A stretch of DNA of 64,000 nt from Casimicrobium huifangae (GTDB taxonomy: Bacteria; Pseudomonadota; Gammaproteobacteria; Burkholderiales; Casimicrobiaceae): assembly GCF_009746125.1 (NCBI RefSeq), contig NZ_CP041352.1, positions 1,391,847 through 1,455,846 on the forward strand, given 5' to 3'. The position numbers were made by a program, and so were the translations under genes. The notes below the pieces were generated by a model. That model searched no databases, was not told where the DNA came from, and saw nothing but the letters and a program-made list of their open reading frames with translations. Position 1 is the first letter of the stretch, and the number at the start of each line of letters is the position of its first letter. Below are positions 1 to 64,000 of the stretch, one piece after another.

Positions 1-111
1 TTGTTGGACGTTCTTGAGAAAGAGGGCGCGAGACTGTCCGGTGCAGTCAAGCACGCGGGGAAGGCGCCAAAGGGATGGAGTCTGCATTGTGAGTTCTTCC
101 TTGTGAGTTAA
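1..111 (+). CDS. C-terminal fragment of an unidentified protein (runs in from the left edge)
   Basis: Frame 1 is open from the first base of the window and ends at TAA 109-111, giving 36 residues that end in LHCEFFLVS. The fragment is basic and polar with no recognisable motif. It belongs to the integrated element whose integrase lies at 1287-2765 on the other strand and converges with the gene at 213-1127. It could be a chance open frame at the window edge, so confidence is moderate. Confidence 0.4.
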   Translation: MLDVLEKEGARLSGAVKHAGKAPKGWSLHCEFFLVS

Positions 112-179
112 CACGGGGCTTTCGCCCGAAATCCACGTAGGGACACAGAGGTCTCTGCGTGTCAGGAAGAACAATAGGA

Positions 180-205
180 ATTGCAGTGACCGGTGTCACT
201 GCAAT
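180..205. terminator. Perfect hairpin between convergent genes, probable bidirectional terminator
   Basis: An 11-bp perfect inverted repeat, ATTGCAGTGAC and GTCACTGCAAT around a CGGT loop, sits between the end of the edge fragment (111) and the stop of the leftward gene at 213. There is no clean T-run on either side, so a factor-assisted terminator or a protein-binding dyad is also possible. Confidence 0.5.
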
Positions 206-212
206 CAATTCA

Positions 213-1127
213 TCAATTATTTCTTGCTGCTGCAATAAGGTCTTTGAGGTCTTTTAGACGCGCGAAAGCTTCCGTGAATGCCAGTTTTTCAGCATCGTCT
301 CGCAACTGCCGACGAGCAGCGCCTTTAGGAAAAGCTGTATTCAGAAAGTAGGAGATGACACTCCCCAAGACGGCCGCTTCCATCGCTGCAAAGTCAGGAG
401 TCAAAGAAGCGATAGGTCTAATCGGGCGCTCAATACCTTGTTTGTCGAGCGCGCATTGGGTGCCCAGTGATACCGCGTGTCGAACGATTGCGCCGCAGTC
501 TAAATTGTCTGGCCGCTCCAGGAGCGAGAGGAACTCTTTCAACGCTAGCGGTGCTCGTGCGACCGGGTCCGTTGACAAGCCAATTTGCGCCATGTCTCGC
601 ACGAATTGGCTGTAGTGGTTGCTGATAGTCCGCTCTGACCTCGCTTGTTTCTCTGCGGCGCTAAAAATCGCGTCTTGGTAGCTTTCACCGTGGACAATGC
701 GCCGAATCAAAACGTGAACGACAGCTGATTCGTACTCAGGCGAAAGGGACTCGGTGGATGTCCGCTTTCTTGGACGCCCCCGTGCGACTGCTGCCCCATC
801 AACGTCCATGCCGGTCATCCGTCGAAGCAAGGCTGCTGCGGCGTTCCGATCATCTTGCCCTATCCAGTCATTCTCAAGTCTGTCGGCCAGTTCGCGTATA
901 GCCTTCCGCTCTGCTGGAGTTGTTCGGATTTGTACCGATTTTTGCCCTGATTTTTCATTCACCACAACATTCGCCTCGTGTTGTCCGATATGAATTCCGC
1001 GCAAGCCGGGCTTGCTTCCCGGGTTTCGCCAGTTACGGCTAGGCGCGGCAACTCGTTCTAATCCCGTTACCGGGGCTGACTCGTTGCTTTCTTGACGAAA
1101 GCTATCTGCACTGTCTCGCCCTTTCAA
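213..1127 (-). CDS. Hypothetical protein of the integrated element
   Basis: Up to 304 codons, not recognised. It is hydrophilic, with no signal peptide or membrane span. The middle holds a basic stretch (RGRPRKRTS, around residues 117-125) followed by a helix-rich region with SERTISNHYSQFVRDM near residue 170, which resembles a helix-turn-helix or ParB-like DNA-contact helix. The C-terminal third is helical and charged. The 1127 start is TTG and overlaps the TGA of a 19-codon frame (MANKMVAREHLNSSARDVA) just upstream, so the true start may be a later GTG near the VVVNEKSG segment. The gene lies downstream of the integrase on the same strand and is probably cargo or a regulator of the element. 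A DNA-binding role is inference only. Confidence 0.55.
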   Translation of the reverse strand: MKGRDSADSFRQESNESAPVTGLERVAAPSRNWRNPGSKPGLRGIHIGQHEANVVVNEKSGQKSVQIRTTPAERKAIRELADRLENDWIGQDDRNAAAALLRRMTGMDVDGAAVARGRPRKRTSTESLSPEYESAVVHVLIRRIVHGESYQDAIFSAAEKQARSERTISNHYSQFVRDMAQIGLSTDPVARAPLALKEFLSLLERPDNLDCGAIVRHAVSLGTQCALDKQGIERPIRPIASLTPDFAAMEAAVLGSVISYFLNTAFPKGAARRQLRDDAEKLAFTEAFARLKDLKDLIAAARNN

Positions 1128-1286
1128 GCAACATCGCGCGCGCTGCTGTTCAAGTGTTCTCGAGCGACCATTTTGTTGGCCATGGTGAAAGGTGCCCTTT
1201 CATAGTGGTCAGACGGATTGCAGCGTTCCTGCGCTGATTTCCGTCGCCTTTGCCCTGAATGATCCGCGTCAGGGCTTCGCGGTTTT

Positions 1287-2765
1287 CTATGCCGTTCTCT
1301 TGAATTGCGGCAGCGTGATTACCTGCCCGGTTGTTTCTCCTGACTCGATCCGCTTCAACTCTGCGCCGAGCTTGTCGAATGCGATGACCTGATCCGTCTC
1401 GCGGCGGTCATGGATGTAGACACGACTCATGCGATCAAGCAGCTTGTGATTCAGGCACTCGTTGATTACGTCGCTGCTTACGCCGAGCGATGCCATGAGT
1501 GACGCGGCCGTTCGCCGTAGATCGTGGGCAGTCCATTTGCCACCCGGCATTGCGAGCGCGTCAGCGGCCTTGCTTCGGTTCTTCATCGGTGGCGCTTCCC
1601 GTTGCCGGTCGGAGAGTTGTTTGCCGAAGCTCTTCACGCAGACGGGCTTGTTGCCGGTGCTGTCCGGGAATATCCAGTCGTCGTGCGCCTTCAACTCCGC
1701 GAGTGCCTTGAATTTCTCTAGGGCAAAGTCGCTCAGGTGAATGGTGTGCTCGCGCTGGTTCTTGGTGTCAGGGATGAACCATTCGCGCGTCATGAAGTTC
1801 ACCGTGCCGAATTTCACGTCTTCGGCTTCCGCGACAACCCGCAAAGCTTTGCTGTCGGTCTTGTGGTCAGGCCATACGGCGCCGGTGAGTTCGCCTACCC
1901 GCACACCCGTGGCAAGAATGATCCAGATGCCCAATGCGGTACGGGGCGACAGGTTCGCGCTGGCGATCTTTCCCGGCAGCATTGCGATTTCGTCGCGCGA
2001 AAGCCTGCGGTCGCGTTCGACATCCTTGCCGCCGACTTTCTCCTTCTTGATCCGTTCAATCGGGCTGACATCGACGACTTCCCGGTCAACCGCGAAGCGA
2101 AAGAGTTGCTTGAGGTCGGCAAGCATGACATTTGCCGTCCTTAGCTTTCCGGCGCTTTTGAGTTCGTCGAGGATGGCGAGGATGTCCGAGCGACGGACAA
2201 GGGCGAATGGCATGGCCCCGATCTTCGGGAACACGTACCGGGTGAATTGATCGGCGATGAACTGCCCGCCGTCTTTCCTGCCGATCCTTTTGCCGTCCGT
2301 GCGCTTACGCGGTTGAAGGTCGGTCGCCCGCCATTGGTCGAAGACTTGACGGAAACTAACCGCCCGGCGTTCTGCCTCCGCCAGTGCCGCGACCTCTGCG
2401 CGTTGGGCTGCTGCCTTTTGCTTGCGGGCGAGAGTGGCGTCCATGCCGTCGGCGAACTGGTCCCGAAGTTGCCGCGCGGCCTTTCTGGCATCAGACAGGG
2501 AGACTTGAGGGTAAGGGGCGCCGCCTTGCTTGATCGTCACCCATACGCGCTTGCCGGTAACGGGCGACGTTGCCCTGAGATACCAAAACCAGCTACCAGA
2601 CTTAAACGGGCGAAGGAACAACCCCCCGCCGTCGTGGATGGCTTTGGCTGGCTTTTTCGCGATAGCTGCGACCAGCTCCGGGGACGAAAGCCGCTCCAGC
2701 GACCGGTTGCGCGTCACTGGCTGTGCGCCGTCCACTACATCGCCTGTTTCCGTCGAAATGTCCAT
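1287..2765 (-). CDS. Tyrosine-type site-specific integrase
   Basis: A phage/island integrase of 492 residues. The N-terminal third matches the arm-binding DUF4102 type (residues about 30-110, with AKKPAKAIHDGGGLFLRP), followed by a core-binding helical domain and a C-terminal catalytic domain. Catalytic positions visible are Arg in GVRVGELTGAVW, the HDLRRTAASLMA box (His-x-x-Arg), the later His in CLNHKLLDRMSRVY, and a Tyr in that same segment. The gene starts at ATG 2765, about 150 bp from the tRNA-Arg fragment at 2915-2964, and points away from it, which is the usual layout for an integrase next to its attachment site. It excises or integrates the element by strand exchange at the tRNA 3-prime half. 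Confidence 0.93.
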   Translation of the reverse strand: MDISTETGDVVDGAQPVTRNRSLERLSSPELVAAIAKKPAKAIHDGGGLFLRPFKSGSWFWYLRATSPVTGKRVWVTIKQGGAPYPQVSLSDARKAARQLRDQFADGMDATLARKQKAAAQRAEVAALAEAERRAVSFRQVFDQWRATDLQPRKRTDGKRIGRKDGGQFIADQFTRYVFPKIGAMPFALVRRSDILAILDELKSAGKLRTANVMLADLKQLFRFAVDREVVDVSPIERIKKEKVGGKDVERDRRLSRDEIAMLPGKIASANLSPRTALGIWIILATGVRVGELTGAVWPDHKTDSKALRVVAEAEDVKFGTVNFMTREWFIPDTKNQREHTIHLSDFALEKFKALAELKAHDDWIFPDSTGNKPVCVKSFGKQLSDRQREAPPMKNRSKAADALAMPGGKWTAHDLRRTAASLMASLGVSSDVINECLNHKLLDRMSRVYIHDRRETDQVIAFDKLGAELKRIESGETTGQVITLPQFKRTA

Positions 2766-2766
2766 T

Positions 2767-2787
2767 GAGATACCTCGCGAGATACCT
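2767..2787. repeat. Direct repeat GAGATACCT just upstream of the integrase
   Basis: GAGATACCT occurs at 2767-2775 and again at 2779-2787, separated by CGC, immediately before the integrase start codon. Short direct repeats here are often integrase arm sites or excisionase sites, or autoregulatory sites. Which of these applies is inference. Confidence 0.4.
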
Positions 2788-2914
2788 AATTCTACTGGAT
2801 GTTTATAGACTAGTGAAGACTCGTATGGACAACGTTGAGATGTTGTAACGGGCTATAAGCCAGTAAATACGGTGGTCTTAGAGAATTTCCCCCTATGAAA
2901 TTTCCATTTGTTGT

Positions 2915-2964
2915 ATTGGCTACGAACCAAGGGGTCGTGGGTTCAATTCCTGCCAGCCGCGCCA
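2915..2964 (+). other. Attachment site: 3-prime half of tRNA-Arg(ACG)
   Basis: The + strand carries an anticodon arm with loop CTACGAA (anticodon ACG, Arg) closed by TTGG/CCAA. It continues through a variable loop, a T-arm with loop TTCAATT, an acceptor strand CAGCCGC, discriminator G and the encoded CCA at 2962-2964. The 5-prime half (acceptor GCGGCTG, D-arm) is absent: upstream is unrelated AT-rich sequence. This is the duplicated target left by tyrosine integrases that recombine in the anticodon loop. The intact tRNA-Arg should lie at the far, left end of the element, outside the window. Sequence from about 2965 rightward is therefore host chromosome. Confidence 0.85.
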
Positions 2965-2972
2965 CATTACGC

Positions 2973-3002
2973 AAAAAAGCCAGCCTCGCGCTGGCTTTTT
3001 TG
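2973..3002 (+). terminator. Rho-independent terminator of the original tRNA-Arg gene
   Basis: A-run, stem GCCAGC with loop CTCGC, stem GCTGGC, then a T-run of six. It lies 9 bp after the CCA of the tRNA fragment, so it is the original tRNA terminator now separated from its promoter by the integrated element. The A-run lets it work in both directions. Confidence 0.85.
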
Positions 3003-3016
3003 TGCCCCGAATCGCC

Positions 3017-3138
3017 ATTAGCTTTTTAGTGAAATGCCCATTAGAAAAGGGCTTGAGCCGAGAAAATGCAGAAAGTCGATTTCCATCGCTTTTGATGCTT
3101 TAGCCCTTATTGAATGGGCACTTCAGCGAAAAGCCAAT
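3017..3138. repeat. Dispersed palindromic repeat, copy A
   Basis: Most perfect copy of a family found five times in this window. The left arm (about 3017-3054: AGCTTTTTAGTGAAATGCCC, then ATTAGAAAAGGGCT) is repeated in inverse at about 3098-3138. An asymmetric centre with AAAGTCGAT at 3072-3080 starts about 20 bases after GGGCT. Total length is about 122 bp. There is no coding capacity, and the copy lies between the tRNA-Arg terminator and the gene at 3220. It is similar in size and shape to ERIC-type repeats but the sequence is different. Confidence 0.8.
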
Positions 3139-3219
3139 AAGCCAGACCACGCATCGCCATCAAACAGATCCAGGTGACAGTTTCTCGAATTATCATTTGT
3201 AAATTCGAGGGAGTATCGG

Positions 3220-4164
3220 GTGGCCAGAAGAAAGCCAAAGACCAACCGGCAGGCCAGAAAAATCAGGCAGGCGGGCGCCTCGCTGCTGGTACTGGGTGTC
3301 ACTTGTCTGGTGTTGCCAGCCGCCATGCGCGACAGCGCAATTGGTGCCGCCTTTGCAGGTTTGCCGGCGCTTGGCTGGCCCATTGCGGCGGCCGGTGCCC
3401 TTGCGCTGGTGGCCGGGCTCGCGCTGGAGCGTCGTGGACACCGCGCGCCGGTTGCCGTACAGCCAGCTCCGCCGACGGTTTATCTGCGAACTCCAACCAG
3501 CAGTGATACCCGGTCGCGCGGGGAGCTCACCGGTGGCGGTAAGGCGAATGCGGCGGCCGTCGCGTCACCTGTGGCCGGGGTCAAACCACCCGCGAGACCC
3601 GAGCGCTGGAGCGAAACGGTCTTCGACGTGATCGAGTGGCGTCGCTTTGAAGCAGTGGTCGAGCGGATGTTCCAGCAGGCTGGATTTGTCACCCGCTCGC
3701 AATCACATGGCGCCGACGGCGGCGTGGACGTGTGGCTGTACACCCATCAGCACCCCCGGACTCCAGTGGGCGCGGTACAGTGCAAGCATTGGCAAGGCAA
3801 GCGAATCGGAGTCGACAAGATACGAGAATTGAAGGGGGTGATGGCTGCACGTGGAATCGAACGAGGGCACTTCGCTGCGACGACGACCTTCACCGACGAC
3901 GCGATTGCGTTTGCACAAAGCGCGCGAGTGAATCTGCTAGACGTGACACGCCTACTCGACGTCATCGCTAAACGCACTGCTCAACAACAGGCGGAACTTC
4001 TGGCAGTAGCACTGGAAGGCGACTACTGGTGCCCCACTTGCGTGAATTGCGGCGTGAAAATGATTTACCGCCAACGTCGCAGTGACGGATCGCCGTTTTG
4101 GGGTTGTGCAAACTACCGGACCTGCAAAACCCCGAGAATTCCTATGCGTGTGGCCTCGAAATAA
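3220..4164 (+). CDS. Membrane-anchored Mrr-family endonuclease with topoisomerase-type zinc ribbon
   Basis: A 314-residue protein with a GTG start at 3220. A basic N-terminus is followed by two hydrophobic spans (about residues 17-35 and 43-62) that suggest anchoring in the inner membrane. An Mrr_cat domain follows (about residues 140-255) with the core pattern GADGGVDVWL and VQCKHW, that is the Asp and Gln-x-Lys positions of the PD-(D/E)XK fold. At the C-terminus is a four-cysteine zinc ribbon (CPTCVNCG and CANYRTCK), as in topoisomerase I tails. The family cuts or processes DNA, often modified or foreign DNA. The substrate is unknown here. It is a lone gene on the host side of the attachment site, with palindromic repeat A in its upstream region. 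Confidence 0.85.
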   Translation: MARRKPKTNRQARKIRQAGASLLVLGVTCLVLPAAMRDSAIGAAFAGLPALGWPIAAAGALALVAGLALERRGHRAPVAVQPAPPTVYLRTPTSSDTRSRGELTGGGKANAAAVASPVAGVKPPARPERWSETVFDVIEWRRFEAVVERMFQQAGFVTRSQSHGADGGVDVWLYTHQHPRTPVGAVQCKHWQGKRIGVDKIRELKGVMAARGIERGHFAATTTFTDDAIAFAQSARVNLLDVTRLLDVIAKRTAQQQAELLAVALEGDYWCPTCVNCGVKMIYRQRRSDGSPFWGCANYRTCKTPRIPMRVASK

Positions 4165-4218
4165 TTAAACGGGCTTCGGCAGACTCAGTGTGTGGAGCAT
4201 GCTGCGCAGCTACCAAAC

Positions 4219-5658
4219 CTAGGTCGCTGCCGGCTTCGGCGCAAACCCCAGCATCGCTTTCACTTCCAGGAACTCGGCAAACGCATGGTCGCCCCATTCG
4301 CGGCCGTTGCCCGATTGCTTGTAGCCACCGAACGGCGCCATGAAGTCCGGCGCGGCACCGTTGATGTTGACCTGCCCGGCACGCAGGCGGGCGGCGACCT
4401 TGCGCGTTGCGTCCACGTCGGTGCCCGAGACGTAGGCCGCCAACCCATACGGTGTGTCGTTGGCGATCTGCACCGCTTCGTCCACCGTGTCGTAACCGAT
4501 CATCACCAGCACCGGGCCGAAAATTTCCTCGCGGGCGACCGTCTTGTCGTTGCTGACATTGGCCAGCACCGTGGGCTTCACGTAGTAGCCGGTGGCCAGC
4601 CCGTCCGGTTTGCCGGGGCCGCCAGCAACGACCGTCGCGCCTTCCTCGATGCCCTTGTTGATCAGCCCCTGTATCTTGTCCCACTGCCGCTTCGAGATGA
4701 CCGGGCCGATGGTTGCGCCGCTGTCGGGCGCGCCGACGGTGGTGCCTTCAGCGGCAGCCTTGGCCACAGCGATTGCTTCGTCCATCCGCGCGTTGGGCAC
4801 CAGCATGCGCGTGGGCGCGTTGCAGGACTGGCCGGAGTTGGTCATCACGCCGCGCACGCCATTGGTAACGGCGCGCTTGATGTCGGCATCGGGCAGGATC
4901 AGGTTTGGCGATTTACCGCCCAGCTCCTGATGCACGCGCTTCACCGATGGCGCCGCGTTGCGGGCGACTTCGATCCCGGCACCGGTGGAGCCGGTGAACG
5001 ACACCATGTCCACACCGGGATGGCTGGATATGGCGGCGCCGACGGTCAGCCCGTCGCCGTTGACCAGATTGAACACCCCCGCCGGTACGCCTGCCGCGTG
5101 CAGGATTTCGGTCCAGACCTGCGCCGAGAATGGCGCGATCTCGGAGGGCTTGAGCACCATCGTGCAGCCAGTGGCGAGCGCTGGCGCCACCTTACAGGCA
5201 ATCTGGTTCACTGGCCAGTTCCACGGCGTGATCAGGCCGCAAACGCCAATCGGCTCCTTGCGGATCAGCGTGCTGCCGCGTTGTTCCTCGAAGTGATAGT
5301 GCTTCAGCACCGACAGCGCGGTCTGCAGATGCGCCTGGCCCATCGCGGCCTGCGCCTTCTGCGCCAGTGCGACCGGGGCACCCATCTCGTCGGTGATGGC
5401 AGCGGCCATGTCGGCGTAGCGCTTCTGGTATTCGGTGATGATGCGCTCAAGCAGCGCCACGCGCTGATCAACGCTGGTTTGCGAATAGGTCTCGAAAGCC
5501 CGCCGCGCCGCCTTTACCGCGCGATCCACGTCTGCTGCAGAACCCAGCGAAATGTGTCCGGCGACCGCCTCGGTGGCCGGGTTGATCACATCAAATGTTT
5601 TCGGCGTTACCGGATCGACCCAGGCGCCGTCGATGTAGAACTTGAGGTATTCACGCAT
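4219..5658 (-). CDS. NAD(P)-dependent aldehyde dehydrogenase
   Basis: A 479-residue member of the aldehyde dehydrogenase superfamily, full length. Visible are the TPWNWPVNQ segment, the cofactor loop FTGSTGAG, the base glutamate in ELGGKSPNLI (about residue 250) and the nucleophile cysteine in GQSCNAP (about residue 283). The C-terminal FGGYKQSGNGREWG and EFLEVK segments are typical of the subgroup acting on small aliphatic or aromatic aldehydes. It oxidises an aldehyde to an acid in the cytoplasm; the substrate cannot be read from sequence. It stands alone, convergent with the nuclease gene and divergent from the exporter at 5960. A 489-codon open frame on the opposite strand is a shadow of it. 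Confidence 0.9.
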   Translation of the reverse strand: MREYLKFYIDGAWVDPVTPKTFDVINPATEAVAGHISLGSAADVDRAVKAARRAFETYSQTSVDQRVALLERIITEYQKRYADMAAAITDEMGAPVALAQKAQAAMGQAHLQTALSVLKHYHFEEQRGSTLIRKEPIGVCGLITPWNWPVNQIACKVAPALATGCTMVLKPSEIAPFSAQVWTEILHAAGVPAGVFNLVNGDGLTVGAAISSHPGVDMVSFTGSTGAGIEVARNAAPSVKRVHQELGGKSPNLILPDADIKRAVTNGVRGVMTNSGQSCNAPTRMLVPNARMDEAIAVAKAAAEGTTVGAPDSGATIGPVISKRQWDKIQGLINKGIEEGATVVAGGPGKPDGLATGYYVKPTVLANVSNDKTVAREEIFGPVLVMIGYDTVDEAVQIANDTPYGLAAYVSGTDVDATRKVAARLRAGQVNINGAAPDFMAPFGGYKQSGNGREWGDHAFAEFLEVKAMLGFAPKPAAT

Positions 5659-5959
5659 TAGGTGCTCCTGTTGGCCGCCAGGCGGTATCGGTGGTTTGGC
5701 AATGATTCTAGGAGCGGTCGCAGATCCGCTTTAGGTGGTTTGGTCAGAAGTGGCGTCGACAAGCGATCAATTATTTCCAGCGAAGCAAGCCGTCGAACAG
5801 CGAGCCTCCACTCAGGACTTCGGCCGTGAGCCGGACATGGATTACGTCGCGAAGACCTTCCAGCCTTCGACGATCGGTTCGAACAGACAGGCGCAATGCC
5901 CAATTGCGATAGCCTCGCAGCGACGACTGCGTTTGTCGTCGCCGCATTGAGTGGTAGCC
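5659..5959. other. Intergenic region, nothing recognised
   Basis: About 300 bases between two divergent genes. They must contain both promoters, but no convincing -35/-10 pair, operator, repeat or small gene could be picked out by eye. Confidence 0.4.
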
Positions 5960-6877
5960 ATGTCCGGTCTTTCGAAATATCAATTCGCGCTTGCGTTGCT
6001 GTTCATCGCTCCAGCCTTGTGGTCGGTGAACTATCTGGTGGCGCGCACGGCGCCGGGCCAGGTGGAGCCGCATACGCTGGCGCTGATCCGCTGGCTGCTG
6101 GCCAGTTTTCTGTTTGGGCTGGGGCACTGGCGGGCAATCCGGGCAGCGCGCGCCGAAATCCTGCGCGACTGGAGGCACTATCTGGTGCTCGGCGCGCTGG
6201 GCGTGTGGATTTGCGGCGCCTGGGTTTACATCGGCGGGCGCACGACGACGGCGACCAACATCGCGCTGATTTACAGCATGGCGCCGGTGCTGATATTTGT
6301 GGCGTCAGCATTGTGGCTGAAGGAGCGCGTGACCTGGCTGCAGGCGGTCGGCGTGCTGCTCGCGTTCGCCGGTGTGTTGCACGTAGTGCTCAAGGGGCAG
6401 TGGATGCACCTTGCGGACGTCCAGTTCGTGGTGGGCGACCTCTGGATCGTCGGCGCTTCACTGGCGTGGACAGCCTATTCGTTATTGCTGAAGCGCTGGC
6501 AGAGCCCGCTGGCGGTGAGCCCGCGACTCGCGGTGATTGCGCTGGCTGGCTGCGTGGTGCTGCTGCCGTTTGCACTGTTTGAGGCGTTGACCGGCGCGCA
6601 GGCGATGCCCACCTTGACCGGCTTTGGGCTGAGCGTCGCGGCGGCGCTATTTCCGGGCTACGGCGCCTACCTGGCCTTTTCGGTCATGCAGCGCGAGCTC
6701 GGCGCCGCGAAAGTGAGCGTGGTGCAGTACCTGGGGCCGATTTATGCCGCCGTGATTGCCTGGCTGGTGCTTGGCGAGGCCATTGCAATGCACCATGTCG
6801 TGGGGCTTGGTCTCATTCTCCCCGGCATTTATCTGGTCAGTCGGCGTTCGCCAGCAAGCGGTCAGCAGGCTGCTTGA
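5960..6877 (+). CDS. EamA/DMT-family transporter
   Basis: About 305 residues forming ten hydrophobic segments in two five-helix halves, the EamA (drug/metabolite exporter) layout. The first half begins LFIAPALWSVNYLVAR, with the conserved Trp-Ser-x-Asn-Tyr of the family. The second half ends in GLILPGIYLVSRR. It most likely exports a metabolite or amino acid across the inner membrane; the substrate is unknown. The open frame could start at GTG 5951 but ATG 5960 is preferred. It is not in an operon with the ilv genes, as about 250 bases separate it from ilvI. Confidence 0.88.
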   Translation: MSGLSKYQFALALLFIAPALWSVNYLVARTAPGQVEPHTLALIRWLLASFLFGLGHWRAIRAARAEILRDWRHYLVLGALGVWICGAWVYIGGRTTTATNIALIYSMAPVLIFVASALWLKERVTWLQAVGVLLAFAGVLHVVLKGQWMHLADVQFVVGDLWIVGASLAWTAYSLLLKRWQSPLAVSPRLAVIALAGCVVLLPFALFEALTGAQAMPTLTGFGLSVAAALFPGYGAYLAFSVMQRELGAAKVSVVQYLGPIYAAVIAWLVLGEAIAMHHVVGLGLILPGIYLVSRRSPASGQQAA

Positions 6878-7131
6878 GGCCTGGAACGCAGCGGTTTACC
6901 GCAACGCAGCAAATTTCCGTATACTTGTTAGTTCGGACACCGTGGCGCTTTGATTTGTCTGTTTTTGCAGCAAGTCGAGGGCACACAGTTGGGGAACCGG
7001 CCACAAGCCACAGGTTTTCCCGATTGTGCAGAGCGTGCGCGAGGCCGTGGTTACCCAGTTTTGAATTGCCCTCAGGGGCCCTGCGTCATCACCCAGCGAC
7101 GCGCGGCATCACCAAACTCTTGAGGAAGAAG

Positions 7132-8874
7132 ATGTCACAGACTCCGAATGCTCACGGTCAACAGACGTTGACGGGCGCAGAAATCGTCGTTCGCTGCCTC
7201 GCGGAAGAAAAGGTCGACTTTGTGTTCGGCTATCCCGGCGGCGCCGTGCTCAATATCTACGACGAAATTTTCAAACAGGATTCGTTCAAGCACGTGCTGG
7301 TCCGGCATGAGCAGGCGGCCGTACATGCGGCGGATGCGTATTCGCGCTCGTCGCAGCGGATCGGCGTCTGCCTCGTCACCAGCGGCCCCGGCGTGACCAA
7401 CGCGGTCACCGGCATCGCCACGGCGTACATGGACTCGATCCCGATGGTGATCATCAGCGGCCAGGTGCCGACGCACGCGATCGGTCAGGACGCTTTTCAG
7501 GAATGCGACACGGTCGGCATCACCCGCCCCTGTGTGAAGCACAACTTCCTGGTCAAGGACGTCAAGGACCTGGCCTCAACGATGAAGAAGGCCTTCTTCA
7601 TCGCCTCCACCGGTCGCCCCGGCCCGGTGCTGGTCGACATCCCGAAGGATGTGACCATGAACAGCTGCAAGTTCGAGTACCCGAAAGAAGTGGTCATGCG
7701 CAGCTACAACCCCACCGGCAAGGGGCATAGCGGCCAAATCAAGAAGGCCGTGCAGTTGCTGCTCGACGCCAAGCGCCCGATGATCTACGCCGGCGGCGGC
7801 GTGGTGCTGAACGATGCCGCGCCGCAGCTGACCAAGCTGGTTCGTCTGCTCGGCGCTCCAGTCACCAATACGCTGATGGGCCTGGGTGGTTTCCCGGCGA
7901 GCGACCCGCAATCGCTCGGCATGCCGGGCATGCACGGCACCTACGAAGCCAATCAGGCGATGCAGGACTGCGACGTGCTGCTCGCCGTTGGCGCCCGCTT
8001 TGACGACCGCGTGATCGGCAATCCGGGCCACTTCTTCCGCGACGGCCGCAAGATCATCCATATCGACATCGACCCGTCGTCCATCTCCAAGCGCGTCAAG
8101 GTTGACGTGCCAATCGTGGGCTACGTCAGGGACGTGCTCGATGAAATGCTGGCGCAACTGCAAGCCACCGACAAGCGGCCCGATGCCGCTGCGCTGAAGA
8201 CTTGGTGGACCCGCATCAAGGAATGGCAAGGCAAGAACTGCCTGGCGTTCAAGCCGGCGAAGCCCGATGGCAAGATCAAGCCGCAGGCCGTCGTGCAGGC
8301 GCTCTGGAAGGCGACGGGCGGCGACGCCATCATCACCAGTGACGTCGGCCAGCACCAGATGTGGGCCGCGCAGTATTACCCGTTCAACAAGCCGCGCCGC
8401 TGGATCAATTCTGGCGGACTGGGAACGATGGGCGTGGGCATTCCTTATGCGATGGGCGCGCAACTGGCGAACCCGGACGCGACGGTCGCCTGCATCACCG
8501 GCGAGGGCAGCGTGCAGATGTGCATTCAGGAGCTCTCGACCTGCAAGCAGTATCACATCCCGATGAAGATCATCAACCTGAACAACCGCTCGCTCGGCAT
8601 GGTGCGGCAGTGGCAGGAGTTCTTCTACGGTAACCGTTACGCCGAGAGCTACATGGATGCGCTGCCTGATTTCGTCAAGCTCGCCGAGGCCTATGGCCAC
8701 GTCGGCATGAAGATCGAGAAGGCGGGTGACGTCGAAGGCGCCCTCAAGGAAGCCATCAAGCTCAAGGACCGTCTGGTGTTCATGGACTTCATCACCGACG
8801 AAACCGAGAACGTGTTCCCGATGGTGCCGGGCGGCAAGGGCCTCACCGAAATGATCCTCGCGGAGGAGCTCTAA
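7132..8874 (+). CDS. ilvI: Acetolactate synthase, large (catalytic) subunit
   Basis: A 580-residue thiamine-diphosphate enzyme that condenses two pyruvates to acetolactate, or pyruvate with 2-oxobutyrate, the first common step of Val/Leu/Ile synthesis. The N-terminal domain has VFGYPGGAVLNIYD and the catalytic glutamate in RHEQAAVHAADAYSR. The middle FAD-binding domain has GARFDDRV, and the C-terminal ThDP motif runs from GEGSVQMC to LNNRSLGMVRQWQ. Start ATG 7132 is chosen because GAGGAAG lies just before it and all family homology begins there; the open frame extends upstream without homology. It is followed one base later by ilvH. The 254-base upstream leader shows no obvious branched-chain leader peptide. 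Confidence 0.96.
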   Translation: MSQTPNAHGQQTLTGAEIVVRCLAEEKVDFVFGYPGGAVLNIYDEIFKQDSFKHVLVRHEQAAVHAADAYSRSSQRIGVCLVTSGPGVTNAVTGIATAYMDSIPMVIISGQVPTHAIGQDAFQECDTVGITRPCVKHNFLVKDVKDLASTMKKAFFIASTGRPGPVLVDIPKDVTMNSCKFEYPKEVVMRSYNPTGKGHSGQIKKAVQLLLDAKRPMIYAGGGVVLNDAAPQLTKLVRLLGAPVTNTLMGLGGFPASDPQSLGMPGMHGTYEANQAMQDCDVLLAVGARFDDRVIGNPGHFFRDGRKIIHIDIDPSSISKRVKVDVPIVGYVRDVLDEMLAQLQATDKRPDAAALKTWWTRIKEWQGKNCLAFKPAKPDGKIKPQAVVQALWKATGGDAIITSDVGQHQMWAAQYYPFNKPRRWINSGGLGTMGVGIPYAMGAQLANPDATVACITGEGSVQMCIQELSTCKQYHIPMKIINLNNRSLGMVRQWQEFFYGNRYAESYMDALPDFVKLAEAYGHVGMKIEKAGDVEGALKEAIKLKDRLVFMDFITDETENVFPMVPGGKGLTEMILAEEL

Positions 8875-8875
8875 G

Positions 8876-9367
8876 ATGCGCCACATCCTCTCCATCCTGA
8901 TCGAGAACGAACCGGGCGCGCTGTCGCGCGTAGTCGGCCTGTTCTCGGCGCGTGGTTACAACATCGACTCGTTGTCGGTATCCACCACCGAAGACACCAC
9001 GATGAGCCGCATGACCATCGTGACGCATGGCTCCGACGATGTCATCGAGCAGATCACCAAACAGTTGAACAAGCTGATCGAGGTCATCAAGGTAGTCGAC
9101 CTGACCGACGGCAACCACATCGAGCGCGAGCTGATGCTGGTGAAAGTCCGCGCCGCCGGCAAGGACCGTGACGAAATGAAGCGCATGGCGGACATCTTCC
9201 GTGGCCGCATTTTGGACGTCACCGACAAAAGTTACACGGTGGAGCTCACCGGCGACAGCGACAAACTCGACGCATTCATCGCCGCCATCGAGCCAGGCGT
9301 GATTCTGGAAACGGTACGCACCGGTGCTTCGGGAATCGGACGTGGCGAACGGATCCTGAAAATTTAG
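8876..9367 (+). CDS. ilvH: Acetolactate synthase, small (regulatory) subunit
   Basis: A 163-residue protein with an N-terminal ACT domain (LSILIENEPGALSRVVGLFS, then NIDSLSV) and a C-terminal ALS_ss domain. It binds the catalytic subunit, raises its activity and gives valine feedback inhibition. It starts one base after the ilvI stop, so the two are translationally coupled and made in a fixed ratio. It is of normal length for the family, with no oddities. Confidence 0.96.
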   Translation: MRHILSILIENEPGALSRVVGLFSARGYNIDSLSVSTTEDTTMSRMTIVTHGSDDVIEQITKQLNKLIEVIKVVDLTDGNHIERELMLVKVRAAGKDRDEMKRMADIFRGRILDVTDKSYTVELTGDSDKLDAFIAAIEPGVILETVRTGASGIGRGERILKI

Positions 9368-9392
9368 CGCGGCGTTGCCGCTAAGGACGAAA

Positions 9393-10536
<1,144 letters not shown>

Positions 10537-10605
10537 CCATTGCGTGTCCCCGCCAAGGTAGGGCATCATGGCCGATGCGCAAGTATGCGCACCGGCCTCC
10601 GAAGC

Positions 10606-10634
10606 TAAAAAGCAGCCGCAGGGCTGCTTTTTTT
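10606..10634 (+). terminator. Rho-independent terminator of ilvC
   Basis: AAAAAGCAGCC, loop, GGCTGC and a run of seven T. It lies 70 bases after the ilvC stop. An almost identical terminator follows at 10785-10813, as part of a tandem duplication of the ilvC end. Confidence 0.9.
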
Positions 10635-10648
10635 CACGCTTCAAAGTG

Positions 10649-10693
10649 CCCTGGATCAAAGCGAACAAACTCGTCGACCGCACCCGCAACTAA
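10649..10693 (+). pseudogene. Fossil 3-prime end of a second ilvC
   Basis: An in-frame stretch encodes [14 protein letters not shown] plus stop, the exact last 14 residues of the intact ilvC. Aligned codon by codon with 10492-10536, nine bases differ and all nine are silent (for example AAG/AAA, TTG/CTC, CGT/CGC). The bases after the stop (TAACC, then GTGTCCC, GGGCATCATGGCC, and the terminator) also repeat. The piece has no start codon or body of its own. Purely silent divergence implies that it was once the end of a working ilvC copy before the rest was lost or recombined away. Confidence 0.85.
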
Positions 10694-10784
10694 CCGTTGT
10701 GTGTCCCGACTACGGTCGGGCATCATGGCCATCGCGCACGGCGCCACTGCGCCGCGCTGCGGCGGGCGCGCTGGCCTTCAAAGC

Positions 10785-10813
10785 TAAAAAGCAGCCGCAG
10801 GGCTGCTTTTTTT
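10785..10813 (+). terminator. Second copy of the ilvC terminator
   Basis: Same stem as the terminator at 10606 (AAAAAGCAGCC to GGCTGCTTTTT), placed about 90 bases after the fossil ilvC stop. It belongs to the duplicated segment and gives a backup stop for ilv read-through. Confidence 0.88.
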
Positions 10814-10841
10814 ATCTCACTGGCCAAGCCTTAGCTCAAAA

Positions 10842-10870
10842 CAGAACGGCGCCCGAAGGCGCCGTTTCTG
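10842..10870 (-). terminator. Terminator of the porin gene
   Basis: Hairpin with stem GGCGCC/GGCGCC flanked by CAGAA/TTCTG. Read on the minus strand it follows the porin stop (10889) and ends in CTGTTTTG, a short T-run. It faces the ilv terminators, so the convergent genes are insulated. Confidence 0.75.
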
Positions 10871-10888
10871 GTCCGTACCGGTGCTCGA

Positions 10889-11956
10889 TCAGAAGCGGTG
10901 ACGGATACCCACCGCGAACGAGTTGCCCCGATCATAGTTGGTGATCTTGTCGTTCATGTAGACCACGTAGCCGTCGGTGCGCTTGGAGAAGTTGTAGTCG
11001 TAGCCCAGCGAGAAGGTGTCGCGCTTGCTGCCGTTGCGGGCGCTGGTGGGCGTCGTCGTCCACTTGGTGTCGGCATAACCTGCCAGCACCTTGCCGGGGC
11101 CAACAGCCATGTCGGCGCTCAGGCTCCAGGTCTTGCTCTCTGCGTTGCCAGCGGCGCCAGCGTAGTTGTCGTTGGTCGCCTTCTCATAGTTGGCGTAGAG
11201 GTTGACCGGACCGACGGCCGCTTTGCCAGCCAGCATCCAGGCCTTCTGCTGCGAGAAGCCAACGTTGACCGAGCCCACCGTACCGGCGTTCGGGTTGTTG
11301 GTGCGAACGTTGTGCACGAAACCGCCCAACGCGAACGGGCCGCGGAAGTACAGGAAGTTGGCGCCGACGTTGCGGTTGCTGCTATTGCCGGCGACTTCGC
11401 CGAACTGGTAATGCAGGTTTGCCGTGAAACCACCAAAATTCGGCGTGGTGTAGCGAACCTGATTGCTCCAGCCGGTGTCACCGGCATTGACTGCTGCCCA
11501 GCCGGTGCCGTTGAACAGAGGCACGTTGGCGTGCAGCACGATCGGCGAGAACGAGAACGAATCACCGAAGGCATTGAAGATGACGGTGGGCAGGAAGTTC
11601 GGCGCCAGATCGCGACCGAAGTGCACGGTGCCGAAGTTGCCGGTCAGGCCGATCCAGGCGTCGCGGCTGAAGGTGTTCTCGTTGCCGTTGAAGCGGCCAA
11701 ACGCACCATTGTCGCCCCGGAAAAAGCCGTCGATCTTGAACTCGGCCTTGAGGCCGCCGCCCAGATCCTCGGTGCCGCTCATGCCCCACCACGAGGTGGT
11801 CATGCCGCCTGAATTGACGACGCCGGTGCGCTTGTCGCCCGAATACTGCAGCGAGCCGGCGTAGGCATCAATCAGCCCCGACAGCACGACGTTCTGCGCA
11901 AATGCGCCGGTGGAAAGCACTGCGGCAACGGCGGCAGCAACGATTGTTTTTTTCAT
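10889..11956 (-). CDS. Outer-membrane porin, Porin_4/OmpC-like betaproteobacterial type
   Basis: A 355-residue trimeric beta-barrel porin precursor. A clear signal peptide, MKKTIVAAAVAAVLSTGAFA, with cleavage after AFA, is followed by VVLSGLIDAYAG, the usual first strand. The segment LGGGLKAEFKIDGFF and the constriction-loop region RFNGNENTFSRDAWIGL are typical. The chain ends in the aromatic-terminated strand AVGIRHRF with C-terminal Phe needed for outer-membrane assembly. It allows passive diffusion of small hydrophilic solutes. It stands alone with its own terminator. Confidence 0.95.
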   Translation of the reverse strand: MKKTIVAAAVAAVLSTGAFAQNVVLSGLIDAYAGSLQYSGDKRTGVVNSGGMTTSWWGMSGTEDLGGGLKAEFKIDGFFRGDNGAFGRFNGNENTFSRDAWIGLTGNFGTVHFGRDLAPNFLPTVIFNAFGDSFSFSPIVLHANVPLFNGTGWAAVNAGDTGWSNQVRYTTPNFGGFTANLHYQFGEVAGNSSNRNVGANFLYFRGPFALGGFVHNVRTNNPNAGTVGSVNVGFSQQKAWMLAGKAAVGPVNLYANYEKATNDNYAGAAGNAESKTWSLSADMAVGPGKVLAGYADTKWTTTPTSARNGSKRDTFSLGYDYNFSKRTDGYVVYMNDKITNYDRGNSFAVGIRHRF

Positions 11957-12289
11957 GGCTCAACCCTCTGGAGTATCGGTGTGGTGGAAGGACACAACTG
12001 CCTACGATTTAAGCACCGCTGAACCCGCAAATCGCTGACTGCCGTGCGCATAAGGGGCATAAGCGCGAGTAATGTTGCATTGCGGCAACATATTGATTTT
12101 GCACCGAAATTTGCCGCCAACGCACCATTGCAGCGCGTCAGACATGTGCGCAGCCGAAAGATTGAAACTGGTTCTTCTTTTTCACGGAACTCAACGCTGA
12201 TGAGGGCTAAGCGCCGTTTTTTTAGCAAGTCGATTTCGGCCCCAATCGCGACCGACGCCCCATTCAGACGTCATTCCAGCCGAAAGTCG
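11957..12289. other. Upstream region of the porin gene
   Basis: About 330 bases between two leftward genes. The part next to the porin (11957-12170) should carry its promoter. It includes TGTTGCATTGCGGCAACA (a dyad of TGTTGC/GCAACA near 12072-12090) that could be an operator. The distal part is the palindromic repeat copy at 12173-12292. Confidence 0.4.
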
Positions 12290-12292
12290 CTA
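12173..12292. repeat. Dispersed palindromic repeat, divergent copy
   Basis: Fits the family by spacing rather than high identity. A 34-base left arm from 12175 ends in GAGGGCT, then 19 bases, then AAGTCGATTT (12226-12235). The inverse arm (CATTCAGACGTCATTCCAG, then CGAAAGTCGC) runs to about 12292. The right edge covers the TAG stop of the quinone reductase gene. Confidence 0.65.
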
Positions 12293-13321
12293 GGCCTGCA
12301 TGACCAGTACGATCTTCCCTAAATGGGTGCCGGATTCCATCATTTGGTGCGCTTGCACGACGGCCGACAGCGCGAATTTGGCGTGAATGTGCGGGCGTAG
12401 TGCGTCCGGGTTGGCAGTGAAACGCGGCCAGACGTCTCGCGCGAGTGCCGCGGCGATGGCGGCCTTGGCTTGCTTGGGCCGTGCACGCAGCGTTGAGCCC
12501 GTCCAGGTGAGCCGACGCAACATCAGCTCCTGCATGTTCAGCTCGGCTTTGGCGCCATGCTGAAAGGCGATCTGCGCGATGCGGCCGTCGGTGGCACAGG
12601 CGGCGAGGTTTTGCTGAAAGTAAGGCGCGCCAACCATGTCGAGCACCACGTCGGCGCCGTGTCCGTCGGTCGCGGCGCGGGTTTCAGCAACGAAATCCTG
12701 CGCTTTGTAGTTGATGCCAACGTGGGCGCCGAGCGCAAGGGCGTAGTCGATCTTGCTCTGATCACCGCAGGTGACGATGACCTTGCCGGCGCCGAAGGCG
12801 CGTGCCAGCTGGATCGCCGTGGAGCCGATGCCGCTGGAGCCGCCGTGAATGAGGATCGTTTCACCTGCCTGCAGGCGCGCGCGGTCGAACACGTTGGCCC
12901 AGACGGTGAAAAACGTCTCAGGCAACGCGGCCGCTTCGACCACCGACAACCCGTGCGGGATCGGCAGGCAATGCGCGACTGGCGTCTTGCAGTATTCGGC
13001 ATAGCCACCACCGGGCGTCAATGCGCAGACGGTGTCGCCCACATGCCAACCAGTCACTGCGGCGCCGACGGCAACGATTTCGCCCGCCACCTCCAGTCCC
13101 ATCACCGGCGACGCATCGGCGGGCGGCGGGTACTTTCCGGAGCGCTGCAATACATCCGGCCGGTTGATGCCGGCGGCAGCGACGCGAATCAGCACCTCGT
13201 CGTCGGCGGGCACCGGCAGCGGCCCCTGCGCGATTTGCATGCAGGTGGGTGCGCCGCCGCTGCCGTGGTCGACATAGTGCATGGTGGCAGGCAGGGCGGG
13301 GGCGGCGGTCGGTGCAGTCAT
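12290..13321 (-). CDS. NAD(P)H:quinone oxidoreductase, PIG3/zinc-less MDR family
   Basis: About 343 residues. Medium-chain dehydrogenase/reductase fold: a GroES-like N-terminal half (RPDVLQRSGKYPPPADASPV is the family hallmark) and a Rossmann half with ILIHGGSSGIGSTAIQLARA. There are no structural-zinc cysteines, as in PIG3/QorB enzymes that reduce quinones or reactive enones with NADPH. The 13372 frame start is TTG, so ATG 13321 is preferred; a third choice is ATG 13279, right before HYVDHG. It stands alone, divergent from the ABC genes at 13424. Its stop codon lies inside the edge of a palindromic repeat. Confidence 0.88.
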   Translation of the reverse strand: MTAPTAAPALPATMHYVDHGSGGAPTCMQIAQGPLPVPADDEVLIRVAAAGINRPDVLQRSGKYPPPADASPVMGLEVAGEIVAVGAAVTGWHVGDTVCALTPGGGYAEYCKTPVAHCLPIPHGLSVVEAAALPETFFTVWANVFDRARLQAGETILIHGGSSGIGSTAIQLARAFGAGKVIVTCGDQSKIDYALALGAHVGINYKAQDFVAETRAATDGHGADVVLDMVGAPYFQQNLAACATDGRIAQIAFQHGAKAELNMQELMLRRLTWTGSTLRARPKQAKAAIAAALARDVWPRFTANPDALRPHIHAKFALSAVVQAHQMMESGTHLGKIVLVMQA

Positions 13322-13423
13322 GGCAGGCGCCTGGTGTTGGCGATGTGGAGCGAGGCTCGCATTTTCGGACAAAACAAATCTTCGCGTCAGGTGTGCCGGC
13401 GAGTTCGGCTATTGTTGACCGCT

Positions 13424-14365
13424 ATGGGGGCATTTCTCGTCAAGCGCATCCTTGCCACGATTCCGGTGCTGGTGATCGTGGCGGTCATCGTTTTCACGTT
13501 GATCCGGCTGGTGCCCGGCGACCCGGCCGCAGTGATTGCCGGCAACATGGCGACCAACGAGGACATCGCGCGCATCCGCACCGAACTCGGACTTGACCGT
13601 GGCTTTTTCACCCAGTTCCTGCTGTGGGCGAAGGGGCTGGTCAGTGGCGACCTCGGGCAGTCGTTCTTCTTCAAGAAGGAAGTGACTGCGCTGATCGCCG
13701 AACGGCTGGAGCCGACGCTCTCGCTCGCCTTCCTCACCATCGTGCTGACGGTGCTGGTAGCGGTGCCGCTTGGCACGCTGGCGGCATGGCGCCACGGCGG
13801 CTGGCTGGATCGCGCGCTGATGGGGTTCTCGGTGCTGGGCTTTTCGATTCCGGTGTTTGTGCTCGGTTACCTGTTGGTCTACTTCTTTGCGCTGAAGCTC
13901 GACTGGTTTCCGGTGCAGGGCTATCGGCCACTGCGCGAAGGGCTGTGGCCGTGGCTGCACCAGTTGCTGCTGCCGGCGATCACGCTGTCGATTGTCTATG
14001 TGGCGCTGATCGCCCGCGTCACTCGCGCCAGCGTCGCTGAAGCACTGACGGAGGACTACGTGCGCACCGCCCGCGCCAAGGGGCTGCCCGAGGCGCGCGT
14101 GCTGGTGCGCCATGCGCTGGCCAATGCGGCGGTACCCATCGTCACCGTAATCGGTATCGGCATCGCGCTGCTGATCGGTGGTGTGGTGGTGACTGAAAGC
14201 GTGTACTCGATTCCCGGCCTCGGCACGCTCACGGTCGATGCCGTGCTGGCGCGCGACTTTCCGGTCATCCAGGGAGTGATCCTGTTCTTTGCGTTTCTGT
14301 ACGTGATGGTCAATCTGCTGGTGGATCTGTCGTACCTGTTCCTTGATCCGAGGATTCGCTACTGA
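13424..14365 (+). CDS. Peptide/nickel-type ABC transporter permease, DppB-like
   Basis: A 313-residue inner-membrane permease with six predicted helices. The N-terminal LIRLVPGDPAAVIAG and the EAA loop YVRTARAKGLPEARVLVRHA are those of the DppB/OppB group. Start ATG 13424 is chosen where family homology begins (GAFLVKRIL). The stop overlaps the next ATG by one base. With the two following genes it forms a transporter for oligopeptides or similar solutes, but no binding-protein gene is adjacent. Confidence 0.93.
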   Translation: MGAFLVKRILATIPVLVIVAVIVFTLIRLVPGDPAAVIAGNMATNEDIARIRTELGLDRGFFTQFLLWAKGLVSGDLGQSFFFKKEVTALIAERLEPTLSLAFLTIVLTVLVAVPLGTLAAWRHGGWLDRALMGFSVLGFSIPVFVLGYLLVYFFALKLDWFPVQGYRPLREGLWPWLHQLLLPAITLSIVYVALIARVTRASVAEALTEDYVRTARAKGLPEARVLVRHALANAAVPIVTVIGIGIALLIGGVVVTESVYSIPGLGTLTVDAVLARDFPVIQGVILFFAFLYVMVNLLVDLSYLFLDPRIRY

Positions 14366-15252
14366 TGAAGAACGCGACGATTCAACGCGTGCTTCGTAAT
14401 GGCGCCGTGCGCTTCGGTGCCATCGTGCTCGCCGTGCTGGTGACGTTGGCGGCGCTGGCGCCGGTGCTCGGAACCGTAGACCCGGCGTGGCTGGATGCCG
14501 TCAACATGAACCAGCCCCCGATGACGAAGGCTGACTGGACCGGGCCGGACAATCAGACCGCACCGCGAACGCTCTTGATGGGTACCGACAGTTTCGGCCG
14601 CGACATCTACAGCCGGGTGCTCTATGGCACGCGCATTTCCCTCGTGGTGGGCGTCGCTGTCGCGGTGGTGGCGTTGCTCATTGGTACTTTCTTCGGTCTG
14701 ATGGCGGGCTATTTCCGCCGCGTCGACGCGGTGCTGATGCGGGTGATGGATGGCCTGATGGCGATCCCGGGCATCCTGCTCGCGATTGCGCTGGTCGCGG
14801 CGTGGGGGGCGCAGCTATCCACCGTGATCATCGCCATCGCGGTGCCGGAGATTCCGCGCGTAACGCGGCTGGTGCGTTCGCTGGTGCTCTCCATCCGCGA
14901 GGAGCCCTATATCGAAGCCGCGATTTCGATCGGCACACCGACCTGGAAAATCCTGCTGCGCCATGTGCTGCCAAATTCGATTGCACCGATGGTGGTGCAG
15001 GGCACCTACGTTTGCGCGTCCGCCATTCTGCTGGAGGCTATCCTGTCGTTCCTCGGGCTTGGCTTGCCCAGCGAGATTCCGACCTGGGGCAACATCATGG
15101 CCGAGGCGCGCGTGGTGTTCTCCAGCGCGCCACACAACATGTGGTTCCCCGGCATCTTCCTCGCGTTCACCGTGCTCGCTGTGAACCTGCTCGGCGATGG
15201 CCTGCGCGACACGCTTGACCCGAAGTTCAACAAGCGGGGGGCGCAGCGATGA
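14365..15252 (+). CDS. Peptide/nickel-type ABC transporter permease, DppC-like
   Basis: A 295-residue second permease. It has a DppC-type N-terminal helix followed by a periplasmic stretch, the GTDSFGRDIYSRVLYGTR signature (residues about 72-90), then five helices and an EAA loop with YIEAAISIGTPTWKILLRHV. It pairs with the DppB-like protein in the membrane. The ATG overlaps the previous TGA, and its last bases overlap the next ATG (GATGAG), so all three genes are translationally coupled. Confidence 0.94.
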   Translation: MKNATIQRVLRNGAVRFGAIVLAVLVTLAALAPVLGTVDPAWLDAVNMNQPPMTKADWTGPDNQTAPRTLLMGTDSFGRDIYSRVLYGTRISLVVGVAVAVVALLIGTFFGLMAGYFRRVDAVLMRVMDGLMAIPGILLAIALVAAWGAQLSTVIIAIAVPEIPRVTRLVRSLVLSIREEPYIEAAISIGTPTWKILLRHVLPNSIAPMVVQGTYVCASAILLEAILSFLGLGLPSEIPTWGNIMAEARVVFSSAPHNMWFPGIFLAFTVLAVNLLGDGLRDTLDPKFNKRGAQR

Positions 15253-16871
15253 GCGATCCGCGCCCCGCGGTCCTTTCCGTCCGCGATCTCGCGGTCGCCC
15301 TGCCACCGGGCGCCGACCGTGAACTGGCCGTGGAGCACATCAGCTTCGATGTCGGTGCCGGAGAGATCGTTTGTCTGCTCGGCGAATCAGGCTCCGGCAA
15401 ATCGGTGATCTCGTTCGCGGTGATGGGGTTGCTGCCAGACAACGTGCATGTCAGCGCGGGCGAGATTCGCCTGGGCGATACCAATCTGCTGGCCTTGACT
15501 CCGGCGCAGCTGCGCGAGTTGCGCGGCGACGAAATCGCCATGATCTTCCAGGAGCCGATGACGGCGCTGAACCCGGTGATGACCTGTGGTGCCCAGCTGG
15601 ACGAATTGCTGGCCGAACATACGTCGCTGAGCGCCGCCGAGCGGCGCAGCAAAACGCTCGCCATGTTCGAGGCCGTGAAACTGCCGGAGCCGGAGCGCAT
15701 TTTCGCCAGCTTTCCGCACCAGCTCTCGGGCGGGCAGCGGCAGCGCATCATGATCGCGATGGCGCTGATTCTGGAGCCCAAACTGCTGATCGCCGACGAG
15801 CCCACGACGGCGCTCGACGTGACCACCCAGGCCGAAGTGCTTGCGCTGATCAAGACACTGCAGCAGGAACGCGGCACGGCGGTGTTGTTCATCACGCATG
15901 ACATGGGTGTGGTGGCAGAAATTGCCGACCGCGTGGTGGTTTTGCAGCAGGGCAAGCAGGTGGAAGCAGGCCCCAAGCATGATGTGCTGCAGTCGCCGCA
16001 GGAGGACTACACGCGCATGCTGATCGCTGCAGTGCCGCCGATTGACCCGCCGGTGTTGCATCACCATTTCGCCGATGCCCCCGCGCTTTCGGTGCACAAA
16101 CTCTGCAAGACCTATTCAAGTGGCGGCTGGCTGCAAAAGCGTCGCGAGACCCGCGCAGCGACGCTGGTCAGCTTTGATGTGCGGCCCGGTGAGACGGTCG
16201 GCATCGTGGGCGAATCGGGGTCCGGCAAAAGCACGGTGGCGCGCTGTATCACCCGGCTGATTGATCCCAGTCAGGGCGAAGTGCACTTGCGTGACGTCGA
16301 ACTGCACGCCGGCTCACACGAAGCACTCAAGGCGGCGCGCAAGCGCATCCAGATTGTGTTCCAGGATCCGTATCGTTCGCTTGACCCGCGTCAGCGCGTA
16401 GGCGAGGCCATCATCGAAGGACCGGTCAATTTTGGCGTGCCGCGCGAGCAGGCGATGGCGCGGGCGCGCGAGCTGATGACCTTGGTGCGCCTGTCGCCAG
16501 ACGTATTGTCGCGCTACCCCAACGAATTCTCCGGTGGCCAGCGGCAACGCATCAGCATTGCGCGCGCGCTGGCGCTTGACCCGGAAGTGCTGATCTGCGA
16601 CGAGGCCGTGTCGGCGCTCGACGTCTCAGTGCAGGCGCAGGTGTTGAAGCTGCTGGAAGAAATCCAGAGCAAACTGAATCTCGCGATTCTCTTCATTACC
16701 CACGATCTGCGCGTCGCCGCGCAAATCTGCGATCGTGTGCTGGTGATGCAGTCGGGTATCGTAGTTGAAGAAGGCCTAACCCGGGACGTGTTCCTCGCGC
16801 CGAAGCACGACTACACCCGGCGCCTGCTCGCCAGTGCGCCAGGGCGCGAGTTCCGCTTCGCGGCGGCGTAG
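15249..16871 (+). CDS. Fused DppD-DppF-type ABC ATPase
   Basis: A 540-residue protein carrying two complete nucleotide-binding domains in tandem. The first has Walker A GESGSGKS (about residue 46), signature LSGGQRQRIMIAMA and Walker B LLIADEPTTALD. The second has Walker A GESGSGKST (about residue 319), signature FSGGQRQRISIARA and Walker B VLICDEAVSALD. Both halves have the His switch (ITHD). It powers the two permeases above. The fusion removes the need for separate DppD and DppF. Unlike most dpp/opp operons there is no substrate-binding gene before or after. Confidence 0.94.
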   Translation: MSDPRPAVLSVRDLAVALPPGADRELAVEHISFDVGAGEIVCLLGESGSGKSVISFAVMGLLPDNVHVSAGEIRLGDTNLLALTPAQLRELRGDEIAMIFQEPMTALNPVMTCGAQLDELLAEHTSLSAAERRSKTLAMFEAVKLPEPERIFASFPHQLSGGQRQRIMIAMALILEPKLLIADEPTTALDVTTQAEVLALIKTLQQERGTAVLFITHDMGVVAEIADRVVVLQQGKQVEAGPKHDVLQSPQEDYTRMLIAAVPPIDPPVLHHHFADAPALSVHKLCKTYSSGGWLQKRRETRAATLVSFDVRPGETVGIVGESGSGKSTVARCITRLIDPSQGEVHLRDVELHAGSHEALKAARKRIQIVFQDPYRSLDPRQRVGEAIIEGPVNFGVPREQAMARARELMTLVRLSPDVLSRYPNEFSGGQRQRISIARALALDPEVLICDEAVSALDVSVQAQVLKLLEEIQSKLNLAILFITHDLRVAAQICDRVLVMQSGIVVEEGLTRDVFLAPKHDYTRRLLASAPGREFRFAAA

Positions 16872-16877
16872 AACGCA

Positions 16878-17552
16878 ATGGCAGCGACTCTCACCACGCT
16901 GGCGCTGCTCTATCTGGCTGCGCTGATCATCCCCGGCCCCAATCTGTTGTTGCTGACGCATACCGCTGCGTCTGCCTCTCGTCGCGCGGCACTGGGCGTT
17001 GCGCTGGGCATTTCCACGGGTACCGTGATGTGGGTGGCGGTGGCCGTGTTCGGTGTGCAGCAAATTTTCGAAGCGGCTCCGGCGCTGCAGACCGCGCTGC
17101 GCGCCGTCGGCGGTGTCTACCTGCTGTATCTGGCGTGGGGGCTGTTTGGCTCGATTCGCCAACGCGACCAGGGTAGCCCGGCTGATCGCAGCAGGGATCG
17201 CGATGATCGTCAGGCGGCGACCGATGAGGCCGCCACGCCCCCGGCTGCGAGCAGCCGGGCGACGTTCTACCGCCGGGGTCTATTGACCAATCTCACCAAT
17301 CCGAAGTCAATGGCCTTCTGGACCAGCGTCGCCGTCGTCAGCCTTGATCCGCAGGCGACACTGGCGACTCGACTGGCGGCGGTAGCAATGGTTGGCTGCA
17401 TGGGTCTGGTCTATCACCTGAGCCTCGCCTGGCTGTTCTCGACAGCACCGGCGCAGCAAGCCTACCTGCGCGCCAAACCGGTGTTGTCCGCCATCACCGG
17501 CGCGATCATGACAGCGTTTGGTGTGCGCCTGTTGTGGAGTCTGCGCGGCTGA
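16878..17552 (+). CDS. LysE/RhtB-family exporter
   Basis: A 224-residue inner-membrane protein with about six hydrophobic spans. The family N-terminus IIPGPNLLLLTHTAA appears at residues 17-31, and the middle TNLTNPKSMAFWTS corresponds to the conserved NPK segment. It exports amino acids or derivatives, substrate unknown. A hydrophilic insert with RDRDDRQAATDE at about residues 105-117 makes the central loop longer than usual. It starts seven bases after the ABC ATPase stop, so it may share its transcript. Confidence 0.9.
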   Translation: MAATLTTLALLYLAALIIPGPNLLLLTHTAASASRRAALGVALGISTGTVMWVAVAVFGVQQIFEAAPALQTALRAVGGVYLLYLAWGLFGSIRQRDQGSPADRSRDRDDRQAATDEAATPPAASSRATFYRRGLLTNLTNPKSMAFWTSVAVVSLDPQATLATRLAAVAMVGCMGLVYHLSLAWLFSTAPAQQAYLRAKPVLSAITGAIMTAFGVRLLWSLRG

Positions 17553-17574
17553 CACGGTCGGCCGCGCGAAATGG

Positions 17575-18843
17575 ATGGAGCCCCGGCAGGCATCGCCGCT
17601 AACGCTGGCGATATTGCTTTCACTCGCCGCTGCGGTATCACTGGGTATCACCCGCTTTGCGTACGGGTTGCTGCTGCCGCCGATGCGTGCCGATCTCGGG
17701 TGGACGTACACGCTGGCGGGCAGCATGAACACCGCCAATGCCTTCGGCTACTTTGTCGGTGCGTTATGCACTCCCGCCTTGATGCGCCGCTGGGATGCGG
17801 CACGCGTGCTGCTGGTGGGTGCTTCTCTTGCCAGTTTTTTCATGGGCGCCAGCGGTTTTTTCACCGACAGCACGATGCTGTTGACGCAGCGCGCGCTGGC
17901 AGGCGCGGCAAGCGCGCTGGTGTTCGTTAGCGGTGGTGTGCTCGCCGCGAAGCTGGCGGTGCGGGCCAGCAGTGCCGGGCAGACGCAGCAGAGCGGGCTG
18001 GTGCTCGGTATCTACTACGGCGGCTCCGGCTTCGGCATTCTGCTTTCGGCGCTGGTGGTACCAGTGCTGCTCGCCGGTGCGGCACCGGGCGAACGCTGGC
18101 ATGGCTACGCCCCCTGGGCGTGGGCGTGGTGGGTGCTTGCGATCTTGTGCGCATTGGCCACGCTCGCACTGGTGCGACCGGTATCTGCTTTGCGCTCGCT
18201 CGTCGCACAGGGCAGCACCGTGGCGCGCCATGGGCGAGGTTTTCGCTACCGTGACCTCACGTTTGGGCTTGCAGGTTACGGGTGCTTTGGCGTTGGCTAT
18301 ATCGGCTACATGACGTTTGTGATTGCGCTGCTGCGCGAGCAGGGTGCCAGCACCGTGGCGGTAACCGTGTTCTACAGCCTGCTCGGCGTCGCTTGCATGG
18401 CGTCGTCGCGCATCTGGGCTGGTCTGCTTGATCGGCATCGCAGCGGCCGTGCACTGGCGACGCTGAACGCGTTGCTGGCGGCGGCCTGTGTGCTGCCCGC
18501 GTTGTCGTCGGAGTGGCCGGTGCTGCTGCTGTCAGGGGTCGTGTTTGGCGGGGTGTTCTTGTCGGTCGTCGCCTCGACCACGGCGCTGGTGCGACACAAC
18601 CTCGCACCGGTCGATTGGCCAGAGGGTATTGCCGCGTTCACCACCGTGTTTGCTGCGGGGCAGATCGTTGGGCCGGTTGTTGTTGGCTGGATTGTGGACG
18701 CATTCGCTTCGTCGTCACCAACCTTGAGCGCATCTGCCGACCATGCCGCCGCGTTGTCACGCGGACTGGTGTTCTCGGCCATCGCGCTGGCGCTTGGCGC
18801 GCTGCTCGCCAGCCGGCAACGTGCGTTGTCAGCTGCGATGTAG
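17575..18843 (+). CDS. Major facilitator transporter, YbfB/YjiJ family
   Basis: About 422 residues and twelve predicted helices. The N-terminus SLGITRFAYGLLLPPMRADL is the hallmark of the YbfB/YjiJ subgroup, whose substrates are unknown. A duplicated half begins around LTFGLAGYGCFGVGYIGYM. Start ATG 17575 is preferred over the GTG at 17518, which would overlap the LysE gene and adds cysteine-rich sequence without homology. Confidence 0.88.
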   Translation: MEPRQASPLTLAILLSLAAAVSLGITRFAYGLLLPPMRADLGWTYTLAGSMNTANAFGYFVGALCTPALMRRWDAARVLLVGASLASFFMGASGFFTDSTMLLTQRALAGAASALVFVSGGVLAAKLAVRASSAGQTQQSGLVLGIYYGGSGFGILLSALVVPVLLAGAAPGERWHGYAPWAWAWWVLAILCALATLALVRPVSALRSLVAQGSTVARHGRGFRYRDLTFGLAGYGCFGVGYIGYMTFVIALLREQGASTVAVTVFYSLLGVACMASSRIWAGLLDRHRSGRALATLNALLAAACVLPALSSEWPVLLLSGVVFGGVFLSVVASTTALVRHNLAPVDWPEGIAAFTTVFAAGQIVGPVVVGWIVDAFASSSPTLSASADHAAALSRGLVFSAIALALGALLASRQRALSAAM

Positions 18844-18902
18844 CTGATGCGGAAACCGGCGCAAGCTTGCCCGCGCAACCGGCGGTCGCTAGACTGCGCA
18901 AC

Positions 18903-19172
18903 ATGCCGCTCGTCACCTTTGCGCCACAACTGCAGCGCCACGTTCCCTGCCCACCACAACAAGTGCCGGCGGGTTCGCTGGATACGGTTCTGCGGACGGC
19001 GTTTATGGCTGCGCCGATGATCGAGCGCTACGTACTGGATGAGCAGGGCGCGGTGCGCAAGCATGTCGCCGTGTTCGTGAACAACGAGATGATTGCAAAG
19101 CGAAATGACTTGTCACAACCGTTGACCGATAGCGACGCGGTCTGGGTAATTCAGGCCTTGAGTGGGGGATGA
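18903..19172 (+). CDS. ThiS/MoaD-like ubiquitin-fold protein ending in Gly-Gly
   Basis: A small 89-residue protein. Its size, the beta-grasp-like pattern and the final WVIQALSGG match ThiS/MoaD sulfur carriers, whose C-terminal Gly-Gly is adenylated and thiocarboxylated or conjugated. The middle FVNNEMIAKRNDLSQPLTDSDAVWVI corresponds to the strand-turn before the tail (the N-D-L-x-x-P-L-x-D pattern of the family). It overlaps the next gene by four bases (ATGA), so the two proteins are translationally coupled. No thi or moa genes and no E1-like enzyme lie near, so a role in thiamin or molybdopterin synthesis is not supported by context. Confidence 0.82.
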   Translation: MPLVTFAPQLQRHVPCPPQQVPAGSLDTVLRTAFMAAPMIERYVLDEQGAVRKHVAVFVNNEMIAKRNDLSQPLTDSDAVWVIQALSGG

Positions 19173-20284
19173 CTATGGCGACCTTGTTGCTGGCTACACG
19201 CAAGGGTGTTTTCGTTGTTGAGCGCTCCCCAGTCAGCGGCTGGACGGTGATCGGGCATCACTTTCAGGGCGACGCCGTCACCCGCGTGTTCGCCGATCCG
19301 CGCGACGGGGCCTGGTATGCCGCATTGCGCCACGGCCACTACGGGGTCAAGCTGCAGAAAAGCCTGGACCGCGGTGCAAGCTGGACCGAAATTCCGGCGC
19401 CTGCCTTCCCCAGGAAACCTGAGCATGGTCCGTGGGCGAACGACGAAACGCCCTGGACGGTTGAGCTGGTTTGGGCGCTGGCGCCGGGCGCAGCCAATGA
19501 ACCGGGCGTGTTGTGGGCCGGCTGCATGCCAGCCGCTGTGTTCCGATCGGGAGACGGCGGTGCCAGTTGGCAGCTTTGCGAGAGTTTCTGGCTGGACGAG
19601 CGGCGCCGCGCGTGGATGGGTGGCGGCAATGATTATCCGGGCATGCACTCGGTGTGTGTTGACCCGCGCGACAGCCGCCATGTCACCGTCGCGATTTCCT
19701 GCGGTGGCGTGTGGACCACGCATGATGCCGGTGCGAAGTGGGAACTGATCGGCAAGGGGCTGGAGGCACCCTACACGCCGCCTGACCTGGCCTTCGATCC
19801 GAATGTGCAGGATGTGCACAGCATCTCCGCGTGTGCCGCAGAACCCGACGTGATTTGGGCGCAACACCATTGCGGCGTCTATCGCAGCGTGGATGGTGGT
19901 GTGAACTTCACACGCCTGCCCGCGCCCATGCCGGGTGACTTCGGCTTTGTGATTGTTGCCGACCCGGCAAACCCGCTGCGCGCCTGGGTGGTGCCGGCAG
20001 TTTCGGACGCGAACCGCTACGCCATTGATGGTGCGATGTGTGTCTGCCGCACCGACGATGGCGGCCAGACCTGGCAGCAGTTCCGCTCCGGATTGCCGCA
20101 ACACCACGCCTACCATCTGGTGTATCGCCACGGACTCGCACTGGCGCCCGCGACGGGCGGCGAGCGAACGCTGGCAATGGCGAGTACCACCGGCGGCGTA
20201 TGGATCAGTGATGACACCGGGGAGGCGTGGTCAACGCTTGACGCATCGCTGCCACCGGTTGCTGCCGTGACGTGGAGCGTGTAG
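19169..20284 (+). CDS. Asp-box (BNR) beta-propeller protein, sialidase-like fold
   Basis: A 371-residue protein with no signal peptide. Repeated Asp-box motifs are visible: SLDRGASWTEI, SGDGGASWQLC, THDAGAKWELI, SVDGGVNFTRL, TDDGGQTWQQF and SDDTGEAWSTL, that is six blades. Such propellers occur in sialidases but also in non-enzymatic proteins; the catalytic Arg triad and Tyr/Glu of sialidases are not evident. The likely role is ligand or partner binding in the cytoplasm. It is coupled to the ThiS/MoaD-like gene by a four-base overlap, suggesting the two act together. Start ATG 19169 or ATG 19175. Confidence 0.85.
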   Translation: MTMATLLLATRKGVFVVERSPVSGWTVIGHHFQGDAVTRVFADPRDGAWYAALRHGHYGVKLQKSLDRGASWTEIPAPAFPRKPEHGPWANDETPWTVELVWALAPGAANEPGVLWAGCMPAAVFRSGDGGASWQLCESFWLDERRRAWMGGGNDYPGMHSVCVDPRDSRHVTVAISCGGVWTTHDAGAKWELIGKGLEAPYTPPDLAFDPNVQDVHSISACAAEPDVIWAQHHCGVYRSVDGGVNFTRLPAPMPGDFGFVIVADPANPLRAWVVPAVSDANRYAIDGAMCVCRTDDGGQTWQQFRSGLPQHHAYHLVYRHGLALAPATGGERTLAMASTTGGVWISDDTGEAWSTLDASLPPVAAVTWSV

Positions 20285-22002
20285 TCGCGGGCGCGTTGCA
20301 CGCGCCCGGCGCGCATGCGACGGGGTCGCCTGACGACTCTGATTCGAGAACCACCATCGGATTGCGGCACGCAACACCGTTGGCAATTGCGACTGATTGG
20401 CGGGCTGCGGCAACGCTGACGGGTATCACCGATGAAGCCGCACTTGCAGGTCTGTGTGCCGCACTGCTGCCGTCCGCCACGGTCGTATCAGCCAGGGAAA
20501 GAGCGCTGCTCGCTGCGATATCGTCACAGCCTGTCGCGACGACCGCCATTGATCGCACAATATCGGCGATACAACAAGGCACCGATCCACTCGGTGAGTG
20601 CTTGCTGGCACTGCGTCCTGCCGCGCAGCGCCGGGCTGATGGCGCCGTCTACACCCCTGCAACGATCCTCGCACCGATGATCGCGTGGCTGCGCACGCAG
20701 GGTAAGCCGGTTCGCGTGGTCGACCCTGGTGCTGGGTCAGGCCGGTTCATTCTCGCCGCTGGTGCTGCGTTCGATAACGCGCAATTGATTGCGGTCGAAA
20801 CTGACCCCTTGGCGGCGCTGGTGCTGCGCACCAACCTGCATCTGCGCGGCATGACAACGCGCAGTCAAGTCCTGGTCGACGACTACCGGCGGATCAAACT
20901 GCCAAAGATCGCGGGTATGACCGCGTTCGTGGGCAACCCACCCTATGTGCGTCACCATCACATCGGCGCGCGCTGGAAGCGCTGGTACACCCGCAACTTC
21001 AAGACGCTCGGTATTCACGCGAGTGCAATGGCAGGGTTGCATCTGCATTTCTTCCTGAAGACCGCTCTGTTGGCCAGCGCCAACGACGTTGGTACGTTTG
21101 TCACGTCGGCTGAGTGGCTGGACGTGAACTATGGCGCTGCGCTGCGCAAGCTGTTGACGCAGCATCTGGGCGTGGTCGGGCTGCATGTGCTCGCGCCGGC
21201 TGTCGAGGGCTTCTCCGGTACGGCTACCACCACGGCCATCAGCTGCTTCCGGGGGGCCGCGCCGCAGACGTCCGTTCGCGTCCGCGCGGTGAATAGTCTG
21301 ACCGAACTGGCGGCTCTGGATTCCGGCGCCGTCGTCCTGCCAGCGCAGCTCGACGCCGCAACACGCTGGTCCTCTGTCATTTATCCAGTGCAAGCACGCG
21401 ACAGCGACACCGTGCCGCTTGGCGAGCTGTTTCGCGTGCTGCGCGGACAGGTGACCGGCGCCAACCGCGTCTGGGTATTCGGCGACGATCGTCCATCCCT
21501 ACCGGACAGCGTCCTGATCCCCACGATTACGCGCGCGCAGGATCTCATTCGGGTGGCGGACCGGCTGGAGTCCACCGCCAGCCTGCGTCGCGTCGTTGAT
21601 CTTGCTCCCGACCTCGATTGCTATGTCGGCGACGAGCGGGAGCAAATTGATGCCTATTTGACGTGGGCCAGACGCCATCGTGCCGACCAGGGTTACATCG
21701 CGCGGCATCGGCGCGCGTGGTGGTCGGTTGGCCTGCGGGAACCGGCGCCGATCTTGTGCACCTACATGGCCCGTCGAGCGCCGCAATTTACGCTGAATGT
21801 TGGCGAGGCCCGGCACATCAACGTGGCGCACGGGCTGTATCCGCGCCAGCCGATGAGTGAACGCCAACTGGCCGCCATCGTCGAATGGCTCAATCGCAAC
21901 GTTGAGGTGGGCAGCGGCCGCACGTACGCCTGGGGACTGATCAAGTTTGAGCCGAAAGAGGTACAGCAATTGCGCATCCCGGCTCACCTCGCATCCGGAT
22001 AG
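20272..22002 (+). CDS. N6-adenine DNA methyltransferase, TaqI/Eco57I-like, apparently orphan
   Basis: A 576-residue protein. The N-terminal 130 residues are unclear. The methyltransferase core follows: the GAVYTP segment near residue 125, AdoMet motif I VVDPGAGSGRF (about residue 148) and catalytic motif IV FVGNPPYVRHHH (about residue 221). The C-terminal half resembles a TaqI-type target-recognition domain (GLREPAPILCTYMARRAPQF, then INVAHGLYPR). It transfers a methyl group to adenine N6 in a specific site. There is no nuclease motif in the chain and no restriction partner adjacent. The start is probably GTG 20272, overlapping the propeller gene by 13 bases; a TTG a few codons later is possible. 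Confidence 0.85.
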   Translation: MERVVAGALHAPGAHATGSPDDSDSRTTIGLRHATPLAIATDWRAAATLTGITDEAALAGLCAALLPSATVVSARERALLAAISSQPVATTAIDRTISAIQQGTDPLGECLLALRPAAQRRADGAVYTPATILAPMIAWLRTQGKPVRVVDPGAGSGRFILAAGAAFDNAQLIAVETDPLAALVLRTNLHLRGMTTRSQVLVDDYRRIKLPKIAGMTAFVGNPPYVRHHHIGARWKRWYTRNFKTLGIHASAMAGLHLHFFLKTALLASANDVGTFVTSAEWLDVNYGAALRKLLTQHLGVVGLHVLAPAVEGFSGTATTTAISCFRGAAPQTSVRVRAVNSLTELAALDSGAVVLPAQLDAATRWSSVIYPVQARDSDTVPLGELFRVLRGQVTGANRVWVFGDDRPSLPDSVLIPTITRAQDLIRVADRLESTASLRRVVDLAPDLDCYVGDEREQIDAYLTWARRHRADQGYIARHRRAWWSVGLREPAPILCTYMARRAPQFTLNVGEARHINVAHGLYPRQPMSERQLAAIVEWLNRNVEVGSGRTYAWGLIKFEPKEVQQLRIPAHLASG

Positions 22003-22007
22003 CTGCT

Positions 22008-22173
22008 AAGGAAAGGCTGAACAAGTCTCCGCGAAGCTGCGCGCGGCGGATTGGGATGGATGGCGAGGCGCAAAACGCAGTCGTAGCGGGGCTACGACGA
22101 GGCTTTGCAACGAAGCCAGCCGCCCAAGTCCGGCGATGCGCGGCTCGTGAGGGACTTGTTCAGCGTTTCCCTA
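22008..22173. repeat. Palindrome-ended intergenic element
   Basis: About 165 bp bounded by AAAGGCTGAACAAGTC (about 22012-22027) and its inverse GACTTGTTCAGCGTTTCCC (about 22153-22171). A small hairpin CGTAGCGGGGCTACG lies inside (22082-22096). It is non-coding and sits between the methyltransferase stop and the peptidase promoter. It looks like a REP or MITE-type repeat; no second copy was found in this window. Confidence 0.65.
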
Positions 22174-22251
22174 ACTCCGGTACCGGGCGCCGTTGCGATG
22201 GCTCGGCCTGTCTACACTCACTGAATCATTCCCATCAAGAGGCACTGCGTC

Positions 22252-23739
22252 ATGCGCATCGCAATCGGCGGCTTCCAGCACGAAACCAATACCTTTGCGC
22301 CATCGCGTGCGACCTACGAGCGCTTTGTGCAGGGCGGCGGCTGGCCGCCAGTGTCGATTGGCGACGAGATCTTCGAGCGCTTCCAGAACCAGAACATCCC
22401 GATCTCGGGCTTCATGAAGGAGATCGGCGCGGCGCATACGCTGATCCCGACTGCATGGGCCGCCGCCAGCCCGAGTGCGCAGGTGACCGATGACGCCTTC
22501 GAGCGCATCGCGGGCGCGATCTGCGACGGCATCCGCAAGGCCAACGCTGACATGGTCTACCTCGACCTGCACGGCGCTATGGTGACTGATTCGCACGCCG
22601 ATGGCGAAGGCGAGCTGCTGCGTCGCGTGCGCGCGATCGTTGGCCCCAAAGTGCCGGTCGCAGTGAGCCTGGATCTGCACTCGAACACCACGCCGGCGAT
22701 GTTCGCCAACAGCGAATTGCTGGTGGCCTATCGCACCTATCCGCATATCGACATGGCGGAAACCGGTGCCCGTGCGGCGTTCTACCTGAAGCAGCGCATC
22801 GGTGGCATGGCGGCGCCCAAGGTGGCGTGGCGGGTGTTGCCCTACCTCATTCCGATTACTGCGCAATGCACCGACCTGTTCCCCGGCAACGACATCTACA
22901 CGCTGGTTGGCCAACTTGAATCAAACGACGTGCCGAGCGCGTCGTTCACGCCCGGCTTTCCGGCTGCGGACTTCGACGGCTGTGCGCCCGTGGTGTGGGC
23001 CTATGGCGTGAATGACGCTGCAGCGGCAGACGCCGCAAGCAAGCTTGAGCGACGGGTGCTGGCGGCGGAGGGTGAGTGGGACGCCCGCGTGCTCAGTGCG
23101 GTCGAAGCGGTACGCGAGGCACAGCTGATCGCCAGCACAGCGCGCAAGCCGGTAGTGATTGCCGACACCCAGGACAACCCCGGTGCGGGTGGCGACAGTG
23201 ACACCATGGGCATGGTGCGTGCGCTGCTCGAATGCCGTGCCGAACGCGCGGCGACCGGGTTGATCGTGGATGGCGCGGCAGCGAAAGCGGCGCATGAAGT
23301 TGGCGTGGGCAAAACGCTCAACTTTGCGCTCGGTGGCAAGAGCCGCATTCCCGGCGATTCGCCGCTGGAACTGCCGTGGACGGTGGAAGCGCTGCACGAA
23401 GGCAACTTCGCCGCGACCGGGCCGTTCTATCGCGGCATGAAGATGCGCCTCGGGCCGTCGGCCTGCCTGCGCTATCAGGGCGTGCGCATCGTCGTTGCCA
23501 CCTACAAGACGCAACTGGCCGATCAGGCAATGTATCGCTACGTGGGTATCGAGCCGACCGAGCAGGCGATTCTGGTCAACAAAAGCTCAGTGCACTTCCG
23601 CGCCGACTTCACGCCGATTGCGGAGAAGATTCTGGTGGCCAAGGCGCCCGGCCCGATGGCAGCAGACCCGGCCGATTTGCCGTGGCGGCACTTGCCGCGT
23701 GGCATTCGTCTGCATCCATTCGGCAAGCCGTTTGCGTGA
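22252..23739 (+). CDS. M81-family metallopeptidase, MlrC-like
   Basis: A 495-residue zinc peptidase of the MlrC (microcystinase C) family, full length. The N-terminus IAIGGFQHETNTFAP is the family signature. Metal-site candidates are Asp and His in VYLDLHGAMVTDS, VSLDLHSNTTPAMF and YRTYPHIDMAETG. The C-terminal MlrC_C domain contains ADTQDNPGAGGDSDTMGM. Proteins of this family hydrolyse small peptides or cyclic amide compounds; microcystin degradation is known for only a few, so the substrate here is unknown. It stands alone. The 249-base upstream gap is mostly the palindromic element. Confidence 0.92.
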   Translation: MRIAIGGFQHETNTFAPSRATYERFVQGGGWPPVSIGDEIFERFQNQNIPISGFMKEIGAAHTLIPTAWAAASPSAQVTDDAFERIAGAICDGIRKANADMVYLDLHGAMVTDSHADGEGELLRRVRAIVGPKVPVAVSLDLHSNTTPAMFANSELLVAYRTYPHIDMAETGARAAFYLKQRIGGMAAPKVAWRVLPYLIPITAQCTDLFPGNDIYTLVGQLESNDVPSASFTPGFPAADFDGCAPVVWAYGVNDAAAADAASKLERRVLAAEGEWDARVLSAVEAVREAQLIASTARKPVVIADTQDNPGAGGDSDTMGMVRALLECRAERAATGLIVDGAAAKAAHEVGVGKTLNFALGGKSRIPGDSPLELPWTVEALHEGNFAATGPFYRGMKMRLGPSACLRYQGVRIVVATYKTQLADQAMYRYVGIEPTEQAILVNKSSVHFRADFTPIAEKILVAKAPGPMAADPADLPWRHLPRGIRLHPFGKPFA

Positions 23740-23845
23740 TGTCTGTTGTGTTGGCCGACGTTTGACCGCGGTCATGCAGGGCGACAGCGATCCTGCTTAG
23801 ACTTACGATTCCGAACTGTTTTTGTTTTTTGCCCGGAGGATTGCC

Positions 23846-24268
23846 ATGAAAGTTCTGCTCGCCGTTGACGGTAGTGACGACACCAAGAAGATGCTCGCCT
23901 ATCTCGCCACGCATGAGGACTTGCTTGGCAAGGCGCCACAATATGTGGTGCTCAACGTGCAGATGGCCATTCCGGCGCGCGCAGCAAAGGCAGTTGGCAA
24001 GGATACGGTGCAGGAGTACCACCAGGCAGAAGCCGATGCCGTGCTCGGGCCGGTGTGCAAGTTCCTTGATCGCCATGAAGCCAAGTACACGTCGAGCTTT
24101 CGCGTCGGTCACGCCGCCGAAGAGATTCTGCGCGCGGCAAAGAAAGCCAAAGTCGATCTGATTGTGATGGGTTCGCGCGGCCGCGGTGGCATTGGCTCGC
24201 TGCTGCTGGGCTCAGTGGCACAGTCGGTGCTCGCGGCCAGCGATTGCCCGGTGATGGTGGTGCGCTGA
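23846..24268 (+). CDS. Universal stress protein, UspA family
   Basis: A 140-residue ATP-binding Usp fold. The N-terminal VLLAVDGSDDTKKML carries the conserved Asp. The ATP loop near the C-terminus is GSRGRGGIGSLLLGSVAQSV (pattern G-2x-G-9x-G-S), and the chain ends DCPVMVVR. Start ATG 23846 is chosen because of the GGAGG at 23835. A single gene, presumably induced by growth arrest or stress; no operator was recognised. Confidence 0.93.
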   Translation: MKVLLAVDGSDDTKKMLAYLATHEDLLGKAPQYVVLNVQMAIPARAAKAVGKDTVQEYHQAEADAVLGPVCKFLDRHEAKYTSSFRVGHAAEEILRAAKKAKVDLIVMGSRGRGGIGSLLLGSVAQSVLAASDCPVMVVR

Positions 24269-24367
24269 GGACACGGCGCGCCGCCGCGCAGACTGGCGGT
24301 TGATGCGGTCAAGGCGTCTGTAGTTCGAAGCGCCTGCGACGCGTTCAGCAGCAGGCATTTCGTCCCC

Positions 24368-24487
24368 GTGACTTTTGGTTGCAAGCCTTATCCAATAGGG
24401 GCTGGCGGCCTGATTTGTCAAAAGTCGATAATCAATAAAATTAGCGATCAGGCCCGGTGCAGTATGGCTTTCGCAGAAAAGCTGTCA
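24368..24487. repeat. Dispersed palindromic repeat, copy between convergent genes
   Basis: The left arm ACTTTTGGTTGCAAGCC (from 24371) runs on to GGGGCTGGCGGCC. The core is CAAAAGTCGATAATC at 24419-24433, and the inverse right arm GGCTTTCGCAGAAAAGCTGTCA ends at 24487. The right edge coincides with the TGA stop (24485-24487) of the leftward exporter gene. Same spacing from GGGCT to AGTCGAT (about 20) as the other copies. Confidence 0.75.
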
Positions 24488-25726
24488 GGTCGCCCGGGCG
24501 CTGGTTGCGGGTGCATGCGCCCTTCGCACCAGAACCCAGGCCGACAGCGCGATCAGCGTCCCGCCGGTGGCGTTGGTCAGCACCAGCGGCCACGCGCTGA
24601 CGCCAAGGAAGGGCGCAATCGCCTGCCCGACAATGAAGGCGGCAAGCATCATCAAGAAGCCCGAGATCGCCGCTGCGCGCCCGGCGTGCTGCGGGAAGCC
24701 GGCGACCGAGCCCGCCTGGCCGCAGGGCTGGTTAACGCCGTGCCCGATCGCGATCAGATACTGACCCGCGATCATCGCCCACGCCTGCGGTGCACCTGCC
24801 ACCAGCGCCACGGCCAGCATCAGCAAGCCACCGGCGATCGAGAAGCGTGAGCTCACACTCACCGCGCGGTCGGGCGTGCGCTGCTTGAGCAGATGCCGGC
24901 ACCAGTAGGTCCCCGCAATGTAGGACAGGCTGTTACCGGCCAGCACCAGACCGCAGCCGAGCGGCGAAAAGCCAAACACCTTGATGTAGACGAAGCCCGA
25001 CGAGAGCAGGAAGCAGAACAGCGTGCTGTAGCTCGCCGCGAGCACCGCAGTCCAGGCGCGGAAGCGCGCATCGCCGAGCACGGCGCGGGTGGCGCTGACC
25101 TCGGCGTCAGCATCAGGCACCGGTGTTCTGGGCGGCAGGGATTCGCCGAAGAAGAACCACACCCAGGCAAACACCGCCATGCCAAATATGCCGAGCGCAA
25201 CGAACGCGGCGTGCCACGAAAACTGCGCCACCACCAGTGCCCCGACCAGCGGCGCCGACAGGGCAAAGATGCCGAGCCCGGTGAGCCCGCGCGACAAGGC
25301 CTTGGCGCCCTCCACCGGTGTGTAGAGGTCGCGCACCGATGCGCGGGCGCACACCACCAGCGCGGCCATCGCCGCGCCTTGCAGGCAGCGGCAAACCACC
25401 AGCGCGGCGAGCGAAGTGACCCAGGCACCGGCGAACGAGGTCAGTGCGTAGGCGGCACAGCCTGCCAGCAGCACCGGTCGCCGGCCAAAGCGGTCCGACA
25501 GTGGGCCAAGGATTAGTTGTGCGGCACCAAACGCGAGCGTCAGGCCGGTGAGCGTCAGCGCCGGATTGCCCAGCTCCGCCGCGATCGCCGGCAGTGCGGG
25601 CAGGTAGAGATCCGTCGCAATGGGCTGGCTGCCGAGCAGCAGCGCCAGCAGAACGATGTAGTGCGGTTCGGAGAATTTGCGGCTGGGCGTGGCAGCGCGG
25701 CGGGCGTCACTCAATTGTGGAACCAC
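24485..25726 (-). CDS. Bcr/CflA-family drug-resistance transporter (MFS)
   Basis: About 413 residues (up to 429 if started at 25774), twelve helices. The N-terminal SQPIATDLYLPALPAIAAEL is the Bcr/CflA signature, and the loop 2-3 motif GPLSDRFGRRPVLLAG is present. Proton-driven efflux of small toxic molecules is the family role. The GTG at 25726 is a likely start and overlaps the Anbu gene end by 16 bases; an ATG at 25774 would overlap it by 64. The overlap suggests it is co-transcribed after the Anbu gene. Its stop codon lies at the edge of a palindromic repeat. Confidence 0.88.
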   Translation of the reverse strand: MVPQLSDARRAATPSRKFSEPHYIVLLALLLGSQPIATDLYLPALPAIAAELGNPALTLTGLTLAFGAAQLILGPLSDRFGRRPVLLAGCAAYALTSFAGAWVTSLAALVVCRCLQGAAMAALVVCARASVRDLYTPVEGAKALSRGLTGLGIFALSAPLVGALVVAQFSWHAAFVALGIFGMAVFAWVWFFFGESLPPRTPVPDADAEVSATRAVLGDARFRAWTAVLAASYSTLFCFLLSSGFVYIKVFGFSPLGCGLVLAGNSLSYIAGTYWCRHLLKQRTPDRAVSVSSRFSIAGGLLMLAVALVAGAPQAWAMIAGQYLIAIGHGVNQPCGQAGSVAGFPQHAGRAAAISGFLMMLAAFIVGQAIAPFLGVSAWPLVLTNATGGTLIALSAWVLVRRAHAPATSARAT

Positions 25727-26454
25727 TCGGGTTGCGGCAGGCCCTGAAATACTTGCCGCAGCCCTTGTCCCCATGCCTTGCGAATGCCCTGAAAATAGGC
25801 GTCCTCCTCGGTCACCCGATAGCGCATCGAGAGCTTGAGATGATCACGCTTGAGGATCGCCACGTCGATCGGCAGGCCGACCGACAGGTTCGATTTCATC
25901 GTTGAATCGAACGACACCAGCGCCGACTTCAGTGCTTCGCCGATCGAGGTTTCCGGCCGCACCACGCGGTCAATTATCGGCTTGCCGTACTTGCTCTCGC
26001 CGATCTGAAAGTAAGGCGTGTCGCTGGTTGCCTCGATGAAATTGCCCTGCGGATAGATCAGGAACAGACGCGGCGCCTCGTCACGGATCTGGCCGCCAAC
26101 GAGGAAGGTGCAGCTGAAATCCACGCTCGACTGTGAGAGCTGGTTTTCCTCGGCGTGCGAGATGGCCTTCTTGATCGTTTGCCCGAACAGTTCGGCCACG
26201 TCGAACATCGAGGGCAGATTGAGGATGTGCGAGTCCTCTCCGACCGTCTGCCGGCGCAACTGGCTGATTACTCCCTGCGTCGTTGCCAGATTGCCGGCGT
26301 TCACCGTCACGATGCAACGCTGATGCGGCCCTTCCGGTACCTCGAACACCGTCATCTTGGAGAAAGTGGATACGTTGTCGACTCCGGCATTGGTGCGGGA
26401 GTCGGACGCAAAGAGCATCCCTTCGTGCAGGGACATGGCGACGCAGTAAGTCAT
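25711..26454 (-). CDS. Anbu-type proteasome-like peptidase
   Basis: A 247-residue Ntn-hydrolase of the HslV/20S-beta relative Anbu. It begins MTYCVAMSLHEGMLFASDSR; removal of Met exposes Thr as the nucleophile. TNAGVDN is the family hallmark, and the Lys in TFSKM is the likely general-base partner. VTVNAGNLATTQGV is also typical. Anbu forms ring or helical assemblies in the cytoplasm and usually sits beside transglutaminase, alpha-E and ATP-grasp genes. Here it stands apart, but alpha-E and ATP-grasp genes occur at 36.3-38.7 kb. Co-transcription with the downstream exporter is likely. Confidence 0.9.
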   Translation of the reverse strand: MTYCVAMSLHEGMLFASDSRTNAGVDNVSTFSKMTVFEVPEGPHQRCIVTVNAGNLATTQGVISQLRRQTVGEDSHILNLPSMFDVAELFGQTIKKAISHAEENQLSQSSVDFSCTFLVGGQIRDEAPRLFLIYPQGNFIEATSDTPYFQIGESKYGKPIIDRVVRPETSIGEALKSALVSFDSTMKSNLSVGLPIDVAILKRDHLKLSMRYRVTEEDAYFQGIRKAWGQGLRQVFQGLPQPEWFHN

Positions 26455-26694
26455 GACGGGCGCCGCGCAACGCAGCGCAGCAAACGCTTAGGGTTATCGA
26501 TTATAGAAACCGGCCACGAGACCCGCTGCACGCATCAGGAAAGTGCCGCTTCGTCAAAATCGCAAATAATGAAACACCGGGTATCTAAAAAGCCGTTCCC
26601 GATACGTTTCAGTTCACCGGCTGCGGTTAGCCTGTTTGCATCGTCGGCGCCTTCCACGAGACAGGTGCACCGAGAATCACAAGGAGGACACAGC

Positions 26695-28005
26695 GTGAGT
26701 GAAAACATCAACGATCCGGTGAACCCCGGACGTCGCAGCGTTGTTGCCGGGCTGGCTGCCGGCACCGTGGCCGTCGCCGCCGGTTTGCCCGAGCCGGTCG
26801 CCGCACAGAGCGGCAGCACCGCCTGGGGCTGGCCGCAGCCTTATCAGAAGGTTTCCGACAAATCCGTCGCCTGGCTGAAGGACAAGGGCTGGTGGCCGCT
26901 GGGTCTGGGCTGGCAGCCGCCGTGGTCGGGGCAGAACGCCGTGATGGCGGTGCTGGACAAGCAGGGCTTTCTCGCGCAGCGCGGGCTGGAGTCCAAGCTC
27001 ACCGCGTTCACCTCCGGCCCCGCGCTGAACGAAGTGTTCATCTCCACCCGCATTCAGGTGGGTGTGGGCGGCAACTTCCCGCTCAACTCGCTGGTGGACA
27101 ACAAGATTCCGCTCAAGGTGATTTCGATCATCTGCCCGAACCTGCGTCACCACGTGATCGTGCCGCCCGATTCGCCACTGAAATCGGTGAAGGATTTCAA
27201 GGGCGGCAAGAACGGCGAGCCCTACGTGATCGGCATCGCCACCGGCTCCTCGTCCGAGTTCTACTTCCAGATGATGGCTGGCCTGAACGGCATCAACATC
27301 GGCAAGGACGTGGTGCTGAAGAACATGCCGCCACCTGAGCAATTGCTGATGCCCAAGGGCATCGACGCCGTGGTGCCGTGGGATTACACCTGCTCGCTGA
27401 TGCTCAACGAGCGCAAGAACGGCCGCAGCATTGACGTGAGCTACGCCTACAACATCTATCAGGGCTCGATCTACGTGCGGCAGGAGCTGGTGGACAACGT
27501 GCCCGATGTTGTGCAGGCACTCACCGATGCCATTGTCGAGGCCACGCTGTGGCTGCGTCTGAACGTCGAGCCGGCAGTGAACGCGATGATGGAGGACGCC
27601 AATCTCAAGAACGCACCGCGCACGCTGCTCACCCAGCAGTTGATCGAATACAACAACTGGTACAAGCCGACCTATCTGTATCCGATTGCCGATTTCTGGG
27701 CCAAGGAGAACGAACGCATCGCCAAGTGGCTGTTCGACAACAAGCGCCTGAAAACCGCCTTCACGCAGAAGGACTTTTCCAGCGTGTTCGCGCCGCAGTT
27801 CATGAAGGCCACGTTCGATCGGCTGGGCTGGAAGATTCCGTCAGTGCCACCCACCGTACCAGCAGGCTGGACGGGCAAGCTCGGTGAGCTGCCGTATCCG
27901 TCCTACGACACCATTCTCACCATGAAAGGCCCGCAAGCCTTCCCCGAGAAGGGTGATCTCACCAAGCCGTTTACGTTCAACGGTCAAACCGTCACGCCCG
28001 CCTGA
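26695..28005 (+). CDS. ABC transporter substrate-binding protein, SsuA/NMT1-like
   Basis: A 436-residue periplasmic binding protein. The N-terminus has a Tat-like signal: the twin arginine in NPGRRSVVAGLAAG, a hydrophobic stretch, then a cleavage region around VAAQSG. The mature part has the SsuA/TauA/NrtA-type fold, with INIGKDVVLKNMPPPEQLL and DAVVPWDYTCSLML, but is longer than most. Start GTG 26695 follows AAGGAGG; the open frame extends upstream without homology. It binds the solute for the permease and ATPase that follow. The substrate class (sulfonate, nitrate, taurine or pyrimidine-like) cannot be fixed. Confidence 0.88.
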   Translation: MSENINDPVNPGRRSVVAGLAAGTVAVAAGLPEPVAAQSGSTAWGWPQPYQKVSDKSVAWLKDKGWWPLGLGWQPPWSGQNAVMAVLDKQGFLAQRGLESKLTAFTSGPALNEVFISTRIQVGVGGNFPLNSLVDNKIPLKVISIICPNLRHHVIVPPDSPLKSVKDFKGGKNGEPYVIGIATGSSSEFYFQMMAGLNGINIGKDVVLKNMPPPEQLLMPKGIDAVVPWDYTCSLMLNERKNGRSIDVSYAYNIYQGSIYVRQELVDNVPDVVQALTDAIVEATLWLRLNVEPAVNAMMEDANLKNAPRTLLTQQLIEYNNWYKPTYLYPIADFWAKENERIAKWLFDNKRLKTAFTQKDFSSVFAPQFMKATFDRLGWKIPSVPPTVPAGWTGKLGELPYPSYDTILTMKGPQAFPEKGDLTKPFTFNGQTVTPA

Positions 28006-28799
28006 TGTCGGCGGTGACGGGGGGCACGCCCCGCTTTGCGTGGCTCACGCGTTGGGCCACGCTGGTGGTGCTGTTTGTGGTGTGGGAGCTGGTGGCGGGC
28101 GTCTGGTTGCCGAAAGGGCGACCGGAGCTGGCCACGCTGTTGCCACCGCCCAGCGCGATTGCGAAAGCGGCGGTGGAGATGATTGCCTCTGGCGAGCTGC
28201 TGATGCACCTGTGGCAATCGCTCAAGCGCGAGCTGATTGCATTTCTGTTCGCGCTGTTCGCGGTGCCGCTCGGCATTGCGATGGGCTGGTGGCGCTGGGT
28301 GCACGAGCAGATCGATCCGATTGTGGAGATCCTGCGGCCGATTCCGCCGATCGCGTGGATTCCGCTGTCGATCCTGTGGCTCGGCATCGGCAATGCGCAG
28401 AACCAGTTCATTATCTTTCTCGGCATCTTCTTCCCGCTGCTGATCAACACGATCCAGGGCGTGAAAAACGTGGAGCCTAACCTCGTGCGCGCGGCGCGCT
28501 GCCTGGGCGCGAGCGAGTGGCAGATTCTCAAGCGCGTCGTGCTGCCGGCGGCGCTGCCGCAAATCCTCACTGGCATCCGCATCGGCTTCGGCGTGGGCTG
28601 GATGGCATTGGTGGCTGCGGAGCTGGTCGGCGCCAGTTCGGGCCTCGGCTTTCTAATCAACGACGCACGCAGCCTGCTGAAGACCGACGTAGTGATTCTC
28701 GGCATGCTCACCATCGGTGTGGTCGGGCTGCTGCTTGATCTGCTGATTCGCCGCATCGCGAAACGCGTGCTGCCGTGGTCCCTGGCAGCGCAGAAATAA
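28005..28799 (+). CDS. ABC transporter permease, SsuC/TauC-like
   Basis: A 264-residue inner-membrane permease with six helices. The PIAWIPLSILWLGIGNAQNQ region and EAA-type loop VRAARCLGASEWQILKRVVL match the SsuC/TauC/NrtB group. The ATG overlaps the TGA of the binding-protein gene by one base (TGATG), so the two are translationally coupled. Confidence 0.92.
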   Translation: MSAVTGGTPRFAWLTRWATLVVLFVVWELVAGVWLPKGRPELATLLPPPSAIAKAAVEMIASGELLMHLWQSLKRELIAFLFALFAVPLGIAMGWWRWVHEQIDPIVEILRPIPPIAWIPLSILWLGIGNAQNQFIIFLGIFFPLLINTIQGVKNVEPNLVRAARCLGASEWQILKRVVLPAALPQILTGIRIGFGVGWMALVAAELVGASSGLGFLINDARSLLKTDVVILGMLTIGVVGLLLDLLIRRIAKRVLPWSLAAQK

Positions 28800-28816
28800 C
28801 GGGTGGAACCAGACAC

Positions 28817-29590
28817 ATGGCACGACTGATCGTCGACAACGTCAGCAAAACCTACCCGGCGCTGCAAAAGGGGCACGAGGACGTGCTCGCCCTGCGCGAC
28901 GTGAGCTTTACGGTAGAGGACCACGAGTTCTGCTGCCTGCTCGGCCACTCCGGCTGCGGCAAGACCACGCTGCTCAACATCATGGCCGGTTTCGAGGCCA
29001 CCACCGGCGGCCGCATCACACTCGATGGCGCCGAGATCGGCCCGCCGCACTGGTCCCGCACGATGGTGTTTCAGGACTACGCGCTGTTCCCCTGGCTCAC
29101 CATCGAGCGCAACATTGCCTTCGGTCTTGAAGTTAAGGGTGTGCCCGAGGCTGAGCGCGCGCGCATCGTCGCCGAGCACGTCAAGCTCGTCGGCCTGAGC
29201 GGCTTTGAAACGCGGCTGCCACACCAGCTCTCGGGCGGTATGAAGCAGCGTGTCGCCATCGCCCGCGCTCTCGCGGTGGACCCGCAGGTGGCGTTGCTCG
29301 ACGAACCCTTTGCCGCGCTCGACGCGCAGAACCGCTCGCTGTTGCAGGACGAGCTGGTGCGCATCGCGCAGGCCACACGCAAGACGATGGTGCTGATCAC
29401 CCACTCCATCGACGAAGCGATCAAACTCTCCGATCGCATCATCGTCATGACCAAACGGCCAGGCACGGTGAAAGCGAACCTGAAGATCGACATCCCGCGC
29501 CCCCGCGCCGAGGACGATCCGCAGGTGATCGCACTCAAGAAGCAGTTGCGGGCGTTGATTGCGGATGAGAGGGAAGTGGAGCTGGCCTAG
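28817..29590 (+). CDS. ABC transporter ATP-binding protein, SsuB/TauB-like
   Basis: A 257-residue ATPase. Walker A is GHSGCGKTT (about residue 45), the signature LSGGMKQRVAIARA, Walker B VALLDEPFAALD and the switch ITHSIDEAI. The ITHSIDEA form is typical of nitrate/sulfonate/taurine ATPases. Start ATG 28817 follows a GGTGGA. Last gene of the three-gene importer; after its stop come the inverted repeats that flank the mrr gene. Confidence 0.93.
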   Translation: MARLIVDNVSKTYPALQKGHEDVLALRDVSFTVEDHEFCCLLGHSGCGKTTLLNIMAGFEATTGGRITLDGAEIGPPHWSRTMVFQDYALFPWLTIERNIAFGLEVKGVPEAERARIVAEHVKLVGLSGFETRLPHQLSGGMKQRVAIARALAVDPQVALLDEPFAALDAQNRSLLQDELVRIAQATRKTMVLITHSIDEAIKLSDRIIVMTKRPGTVKANLKIDIPRPRAEDDPQVIALKKQLRALIADEREVELA

Positions 29591-29683
29591 CCAGTTGGCA
29601 CGACCGGCGCCACCTGCGCGTCCACCAAGCGTGGTGGGTGCCGTTCCCGTTCGTGGTGAGCCTGTCGAACCATGAACGCATCT

Positions 29684-30056
29684 GGTTCCCTCTCCCTTGA
29701 GGGGAGAGGGCTAGGGAGAGGGTGACGGTTGCGTTTCGAATGCGGGTTGCGGGTGCCACCAGCGCGCTCTTGGCCGCGCGGGGCCAGTTACCTTTTTGCT
29801 TCGCCAAAAAGGTAACCCAAAAAGGCGACCCCAACGATTCGCCTGATTCCTCCGGTGCTCGCGTCAGGCGGGCGTCGCAGAAATCGCCCGACGCGTGGCA
29901 CGCGCTACGCGCGACCACGCCAGTGGGCTCACACTGCGCCGCTTGGACCGCCTGCCGCTGCGCTCCTCGGGGCGAATCCATGGGGACCCTTCGGACCGAA
30001 GCTTGATCGCTTCGCGATGGAATCACGAGAACCCGGATGCGAGCATCCGAGCTACA
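29684..30056. repeat. Left inverted repeat flanking the mrr gene
   Basis: About 373 bp that reappear in inverse orientation at 31075-31537. Shared landmarks in order are CCTTGAGGGGAGAGGG, GAGAGGGTGACGGT, CGCGCGGGGCCAGT, GGCGACCCCAACGATTCGCC, GGGGCGAATCCATGGGGACC, GATCGCTTCGCGATG and, at the inner end, the hairpin CGGATGCGAGCATCCG (30034-30049). Just outside (29645-29675) is a GTTCGTGGTGAGCCTGTCGA-type short repeat common in soil proteobacteria. Non-coding; open frames here are accidental. Confidence 0.8.
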
Positions 30057-30103
30057 CCACTACTCGGCTGTCATCCGGCCTCGTCTGGCTCGGTGCGATC
30101 ACG

Positions 30104-31021
30104 TCAGTTAGATTCAAAATAGTCCTGATCAATCTTCTTGACTTCGTAAACACCCATGGAAGCGACAGCGACGTTGTGATCCACCATCAACTGTGCGAGA
30201 AGCGCACCGTCGATCAGAATGATTTTGCTTGCGATCATGTTCGCGAACTCGGTCGCTTCCCGCGTAAACGACGAGGTGGTTATTACGACGCCTTTGCTGG
30301 CGCGTTGACCCTGCAGGGCGCCAGCAAACTTTTGAATCTCGGGCCGACCTACCGACCCTTCCCACTTTTTGGCCTGAACGTAGATTACGTCAAGTCCAAG
30401 TCGGTCCTCCTTGATGATGCCGTCGATGCCGCCATCCCCACTACGCCCGATCGCTCGACCAGCGTCTTGTCTTGAACCGCCATAGCCCATCGCGACGAGC
30501 AAGTCGATTACCAGGCGCTCAAAAAACGCGGGTGTGGAAATCTTCACTTGCTCAAGCAGTTCAGACTCAAGATTGTCTCTAAGTGTCTGGTAGGCGACGG
30601 CCAAAGCGTCCTCGGGCGTCACTCTCTGCTGGTCCACGGTTGCTGCGAACTGCTGCGTGCCTGTCTGCGATTCTCTGCTGCGTGCTTTGAACGCTTGAAA
30701 GGACGGGTACCGTTCGAGGGTCTTGAGGCTGATTTCTGCGGGTTGTTCCAAAAGTAGCGACAGTCCATCCGACGTAATCTTGAATACGCCGCGACGTGGC
30801 GAGACTAACAATCCACTCTGCTTCAAGTAGGTTCGGGCCCAACCGACTCTGCTCGCGAAGACGGACGACGCGCCGCTTGGCAATAACTGCGTCAGTTCGT
30901 CATCGGACAGTTTGAACTGACGCCCGAGCAAGTCGATGGCTGACCGCATCGCGTGCTCTTGTCCATCACCAGCGAGCTTTAGCAAGGGAAGCATCACAGA
31001 TTGGTAGTCGGGAATTGCCAT
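30104..31021 (-). CDS. mrr: Mrr restriction endonuclease (type IV-like)
   Basis: A 305-residue protein, close to the length of E. coli Mrr. The N-terminal Mrr_N winged-helix domain covers about residues 5-90 (LKQSGLLVSPRRGVFKITSD). The C-terminal Mrr_cat domain has the PD-(D/E)XK core: FFERLVIDLLVAMGYGG, the Asp in GDGGIDGII and Gln-Ala-Lys in YVQAKKW. The family cleaves DNA carrying foreign methylation. The gene stands alone between two large inverted repeats with only about 50 bases of own upstream sequence, like passenger DNA of a mobile cassette. An orphan adenine methyltransferase lies 8 kb away; whether its sites are tolerated by Mrr is unknown. Confidence 0.93.
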   Translation of the reverse strand: MAIPDYQSVMLPLLKLAGDGQEHAMRSAIDLLGRQFKLSDDELTQLLPSGASSVFASRVGWARTYLKQSGLLVSPRRGVFKITSDGLSLLLEQPAEISLKTLERYPSFQAFKARSRESQTGTQQFAATVDQQRVTPEDALAVAYQTLRDNLESELLEQVKISTPAFFERLVIDLLVAMGYGGSRQDAGRAIGRSGDGGIDGIIKEDRLGLDVIYVQAKKWEGSVGRPEIQKFAGALQGQRASKGVVITTSSFTREATEFANMIASKIILIDGALLAQLMVDHNVAVASMGVYEVKKIDQDYFESN

Positions 31022-31074
31022 CAGCGTGATGTCGAGAATGTCAGAAAAGTCATTCTATTGGCACCGCAAGCGAC

Positions 31075-31537
31075 GTAGCCCGGATGCTCGCATCCGGGTT
31101 CCCGTGAACCTCATCGCGAAGCGATCAAACCTCGGTTTCGACGGGGTCCCCATGGATTCGCCCCGAGGAGCGGAGCAACGCGCGGTCGTAGACCCGCACC
31201 ATGAGCCCACTGCGCGCAGACTTGCGCGCCATCGGGCGATTTGTGCGGGTCCCGCGCGTTGCGAGCACCGCAGGAATCAGGCGAATCGTTGGGGTCGCCT
31301 TTCTTTGGTTCCTTTCTTTGGCGAAGCAAGAAAAGTGACTGGCCCCGCGCGGCCACAGAGCGCGCTGGTGGCATGCACTCCACGTTAACTCTCCCAACCA
31401 TCAGACCCTTCGACAAGCTCAGGGCGAACGGCGGGCGTGCGGCCACAGAGCGCACTGGTGGTACGCGCGACCCGTATTCGGAACGCGACCGTCACCCTCT
31501 CCCCAACCCCTCTCCCCTCAAGGGAGAGGGGGGTTCT
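31075..31537. repeat. Right inverted repeat flanking the mrr gene
   Basis: Inverse copy of 29684-30056. It is about 90 bp longer, and the extra length is explained by one insertion: GGCCACAGAGCGC(G/A)CTGGTGG occurs twice (about 31351-31371 and 31441-31461) around a piece that contains CCCTTCGACAAGCTCAGGGC, a very common short repeat. Without the insertion both copies are about 373 bp. The outer end (CTCAAGGGAGAGGGG) lies 50 bases before the start of the AAA ATPase gene. Confidence 0.8.
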
Positions 31538-31585
31538 AGTCTCTCCGCAGTAGCATCCCCCAATCCAGTCCCCACTCCCCCCACC

Positions 31586-32812
31586 ATGTGGCACTCCTTC
31601 CTCGACACCTTGCAAACCCAACTGCAAAACCAGGTGGTGGCGGGTGGTATTGCGCTTGGGCTGGCGGGCATTCTGGTGGCGGCGTTGCGCAAGGTGCCTG
31701 GCATGCTGTGGGCGCAGTTGCAGCGGCTGGTGGTGGCCACTGCCGTGATCGATAGCCGCAATGACATCTTCAACGCTTATGTGGCGTGGCTCAACGATCT
31801 GCCGTTCGGGCGCAAGAGCCGGCTGTTCACCGTGGTGCAGGCGCCGCCTGATCCGGGTGATACGGTGGGTACGCTGCCGCGCCTGCTGTTCAGTCCGGCG
31901 CCGGGCATGCATGTGTTCTGGCATGACGGGCATGTGATGTGGATCGAGCGCACCATCGCGATGAACCTGCAGGTGGTGGAGACCATTCGCGTGAGCATGC
32001 TGTTCGCGCGCCGCGCGCGGCTGGAGGCGATGCTGGCAGACGTGATCGCGCGAGCCGATGCGCGGCTGGCCGGGCGCACGCAACTGTTCACTGTCGATCA
32101 GTGGGGCACCGGCTGGCGGCTGGCCGACGCCAAGCCGCGGCGGCGGCTCGATTCGGTGGTACTGGAGGGTGACATCCGCGAGCGGCTGGTGGCGGACATC
32201 CGGCAATTCTTCGACCGTCGGCAGTGGTATGCCGACATGGGCATACCGTGGCGGCGCGGCTACCTGTTCTATGGCCCGCCCGGCACCGGCAAGACCAGTC
32301 TCGCGTTCGCGCTGGCAGGCGAGCTGCAACTGTCGCTGTGCACACTGTCGCTCACCAACCCGAAGCTCGACGACCAGAGCATCGGTGACCTGCTGCAACG
32401 CACGCCAGCAAAATCGCTGATCCTGATTGAAGATGTCGATGCCTTCTTCGTCGCCCGCGACAAGCAGGATCAGCGCATTGAGGTGAGCTTTTCCGGTCTG
32501 CTCAACGCGCTCGACGGCGTGGCGGCACAGGAGGGCCGCGTCGTAGTGCTGACTACCAACCATCGCGATTCGCTCGACGCCGCCATGATCCGGCCTGGAC
32601 GGATTGATCTGGCGCTGGAGATTGGTCTCGCAGGAGCGCAGCAGGTGCGGGCACTGTTCCTGCGCTTTCATCCCGAAGCAACCGCGCTTGCGGATGAACT
32701 GGCGGCAGCGCTAGGCGAGCGGCGGTTGTCGCCTGCGTCGGTGCAGCAGGTGTTGCTGGCGCATGGGGGGGCGCGGGAGGCAGCCGAGAAACTTCGGGGG
32801 CTCGTGCAGTAG
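31586..32812 (+). CDS. BCS1-like AAA ATPase
   Basis: About 408 residues. An N-terminal hydrophobic span (about residues 20-38, GIALGLAGILVAAL) is followed by a linker domain and one AAA module: Walker A FYGPPGTGKTSLAFAL, Walker B SLILIEDVDAFF, then FSGLLNALDGVAAQEGR and the arginine-finger segment AAMIRPGRIDLALE. LLNALDG and the MIRPGR form are hallmarks of the BCS1 subgroup; mitochondrial BCS1 translocates folded Rieske protein, while bacterial relatives are uncharacterised. Start ATG 31586 is chosen because the longer open frame runs into the repeat. Probably an inner-membrane chaperone or translocase. Confidence 0.88.
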   Translation: MWHSFLDTLQTQLQNQVVAGGIALGLAGILVAALRKVPGMLWAQLQRLVVATAVIDSRNDIFNAYVAWLNDLPFGRKSRLFTVVQAPPDPGDTVGTLPRLLFSPAPGMHVFWHDGHVMWIERTIAMNLQVVETIRVSMLFARRARLEAMLADVIARADARLAGRTQLFTVDQWGTGWRLADAKPRRRLDSVVLEGDIRERLVADIRQFFDRRQWYADMGIPWRRGYLFYGPPGTGKTSLAFALAGELQLSLCTLSLTNPKLDDQSIGDLLQRTPAKSLILIEDVDAFFVARDKQDQRIEVSFSGLLNALDGVAAQEGRVVVLTTNHRDSLDAAMIRPGRIDLALEIGLAGAQQVRALFLRFHPEATALADELAAALGERRLSPASVQQVLLAHGGAREAAEKLRGLVQ

Positions 32813-32857
32813 CATGCCGTGACAAGTTGATTTCATGCCGCCACTTCGCACAGCGTG

Positions 32858-32970
32858 TCCTTCCCGCGAAGGCGGGAATCCAGACCGACGCGTCGGATCG
32901 CGCCCGCGCATACGGTGGAGCGTGCGGCGGTCGGTCTGGGTCCCCGCCGCCGCGGGGACGACAGCGTTTG
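32858..32970. repeat. REP-type inverted pair
   Basis: TTCCCGCGAAGGCGGGAATC at 32866-32885 and CCCCGCCGCCGCGGGGACG are two hairpin units facing each other. They are joined by GTCTGG-type arms: CCAGACCGACG and, in inverse, CGGTCGGTCTGG. This is the usual layout of paired REP units between genes. Confidence 0.7.
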
Positions 32971-33016
32971 AGCGTTAAAGTTGGGGCTCCCATCATTTCA
33001 TTTGCTGTTGAGTCAG

Positions 33017-33643
33017 ATGTCTCTCCTCGCCTTCACAGTCGCCGCCATCATCCTCGCCATCACACCCGGGCCGGGTATTGCCTACGTCGTCGCGCGCACC
33101 GTCGCGGGTGGGCGCTCCGAGGGGCTGGCGTCCTGCCTCGGCACTGGCGTAGGCGGCATGCTTCACGTACTCGCGGCGGCGCTCGGGTTGTCGCTCATCG
33201 TGGCGCAGTCGGCGCTGGCGTTCAATGTGGTGAAGTACGTTGGCGCGGCTTACCTGATCTATCTGGGCGTCCGTCTTCTGCTGCGAAAGGATGCGGCGCT
33301 GACGATGGATGCCGGCGAGCAGGTAAAGTCGCAGGGTGCGCGACGAGCCTTCTTCGAGGGCATCTTCGTTGAGGCGCTGAACGTGAAGACGGCGCTGTTC
33401 TTCCTCGCATTCCTGCCGCAATTCGTGGCGCCCGGCGAACCGCTGGCGCCTCAGCTGGTGCTGCTCGGGACGATCTGCGTCGTCCTCAACACGCTGGTGG
33501 ACGTGGTCGCGGTGTTTGCCGCCGTCCGACTGCTCAAGTCAGATGCCGCCCGTGCCGCTAGGGCGCGGCTGATGACGAAGGTGTCTGGTGTGACCATGCT
33601 CGGGCTGGGTGCCTGGCTGGCGCTGGCGCGGCGCGAGACCTGA
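33017..33643 (+). CDS. LysE/RhtB-family exporter
   Basis: 208 residues, six hydrophobic spans. The N-terminal AITPGPGIAYVVARTVAGG is the family signature, and the middle FVEALNVKTALFFLAFLPQF replaces the more common NPK with NVK. A predicted amino-acid exporter of the inner membrane. Start ATG 33017 is where homology begins. A single gene between REP-like repeats. Confidence 0.9.
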   Translation: MSLLAFTVAAIILAITPGPGIAYVVARTVAGGRSEGLASCLGTGVGGMLHVLAAALGLSLIVAQSALAFNVVKYVGAAYLIYLGVRLLLRKDAALTMDAGEQVKSQGARRAFFEGIFVEALNVKTALFFLAFLPQFVAPGEPLAPQLVLLGTICVVLNTLVDVVAVFAAVRLLKSDAARAARARLMTKVSGVTMLGLGAWLALARRET

Positions 33644-33671
33644 TCCTGAAGCAGCCAGCCGGAAGTTTCCA

Positions 33672-33830
33672 ACCTGCGAGTCTCCCCTGCAAGGCAGGGG
33701 GGGACGTCGGCGAAGCCGACAGAGGGGTTGCCGGCATTGCAGATGCGTTCGATGGGCGTGAGACCCCTCCGCTGCTGCGCGGCACCTCCCCTACTTCGCA
33801 GGGCGGTTCCATTCACGCGGCGGAGCGCAA
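33672..33830. repeat. Imperfect palindromic intergenic repeat
   Basis: CTCCCCTGCAAGGCAGGGG, GTCGGCGAAGCCGAC and AGAGGGGT are answered about 50 bases later by ACCCCTCCGCTGCTGCGCGG and CACCTCCCCTACTTCGCAGG. It resembles common betaproteobacterial intergenic repeats. It fills most of the gap 33644-33951; the remaining bases up to 33951 should contain the promoter of the following ABC genes, not identified. Confidence 0.55.
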
Positions 33831-33951
33831 TGCCATTGGCGGTGCTTCATGACCGTTGGCGACGCCGGCTGACAGCTCGTCGCCTGGGGTGACGCCGCTG
33901 CGATGCACGCCCTAGACTTCGCGCATCGCTACTGCGGAAATCGACAGCGCC

Positions 33952-34887
33952 ATGCTCTCAGCCACTGAACTCAACAAATCCTATTCCGGCCGCGCGGTCG
34001 TGTCCGACGTGTCGCTGCGCCTGGAACCCGGCCGGGTACTGGGCCTGCTCGGCCCCAACGGCGCGGGCAAATCGACGACCGTCTCGATGCTCTGTGGCCT
34101 GCTGCGCCCGGACCGTGGCGACGTTGTTTTCGATGACGGCGCCTCACCGATGAACGGTCGCACCGACGAATTCAAACGCCGCATCGGACTGGTGCCGCAG
34201 GACATTGCACTTTACGAAGAGTTGCCAGCACGGCAGAACCTGGAGCTGTTCGGCGCGCTTTATGGTTTGACGGGCACCGACCTTGCGCGTCGCGTGGGCG
34301 AAGCGCTGGAGCTGGTCGGGTTGGCTGACCGCGCGCGCGACAAACCCTCCACCTTCAGCGGCGGCATGAAGCGCCGCCTCAACATTGCCTGCGCGCTGGT
34401 GCATGACCCGGACGTGCTGGTGTTCGACGAGCCGACAGTGGGTGTTGACCCGCAGAGCCGCAACGCGATCTTTGACAACCTCGAAGTGCTGCGCGATCGT
34501 GGCAAGGCACTGATGTACACCACGCACTACATGGAGGAGGCCGAACGCCTGTGCGACCGCATCGTGATCGTGGATCATGGTCGCGTGGTGGCCAACGACG
34601 AGCTGGGGGCGCTGCTGCGTCACGCACGCGCTGGTGAACGGCTGGAGATTGATGTCGGCCAGACAGTTGACTGCACGCCGCTGCTCGCCTTGCCGGGCGT
34701 GCTTGAGGCAACAGAGTCCAATGGGGTGCTCACCGTCAAACTGCAATCACTCGCCAGCGACATGGCGCCGGTCCTCGCGTGGTGCAACGCGAAGGGTCTT
34801 GCGATACGTCACATCAATTCGGTACGTGCCAATCTTGAGGATGTTTTCCTCGCGCTGACTGGCCGCCAACTGAGGGATCACGCATGA
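33952..34887 (+). CDS. ABC-2 exporter ATP-binding protein
   Basis: A 311-residue ATPase of the DrrA/NodI/CcmA type. Walker A GPNGAGKST (about residue 35), signature FSGGMKRRLNIACA, Walker B VLVFDEPTVGVD and switch YTTHYMEEA. A C-terminal extension follows, as in drug and polysaccharide exporters. It overlaps the next gene by four bases (ATGA) and drives that permease. Substrate unknown. Confidence 0.93.
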   Translation: MLSATELNKSYSGRAVVSDVSLRLEPGRVLGLLGPNGAGKSTTVSMLCGLLRPDRGDVVFDDGASPMNGRTDEFKRRIGLVPQDIALYEELPARQNLELFGALYGLTGTDLARRVGEALELVGLADRARDKPSTFSGGMKRRLNIACALVHDPDVLVFDEPTVGVDPQSRNAIFDNLEVLRDRGKALMYTTHYMEEAERLCDRIVIVDHGRVVANDELGALLRHARAGERLEIDVGQTVDCTPLLALPGVLEATESNGVLTVKLQSLASDMAPVLAWCNAKGLAIRHINSVRANLEDVFLALTGRQLRDHA

Positions 34888-36239
34888 GCACTCTGACCTC
34901 AAACTTTCCTGCGTTCAAGGCGCTTGTCCTTGCCGAGCTGCGGCTGTATTTTTCATCACGCCGCACGCTGATCATGAATGTGATCGCGCCGGTGCTGATT
35001 GGCGCCTTCTTCGGCTACGTCACCAACCCGAAAGACCAGACTGCGCCGCACGTGCCGGTGGCGGTGGTGGATCTTGACGGCAGCACCGTGACCAAGGCCA
35101 TCATCGAAGCAATGAGCAAGGATGCGTCGCTGGAGATCACCCGTGCCGACGAGGCACAGGCGCGCAAGCTGGTGAGCGAGGGCAAGCTGCGCGCGGCGAT
35201 TGTCTTTCCGGAGCGCTTCGGTACATCTGCTGCGACCGCGCTGTTCGCTCCCGGCGACCGGCCCAAGATCACGCTCATCGAAGACCCGAGCAAGGCGATG
35301 GAGGTGTCGCTGGTCCAGGGCCTGATGACGCAACACATCATGCAGGCGGTGGCGGCGCAGGCCTTTTCACCGACCACGCTGAGCGCGGATACCATCGCCG
35401 GCTGGCGCAAGGGGCTGGCGGATTCGGGTTCCGGCGTGTCGCCGGACCAGCAGTCTGCGCTGGGCGGTTTTTTCGATAGCCTCGAGCGCCTGCGCGTTGA
35501 TCAGGAGAAGGGCGCCACCGCCGCGCCAGTCTCGCCGGCGAGCGCTGCGACGCCAGCACCCGGCGCAACACAAGCGGCTGGCGGCATGCGGCAACCGTTC
35601 AGCCTCGACAAGCAATCCGCAGTCGGCAGCCGCGACAACCAGTACAACGGCTATGCGCACTCGTTTGCGGGGATGAGCGTGCAGTTCATCCTCTTCCTCG
35701 GCATTGATCTCGGCGTGGCGTTGCTGCTCGCCCGCCGACTCGGGCTGTGGAAGCGGCTGCGCGCGGCACCGCTCTCCCGTGCCACGCTGGTCGCGAGCCG
35801 CATGGCCAGCGGTACCGTCATCGCATGCACGCTCATGCTCGCGATCTTCGCGGCGGCGATTGCCATCTTCGGTGTGCGCATCCGCGGCAGTGTGGCGGGC
35901 TTCGCGCTGATCACATTGACGTTCGCCATCATGACGGCCGCCTTTGGGCTGTTCATCGCTGCAGTTGGCAAGACGCCGGAAGCAACGCGTGGCCTCGCGA
36001 TTGTGGTGACATTGATCATGGTGATGCTCGGCGGCGCCTGGGTGCCCAGCTTCATCTTCCCGCCGTGGCTACAGACGGCGTCGCTGGTGGTGCCGACGCG
36101 CTGGGCGGTGGACGGGTTTGACGCGATGACCTGGCGCGGCCTCGGTTTTGATGCCGCGCTGGCGCCGAGCGCCGTGTTGCTGGGCTTCGCGCTGCTGTTT
36201 GCCTTGCTGGCGCTGTGGCGGTTTCGCTGGGATGAATAG
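34884..36239 (+). CDS. ABC-2 type permease
   Basis: A 451-residue membrane protein of the YhhJ/DrrB-like ABC-2 group. One N-terminal helix (about residues 25-45) and a large periplasmic domain of about 200 residues with a Pro/Ala-rich linker (SPASAATPAPGATQAA) are followed by five helices near the C-terminus (from about residue 255). It works with the ATPase before it to extrude a drug, lipid or other substrate. Confidence 0.9.
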   Translation: MSTLTSNFPAFKALVLAELRLYFSSRRTLIMNVIAPVLIGAFFGYVTNPKDQTAPHVPVAVVDLDGSTVTKAIIEAMSKDASLEITRADEAQARKLVSEGKLRAAIVFPERFGTSAATALFAPGDRPKITLIEDPSKAMEVSLVQGLMTQHIMQAVAAQAFSPTTLSADTIAGWRKGLADSGSGVSPDQQSALGGFFDSLERLRVDQEKGATAAPVSPASAATPAPGATQAAGGMRQPFSLDKQSAVGSRDNQYNGYAHSFAGMSVQFILFLGIDLGVALLLARRLGLWKRLRAAPLSRATLVASRMASGTVIACTLMLAIFAAAIAIFGVRIRGSVAGFALITLTFAIMTAAFGLFIAAVGKTPEATRGLAIVVTLIMVMLGGAWVPSFIFPPWLQTASLVVPTRWAVDGFDAMTWRGLGFDAALAPSAVLLGFALLFALLALWRFRWDE

Positions 36240-36258
36240 CGGTGGCCTGACCGCCAGC

Positions 36259-37203
36259 TCAGTGCGTCTCCATATAAGCCGCGTTCACCGAATTGCCGAG
36301 CTTGACCATGTCGAGCAGGAAGTCAGCGAGGTAGCGCTTGAGGCCGTAGTCGAGCACTTCGTCGATGGTGCCGTAGCGCAGTTTGGCGTTGATTTCGGCG
36401 ACGATGCGGCGCGGGATGCGGCTGCTTTCGGCGGGCAGACTGTCGATCACGGCGGTCGCCTCGTCCATGCAGTAGCGCAGTGAACGCGGCAGCTTCGGGT
36501 CGAAGATCATGATCTCGGCAACGCGGCGAGCGTCGATCACGTCACGATAGGTGTCGCGATAGGCTTCCAGCGCTGACACCGACCGAAGTACTGCCGAGAG
36601 GCGGTAGTAATCGGTTTCCTTGTCAACTTCCGTTTCCTCGAAGCTGTCGGGCGCTTCGTCGGCGTACTTGACGTTCAGGATGCGCGCTGTGTTGTCGGCG
36701 CGCTCAATGAAGGTGCCGAGGCGAACGAAGTGGTAGGGCTGGTCACGCCGCGCGGTGGCGAAGGTGATGCCACGGAAGAGATGCGAGCGCTCCTTGACCC
36801 ACTCGAAGAATTCGTTGCCCGTCATCAGCGGATTGATGCTGCGTGACTTTTCCTGGAACGCGATCCAGGTGTCGTTGATGTTCTCCCACATCTCGCTGGT
36901 GATCGAGCCGCGCACGGCGCGCGCGTTCTCGCGGGTGGACTCGATGCAGTTGCGGATGGAGGATGGATGCTGGCGATCCCAGGCGAGGAAGGCGACCACA
37001 TTCTCGTAAGTTGCGGGCAGGTTGGTCGCGGCGAATTCGGCCTGCGCTTCGGTGATCACGATCGGCGTCATGGCGCCACCGGAATCGGCCGAGCGGTCGA
37101 GCATGGCGAGTGACTGCGTGACGTCGAGGATGCGCGCCATGTTCTCGGCGCGCTCAAGATAACGGCTCATCCAGTAGAGGTGGGCGGCAACGCGGCTCAA
37201 CAT
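36259..37203 (-). CDS. Alpha-E domain protein (DUF403)
   Basis: A 314-residue all-helical protein with the alpha-E signature. It begins MLSRVAAHLYWMSRYLERAE, then NMARILDV, and later has GTFIERADNTARILNVKY. The domain is known from operons that combine an ATP-grasp protein, a transglutaminase and Anbu. The proposed role is in making or handling a peptide-like product. It starts two bases before the stop of the ATP-grasp gene upstream, so the two are one operon. The gene pair is in the usual order but the transglutaminase is missing. Confidence 0.9.
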   Translation of the reverse strand: MLSRVAAHLYWMSRYLERAENMARILDVTQSLAMLDRSADSGGAMTPIVITEAQAEFAATNLPATYENVVAFLAWDRQHPSSIRNCIESTRENARAVRGSITSEMWENINDTWIAFQEKSRSINPLMTGNEFFEWVKERSHLFRGITFATARRDQPYHFVRLGTFIERADNTARILNVKYADEAPDSFEETEVDKETDYYRLSAVLRSVSALEAYRDTYRDVIDARRVAEIMIFDPKLPRSLRYCMDEATAVIDSLPAESSRIPRRIVAEINAKLRYGTIDEVLDYGLKRYLADFLLDMVKLGNSVNAAYMETH

Positions 37204-37205
37204 GA

Positions 37206-38747
37206 TTAGTTGCCCTCCGCAGTCGTGGACGCAGCCGGCGCGTTGTCATCCCCCAACACCCAGGTGTCCTTGGTGCCGCCCCCCTGTGACGAGTTGACCA
37301 CCAGCGACCCTTCACGTAGCGCGACCCGCGTCAGCCCACCGGGCACCATGCGCACCTCGCGGCCGGTGAGCACGAATGGCCGTAGATCGATATGGCGCGG
37401 GGCGATGCCGGATTCGACAAAGGTTGGGCAGCTGGAAAGCGATAGCGTGGGCTGGGCGATGTAGTTGGTCGGATTGGCCTTCACCACGGCGGCGAAGTCC
37501 TCGACTTCCTTTGCCGTCGCGGCGGGGCCGACCAGCATGCCGTAGCCGCCGGCGCCGTGGACTTCCTTGACCACCAGATCCTTCATGTTGGCGAGCACGT
37601 AGGAAAGGTCGGCAGGCTTTCTGCACTGGTAGGTGGGCACGTTGTTCAGGATCGGGTCCTCGTCGAGGTAGAACTTGATCATGTCCGGCACATACGGGTA
37701 GATCGATTTGTCGTCGGCGACGCCGGTGCCGATCGCGTTGCAGATCACGATGTTGCCCTTGACGTAGGCGTTGAACAGACCGGGCACGCCGAGCACCGAG
37801 TCGGGCCGGAAAGCGAGCGGGTCAAGGAATACGTCATCGAGGCGCCGGTACATCACGTCCACACGTTGTGGTCCGCTGGTGGTGCGCATGTAGACGTAGT
37901 CGTCCTTGACGAACAGGTCCTGGCCCTCGACCAGCTCCACGCCCATTTGCTGCGCGAGGAAGGTGTGTTCGAAGTAGGCGCTGTTGAAGCGGCCCGGAGT
38001 CAGCAGCACCACCGTCGGGTTGTCGATATCGGTTGCTTCCTTCAGCGTCTGCAACAGCAGTGCCGGGTAGTGCTCGACCGGGCGCACCGTCTGACGCAGG
38101 AAGAGCTCGGGGAATAGCCGCATCATCATCTTGCGGTTCATCAGCATGTAGCTCACGCCGGACGGCACGCGCAGGTTGTCCTCAAGCACGTAGTACTTGC
38201 CGTCGTTGTTGCGCACGATGTCGACGCCGGTGATCGACACATAGGTGTCGTGCGGCACCTTGACGCCGACCATCTTGGTCTGGAACTGCGCGTTGCCCTC
38301 GATCTGCTCACGCGGGATCAGCCCGGCCTTGAGGATCGCCTGGTCGTGATAGATGTCGGCCAGAAAACGGTTGATCGCCGTCACTCGCTGGGTGAGGCCT
38401 TTTTCGAGATAGCTCCACTCGTCGGCGGTGATGATGCGCGGGATCACGTCGGACGGGATCAGGCGCTCGGTGCCTCCCTCGTCGCCGTACACCGTGAAGG
38501 TGATGCCGATGCGGCGGAACAGCAGGTCGGCCTGGGCGCGACGCTGCGCGAGCGTTTGCTCGGGCGAGGACTGCAGCCAGTCGTTGTAGGCCGCGTAGTG
38601 GGCGCGCGTGCCCTGACTTTGCACTTGCGACTGCCCGCCGGCGGACTGACTCTGGCTCTGCGATTGCCCTCGCTCCGGCGCCCCGGCAGTGACGAGCATC
38701 TCGTCGAAATGGTGGGCAGGCGGCGGAGTGATGGCGTGCATGGTCAT
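37206..38747 (-). CDS. Circularly permuted ATP-grasp protein (DUF404/DUF407)
   Basis: About 514 residues (539 if started at ATG 38822). The N-terminus carries a low-complexity Gln/Ser stretch (SQSQSQSAGGQSQ). The ATP-grasp core contains RRIGITFTVYGDEGGTERL, VLEDNLRVPSGVSYMLMNR and RHIDLRPFVLTGREVRMVPG. This family is related to glutathionylspermidine-synthetase-like ligases and is predicted to form amide bonds with ATP. It is immediately followed by the alpha-E gene. The start is uncertain: no strong ribosome site precedes either ATG. Palindromic repeat B lies upstream. Confidence 0.88.
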   Translation of the reverse strand: MTMHAITPPPAHHFDEMLVTAGAPERGQSQSQSQSAGGQSQVQSQGTRAHYAAYNDWLQSSPEQTLAQRRAQADLLFRRIGITFTVYGDEGGTERLIPSDVIPRIITADEWSYLEKGLTQRVTAINRFLADIYHDQAILKAGLIPREQIEGNAQFQTKMVGVKVPHDTYVSITGVDIVRNNDGKYYVLEDNLRVPSGVSYMLMNRKMMMRLFPELFLRQTVRPVEHYPALLLQTLKEATDIDNPTVVLLTPGRFNSAYFEHTFLAQQMGVELVEGQDLFVKDDYVYMRTTSGPQRVDVMYRRLDDVFLDPLAFRPDSVLGVPGLFNAYVKGNIVICNAIGTGVADDKSIYPYVPDMIKFYLDEDPILNNVPTYQCRKPADLSYVLANMKDLVVKEVHGAGGYGMLVGPAATAKEVEDFAAVVKANPTNYIAQPTLSLSSCPTFVESGIAPRHIDLRPFVLTGREVRMVPGGLTRVALREGSLVVNSSQGGGTKDTWVLGDDNAPAASTTAEGN

Positions 38748-38845
38748 GATCGCGGACAACGGGACGGTTGCAATAGTACGCAGACGTTTGCAAACAAAGC
38801 AATCGGCGTGCCGTGGCGACATATCTCGGTCGATTCAGGCGTTGA

Positions 38846-38965
38846 ACAGCTTTTCATGGAAAGGCTTATTAATAATGGGCTAGAAGCTGTAAAACGCCAA
38901 AAGTCGATAAATAATAAAAATGCGGCTGTAGCCCATATGGAATGAGACTTATGGCAACAAGCTGA
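38846..38965. repeat. Dispersed palindromic repeat, copy B
   Basis: The left arm CAGCTTTTCATGGAAAGGC runs on to TTATTAATAATGGGCT. The core is CCAAAAGTCGATAAATAAT at 38898-38916, and the inverse right arm AGCCCATATGGAATGAGAC continues to AACAAGCTGAT. It lies in the divergent region between the ATP-grasp gene and the Lol permease gene, so it may overlap promoter sequences. Confidence 0.8.
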
Positions 38966-39086
38966 TGACTTTGACCTGTCGCAAATCGGCACCGGGTGCG
39001 TCGCCGCCGTGGGTGGCCTGATGCTTCGCATGACACTTCGGTACCGCTGCGGGCGTTGCAGCTCCTACCACGTAGAATCGCTGGCA

Positions 39087-40352
39087 ATGTCGTTCCCCTC
39101 CCGCTACGAGCTGGAGCTTGGCCTGCGCTACGTGCGCGCCAAACGCCGCAACAGCTTCATCTCGTTCATTTCGCTGATTTCCATGCTCGGCATCGCGCTC
39201 GGCGTGGCCGCGCTCATCATCGTGATTTCGGTGATGAACGGTTTCTCAAGCGAGCTGCGCGAGCGCATGCTGGCCGCCACCGCGCATGTCGAGGTGAAGG
39301 GCTACAGCCAGGGCGACACCTCGCCGATGAATGACTGGCAGGGTATCGCTGCCGTGCTTCAGAAGAATCCTGAAGTTGCCGCCGTGGCGCCTTACGTGCA
39401 GGGCGAAGGGCTCTGGGTCAACGGCGAGATCAACAAGCCGTCGCTGATTCGTGGCATTGAGCCAGTCGGCGAGGCACAGGTTGCCAGCGTGCAGAAGCAC
39501 ATGAAGGTCGGATCGCTGGACATGCTGAAGCCCGGCGAATGGGGCGTGATTCTGGGGGTCGATCTGGCGCGCGGCCTTGGCGTGCGCGTGGGCGAAAAAG
39601 TGGCGCTGATCACGCCGCAGGGTACGGTCACCCCGGCCGGCAGCGTGCCGCGGGTCAAGAGTTTCACCGTGACCGGGCTGTTCGAGATCGGCTGGATCGA
39701 GGCCGACTCCAGGGTGGCGCTGATTCATGTCGCCGACGCGCAGCGCTTGTACCAATTGGGCGATGCCGTGACCGGGATTCGCGTCAAGCTGCATGACCTG
39801 ATGAAGGCGCGGGAAGTGGCCGACGGCTGGCTGCGTACCCTGCCGGGCGGCCTCGGCGTATCCGACTGGACGACGCAGAACCTGAGTTTTTTCAAGGCCG
39901 TGCAGATGGAAAAGCGGGTGATGTTCATCATCCTCACGCTGATCGTCGCCGTGGCTGCGTTCAATCTGGTCAGCACGCTGGTGATGGTGGTGACTGACAA
40001 GGAGGCGGACATCGCGATCCTGCGCACGCTTGGCGCGCGGCCGGGCAGTGTGATGCAGATTTTCGTGGTGCAGGGCGCCGTGATCGGCGTCGTTGGCACC
40101 CTGATCGGGCTGGTGCTTGGGCTGTTGATCTCCTTCAATCTGGACCACGTGGTCGGCTTCATCGAGCGCGTGTTCGGCGTGACCTTCATCGACAAGACGG
40201 TGTACCTGATCACCGAGCTGCCGTCGAAGGTGCTGGCGTCGGATGTCACCACCATCACGCTGCTGAGCCTCGGGCTGTCGCTGCTCGCCACGCTGTATCC
40301 GAGCTGGCATGCAAGCCGCGTCAATCCGGCGGAGGCGTTGCGCTATGAGTGA
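39087..40352 (+). CDS. lolC: Lipoprotein-releasing ABC permease, LolC/LolE (LolF-like)
   Basis: A 421-residue inner-membrane permease. The N-terminus YELELGLRYVRAKRRNSFIS is the Lol signature. One helix, a large periplasmic domain and three C-terminal helices (FxLV region from about residue 290) follow. It extracts outer-membrane lipoproteins for transfer to LolA. Only one permease gene is present here, which suits a homodimeric LolF-type complex, unless a LolE gene lies elsewhere. Start ATG 39087 is chosen by homology. The stop overlaps lolD by eight bases. Confidence 0.93.
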   Translation: MSFPSRYELELGLRYVRAKRRNSFISFISLISMLGIALGVAALIIVISVMNGFSSELRERMLAATAHVEVKGYSQGDTSPMNDWQGIAAVLQKNPEVAAVAPYVQGEGLWVNGEINKPSLIRGIEPVGEAQVASVQKHMKVGSLDMLKPGEWGVILGVDLARGLGVRVGEKVALITPQGTVTPAGSVPRVKSFTVTGLFEIGWIEADSRVALIHVADAQRLYQLGDAVTGIRVKLHDLMKAREVADGWLRTLPGGLGVSDWTTQNLSFFKAVQMEKRVMFIILTLIVAVAAFNLVSTLVMVVTDKEADIAILRTLGARPGSVMQIFVVQGAVIGVVGTLIGLVLGLLISFNLDHVVGFIERVFGVTFIDKTVYLITELPSKVLASDVTTITLLSLGLSLLATLYPSWHASRVNPAEALRYE

Positions 40353-41112
40353 TCCGTCGGCGACGCCGGTCCTCGTTGCGCAGGGGCTCGGCAAGCGCTA
40401 CGAGAGCGGCCCGGCCAGCACTGAGGTGTTGACCGACGTGACCTTCAGCGTCGCGCCGGGGGAGACTGTCGCCATCGTGGGCGCCTCGGGCTCCGGCAAG
40501 AGCACGCTGCTGCATCTGCTGGGTGGCCTCGACACACCGACGACGGGCAGCGTGACGCTGATGGGCGAATCGCTGGCTGCCTTGTCGGACGCGGCGCGCG
40601 GCGATTTGCGCAATCGTGCGCTCGGCTTCGTCTACCAGTTTCACCATTTGCTCGCCGAACTGACCGCAGTGCAGAACGTTGCTCTTGCGTTGCGCATCCG
40701 GCGCACGCCGGTCGCCGTCGCCGAACAGAAGGCACGGCAACTGCTCGAGATCGTTGGCCTGGGCCATCGCCTGCAGCATCTGCCGTCCGAGCTTTCTGGC
40801 GGCGAACGGCAGCGGGTTGCCATCGCCCGCGCGCTGGTGACCGAGCCGGCCTGCGTGCTGGCCGACGAACCGACCGGCAATCTGGACCTCGAAAACGGCG
40901 AACGTGTATTCGATCTGCTGCTGCAGGCGACGCGCGAGCGCAACGCCTCGCTGGTGCTGGTGACCCATGATCGCCAGCTCGCCGCCCGCTGTGACCGCAC
41001 CCTGACCCTGGTGAAAGGCGTCTTGCAGGCGCTGCCCGCGCACCGGGTCCCCGAACTCTCTGCCCCGATTGCTGCGGCCGCTGTGCTGCAAGGAATACCC
41101 ATTGCCCCCTGA
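40345..41112 (+). CDS. lolD: Lipoprotein-releasing ABC ATPase
   Basis: A 255-residue ATPase. Walker A GASGSGKST (about residue 44), the LolD segment LGFVYQFHHLLAELTA, signature LSGGERQRVAIARA, Walker B VLADEPTGNLD and switch VTHD. It overlaps the permease gene by eight bases. The C-terminal tail beyond residue 230 is a little longer than in E. coli LolD. It powers lipoprotein release with the LolC-type permease. Confidence 0.94.
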   Translation: MSDPSATPVLVAQGLGKRYESGPASTEVLTDVTFSVAPGETVAIVGASGSGKSTLLHLLGGLDTPTTGSVTLMGESLAALSDAARGDLRNRALGFVYQFHHLLAELTAVQNVALALRIRRTPVAVAEQKARQLLEIVGLGHRLQHLPSELSGGERQRVAIARALVTEPACVLADEPTGNLDLENGERVFDLLLQATRERNASLVLVTHDRQLAARCDRTLTLVKGVLQALPAHRVPELSAPIAAAAVLQGIPIAP

Positions 41113-42001
41113 ACAACGTCCGGCTTTGTGGTGGTTGTTTGCCGGGATCACGCTGTTCGCCACGATGGACGCTGCGGCCAAATGGGTCGGGCGTACCTAT
41201 CCGCTCACGGCGGCGGTCTGGCTGCGCTACCTGATTCCAACGCTCATGGTGGGCGGTTATCTGTTTGCCACGCGCGGCTGGAAATTCGCGCACACACCCA
41301 ATCCTCGCGTGCAGATTTTGCGCGGCTTGTCGCTGGTGACAAGTACGCTCTGCTTCTGGACGGCCCTGCATCATCTGCCCCTGGTGGAGGCGGCAACAGT
41401 GTCGTTCGTCGGGCCGACCATCGTGGTGATCTTTTCATCGTTCCTGCTTGGCGAGCGGCCACGGCCGGCGCACTGGGTGGCGCTTGGGCTGGGTTTTACC
41501 GGGGTGCTGATTGCACTGAGGCCCGGTTTGGCCCATACTGGCATTGGTGCCGTCGCCGCACTGGGTTCCGCGACCTTCTATTCGCTCTATCTGGTGCTGA
41601 CCCGCAAAGTGTCCGGCGATGAAGATTCACTGTCGCTGCTGTTTCACGCCAACGCGATTGGTGCGATTGCGCTGACCATCGCTGCCCCGGCGACGGCACG
41701 CATGCCGGCCGGGTGGGCAGAGTGGCTGATCCTGCCCTCACTCGGCATTTTCGGCACACTCGGACACTGGTTCATGATCAAGGCCTACAGCCATGCGGAC
41801 GCATCAACGCTGGCGCCGTTCATGTACGTGCAACTGCTGGTGGCCACGTTCTGGGGCTGGCTGATTTATGACAACCTGCCGGATGGCTTCACGCTGCTCG
41901 GCATGCTGGTCATCCTGAGCAGCGGTCTGTACGTGCTCAACGACGGTCGTCGTGCCGCGCGGCAGGCGCGCGCCGACGAGGTGGCCTCAACGCCCGAGTA
42001 G
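41102..42001 (+). CDS. EamA/DMT-family transporter
   Basis: About 299 residues, ten helices in two EamA halves. ALGLGFTGVLIALRPG closes the first half, and SHADASTLAPFMYVQLLVA in the second half is a hallmark of the RhaT/YdcZ-like DMT subgroup. Start TTG 41102 is favoured because AAGGA precedes it; it lies inside the end of lolD (11-base overlap), so translation may be coupled. The 3-prime end overlaps the convergent EAL gene by 15 bases. Confidence 0.87.
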   Translation: MPPEQRPALWWLFAGITLFATMDAAAKWVGRTYPLTAAVWLRYLIPTLMVGGYLFATRGWKFAHTPNPRVQILRGLSLVTSTLCFWTALHHLPLVEAATVSFVGPTIVVIFSSFLLGERPRPAHWVALGLGFTGVLIALRPGLAHTGIGAVAALGSATFYSLYLVLTRKVSGDEDSLSLLFHANAIGAIALTIAAPATARMPAGWAEWLILPSLGIFGTLGHWFMIKAYSHADASTLAPFMYVQLLVATFWGWLIYDNLPDGFTLLGMLVILSSGLYVLNDGRRAARQARADEVASTPE

Positions 42002-44128
42002 TGCCTGCAGCCAGCGGTCAAACTCGGCCGCAGGCATTGGCTGCGCGAAAAGAAAACCCTGCATCACCCGGCAGCCGAGCGATTGCAGGCATTGCCGTTG
42101 CTCGGTCGTCTCCACGCCTTCCGCCACGGCCGTCATGGCGAGGCCGTGCGCGAGCTCGATGATGGTGTTGACGATAGCCACCGAGCTGGCCGACGCAGGC
42201 AGTTCGCGGACAAAGCTCTGATCAATCTTGAGCGTTTCCACCGGCAATGTGCGCAGGCGCGACAGTGACGAAAAGCCGGTGCCGAAGTCATCAATGGCCA
42301 GGGTGATGCCGGCGTCACGCAGGCGTGTCAGCGCCACCTGCATTGCGGGATCGTGGCCCATCACCATGCGTTCGGTGAGTTCGAGCTCAAGGCTGGCGCC
42401 AGTAAGGCCGTGGCGCTGCAGCGCTGCCAGTACCGAATCGACAAAATCCGGCGAGCGGAACTGGTTGCTCGACAGATTCACGGCCACCCGGGCATCGTGC
42501 CAGCCGTTTGCACGCCAGCGCGCAAGCTGGGTCATTGCACTGTCAAGCACCCATTGGCCGAGCGGGACGATTTGATGCAGGCTCTCGGCGACCGGAATGA
42601 ATTCATCGGGCGTCAGTACGCCGAGGTCACCACGGTTCCAGCGTAGCAGGGCCTCAACGCAGACCAGTCGTTTGCCATCGGCGGACAGTTCGGGCTGAAA
42701 GTAAAGCTCGAACTCACCCTTTTCGATGGCCGGTCCCAGCGCCTCTTCGATCATCAGGGCGTGGTCGGCGGCGCGCGCGATGGCCCGATCAAAGTAGCGC
42801 GCAGCGTCGCGGCCGGCGGTCTTGGCCAGATACATGGCGGCATCGGCATTCTTCAGGAGCTGCGACGGCGTCTCGCCGTCTTCGGGGTAGATGGCCACGC
42901 CGATTGAGGCGGTGACCCGGAAGCTGCGGGTGCCGACCCGCGTCGGGGTTTCGAACACGCGGCGCACGCTGTCAACGAAATCGACCAGCTGGGCGTGATC
43001 GGCAGCCCGATAGGTCATCACGAATTCGTCGCCGCCGTGGCGGGCGAGCCAGGCTTCGCGGTCGAGCGGGCTGCGCGCGGCGCAGAATGCACTCAGCTTC
43101 TCTGCTACCGCGATCAGCACCTCGTCACCGGAGGCATGACCGAGCGAATCATTGACCCGTTTCAGCTGGTCGAGATCGAGAAACAGCACTGCGAACGGTG
43201 TGCGCTCGGGCCCGCTCATGTCGATCATTTCGCAGAGGTGCTCGTCGAGATGCACGCGATTGGGCAACCCGGTCAGCGCATCGTGGACGGCGAGGAAGCG
43301 GATACGGTCCTGCGCGGCCCGGGATTCGGTGAGGTCGCGCACTACGATCATGCGCTGCCGCTGTCCGGCCCAGTCCATGTCGCGCACGATGTACTCGACC
43401 GGGATGCTGTGGCCGTCGCGATGCAGCGCGAGGCTCTCGTACGACAACTCGGCACCTGAGCTCATCACCTGACGAACGCGGGCGTGCTCGGAAGGCGGCA
43501 CGAAGTCGATGGTACGCCGGCCGGTCATCTGGTCATTGTCGTAGCCAAGCAGGCGGAGCAGGGGTGGGTTGACATCAGTGATCACGCCGCCAACATGAAA
43601 CGCAATTCCTTCCACGCTGGCGGCCATGAATTTGGCCAGGCGGTCGCTGCTTTGTTTGCTGGCGAGTTCGGCGGCGCGATGCTTGGTGATGTCGGTAATC
43701 ATCACGAACACCCGCTCCGGTTGCGGCGTGCCCCAGGGCACCAGGCTGACTTCGATCCAGCGACGCTGCCCATCGGTATCCATGGAACGGGAGTAGGTGA
43801 CCGTGGTGCGCTCCGCCAGGACCCGCTCGACCGCGGGGCGGATCCGCTCCGTCGCTTCCGGGCCAATAATTTCCTCGGCGGTGCGGCCCACTGCCTGTTC
43901 AGGTGCCAGACCACCCAGGCGGGCATAGTGCACGTTGGCGTACAGACAGCGATGCGATGACGCGTCGAAGCAGGCAAGCATTACCGGCACTTCGTCCATG
44001 AGACGCATCAGGTCTTCGAGAGAGAGTGTGGACGATGATGCGGGCACGGGAAGGAAAGCGTGTTGCAAACAGACTGGAGGCGAAAAGAGGGTGGTGCTAC
44101 CGGCAAGGTGCTGCACCGTCACGATCAT
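41987..44128 (-). CDS. PAS-PAS-GGDEF-EAL cyclic-di-GMP protein
   Basis: About 713 residues from ATG 44128; the frame is open to 44341 but without homology. Two PAS sensor domains come first (about residues 40-155 and 165-280; ANVHYARLGGLAPEQAVGRT is typical). Then a GGDEF domain with intact RHGGDEFVMTYR, and an EAL domain with CVEALLRWN, the NLSSNQF strand, ELTERMVMG, AIDDFGTGFSSLSRL and LKIDQSFVREL. Both motifs are intact, so synthesis and hydrolysis of c-di-GMP are both possible; EAL activity often dominates. There is no signal peptide or membrane span, so it is a cytoplasmic sensor. Confidence 0.92.
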   Translation of the reverse strand: MIVTVQHLAGSTTLFSPPVCLQHAFLPVPASSSTLSLEDLMRLMDEVPVMLACFDASSHRCLYANVHYARLGGLAPEQAVGRTAEEIIGPEATERIRPAVERVLAERTTVTYSRSMDTDGQRRWIEVSLVPWGTPQPERVFVMITDITKHRAAELASKQSSDRLAKFMAASVEGIAFHVGGVITDVNPPLLRLLGYDNDQMTGRRTIDFVPPSEHARVRQVMSSGAELSYESLALHRDGHSIPVEYIVRDMDWAGQRQRMIVVRDLTESRAAQDRIRFLAVHDALTGLPNRVHLDEHLCEMIDMSGPERTPFAVLFLDLDQLKRVNDSLGHASGDEVLIAVAEKLSAFCAARSPLDREAWLARHGGDEFVMTYRAADHAQLVDFVDSVRRVFETPTRVGTRSFRVTASIGVAIYPEDGETPSQLLKNADAAMYLAKTAGRDAARYFDRAIARAADHALMIEEALGPAIEKGEFELYFQPELSADGKRLVCVEALLRWNRGDLGVLTPDEFIPVAESLHQIVPLGQWVLDSAMTQLARWRANGWHDARVAVNLSSNQFRSPDFVDSVLAALQRHGLTGASLELELTERMVMGHDPAMQVALTRLRDAGITLAIDDFGTGFSSLSRLRTLPVETLKIDQSFVRELPASASSVAIVNTIIELAHGLAMTAVAEGVETTEQRQCLQSLGCRVMQGFLFAQPMPAAEFDRWLQALLGR

Positions 44129-44505
44129 CGAGTCTAACGTGCGTTTGTCGCACAACGCGAAGGGAATCAGTCCTTTTCCGGGACAATTGTGACGGGTCTG
44201 ATCGGCTGTTGCGTTTGTGTCGCCACGTTTGAAGCGGTCTTGTGCAGCCGCAACATTGCGGGTGGCACATGGCGCCATGCTTATCGGGCTCATCATTGCT
44301 GGAAGCAGCGCTGGAAATGGCTCAGTTTTTGAGCATTGCACTGCAGCACGGGGCGTTAAAATGCGGCTATCGCTTTTTTGCCGATGAGCATTCCGTCACG
44401 CGATCCGTGGCCGAGTGTCCGGCAGTTCCCGACCCGATTCCCAAACCGCTGCGTGCGCAGTCCTGATGACTGCCGCGTATTTGCCCTACGAGTTGAACGA
44501 CGAAC
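44129..44505. other. Divergent promoter region before malate synthase
   Basis: About 375 bases between the EAL gene and aceB. GTTAAAATGCGG (44353-44364) contains a plausible -10 (TAAAAT) for the rightward gene. No repeat or operator was recognised; the in-frame extension of the EAL gene here looks accidental. Confidence 0.35.
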
Positions 44506-46089
44506 ATGAGCACACCCACCTACGGCGCCGGCATTCAGATCAACGCGCCCATTACCCCTGATTTCGCCACCATCCTGACACCGGAAGCGATGGCGCTGGT
44601 CGCCAAACTGCACCGCGCCTTCGAGCCGCGCCGCCAGCAACTGCTCGCCGCCCGTGCCGAGCGCGCCAAACGCCTTGATGCTGGCGAGCGGCCGGACTTC
44701 CTGGCGGAAACGAAGCACATCCGCGAAGGCGACTGGAAAGTCGCACCGCTGCCGAAGGCGCTGGAATGCCGCCGCGTGGAGATCACCGGTCCGGTGGAAG
44801 CCAAGATGGTGATCAACGCGTTCAATTCGGGCGCAGACAGCTACATGACCGATTTCGAGGATTCGAATTCGCCGTCGTGGGAGAACCAGATCCAGGGCCA
44901 GATTAACCTCGGCCGCGCGATTCGCCGCACGCTCACGCTCGAGCAGAACGGCAAGAGCTACAAGTTGAACGACAAGATCGCGACACTGCAGGTGCGGCCG
45001 CGCGGCTGGCATCTGGACGAAAAGCACGTCCTGATCGACGGCCAGCGCGTGCACGGCGGCATCTTCGACTTCGCGCTGTTCATGTTCCATAACGCGAAGG
45101 AGCAGATTGCGCGCGGCGCCGGTCCGTTCTTCTACCTGCCCAAGATGGAATCGCACCTCGAGGCGCGCCTGTGGAACGACGTCTTCGTGATGACCCAGAA
45201 CGAATTGGGCCTGCCGCAGGGCACCATCAAGGCGACGGTGCTGATCGAGACCATCGTCGCCGCGTTCGAGATGGAAGAAATCCTCTACGAACTGCGCGAG
45301 CACAGCGCCGGCCTCAATGCCGGCCGCTGGGACTACATCTTCTCGTGTATCAAGAAGTTCAAGCTCGACAAGAACTTCTGCCTGGCCGACCGAGCGCAGG
45401 TGAAGATGACGGCGCCGTTCATGCGGGCCTATGCTCTCTTGCTGTTGAAGACTTGTCACAAGCGCGGTGCCCCAGCCATTGGCGGCATGAGCGCGCTGAT
45501 TCCGATCAAGAACGATCCCGAGAAGAACGCCATCGCCATGGCCGGCATCATTGCCGACAAGAAGCGCGACGCGACCGATGGCTATGACGGCGGCTGGGTC
45601 GCGCACCCAGGGCTCGTCGAGGCTTCGATGAAAGAGTTTGTTGCGGTGCTTGGCGACAAACCCAATCAGTGGGAAAAGCAGAAACCCGAAGTCAGCGTGA
45701 CGGCGGCAGATTTGCTCAATTTCCAGCCGGAAACGCCGATCACCGAGGCTGGCCTGCGCATGAACATCAACGTGGGCATTCACTACCTGGGCGCCTGGCT
45801 CGCGGGCAACGGCTGTGTGCCGATCCACAACCTGATGGAGGACGCCGCCACGGCCGAAATCTCGCGCTCGCAGGTGTGGCAGTGGATCCGCTCGCCCAAG
45901 GGGGTGCTCGACGATGGCCGCAAGGTTACGGCTGAGATGGTGAAAGCGATGGTTCCCGAGGAGCTGGCCAAGATCAAGGCGGGCGGCTTCGACGGCAAGT
46001 TCGACCGCGCGGCCGAGATATTCACGCAGATGAGCACGCAGGAAGCATTCGCCGAATTCCTGACACTGCCGCTGTACGAAGAGATTTAG
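44506..46089 (+). CDS. aceB: Malate synthase A
   Basis: A 527-residue glyoxylate-shunt enzyme joining glyoxylate and acetyl-CoA to malate. Visible family landmarks are FEDSNSPSWENQIQGQINL (Mg and substrate region), VRPRGWHLDEKHV with the catalytic Arg region, GIFDFALFMFHN, and the signature EHSAGLNAGRWDYIFSCI around residue 270. The catalytic Asp region is in the C-terminal NLMEDAATAEISRSQVWQW. It is full length. No isocitrate lyase gene is in the window. Acetate from phosphonoacetate cleavage (PhnA) would feed this shunt, but the genes are 15 kb apart. Confidence 0.96.
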   Translation: MSTPTYGAGIQINAPITPDFATILTPEAMALVAKLHRAFEPRRQQLLAARAERAKRLDAGERPDFLAETKHIREGDWKVAPLPKALECRRVEITGPVEAKMVINAFNSGADSYMTDFEDSNSPSWENQIQGQINLGRAIRRTLTLEQNGKSYKLNDKIATLQVRPRGWHLDEKHVLIDGQRVHGGIFDFALFMFHNAKEQIARGAGPFFYLPKMESHLEARLWNDVFVMTQNELGLPQGTIKATVLIETIVAAFEMEEILYELREHSAGLNAGRWDYIFSCIKKFKLDKNFCLADRAQVKMTAPFMRAYALLLLKTCHKRGAPAIGGMSALIPIKNDPEKNAIAMAGIIADKKRDATDGYDGGWVAHPGLVEASMKEFVAVLGDKPNQWEKQKPEVSVTAADLLNFQPETPITEAGLRMNINVGIHYLGAWLAGNGCVPIHNLMEDAATAEISRSQVWQWIRSPKGVLDDGRKVTAEMVKAMVPEELAKIKAGGFDGKFDRAAEIFTQMSTQEAFAEFLTLPLYEEI

Positions 46090-46187
46090 CGCGAATCCGG
46101 TCGGCACTCCGCCGCAGCGAGGGGCGCAAGCGCTGGCGCGGCCAGCCGTGGTTTGCTGCGCCGCAGAAGAATTGTCCCAAAGTGGCC

Positions 46188-46216
46188 GAAAAACGCACCT
46201 CGTTGGTGCGTTTTTC
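46188..46216 (+). terminator. Rho-independent terminator of aceB
   Basis: AAAAACGCACC, loop TCGT, TGGTGCGTTTTT, about 100 bases after the aceB stop. The rest of the 350-base gap up to 46441 has no repeat or gene that I could recognise and should contain the promoter of the DUF3501 gene. Confidence 0.9.
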
Positions 46217-46441
46217 GTTTATAGAGCGAATTGCTGACCGCCAAAGGCTGGCTTTTTAGGAACCTGCGACCTAAAATTGATGTCTACCGCTCATAAGTGT
46301 GCACGCAGGAGTGGGTGTCGAATTGCCAAGGGTTTCCCCGGGTAACAGACGCCGCGAAGCACCCGTTTCGGTATGTCGGGCAGGGCGCCACCAGAAGCAA
46401 ACCCGCCGATTTGGATGTATCGATTACTCACGGATTGGACT

Positions 46442-47038
46442 ATGGCAAAGAAGTCAGCGCCCGTTTTGTCGCGGGCTAACCTTTGGTCGCTCGAAGAATA
46501 CGCAAAGCGTCGCCCCACCTTTCAACCAGAGGTGATGGCGCACAAGAAAAATCGCACCGTGCATCTGGGCAACCACCTGACGCTTCAGTTTGAAGACGAA
46601 ATGACGGTGCGCTACCAGATTCAGGAAATGCTGCACAACGAAGCGACCGATCACGACAGCGTGCAGAGCGAGCTGGATGCCTACTTGCCGCTGATCCCGG
46701 ACGGCAGCAATTTCAAGGCGACGATGACGCTGGATTACACCGACGACGCCGAGAAGAAGCGTCAGTTGGCGCAACTGATCGGCATCGAGGATCGCGTCTG
46801 GATTCAGGTTGAAGGCAGCTCCAAGCTGTATTCGATCGCCGACGAAGATGTTGATCGCGAGAACGACTACGGCCCATCGACCGTGCATTTCTTGCGCTTC
46901 GAGCTGACCAAGGAAATGAAAGCCGCGCTGAAATATGGCGTCGGGCTTGCGGTCGGCGTTGATCACCCGCGCTACAAGGCCGCAATCAATCCGCTGCCGC
47001 AAACCATTCGCAATGCGCTGGTCGCTGACCTGAAGTAA
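46442..47038 (+). CDS. DUF3501 family protein
   Basis: A 198-residue cytoplasmic protein. The core RTVHLGNHLTLQFEDEMTVR followed by YQIQEMLHNEA and the later TVHFLRFELT are typical of DUF3501, a family of unknown role often found beside rubrerythrin or Fe-S protein genes. Those partners are not seen here. Start ATG 46442 was chosen because homology begins there; the frame extends 69 bases upstream. Confidence 0.88.
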   Translation: MAKKSAPVLSRANLWSLEEYAKRRPTFQPEVMAHKKNRTVHLGNHLTLQFEDEMTVRYQIQEMLHNEATDHDSVQSELDAYLPLIPDGSNFKATMTLDYTDDAEKKRQLAQLIGIEDRVWIQVEGSSKLYSIADEDVDRENDYGPSTVHFLRFELTKEMKAALKYGVGLAVGVDHPRYKAAINPLPQTIRNALVADLK

Positions 47039-47055
47039 TTTCGGTCATCGTCGGC

Positions 47056-47082
47056 AAAAAGGCGGCTTCGGCCGCCTTTTTC
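47056..47082 (+). terminator. Rho-independent terminator of the DUF3501 gene
   Basis: AAAAAGGCGGC, loop TTCG, GCCGCCTTTTT, starting 18 bases after the stop. Symmetrical enough to work for both directions. Confidence 0.92.
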
Positions 47083-47130
47083 GTTTTCTGGCGAGGCTCG
47101 TCGACATGCGTGAAAGTTGCCGGCGCAGCG

Positions 47131-47250
47131 ATCAGCTTTTTGCTGAAAGCCTCATTCGAAAAGGGCTGGAAGGTCAGAAATGCGCTCAGTCGACATATGA
47201 TGATTTGATGCGCTGAGCACTATGCTGAAGCCACTTTCTCAATAAAGATG
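47131..47250. repeat. Dispersed palindromic repeat, copy C
   Basis: The left arm ATCAGCTTTTTGCTGAAAGC runs on to CTCATTCGAAAAGGGCT. The core is CTCAGTCGACATATG at 47186-47200. A weaker inverse right arm contains GATGCGCTGAGCACTATGC and GCCACTTTCTCAATAAAG. It lies between convergent genes. Confidence 0.72.
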
Positions 47251-47295
47251 TACTGCGCTGCGGTCCGTGCCACGGTCGCGAGTCGGGCATGCACG

Positions 47296-48456
47296 CTATG
47301 CCAGTGCGCCTGCAAGTCGCGCCACACCGTCCTGTAGCTTTGCCATGTTGACTGCGTAAGCCATTCGCACATGTTCCCGGGCGCGGAATTCGCCGAAGTC
47401 GATGCCGGGCGCGAAGGCGACGCCGGTGCGGTCGAGCATTTCGCTGGCGAACTTTTCGCTATCGCGGGTGAAGGCACTGACGTCGGCATAGACGAAGAAG
47501 CCGCCGTCAGGCAGGATGGGGATCTTGAAGCCGATTTTGCCGAGCGCGGTCGCAAAGTAGTCCCGTCGTGCCTGGAATTCCGCCCGGCGAGCCTCGGCAA
47601 TGGCGTAGGCGGCGTCGGAGAAGCAGGCCAGCGCAGCATGCTGCGAAAGCGCCGCCGGCGAGATGTAGAGGTTCTGCGCCAGCTTTTCGAGATCGCGCAC
47701 ATGACGCTCCGGCGCGACCAGCCAGCCCAGGCGCCAACCGGTCATGTTCCAGTATTTTGAAAAGCTGCTCACCACAAACGCGTCATCGCTGTGCGCCAAT
47801 GCGGTCTCCGGCGGCCGGCCATAGTTGAGACCGGCATAAGTCTCGTCCGAGATCAGCAAGCCGCCGTGGGCTGCCACGCAGTCAACGATGCGTTTGAGCT
47901 CGCCCTCGTGCAGGCTGGTACCGGTAGGGTTCGACGGGCTCGCCACCAGCACACCCTTGGTGCTGCGGCCCCAAGCGCGGTCAATCATCGCTGCGGTGAA
48001 CTGGTAGGCGTCATCGGGCCCGACCGGCAAGGTGCGCGGTACACCCTCCATCACCCGCACGAAATGGCGATTGCAGGGGTAGGAGGGGTCAGTGAGCAGG
48101 ATTTCGTCGTCGCGACCCACCAGCAGCGCACAAGTGAGCAGTAGCGCCGCGGAGCCGCCCGCGGTGACGATGATGCGCTCCGGCGCAATGTCGAGGCCGT
48201 GCAAGCGCCGGTAGTGGCCGCTGATCGCCTCGCGCAATGCGCGAATGCCGAGGGCGCTGGTGTAGTAGATCTGGCCACTCGCCAGTAACGACTGCGCGGC
48301 GTCGATCACCGGTTGTGGCGTCGGGAAGTCCGGCTCGCCAATTTCCATGTGGATCACGTCGCGTCCCTGTGCCTCCAGCGCGCGGGCGTGAGTGGCAATC
48401 TCCATCACGTGGAAGGGTTCGATCTGCGAAAGGCGGGCGGCGATGGCGGGCGTCAT
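47296..48456 (-). CDS. Class I/II aminotransferase (pyridoxal phosphate)
   Basis: A 386-residue PLP enzyme of the AspC-like group. GRDVIHMEIGEPDFPTP near the N-terminus, ILLTDPSYPCNRHFV, SNPTGTSLHEGEL, the Asp/Tyr segment LLISDETYAGLNYG, the PLP lysine in VSSFSKYWNMTGWRLGW and the C-terminal Arg in EHVRMAYAV are all present. Cytoplasmic; the amino acid acted on is not clear. It is the third gene of a leftward set with the winged-helix/TPR protein (gap 49 bases) and the HAD phosphatase. Confidence 0.92.
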   Translation of the reverse strand: MTPAIAARLSQIEPFHVMEIATHARALEAQGRDVIHMEIGEPDFPTPQPVIDAAQSLLASGQIYYTSALGIRALREAISGHYRRLHGLDIAPERIIVTAGGSAALLLTCALLVGRDDEILLTDPSYPCNRHFVRVMEGVPRTLPVGPDDAYQFTAAMIDRAWGRSTKGVLVASPSNPTGTSLHEGELKRIVDCVAAHGGLLISDETYAGLNYGRPPETALAHSDDAFVVSSFSKYWNMTGWRLGWLVAPERHVRDLEKLAQNLYISPAALSQHAALACFSDAAYAIAEARRAEFQARRDYFATALGKIGFKIPILPDGGFFVYADVSAFTRDSEKFASEMLDRTGVAFAPGIDFGEFRAREHVRMAYAVNMAKLQDGVARLAGALA

Positions 48457-48505
48457 TGACTGCGAACGCGAAGCGTTGAAAAAGGGAGAAGCGTGGCGCC
48501 TGCTG

Positions 48506-50233
48506 TCAGGGCGCCGCAGGATAGTTCATGGTGGCCAGCAGCGCCTGCCAGCGGGGATCACCGTGGTGTCGGCGAAACGCAGGTTGGCACGGTAGCAGAA
48601 GTTGTAGCGGTTCAGTCGGTACTGCCACAGCCCGTACATGCTCGAAAAACGCTGCATCATCGGCGCCGCCGCTCTCAACGCAGGCGATCGCGAAGTGCCG
48701 TGCACCATCGCGCAGCCGACTGAACTGCGGGTAGCGGGTGCGCGCCGCGGAGAGGTCACCCAGTCGCGCCTCGGCGAACCCGGCGTGGAATACGAGCTGG
48801 GCGGCGGTCGGGAAGCGTTGCAGCGCCAGTTCGGCGGTGCGCAGCGATTGCGCGTGTTCACCGGCGAGCTCCAGCCAGGTGCACAGCGTATCGAAGTAAA
48901 ACGCCGATTCGCCAAGCAGGCGACGCGCATCGTCGATTGCCCGCCTCGATTCGGCGAGCCGGTCGCCTGCCATGAGCGTCAGCGCGTGGTGGTAGCGGGC
49001 GGGTGGCGCCAGCGGATCAAGCGTGAGCACATGCTCATAGATGGCGGTGGCATCGGCAAAACGCCCGAGCGAGAGGTAGATGAAGCCCAGGCGCGCGTTG
49101 ACGCCGCCGTGGTTGGGCGCCAGCGCAACGGCCTCCTGCGCCCGTGCGAGGCCAAGCGCCCATTGCCGCTGGTTGCAGATGGTGGTGTAAGCCGACAGCG
49201 AGCGCGCCTGTGCGCTGCCCGGATCCAGGGCAATGGCCTGTTCGAGCGCGGCCTCGGCATCGCCCTGATCGAGAGTTGGCTCACTCGACAGTACTGAGCG
49301 GCGCGAGTAGCGCACCATCGCAAGTACAAACCAGGCATCGGCATGCTGCGGATCAAGTTCTGTTGCGCGCGTGGCCATTGCTTCGGCCAGCGCGAGATTT
49401 TCCGGCGTTTGCGTCACATTCAGACCGCGAGCCTGATCAATCAGCCCCTGCACTTGCGGCGCCGTGTTGCGGGCCACGACATGTGGCGCGTCCGCCACAG
49501 CGCCCAAAGTCAGCGACCGCAACATCAGGTCGATCAGGGCATCGAGCAGCACATGACGCTCGTCGCGTGCGAAGGTGAAGACGTGGCTCCACTGGTGGCT
49601 GCCGTCGGAGCCGAGCACCAGTTGCGCGGTCACTTTCAGTTGTGCGCCGTCAAGCTGCACGCTGCCTTCCAGCAGTGCATCAACTGCGAGCTCGGTGGCG
49701 ATTTCGCGCACGTCGCGATTGGCATTCTTGTAGCGAAAGCTCGACGTGCGGGCGATCACGCGCACATCGGGCAGCCGCGTCATGGCGTCGATGATGTCTT
49801 CGGACAGGCCATCGCAGAGGGCGTCCTCGTCGCTCCGTCCGGTAAAGTTCGCCAGCGGCAGGACGGCAATGCGCGGCTTGGCAGGCAACCCGGCAGGCGT
49901 GTTGCGGCGGACGATGGGCACATACCCACCGCGCTGGATTTCGATTCGCAACCCGTTGCTGCGTCCCTCGTCCCCGTAGTAACGGTCCAGCAGCTCGCGC
50001 AGTCGGTTGACCGAAACACGAACGATGCCATCGTTGGTTGAATCGTAGGTGGCGGCGTCCCGGCCGAAGACATCCAGCGCGATGACGCTTTCTTTCAGTC
50101 GGGTGCTGCCACCATCGTGCAGGCTGCTGACCAGGTACAGCAACAGGTCGCGCGCCCGCTGCGAACGCGCGAACGCACGGCTGCGCAGCACGCGGGCAAG
50201 CTCGGCGTTGACTTCATCGCGGTTCGGGTTCAT
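48506..50233 (-). CDS. Winged-helix, TolB-like and TPR protein (CadC/adenylate-cyclase-like regulator)
   Basis: 575 residues. Residues about 1-105 carry a helix-rich DNA-binding-like region (FGRDAATYDSTNDGIVRVSV, then RLRELLDRYY and a winged strand pair RIEIQRGGYVPIV). Residues about 120-240 form the TolB N-terminal-like domain (RIAVLPLANFTGRSDEDALC, then GLSEDIIDAMTRL). The rest is TPR helices (from about residue 280). There is no membrane span. This architecture is common in proteobacteria but rarely studied; a transcription regulator with protein-protein arms is the best guess. Target unknown. Confidence 0.82.
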   Translation of the reverse strand: MNPNRDEVNAELARVLRSRAFARSQRARDLLLYLVSSLHDGGSTRLKESVIALDVFGRDAATYDSTNDGIVRVSVNRLRELLDRYYGDEGRSNGLRIEIQRGGYVPIVRRNTPAGLPAKPRIAVLPLANFTGRSDEDALCDGLSEDIIDAMTRLPDVRVIARTSSFRYKNANRDVREIATELAVDALLEGSVQLDGAQLKVTAQLVLGSDGSHQWSHVFTFARDERHVLLDALIDLMLRSLTLGAVADAPHVVARNTAPQVQGLIDQARGLNVTQTPENLALAEAMATRATELDPQHADAWFVLAMVRYSRRSVLSSEPTLDQGDAEAALEQAIALDPGSAQARSLSAYTTICNQRQWALGLARAQEAVALAPNHGGVNARLGFIYLSLGRFADATAIYEHVLTLDPLAPPARYHHALTLMAGDRLAESRRAIDDARRLLGESAFYFDTLCTWLELAGEHAQSLRTAELALQRFPTAAQLVFHAGFAEARLGDLSAARTRYPQFSRLRDGARHFAIACVESGGADDAAFFEHVRAVAVPTEPLQLLLPCQPAFRRHHGDPRWQALLATMNYPAAP

Positions 50234-50312
50234 CGATATCCGGCCCGGCGCCTGTGGCGGGCGCCTTGATCAGACGCGATTTTCGCTCTTTTCGAGACTG
50301 GCAGCGCTGGCG

Positions 50313-50981
50313 CTAGCGCAGACGCAGTACCGGCTGACCGTGTTCTGCAGCCCATGCAGCCAGCTTTTCGTCGGGATCGACGGCGACCGGACGATCGGCG
50401 GCAAGCAGCAAAGGCAGATCGTTGATCGAATCGCTGAAGGCGGTGACCTCGAAGGAGGCGATTGAACTCTCGCGACTTGCGAGCCATGAATGGAGCCGCA
50501 CAACCTTGCCTTCGCGCATGTTGAGCGTGCCTGATGTCCGTCCGGTGAAGCGGCCGCCCACCACTTCCGGCTCGCTGGCGATCAGGTGCTCGATGCGGAG
50601 ATGCCTTGCCGTGAGTTCGGTGATGTAGCGGTTGGTCGCGGTTGTCATCGCCACCAGATCGGCGCTGGCCAGATGTTGCTCCACCAGCTCACGCGCGGCA
50701 TCAGGAATGCGCGGCACAATCTCAACGTCGAGAAACTCACGGCGCAGCGGCTCCCATTCCTCCGGGCTGCGGCCTGCCAGCGTGCTGACATAGAACTCGG
50801 TAAATTCTCGAACCCTCACTGTTCCAGCTTTGTAGCGGGTCTCCATGTCGGCATTGCGGGCCGAAAACTCGGCGCGGTCGAGAAGGCCGCGCCGGATCAG
50901 GAAGTCACACCAGAGCACATCGCTATCGCCCGTCAGCAGCGTGTGGTCGAGATCGAACAGGGTCAGCTTCTTTTTTGCCAT
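50313..50981 (-). CDS. HAD-superfamily hydrolase, subfamily IB (phosphoserine-phosphatase-like)
   Basis: 222 residues. Motif I LFDLDHTLL (the nucleophile Asp) is at the N-terminus, motif II VAMTTATN at about residue 103, and motif III/IV FSDSINDLPLLLAADRPVAV near the C-terminus. It is a cytoplasmic phosphatase of the HAD-IB type, substrate unknown. Start ATG 50981 is preferred over 51002. First of a leftward set with the winged-helix/TPR gene (gap 79 bases) and the aminotransferase. Confidence 0.9.
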   Translation of the reverse strand: MAKKKLTLFDLDHTLLTGDSDVLWCDFLIRRGLLDRAEFSARNADMETRYKAGTVRVREFTEFYVSTLAGRSPEEWEPLRREFLDVEIVPRIPDAARELVEQHLASADLVAMTTATNRYITELTARHLRIEHLIASEPEVVGGRFTGRTSGTLNMREGKVVRLHSWLASRESSIASFEVTAFSDSINDLPLLLAADRPVAVDPDEKLAAWAAEHGQPVLRLR

Positions 50982-51109
50982 CACCACTAACGGTAACACC
51001 AATGATCGTCAGGCGATACATGCGGGCATGACTTCATTTGACCACGATGGCGTCAAGTCCAGTTGGCCAGGCCGACGCGGCACTTCATCAACCTCGCGCT
51101 GCCGCTGCT

Positions 51110-52483
51110 TCAGGCACTGCGCAAATGCCACGCCTTGGTGCGGCAGAAGGTCTGGATGCCGTAGGTCGATAGCGTGAGGCCGATGCCGGAGTCGCCGTAG
51201 CCGCTCCACGGCAGACGCGGGCTGACGCGGTCGCAACAATTCCAGTAGACGCTGCCGGCGTTGACTTGCGCCAATATGCCGCGCGCAACGGTTTCATCAG
51301 GTGTATAGACGCCAGCAGTCAGGCCGTAGCGCGTGTCGTTCATCATTGCTACCGCTTCAGCATCGTCGGCGACTTTCTGAATGCCGATAATGGGGCCGAA
51401 GCTCTCCTCGCGCATCAGCTCCATCGAATGATTGACGTCGGCGTAAACCGTCGGCGCATACCAGTTGCCCGGGCCCGGCAGGCGATGGCCGCCGACCAGC
51501 AGGCGGCCGCCCTTGCGCCGCGCATCTTCGACCTGTGCATCGAGCACGTCCAGCTGCGGCGCGCGGGTGATGGCACCGATGTAGGTGTCCTCGGCCATCG
51601 GGTCGCCGACTTTGAAGCCTTTGACGACATCGACGAAGCTGCGCACAAACTCGTCGTAGATCGACGCGTGAACGTAGATGCGCTCCACCGAGCAGCAGCT
51701 CTGGCCGGTGTTATACATCGCGCCATCCGCCAGCGACTCCGCCGCATTTTTTACATTGGCATCGGCGCGCACATAGGTCGGGTCCTTGCCACCCAGCTCC
51801 AGTTGCAGCTTGACCATGCGCGAGCCCATCGTACGGGCAATGCGGGCGCCGGTGCCATAAGAGCCGGTGAAGAAAAGGCCGTCAATCCGCTGCTCCATCA
51901 ACGCAGCGCCAACGCCGCCGTCGCCCACCAACGTGATGAAGGCGTCATAGGGCACGCCAGCCTCGTAGAGCAGGCGCGCGATCTCCAGACCTGTCATCGT
52001 GGCGTACTCGGAGGGTTTGTAGAGCACCGTGTTGCCGGTCAGCAGCGCGGGCACAAACACGTTACCGCCGACAAACCACGGATAGTTCCATGCCGAGATG
52101 TTGCCGACGACGCCGAGTGGCACATGCTCAATCTGCTCACGCATGCCGCCTTCGTCGAAAACTTTCTCGGTACCCGTTGACCGTTCGACGGCGCCAAGGA
52201 AAAAGTCAATGCGGCCCAACAGCCCGTTGAGCTCGTTGCGGGCCTGGCGAATGGGTTTGCCGGTGTCGAGCGTCAGCGTGCGCGCGAGCGACTCGAGGTC
52301 GCGTACCACCAGTGCCCGGAAGCGCTCAATGCAGGCCTTGCGCTCGGTCAGCGGCACGCGATGCCAGCGCGGCTGCGCCGCGCGCGCCTGAGCAGCCTTG
52401 AGCGCAACGGTCGCCGCATCGTCGGCGGGCACTTCGTCGATTTGCCCGCCGGTGGCGGGGTTGATGATTGCCAGCGTAGCCAT
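51110..52483 (-). CDS. Aldehyde dehydrogenase at the end of the 2-AEP operon
   Basis: A 457-residue NAD(P)-dependent aldehyde dehydrogenase. AWNYPWFVGGNVFVPALLTG, the cofactor loop FTGSYGTGARIA, the base Glu in ELGGKDPTYV (about residue 235) and the nucleophile Cys in NTGQSCCSVERIY (about residue 270) are present. It lies 38 bases after the iron alcohol dehydrogenase gene, so the pair would oxidise an alcohol to an acid by way of the aldehyde. In the gamma-glutamyl reading of this operon it would make gamma-glutamylglycine. It is distinct from the PhnY dehydrogenase at 62838, so a second aldehyde must be involved, or the two are redundant. Substrate not proven. Confidence 0.9.
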   Translation of the reverse strand: MATLAIINPATGGQIDEVPADDAATVALKAAQARAAQPRWHRVPLTERKACIERFRALVVRDLESLARTLTLDTGKPIRQARNELNGLLGRIDFFLGAVERSTGTEKVFDEGGMREQIEHVPLGVVGNISAWNYPWFVGGNVFVPALLTGNTVLYKPSEYATMTGLEIARLLYEAGVPYDAFITLVGDGGVGAALMEQRIDGLFFTGSYGTGARIARTMGSRMVKLQLELGGKDPTYVRADANVKNAAESLADGAMYNTGQSCCSVERIYVHASIYDEFVRSFVDVVKGFKVGDPMAEDTYIGAITRAPQLDVLDAQVEDARRKGGRLLVGGHRLPGPGNWYAPTVYADVNHSMELMREESFGPIIGIQKVADDAEAVAMMNDTRYGLTAGVYTPDETVARGILAQVNAGSVYWNCCDRVSPRLPWSGYGDSGIGLTLSTYGIQTFCRTKAWHLRSA

Positions 52484-52521
52484 GCAATATTCCTCTTGTT
52501 CAGTGTATGCCCGAGTTGCCG

Positions 52522-53655
52522 TTACATCGCCGCGAGGAACAGTCGCTCGAAGTCGGCACCCGTGCAGGGCCGCGGGTTGGTCTGGTGGCAGATGTCGCGT
52601 GTGGCGATGTCAACCAGTCGCGGCAGGTGCGCTTCCGTCACGCCATGCGCAATCAGACCGCCATGAATGCCAACACTGGCTTTCATGGACTTGAGCCAGG
52701 GCACGAACGCGCTGCCGCCGCCAGCCACGCCACAGACATGCGCCAGCTCGTCAAACTTCTGCGGTACCGCTTCAAAGTTCCACGCCATGACGGTATCGAT
52801 CATCAGTGCATTGGCCAGGCCGTGGTGCAGGTCGTTGACAGCGCCCAGCGCGTGTGCGCAGGAGTGCACTGCCCCCAGGTCTTTCTGGAAAGCGATGGCT
52901 CCCATCATCGACGCCATCATCATGTCGCTACGTGCCTGCAGATTGCCGGGCTCCTGCACTGCCTTCAGCAGGGCGCGCGCTGCAATGCGGGTGCCCTCCA
53001 GAGCGATGCCGTCGCACAGCGGGTGATAGGCGGGTGAGAGATAGCTCTCCACATTGTGCGTCAGAGCATCAATGCCGGTGGCGGCCGTGACGGCGGGCGG
53101 CAGGCCGACGGTCAATTCAGGGTCGGCGAACACGCAGCGGGCGAGAATTTTTGGGCTGAAGACGACGCGCTTCAGATGCGTATCGTTTTCGCTGACCACC
53201 GATGAACGTCCAACCTCCGAGCCGGTGCCCGAGGTGGTGGGCAGCGCGACGAAATACGGCAGCGGATGCGTGATAGCCCGTACCTGCGGATGATCCCAGA
53301 CGTACTCAAGGATGTCGCCTTCATGCGTCGCGGCGACGCCGACGATCTTTGCCACATCAAGAGCCGCGCCACCGCCAAAGCCGATCACGCAGTCAGCGTT
53401 GTGCGCCTTGTAGGCTGCCGCGCCGTCCATCACCTGCGAGCAGGTCGGGTTGCCGAAGACGCCGGAGAACACGGCGACATCCAGTCCGGTCAACGTGGAT
53501 TTGAATTCGGCAAGTACAGGTAACGCACCCAACGCACGGTCGGTCACGATCAGCGGACGCTTGAGTCCTTGCTCGTGCAGATGGTCGGCGACCAATTTGC
53601 GGGCACCAACGCCAAACTTGATGGCGGTGGGAAAAGAGAAAGAGGAGATCGACAT
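52522..53655 (-). CDS. Iron-containing alcohol dehydrogenase (group III)
   Basis: 377 residues. GFGGGAALDVAKIVGV is the cofactor site and LPTTSGTGSEVGRSSVV the family signature. Metal ligands are Asp and His in TGIDALTHNVESYLSP and His in HSCAHALGAVNDLHHGLANA. It oxidises a primary alcohol or reduces an aldehyde with NAD(P). It starts 18 bases after the ligase gene and is followed by an aldehyde dehydrogenase, so alcohol oxidation is the likely direction. Substrate inferred only from context. Confidence 0.92.
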   Translation of the reverse strand: MSISSFSFPTAIKFGVGARKLVADHLHEQGLKRPLIVTDRALGALPVLAEFKSTLTGLDVAVFSGVFGNPTCSQVMDGAAAYKAHNADCVIGFGGGAALDVAKIVGVAATHEGDILEYVWDHPQVRAITHPLPYFVALPTTSGTGSEVGRSSVVSENDTHLKRVVFSPKILARCVFADPELTVGLPPAVTAATGIDALTHNVESYLSPAYHPLCDGIALEGTRIAARALLKAVQEPGNLQARSDMMMASMMGAIAFQKDLGAVHSCAHALGAVNDLHHGLANALMIDTVMAWNFEAVPQKFDELAHVCGVAGGGSAFVPWLKSMKASVGIHGGLIAHGVTEAHLPRLVDIATRDICHQTNPRPCTGADFERLFLAAM

Positions 53656-53673
53656 GCCAGTAGTGATGCTGCG

Positions 53674-55041
53674 TTAGATGATTTCGAAGTAGCGCTTGAG
53701 TTCCCAGTCGGTGACCGCATCCTGCCACTGCCGCCATTCCCACTCACGGGTGGCAGCAAAGTGGTCGACGAAAGTGTCGCCGAGCCAGTCGCGCGCGATG
53801 GCGGATTCGCGGAAGTTGCGTGTGGTCTCGATCAGTGTGCGCGGTGCGCGTGGCACGTTGTCAGCGCCCTGGTTGGTGCCAGTGATCGGCGGTGCCGTCA
53901 GCTTGAGGCCCTTCTCGACACCGTGAAGGCCGGCGGCGATCAGGGCCGCAGCGGCAAGATAGGGGTTGACGTCGGCACCGGGGCAACGGGTTTCCAGCCG
54001 GGTCGCCTTCGGTGAACCGGCGATCACGCGGAAGCTCGCGGTGCGGTTGTCCAGTCCCCAGGTCGGTTTGACCGGTGCCCAGAAGCCATCGACCAGCCGC
54101 TTGTAGCTGTTGATCGTGGGCCAGAACATCGGCGCGAACTCCATGAGGCAGGCAACCTGGCCAGCAAGATAACTCTCGAAGAGCTTGCTCATGGAGCGCG
54201 GGCTTTTGGCGTCGTAGAACAGATTCTTCTTGCCGTCGGAGAGGCTCTGGTGCAGATGCCCGCTACAGCCGGGATATTGCTGGTTCCATTTGGCCATGAA
54301 GCTCGGCATGATGCCGTAGCGCTTGCCAATTTCGCGGGCACCGGTCTTGAACAGAATCGCACGGTCCGCCTGCTCGAGTGCGTCGCTGAAGGCGATCGCT
54401 GCTTCGTATACACCTGGGCCGGTTTCGGTGTGCAGGCCTTCAATCGGTACGCCGAAGGCGAGCATCTCATCCATCAGCGCGTTGAAGAAGGGCCGGTTGT
54501 CGGCCATGCGCAGCAGCGAGTAGCCGAACATGCCCGGTGTCAGCGGCGTCGGAGCCACGCCACGCTTCTCGGCCCAGCTCTGCGGTGTTTCGACGAAATT
54601 GAACCACTCGAACTCCATGCCTGTCATCGGCTGCACGCCGAGCTTCTCGGCCCGTTTCAGGACGCGCTTCAACGTCTGCCGGGGGCACACCGGGAACGGT
54701 GAGCCGTCGGCATTGATGAATTCGCCGAGGAAAAAGTTGACATTGCCGTCCCAAGGCACCTGCCGATGGGTATTGAGGTCGAGCCGCGCCAAGGCATCCG
54801 GGAAGCCATGCTGCCAGCCGGTGACCGTCGTGTTGTCATAGCAGTTGTCGTGCGCGTCCCAGCCGAACACGACATCGCAGAAGCCGAAGCCGCTGTCAGC
54901 GGCGCCGTAGAACTTGTCACGGTGCAGGTACTTGCCACGCAGGATGCCGTCGATATCGCTGACGGCAACCTTGACCTTGCTGGCGCCGGATTTGCGGATC
55001 GCGGCGAGGGCGGGATGTTCTTTGGGTACTCGGGTTGCCAT
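53674..55041 (-). CDS. Glutamine-synthetase-like gamma-glutamyl-amine ligase
   Basis: A 455-residue type-III/PuuA-like member of the glutamine synthetase family. Present are the N-terminal SDIDGILRGKYL (D-x-x-G-x-x-R-G-K), metal residues in TGMEFEWFNF, the ATP/Mg segment GCSGHLHQSL, the Arg segment DNRTASFRVI and LETRCPGADVNPYLAAAAL, so catalysis is likely. PuuA and GlnA4 relatives couple glutamate to an amine such as putrescine or ethanolamine. It sits 21 bases after phnW inside the 2-AEP operon, which points to an aminoethyl compound as the amine. No amidohydrolase to release the product is adjacent. Confidence 0.9.
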   Translation of the reverse strand: MATRVPKEHPALAAIRKSGASKVKVAVSDIDGILRGKYLHRDKFYGAADSGFGFCDVVFGWDAHDNCYDNTTVTGWQHGFPDALARLDLNTHRQVPWDGNVNFFLGEFINADGSPFPVCPRQTLKRVLKRAEKLGVQPMTGMEFEWFNFVETPQSWAEKRGVAPTPLTPGMFGYSLLRMADNRPFFNALMDEMLAFGVPIEGLHTETGPGVYEAAIAFSDALEQADRAILFKTGAREIGKRYGIMPSFMAKWNQQYPGCSGHLHQSLSDGKKNLFYDAKSPRSMSKLFESYLAGQVACLMEFAPMFWPTINSYKRLVDGFWAPVKPTWGLDNRTASFRVIAGSPKATRLETRCPGADVNPYLAAAALIAAGLHGVEKGLKLTAPPITGTNQGADNVPRAPRTLIETTRNFRESAIARDWLGDTFVDHFAATREWEWRQWQDAVTDWELKRYFEII

Positions 55042-55062
55042 GTGATTCTCTCTGCCTTCAGT

Positions 55063-56184
55063 TCATTGCGAGGCGCCGGACGGAATGCCAAGCTCCCTGA
55101 GCGCCAGGGCGACGGCATGCACCGCCTGCTCGATTTCCATTGGTGTAATCGCACCAATACAACCGACGCGGAACGTCTCCACCTGCGTCAATTTGCCCGG
55201 ATACAGGATGAAGCCGTGCGCCTTGGCGGCTTCGTAAAAGCGCTTGAAATCGTAGTTCGGGTGCGCCGGTGCGTGAAACGTGACGATGATCGGCGCCTGC
55301 ACGCTGGGGTCGAGAAACGGCTTGAAGCCGAGCGCGCGCATGCCGCTCACCAGCGTCTCGTAGTTGCTCGTGTAGCGCGCCAACCGCGCCGGTTGACCGC
55401 CTTCTGCCTCGAACTGGGCGATCGCCTCGGCCAGCGCCACCACCACGTGCGTCGGGGGCGTAAAGCGCCACTGGCCGGTTTTCTCCATGTAGACGTATTG
55501 ATCGTGCAGGTCCATTGCCAGTGACTGGCTGCGACCGGCGCAGTCATCGAGAATGGCTTTGCGGATGAAGACGAAGCCCATGCCGGGCACGCCTTCCAGA
55601 CATTTGCCGCTGGCCGCGATCAGCGCATCGAAACGGGTCTTGCGCGCATCGATTTCAATGGCCGCAAACGAGCTCATGGCATCGATGATGAGCCCTTTGC
55701 CAGCCGCTGCGCAGACATCCGCAATCTCCGGCAGCGGGTTCAGTACACCGGCGCCTGTTTCGCAGTGAATCAGCACCACATGGGTGATGCTGGCGTCGGC
55801 ATCGAGTTTGTCGCGTAGCGCGGATGGCGACACCGGCTCATGGTCGGCGAACGGCATCACGGTGCAGCGGCGGTCCATCATGGTCGTCAGCTTTGCAGCG
55901 CGCTTGCAGTAGGCGCCGTTGTCGAGCACCAGCACGTGGCCATCGCGGGGCACGACCGTCGCTACCGCAGCTTCCACGCTGAACGTGCCACTGCCCTGGA
56001 GGGGCACGACCACGTGTGTCTGCTCTCCGTGAACAACGGCGAGCAGGCTCTTGCGTACGCGGGCAGTCACGGCGTTGAACTCGGCATCCCATGAACCCCA
56101 GTCGCGCAGCATGGCGAGCTTGGTTTGCAGCGACGTGGTCAGGGGGCCGGGGGTGAGAAGGATTCGGTCGTGAGACATGAGCAA
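55063..56184 (-). CDS. phnW: 2-aminoethylphosphonate-pyruvate transaminase
   Basis: A 373-residue PLP enzyme converting 2-AEP and pyruvate to phosphonoacetaldehyde and alanine. The N-terminal [45 protein letters not shown] (the C-terminal domain entry), [10 protein letters not shown] and the PLP lysine in [19 protein letters not shown] are all present. It is full length. It lies between the transporter genes and the ligase gene with gaps of about 20 bases. With PhnY and PhnA on the other side of the regulator it forms the complete route to acetate and phosphate. Confidence 0.96.
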
Positions 56185-56207
56185 CTACCTATCGAATGCG
56201 GGGCTGG

Positions 56208-57941
56208 CTAACGACCGCCGCGCCAAGCCTGCGTGCGACGGTCTACCCAACGCGCGAGCAGCATGAAGACGCCGGTGGACACCGCAGAAATCGCAGCGAT
56301 CATCACCGCCATCGCGGCGGCGGCGCCGATCTCGCCCGCCTCGTCCAGGTTGAGAATGGCAATGGAGGCAACCTTGGTGTCGGGCGAGTACAGGAACACC
56401 ACAGCCGAAATCGTTGTCATCGCGTTGACGAAGAAATAGCGCGCAATGTCCACCATGGCTGGTGTGCAGATCGGCAGTGTGACGCGCCAGAAGGTGCGGA
56501 ACCACGGCACCTTGAGCGATGCGCTGACGGCTTCAAACTCGCTGTCAAGCGATTTCAGTGCGGTCACCGCTGTCAGATGCCCGGTGGTGTAGAAGTGGAT
56601 GATGGTGCACAGGGTCAAGAGTGCAGTGGTCTGATAAAGGCCATGCAGCGGGTTGTTTGGCGCGTTGAAGAAGAAGATGTAGCCAAGACCCAGGACCAGT
56701 CCGGGCACGGCCATCGGCAGCATCGCGAGCATGCGCACCGGACCGCGCAGCAAGGGAGCGCCCTTGGTCTTCTCAAGCAGATAGGCGCCGAAGAATACGA
56801 GCAGCGTGCCAAAGAAAGCGGTGCCCGCCGCCATCTTGAGGCTGTTGACGAAACCTTCACCTACCTCGCCATCGACGAGGCCGAGCACGTAGTGGCGCAG
56901 GCTTGGCGTCAGGTTGTATGGCCAGAAGCTGGCGAACGAGGCAAAGATCGCCATGCCGAGCATCGCGAGCATCAGTAGTGCCACGGCGCTGCAGCAGAGC
57001 AGCATCACGCGGTCGAAGCCCTTGCTCGGCGTGGGTCGGTACGGCACAGCGCGCGCGGTCAACATGGCTGTTTGCCGGCGGCTCACGTAGTGATCCACGG
57101 CAAAGGTGAACACGGCGGGCAGCAACAACAACAGAGCGACGACTGAACCCTTGGCGAAATCCTGCTGGCCGATCACCAGTTTGAAGACGTCGGTAGCGAG
57201 TACGTTGAAGTTGCCGCCGATCACCTTCGGGATGCCGAAGTCCGTCATTACCAGCGTGAAGGTAACCAGTGCAGCCGAAAGCAGGCCGTACTTGGCGCCG
57301 GGTAGCGTGATGGTGAAGAACTTGCGGGCACGGCTGGTACCCATCGCGGCTGCCGCCTCATAGAGCCGCGCATCGGCAAGACTGAGCGCAGTGATCAGAA
57401 TCATCAGCGCATGCGGAAATACGGCAAAACACTCGGCCAGCACGATGCCCGGGGCGCCATAGATCTGGCTGATGCCGAGCGCCTGCATGAAGCCCTTGGC
57501 AATGCCCTGATTGCCGAACCAATAGATCAGGGAGATCGCCGACAGCAGCGACGGCGCCAGCAGTGGGATCAGGCTGATGCCACGGAATAGCGGTTTCCAT
57601 CGCATGCAGGACCGGGTGAGCCCGTAGGCAAACAGAAAGGCGATCGGAATGGTGATGAAGGTGACCGCCAGTGAAACCCAGACACTGTTCCACAGACTGT
57701 TGAGCAAGGCCGGCGTTTGTGCATACGCAATGAAATTGGCCAGACCGACGAACTCGCGGTTCTTCCCCTCAAAGGCCTGCATCAGTATCGCTGTTAGTGG
57801 CGCCGCGAGAAAGGCCAGCAGGATCAGGGCAATGCCGACAAGCCAGACGTGCGCAACGCGGTCGGACCAGTGCACGCGCTGATGCAACGCGGTTCCGGCC
57901 ACCGGCGCCAGGGCAGAGGTCGTTGTCACCGCGACGGCCAT
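56208..57941 (-). CDS. 2-AEP ABC transporter, fused permease
   Basis: A 577-residue protein with twelve predicted helices formed from two permease halves, as in FbpB-type iron and putative 2-AEP transporters. The first half has the EAA loop LYEAAAAMGTSRARKFFTIT, the second DSEFEAVSASLKVPWFRTFW. It equals PhnU plus PhnV in one chain. One base separates it from the ATPase gene before it, and 23 bases from phnW after it. Inner membrane; imports 2-AEP with PhnS and PhnT. Confidence 0.92.
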   Translation of the reverse strand: MAVAVTTTSALAPVAGTALHQRVHWSDRVAHVWLVGIALILLAFLAAPLTAILMQAFEGKNREFVGLANFIAYAQTPALLNSLWNSVWVSLAVTFITIPIAFLFAYGLTRSCMRWKPLFRGISLIPLLAPSLLSAISLIYWFGNQGIAKGFMQALGISQIYGAPGIVLAECFAVFPHALMILITALSLADARLYEAAAAMGTSRARKFFTITLPGAKYGLLSAALVTFTLVMTDFGIPKVIGGNFNVLATDVFKLVIGQQDFAKGSVVALLLLLPAVFTFAVDHYVSRRQTAMLTARAVPYRPTPSKGFDRVMLLCCSAVALLMLAMLGMAIFASFASFWPYNLTPSLRHYVLGLVDGEVGEGFVNSLKMAAGTAFFGTLLVFFGAYLLEKTKGAPLLRGPVRMLAMLPMAVPGLVLGLGYIFFFNAPNNPLHGLYQTTALLTLCTIIHFYTTGHLTAVTALKSLDSEFEAVSASLKVPWFRTFWRVTLPICTPAMVDIARYFFVNAMTTISAVVFLYSPDTKVASIAILNLDEAGEIGAAAAMAVMIAAISAVSTGVFMLLARWVDRRTQAWRGGR

Positions 57942-57942
57942 C

Positions 57943-59040
<1,098 letters not shown>

Positions 59041-59115
59041 GGACTCAACGGAGCAAGAAGCGCGCTAACGCTACTGGGCGGTTGTGCGGCCATTGCCTCA
59101 TGGCCGACCACAAGG

Positions 59116-59137
59116 CCGGGCGCCATGCAGCGCCCGG
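59116..59137 (-). promoter_or_regulatory. Hairpin between the binding-protein and ATPase genes
   Basis: CCGGGCGC and GCGCCCGG, a perfect 8-bp stem, lie in the 121-base gap after the binding-protein stop. Such stems after binding-protein genes often stop part of transcription or protect the upstream RNA, giving more binding protein than transporter. There is no T-run, so complete termination is unlikely. Confidence 0.65.
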
Positions 59138-59161
59138 TTAACTGCTGGCGAAAAGACGCTG

Positions 59162-60199
59162 CTAGCGCTTCTCCGTCTTGGAGTCGTAGCGCTTGATCCA
59201 CTCGGCCAGAATGCGTTCGCGGTTTTCTGCGGCCCACGCGAAGTCCATCTTCACCAGTCGTGCTTCATAGTCGGAGGGCACATTCGGCAGCGGAGGAGCC
59301 ATGCCAGGAACGGCGGTGATCGCAAAGTTCTTGCCGTAAAGCGCCATCGCATCTTTGCTTGCCGCCCAGTCGGCGAGTTTCTTCGCCGCATCAAGCTTCT
59401 TGGTGCCCTTGTGGATGCCGAATGCTTCCAGATCCCAGCCGAGGCCTTCCTTCGGGAACACCAGATCAATCGGTGCGCCCTTGGCTTTGTTGCTGTTGCC
59501 GCGGTATTCGAACGAGATGCCGAGCACAAACTCACCCGAGGCCGCCATGTTGCAAGGCTTCGAGCCGGAGTGGGTGTACTGGGCGATGTTTTCGTGCAGG
59601 CCGTTCATGAACTGCCAGCCACCGCCCTTGCCGCCGTCATCACCAAACAGCGTGAGCCATGCGGTGACGTCGAAGAAGCCGGTGCCGCTGGATGCCGGGT
59701 TCGGCATCACGATCTGGCCCTTGTAGACCGGTTTGGTCAGGTCCTTCCAGGTTTCCGGCTTCGGGATGTTTTTCTTGGCGGCCTCGACCGTGTTGAAGCA
59801 GACGGTCGCACCCCACACGTCCATGCCGAACCAGGCGGGTGGTGACTTCTTGTCCTTGTACTGCGCCTGAATCGCCGCCAGACCGGCTGGGGCGTACGGC
59901 TCCAGCATGCCCTGCTTGTCGAGAAGTGCAAGGCTGGATGCGGCAACCCCCATCACTGCGTCGGCAACCGGATTTGCTTTCTCTGCAATCAGTTTGGCTG
60001 TGACCACACCAGTGGAGTCGCGAACCCATTTGATTTCGATATCGGGGTGGGCCTTGTAGAAGCCCTGTTCGTAAGCCTTGAGCTGATCAGTTTCCAGCGC
60101 GGTGTAGACCGTCAGCGAGGTCTTTTGCGCGTAACCCAGTGATGCAAACAAAACGGCGCCGGCAAGCGCGCCGAGGCGAAACAAGTTAGACAAACGCAT
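59162..60199 (-). CDS. phnS: 2-AEP ABC transporter, periplasmic binding protein
   Basis: 345 residues. The signal peptide runs MRLSNLFRLGALAGAVLFAS with cleavage near GYAQ. The mature part begins SLTVYTALETDQLKAYEQGF, the family start. FGMDVWGATVCFN and PNPASSGTGFFDV are typical of the iron/2-AEP binding group. First gene of the leftward operon; its promoter and a palindromic operator lie at 60200-60430, opposite the GntR gene. Confidence 0.93.
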   Translation of the reverse strand: MRLSNLFRLGALAGAVLFASLGYAQKTSLTVYTALETDQLKAYEQGFYKAHPDIEIKWVRDSTGVVTAKLIAEKANPVADAVMGVAASSLALLDKQGMLEPYAPAGLAAIQAQYKDKKSPPAWFGMDVWGATVCFNTVEAAKKNIPKPETWKDLTKPVYKGQIVMPNPASSGTGFFDVTAWLTLFGDDGGKGGGWQFMNGLHENIAQYTHSGSKPCNMAASGEFVLGISFEYRGNSNKAKGAPIDLVFPKEGLGWDLEAFGIHKGTKKLDAAKKLADWAASKDAMALYGKNFAITAVPGMAPPLPNVPSDYEARLVKMDFAWAAENRERILAEWIKRYDSKTEKR

Positions 60200-60408
60200 A
60201 TCGTGGTTCCTTTACAAAATCTTGCAATGGTGTGTCCAGTCCATGACAACGCTGTGACGGGCAGGCTGGAGCAATCGCCCTCTTTTCGCCGCGCCCGGTA
60301 GCTGGATTCCGTGGGCAAGACTGGCATGAACCAGCCTGCGTGGACGTCCCCTCGCGCCGTCGTCGAGTTGTTTTAGACCCGAGTTCGATTATTTGTCAAT
60401 TGTTTTTT

Positions 60409-60428
60409 GCAGATTGTTGACAATCTGC
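60409..60428. promoter_or_regulatory. Palindromic operator candidate for the GntR regulator
   Basis: GCAGATTGTTGACAATCTGC, a perfect inverted repeat with 8-base arms around TTGA, contains TTGTTGACAA, close to the TTGTnnACAA-type sites of FCD-class GntR regulators. A partial site TTTGTCAATTG lies just upstream (60393-60403). The position between the divergent phnS and GntR genes allows control of both. The binding itself is inferred. Confidence 0.7.
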
Positions 60429-60479
60429 GATCGCACGGGTCAAATGGCGGTATGTTTCTTCAACCCGACCGATGTGGCA

Positions 60480-61255
60480 ATGGCGAACGACGTTGATGCA
60501 GCGGCCTCAGAGCCAGTGCTGCCACCATCTGGAGCGCTGTCGGGCGATTCACTCGCGACCATTGCGCTGTTGCAAACCAGCTCGCTGACCACGCTGGTGC
60601 AGCAGGACATCGAACGCGCCATCCTGGCAGGTGAATATGCGCCGGGCAGCAAGCTGGTTGAGGCGACGCTTGCCGAGAAGATGGGCGTTTCGCGCGGTCC
60701 GATTCGTGAGGCTTTCCGCATGCTGGAAGAAGCCGGGCTGGTGCGCACCGAAAAAAATCGCGGCGTCTTTGTTCGCGACATTCCCATCGACGAAGCAATT
60801 GAGATCTTCGATCTGCGTGCGGCGATGGATGAGCTCGTTGGCCGTCAACTCGCGAAGAACATCACGGCCGTTCAGCAGAAGGAAGTCAAGGCGCTGGTTG
60901 ATGCCATGGAACGTGCCGTGAAGGTGAACGACACGCGCACCTATCACTTGCTGAACCTCAAGTTCCACGACCGTCTTGTTGAGATGGTGGGCAACCGCAA
61001 GCTCACTGCGATCTATCGCAAGTTGATCAAGGAACTGGCGCTATTCAGGCGACTGAATCTGGCGGACGGCTGGCTGATGCCCATTTCGGCGGGCGAGCAC
61101 CGCCAGATACTGAAGGCCATCGCCTCGGGCGACCCGGAAGCTGCCGGTAAGGCCATGTTCGATCACGTGATGGAAAGCAAGGAACGCACGATTGCGAATG
61201 ACCTGCGGCGGCAGAGCCGTGCGGCGTCGGACGCTGTGCGCAACAAGGCAGCTTA

Positions 61256-61256
<1 letters not shown>
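60480..61256 (+). CDS. GntR-family (FCD subgroup) regulator of the phosphonate locus
   Basis: About 258 residues from ATG 60480; longer starts at 60444 or 60393 are possible. An N-terminal winged helix (about residues 30-100: AILAGEYAPGSKLVEATLAE, then SRGPIREAFRMLEEAGLV) and a C-terminal FCD ligand domain with the metal-type His residues (LLNLKFHDRLVEMVGN, ISAGEHRQILKAI, MFDHVMESKE). Related regulators in 2-AEP loci sense the phosphonate or its aldehyde. It is divergent from phnS and upstream of phnA, with a likely operator in between. Its TAG stop shares a base with the MITE-like element. Confidence 0.9.
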
Positions 61257-62778
<1,522 letters not shown>

Positions 62779-62837
62779 TCTCAATGCCCGCGTGGCGCCG
62801 ACGCTTCACGATCAACTTTGTCTGTCAGCTAGCCCAT

Positions 62838-64000
62838 GAGCATCCAGCAGTTCATCCTAGATCATCACCTCAACGCCATGCGCATCAACGGCAAGCGCGT
62901 CGGCGGTGATCGCACTGGCGAGCGCGCGATTGCCGTGCACAATCCGTACACCGAAGAGGTCATCGGCAACGTCCCGAAGGCGACACTGGAAGAGGTGCGC
63001 GCCGCCTTCAGTACCGGCCATGCTTACCGGTCGAAGCTCACGCGCTATGAGCGTGCTGCCATTCTCAACCGCGCCGCCGATATCGCAAATCGGCGCAAAG
63101 ACGAGGTGGCAGCCCTGATCTCCGCAGAAGCTGGCCTTTGCATGAAGGATGCGATTTACGAAGCGGGCCGCGTGAGTGACGTTTTCCTTTTCGGTGCCAA
63201 CGAGGTGCTGAAGGACGACGGGCAAGTCTTCAGTTGTGACCTGACGCACCACGGCAAGAAAAGGCGCGTCTATACGCAGCGCTCGCCTTTGCTCGGCGTG
63301 ATCACGGCGATCACGCCTTTCAATCACCCGATGAATCAGGTGGCGCACAAGGTGGTGCCGAGCGTCGCAACCAACAATCGCATGGTGTTGAAGCCCTCGG
63401 AGAAGGTACCGTTTTCCGCCATTCTGCTCGCTGACTTTCTTTACGAGGCGGGGCTGCCCCCCGAGATGCTGTCGGTCGTGACTGGCGATCCAAGGGAGAT
63501 TGCCGACGAACTGCTCACCAATGAGCACGTTGATCTGATCACCTTCACCGGTGGCGTGGCCATCGGCAAGTACATTGCAAACAAAGCCGGTTACCGTCGC
63601 ATGGTGCTTGAGCTTGGGGGCAACGATCCGATCATCGTGATGGAAGACGCCGATGTCGACGAAGCGTCCACGTTGGCGGTGCAAGGGTCATACAAAAACA
63701 GCGGACAGCGCTGCACGGCGATCAAGCGGATGCTGGTACATGAATCCGTCGCCGACGCATTTACCGAGCAGGTGGTGACCAAGACCAAGGCGTGGTCTTA
63801 CGGCGACCCGGCGGATACAAAAGTCGACATGGGCACCGTGATCGACGAGCCGGCGGCACGCCTGTTTGAGAGCCGTGTCAACGAAGCTGTAGCGCAGGGT
63901 GCGCGGCTGCTGGTGGGCAATGAGCGTCGCGGCGCACTTTACTCGCCCACGGTGATTGATCGCGTTGATCCCGCCATGACGGTCGCGCGAGAAGAAACCT
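62838..64000 (+). CDS. phnY: Phosphonoacetaldehyde dehydrogenase (cut by the window edge)
   Basis: 387 complete codons from ATG 62838, no stop before the edge. An aldehyde dehydrogenase with AITPFNHPMNQVAHKVVPSV, VLKPSEKVPFSA, cofactor loop FTGGVAIGKYIA, base Glu in VLELGGNDPIIV and nucleophile Cys in NSGQRCTAIKRM. The form ITPFNHPMNQVAHK is typical of phosphonoacetaldehyde dehydrogenases. It oxidises phosphonoacetaldehyde to phosphonoacetate for PhnA. Translated by hand, because the open frame is truncated at the edge. Confidence 0.92.

What the first reader, a model, noticed from the sequence alone, without database searches (positions are those of the whole stretch)
51110..56184. 2-AEP operon carries a complete gamma-glutamyl-amine oxidation set (ligase, Fe-alcohol dehydrogenase, aldehyde dehydrogenase)
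Seen: phnW is followed by a glutamine-synthetase-like ligase, an iron alcohol dehydrogenase and a second aldehyde dehydrogenase with gaps of 21, 18 and 38 bases, all on the same strand as the 2-AEP importer. Known: in Streptomyces a GlnA4 ligase, an alcohol dehydrogenase and an aldehyde dehydrogenase are proposed to turn ethanolamine into gamma-glutamylglycine, and PuuA relatives do the same for putrescine. Inference: the operon may handle ethanolamine, hydroxylated 2-AEP or another aminoethyl compound besides 2-AEP, giving nitrogen and carbon next to phosphorus. I do not know of this combination as a described system. The final hydrolase is missing.
Basis: partly seen in the sequence, partly recalled or inferred. 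Interest (0 to 1): 0.72.

Follow-up and report, generated by a model that had tools for sequence, protein, structure and literature searches.

The report
Ethanolamine-burning genes fused to phosphonate operon
A bacterium carries, inside the operon that imports and degrades the phosphonate 2-AEP, a set of genes that very probably breaks down ethanolamine by first tagging it with glutamate, plus a phosphatase that may let the same operon also use phosphoethanolamine, the phosphate twin of 2-AEP.

Summary
In detail: phnW, a GS-like ligase, an Fe-alcohol dehydrogenase and a second aldehyde dehydrogenase lie on one strand with gaps of 21, 18 and 38 bases. The ligase-ADH-ALDH trio is a widespread module that also occurs without phnW; 40 of 54 relatives also show the "missing" C26 γ-glutamyl hydrolase. 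In several genomes without phnW the module sits beside ethanolamine permease, an EutR-like regulator or EutBC, so its substrate is very probably ethanolamine, processed as in the γ-glutamyl-ethanolamine pathways known from other bacteria. New here is the fusion with the 2-AEP operon: it recurs in Burkholderiales, arose at least twice on the PhnW tree, and shares a PhnR-type regulator and operator with two phnW-free modules. A HAD phosphatase just downstream belongs to the unit: present in 18 of 18 fused loci with importer and ALDH, no hit in 20 of 20 phnW loci without the module in view, not directly downstream in 23 of 23 modules without phnW in view. The boldest reading: this phosphatase makes ethanolamine from imported O-phosphoethanolamine, the phosphate-ester analogue of 2-AEP. 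That step is inferred. No activity was tested.

The parts
53674..55041 (-). GS-like γ-glutamyl ligase (proposed γ-glutamylethanolamide synthetase)
   Evidence: Gln-synt_C; far under all five NCBIfam GS/PuuA cut-offs listed; context and tree; AF2 model matches the GS fold, TMq 0.74-0.88 in the rows listed
52522..53655 (-). iron-type alcohol dehydrogenase (proposed γ-glutamylethanolamide dehydrogenase)
   Evidence: PF00465/PF25137; not PsrA-type Phn_Fe-ADH (153.6 bits, cut-off 423.7)
51110..52483 (-). aldehyde dehydrogenase (proposed γ-glutamyl-aminoacetaldehyde dehydrogenase)
   Evidence: PF00171; not PhnY (216.5 bits, cut-off 635.65)
55063..56178 (-). phnW, 2-AEP:pyruvate transaminase (ORF opens at 56184 with TTG; ATG at 56178 likelier)
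   Evidence: NF010006 572.5 bits, cut-off 296; start
50313..50981 (-). HAD-IB phosphatase, probable last gene of the composite operon (candidate O-phosphoethanolamine phosphatase)
   Evidence: TIGR01490 and TIGR01488 over cut-off; 18 of 18 fused loci with importer and ALDH; no hit in 20 of 20 phnW loci without cassette in view
56208..57941 (-). phnU2, 2-AEP ABC importer permease
   Evidence: TIGR03262 784 bits, cut-off 593
57943..59040 (-). phnT2, 2-AEP ABC importer ATPase
   Evidence: TIGR03265 496 bits, cut-off 458
59162..60199 (-). phnS2, 2-AEP binding protein of the composite-operon group
   Evidence: TIGR03261 499 bits, cut-off 393; groups with all composite rows, support 94
60394..60423 (-). 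candidate PhnR operator with embedded TTGACA (-35-like)
   Evidence: single exact site in the genome, backward control 0; same motif, spacer one base longer, before the cassette in L143/L146
60393..61256 (+). phnR, FCD/GntR regulator (start probably downstream of the operator)
   Evidence: TIGR03338 328.6 bits, cut-off 271.5
61282..62778 (+). phnA, phosphonoacetate hydrolase
   Evidence: TIGR02335 601 bits, cut-off 408
62836..63999 (+). phnY, phosphonoacetaldehyde dehydrogenase (runs off the window)
   Evidence: TIGR03250 639.3 bits on the part seen, cut-off 635.65

Best explanation
The three genes after phnW are an ethanolamine-degrading module built into a 2-AEP operon. Proposed route (every enzymatic step is inferred from family and context). 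The GS-like ligase joins glutamate to ethanolamine with ATP. The Fe-ADH oxidises γ-glutamylethanolamide to the aldehyde. The ALDH makes γ-glutamylglycine. A γ-glutamyl hydrolase (C26, in the cassette of most relatives; here presumably another enzyme of the cell) releases glycine and glutamate. In parallel PhnW, PhnY and PhnA turn 2-AEP into acetate and phosphate. Shown by sequence: gene order, its recurrence, the module's independent life beside ethanolamine genes, and a shared operator-like site with a PhnR-type regulator. Inferred: one promoter upstream of phnS2 drives the whole unit, so the cell takes N and C from ethanolamine together with P (and N, C) from 2-AEP.
For: Module without phnW: 14 of 20 fetched class-level loci keep FeADH and ALDH beside the ligase, 0 of 20 show phnW. 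The fourth gene is a C26 hydrolase (PF07722 190.8 bits in L143, cut-off 20.5). Ethanolamine markers beside the cassette: permease TIGR00908 over its cut-off of 381.75 in L133, L144, L192 and L033, and 360-376 bits in five more; EutB 666.9 (cut-off 554) and EutC 334.3 (cut-off 230) in L146; EutR-like regulators, below cut-off. On the ligase tree (quick method) phnW-linked and ethanolamine-linked contexts interleave, with at least 7 changes forced by starred branches, so closely related enzymes work in both settings. Association with phnW: 12 of 399 order genomes hold both against about 2.2 expected, p=4e-8 ignoring kinship; 11 of the 12 lie within 27 kb on one contig. Operator: one exact site per genome in 10 of 40 genomes, backward controls 0. 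In L143 and L146, whose genomes gave no phnW match, it lies directly before the ligase, near a PhnR with 77% identity.
Against: No ethanolamine permease over cut-off in this genome (best 76.9 bits; none of the 14 control genomes passes that cut-off either) and no EutB match, so how ethanolamine enters is open. No hydrolase in the window's operon; the genome's best C26 is only 32-37% identical to 13 cassette C26s compared. The C. salexigens ligase structure is a distant cousin (29-30%). The exact operator pattern was absent in 30 of 40 genomes, among them fused ones (G378, G662, G803). In L143 and L146 the permease beside PhnR is an amino-acid-type APC of unassigned substrate (198 and 214 bits, cut-off 598). 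No activity, binding or expression data.
Confidence: 0.78

Rival explanations
1. The composite operon uses O-phosphoethanolamine besides 2-AEP: the importer carries both isosteres, the HAD-IB enzyme cuts phosphoethanolamine to ethanolamine and phosphate, and the γ-glutamyl module takes the ethanolamine. (An extension of the best explanation.)
For: HAD occurs in 18 of 18 fused loci with importer and ALDH and 0 of 3 fused loci without importer, one of these broken. It directly follows the ALDH in 13 of 14 phnW-adjacent loci and 0 of 23 loci without phnW in view, and has no hit in 20 of 20 phnW loci without cassette in view. In the window's genus HAD is in 9 of 17 genomes: the 8 with the ligase, plus G387. 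On a quick tree HAD was recruited at least twice. Composite binding proteins group together (support 94) even where PhnW and the ligase do not. Composite loci have no ethanolamine permease hit.
Against: No substrate data for the HAD; the nearest family model is histidinol-phosphatase (221 bits, cut-off 280) and the nearest solved structure is uncharacterised. Four loci whose upstream part is not visible (L118, L123, L151, L170) also have HAD after ALDH. AepX, another 2-AEP binding protein, is highly specific, and the word phosphoethanolamine does not occur in that paper's main text (PMC8316502). In Phaeobacter the phosphate is removed outside the cell and ethanolamine is imported (PMC10132767, passages).
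Confidence: 0.45
2. The ligase glutamylates 2-AEP or another phosphonate amine rather than ethanolamine.
For: Adjacency to phnW in 22 of 67 loci with upstream sequence.
Against: Ligases of this family occur without a phnW match in 15 of 16 genomes examined (completeness not told) and beside ethanolamine genes. γ-Glutamyl-2-AEP has no alcohol for the ADH to oxidise.
Confidence: 0.06
3. Fe-ADH and ALDH handle phosphonate carbon (hydroxyethylphosphonate to phosphonoacetate) and the ligase is incidental.
For: A phosphonate-linked Fe-ADH family (TIGR03405) and PhnY exist.
Against: Window Fe-ADH scores 153.6 (cut-off 423.7) and ALDH 216.5 (cut-off 635.65) against these models; a true phnY lies at 62836; the trio travels together without phn genes.
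Confidence: 0.04
4. A γ-glutamyl pathway for another amine alcohol or amine (alaninol, isopropanolamine, putrescine).
For: Two Paenarthrobacter aurescens TC1 proteins annotated ipuC (γ-glutamylisopropylamide synthetase) are 38 and 41% identical.
Against: Neighbouring genes in relatives are ethanolamine-specific by curated models; PuuA model 170 bits against cut-off 650.
Confidence: 0.1

Closest known systems
γ-Glutamyl-ethanolamine operon of Phaeobacter sp. MED193 (eto genes) and its C. salexigens / A. tumefaciens relatives
   Same: Glutamylating ligase, ALDH, alcohol dehydrogenase and γ-glutamylglycine amidohydrolase in one operon (PMC10132767, passages); ethanolamine as substrate
   Different: There a TRAP importer for ethanolamine, extracellular dephosphorylation and the order ligase-ALDH-ADH; the passages name no phn gene in that operon. 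Here order GS-ADH-ALDH, a 2-AEP ABC importer, PhnR and HAD. Ligase only 29-30% identical to Csal_0679, which I take by its locus number to be the neighbour of the EtoX homologue Csal_0678
Streptomyces coelicolor GlnA4 pathway
   Same: γ-Glutamylethanolamide synthetase shown; dehydrogenase, ALDH and amidohydrolase steps proposed (PMC6529630, passages)
   Different: A short-chain dehydrogenase gene is named instead of an Fe-ADH; the passages show no phosphonate genes. Sequence not compared here
PhnWAY 2-AEP pathway with 'funnel' enzymes PbfA-D and PbfF
   Same: PhnW, PhnY, PhnA, importer; extra enzymes that widen the substrates of the cluster (PMC8154272, PMC10590968, PMC12366243, PMC10574752; passages)
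   Different: The Pbf enzymes in the passages feed other phosphonates into phosphonoacetaldehyde; here the added module does not touch the C-P bond
Puu putrescine pathway
   Same: γ-Glutamyl ligase, aldehyde dehydrogenase, C26 hydrolase logic
   Different: Puu oxidises an amine by a flavoenzyme (recalled), here an alcohol by Fe-ADH; ligase far under the PuuA cut-off

Membership tests
γ-glutamylated ethanolamine pathway | GS-like ligase that is not the cell's ammonia GS | tested here: met
   Under TIGR00653 (202 bits, cut-off 429) and TIGR03105 (205, cut-off 470); a second GS homologue elsewhere in the genome, 36% identical over query residues 185-379
γ-glutamylated ethanolamine pathway | alcohol and aldehyde dehydrogenase in the same operon | tested here: met
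   Fe-ADH in 49 and ALDH in 44 of 54 relatives with 5 kb downstream
γ-glutamylated ethanolamine pathway | γ-glutamyl hydrolase in the operon | tested here: not met
   Absent in the window's operon; C26 in 40 of 54 relatives; genome has a C26 at C1:2568172 only 32-37% like cassette C26s
γ-glutamylated ethanolamine pathway | dedicated ethanolamine transporter | tested here: not met
   TIGR00908 best 76.9 bits, cut-off 381.75, in the whole genome (a strict cut-off, no control genome passes); some relatives without phnW have it. TRAP-type transporters were not searched for
γ-glutamylated ethanolamine pathway | activity of the ligase on ethanolamine | not testable with these tools
   Needs protein assay
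PhnWAY 2-AEP pathway | phnW, phnA, phnY and importer | tested here: met
   All over NCBIfam cut-offs (phnY only in part)
Puu putrescine pathway | PuuA-type ligase | tested here: not met
   NF045547 170 bits, cut-off 650
PsrA / Phn_Fe-ADH | TIGR03405 membership of the Fe-ADH | tested here: not met
   153.6 bits, cut-off 423.7
HAD-IB histidinol-phosphatase | NF052360 membership of the HAD | tested here: not met
   221 bits, cut-off 280

The most novel reading that the evidence does not exclude
The operon is a dual head-group operon. One importer takes up 2-AEP and its phosphate-ester isostere O-phosphoethanolamine. The HAD-IB enzyme is a phosphoethanolamine phosphatase that feeds the γ-glutamyl ethanolamine module, while PhnW-PhnY-PhnA handles 2-AEP; PhnR switches both on. 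Phosphono- and phospho-lipid head groups would thus be one nutrient for these bacteria.
Probability: 0.42. Interest if true: 0.78.

Novelty: new variant of a known kind. Interest (0 to 1): 0.62.

Why it matters
It joins two nutrient routes, phosphonates and ethanolamine from phospholipids, in what looks like one co-regulated unit found in many Burkholderiales records. It names a new ancillary function for 2-AEP clusters and gives an unassigned HAD-IB phosphatase family, an unassigned GS-like ligase family and the PhnR operator concrete, testable roles.

Tried and rejected
Rejected: the Fe-ADH as the known phosphonate Fe-ADH and the ALDH as a second PhnY (one search scores far under cut-off; real phnY at 62836). 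Rejected: ligase specific to phosphonates (module without phnW). Rejected: HAD as an ordinary member of phn operons (no hit in 20 of 20) or as a general gene of the genus (9 of 17). The first operator pattern, with a 6-base spacer, missed the window; the phn sites have a 5-base spacer and were found. I listed composite-specific residues of PhnS2 (F260, H263, M285, T295 and others) but did not place them relative to the ligand pocket (no structure of it was predicted). The anchor to C. salexigens rests on the Csal_0679 structure title; I had no Phaeobacter, Agrobacterium or GlnA4 sequence to compare. Ten paper searches (listings with abstract starts) showed no paper on this pairing; only open-licence papers are in that library, and no preprints. 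The idea that a HAD phosphatase can act on phosphoethanolamine (animal PHOSPHO1) is recalled, from no call.
Full report
WHAT IS THERE. One search confirms four - strand genes with gaps of 21, 18 and 38 bases: phnW (56184-55063), a GS-like ligase (55041-53674), an iron alcohol dehydrogenase (53655-52522) and an aldehyde dehydrogenase (52483-51110). Upstream on the same strand lie phnU2, phnT2 and phnS2; divergent from these are phnR, phnA and phnY. All these phn genes pass their NCBIfam cut-offs (phnY, cut by the window end, 639.3 bits against 635.65). The ligase (5 models), the Fe-ADH (16) and the ALDH (best 25 of 44 shown) pass no NCBIfam cut-off shown, so they are unassigned members of their superfamilies. 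The simple scan found no terminator-like site in the gaps, but found no more sites than shuffles do and did not flag the promoter proposed below. Downstream follows a HAD-IB phosphatase gene (50981-50313) that the finding did not include. G383, G385 and G378 of its genus have contigs of the same lengths as records titled 'Burkholderiales bacterium', so I take it to be one of the Burkholderiales.

THE MODULE LIVES WITHOUT PHNW. In 369 class-level genomes, 22 had the ligase at E<=1e-90, the own genome among them. I fetched 20 of the other 21 neighbourhoods: 14 keep both dehydrogenases beside it and none shows phnW. In the window's family, 37 of 64 genomes have the ligase. I fetched the 36 other loci. 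All 7 from the window's own genus have phnW directly upstream. In the 29 from other genera no phnW is directly upstream; in 10 of them phnW is visible, always on the other strand, and several contigs are short. Of 54 with at least 5 kb downstream, 49 have Fe-ADH, 44 ALDH, 40 a C26 hydrolase and 38 all three. Of 67 with at least 1.3 kb upstream, 22 have phnW 38-111 bases upstream on the same strand (22 of 53 with ligase identity of 70% or more, 0 of 14 below).

THE MISSING HYDROLASE. The gene between Fe-ADH and ALDH in relatives is a Peptidase C26 / class I glutamine amidotransferase (PF07722 190.8 bits in L143; closest NCBIfam model PuuD, under cut-off). It is absent in the window and in the six genus loci with view. 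The genome has another C26 gene (215 bits) only 32-37% identical to 13 cassette C26s, so the last step here is open.

SUBSTRATE. In several loci without phnW the cassette stands beside ethanolamine genes. TIGR00908 ethanolamine permease scores 585.8 (L133), 583.6 (L144), 433.9 (L192) and 388.5 (L033) against a cut-off of 381.75. It scores 360-376 in L135, L130, L027, L164 and L174, and 126.7 in L024. EutB (666.9, cut-off 554) and EutC (334.3, cut-off 230) follow the cassette in L146. An EutB-like protein (391, below the cut-off of 554) precedes it in L231, with similar hits in L232 and L234. EutR-like regulators score 134 and 142 against a cut-off of 319. Many other phnW-free loci show no such marker: 55 of 109 rows of the tree carry no label. 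On that ligase tree (quick method, SH-aLRT only) the phnW-adjacent label needs 11 changes, at least 7 of them forced by starred branches. For example L117 (phnW) groups with L133 and L144 (ethanolamine permease) at support 89. Closely related enzymes thus sit in both settings, which argues for ethanolamine in both. The predicted ligase fold is that of GS.

LINKAGE WITH PHNW. In 399 genomes of the order, 21 have the ligase (E<=1e-150), 41 have phnW (E<=1e-90) and 12 have both, against about 2.2 expected (Fisher p=4e-8, which ignores kinship). From the coordinates, 11 of the 12 lie on one contig within 27 kb, five of them on one strand within 1.6 kb; G805 has them on different contigs. On the PhnW tree 30 composite rows form one starred clade, and L177/L218 (one locus) lie elsewhere. 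The fusion thus arose at least twice.

SHARED CONTROL. Between phnR and phnS2 lies TTGTCAACAATCTGCA-N5-CAATTGACA (window 60394-60423, - strand), holding a candidate -35. A pattern allowing spacers of 5-6 gave exactly one site in each of 10 of 40 chosen genomes and none in the backward controls; fused genomes G378, G662 and G803 gave none. In L143 and L146 the site (6-base spacer) lies 54 and 122 bases before the ligase match, near a PhnR with 77% identity (322 bits, cut-off 271.5 for L143) and an APC permease of unassigned substrate. Those genomes gave no phnW match at E<=1e-60 (1 of 16 genomes had one, that of L163). With up to 4 mismatches 26 of 27 hits in the 136 loci and the window lie before phnS2, phnW or the cassette (the window's own by position), the stray one is in L124, and reversed sequence gave 0. 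So a PhnR-type regulator seems to govern the ethanolamine module even where phnW is absent. Regulator binding itself is not shown.

THE HAD GENE. I called a locus fused if phnW and ligase lie on one strand within 2.5 kb: 33 loci (window and four duplicates left out). Of these, 22 show at least 3 kb upstream and 6 kb downstream; 19 of the 22 have the importer and 18 of the 19 have HAD. The exception L117 also lacks ALDH and C26, so HAD is in 18 of 18 with importer and ALDH. The 3 without importer have no HAD, one of them (L125) being broken. In two of the 18 the unit is looser: L134 has a divergent EutR-like gene between phnW and ligase, and L177 has HAD itself there. HAD directly follows ALDH in 13 of 14 phnW-adjacent against 0 of 23 loci without phnW in view. 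Left out of these two groups were 11 loci: 5 with phnW elsewhere in view (HAD after ALDH in L134) and 6 with too little upstream, 4 of which have HAD after ALDH (L118, L123, L151, L170). HAD gave no hit in 20 of 20 phnW stretches (up to 19.5 kb) without cassette in view (one of these genomes, G805, has the ligase on another contig). In the genus, HAD is in 9 of 17 genomes: the 8 with the ligase, plus the fragmented G387. L177/L228 carry a HAD of another group placed after phnW (quick tree), so it was probably recruited separately. HAD-like genes also occur near but not in such an operon in L081, L083, L084, L107, L174/L229 and L082. The binding proteins of the 25 composite rows (24 loci, L177 and L218 being one) group together at support 94, just under a star, including L177/L218, whose PhnW and ligase do not group with the rest. 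Composite loci show no ethanolamine permease hit, this genome has none over cut-off and no EutB. Together this suggests that ethanolamine arrives as phosphoethanolamine. That is inference. The HAD's nearest model is histidinol-phosphatase under cut-off and its nearest solved relative is uncharacterised.

LITERATURE. GlnA4 of S. coelicolor is a shown γ-glutamylethanolamide synthetase with later steps proposed (PMC6529630, passages). Phaeobacter MED193 raises proteins of a ligase-ALDH-ADH-amidohydrolase-TRAP operon when grown on phosphorylethanolamine, an operon called closely related to a demonstrated C. salexigens and A. tumefaciens pathway; there phosphate is removed outside the cell, and the ethanolamine-binding EtoX did not bind phosphorylethanolamine (PMC10132767, passages; the underlying paper was not seen). 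Ancillary enzymes of 2-AEP clusters so far described feed other phosphonates in (PMC8154272, PMC10590968, PMC12366243, PMC10574752; passages); the words glutamine and synthetase do not occur in these four main texts. AepX is highly specific for 2-AEP among the ligands shown (PMC8316502, passages). Ten searches (listings) showed no paper on the fusion.

VERDICT. The fused operon is real and recurrent. The added module is very probably an ethanolamine pathway of known chemistry in a new setting (new variant of a known kind). The phosphatase and importer point to a dual phospho/phosphono head-group operon, which is a clear and cheap experiment.

Noticed in passing
window 60394-60423: Conserved operator-like element holding a TTGACA in front of phnS2; the listed TTG start of phnR at 60393 lies at its edge, so phnR probably starts further down.
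   Followed up: yes
window 47296-50233: A TPR/winged-helix gene and an aminotransferase follow the HAD gene on the same strand in the genus loci with view (aminotransferase in 6 of 6, TPR gene in 5 of 6); no hit to them in the composite loci of other genera listed.
   Followed up: no
L132:11352-11855, L143:11431-11892: A GNAT acetyltransferase gene lies between ligase and Fe-ADH (Pfam for L143; L132 by look).
   Followed up: partly
L081, L083, L120, L163, L168: A gene for a peptide-type (DppA-like by look) binding protein sits between ligase and Fe-ADH.
   Followed up: no
L146:15018-18982: EutB and EutC lie just downstream of a γ-glutamyl cassette, with two other ORFs in between (one ATPase-like by look): two different ethanolamine routes side by side.
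   Followed up: partly
L124:12544-14125: Two C26 hydrolase matches in tandem within the cassette.
   Followed up: no
window 61282-62778: The phnA model match begins at residue 96 of the 498-residue ORF, so the true start is probably downstream.
   Followed up: no
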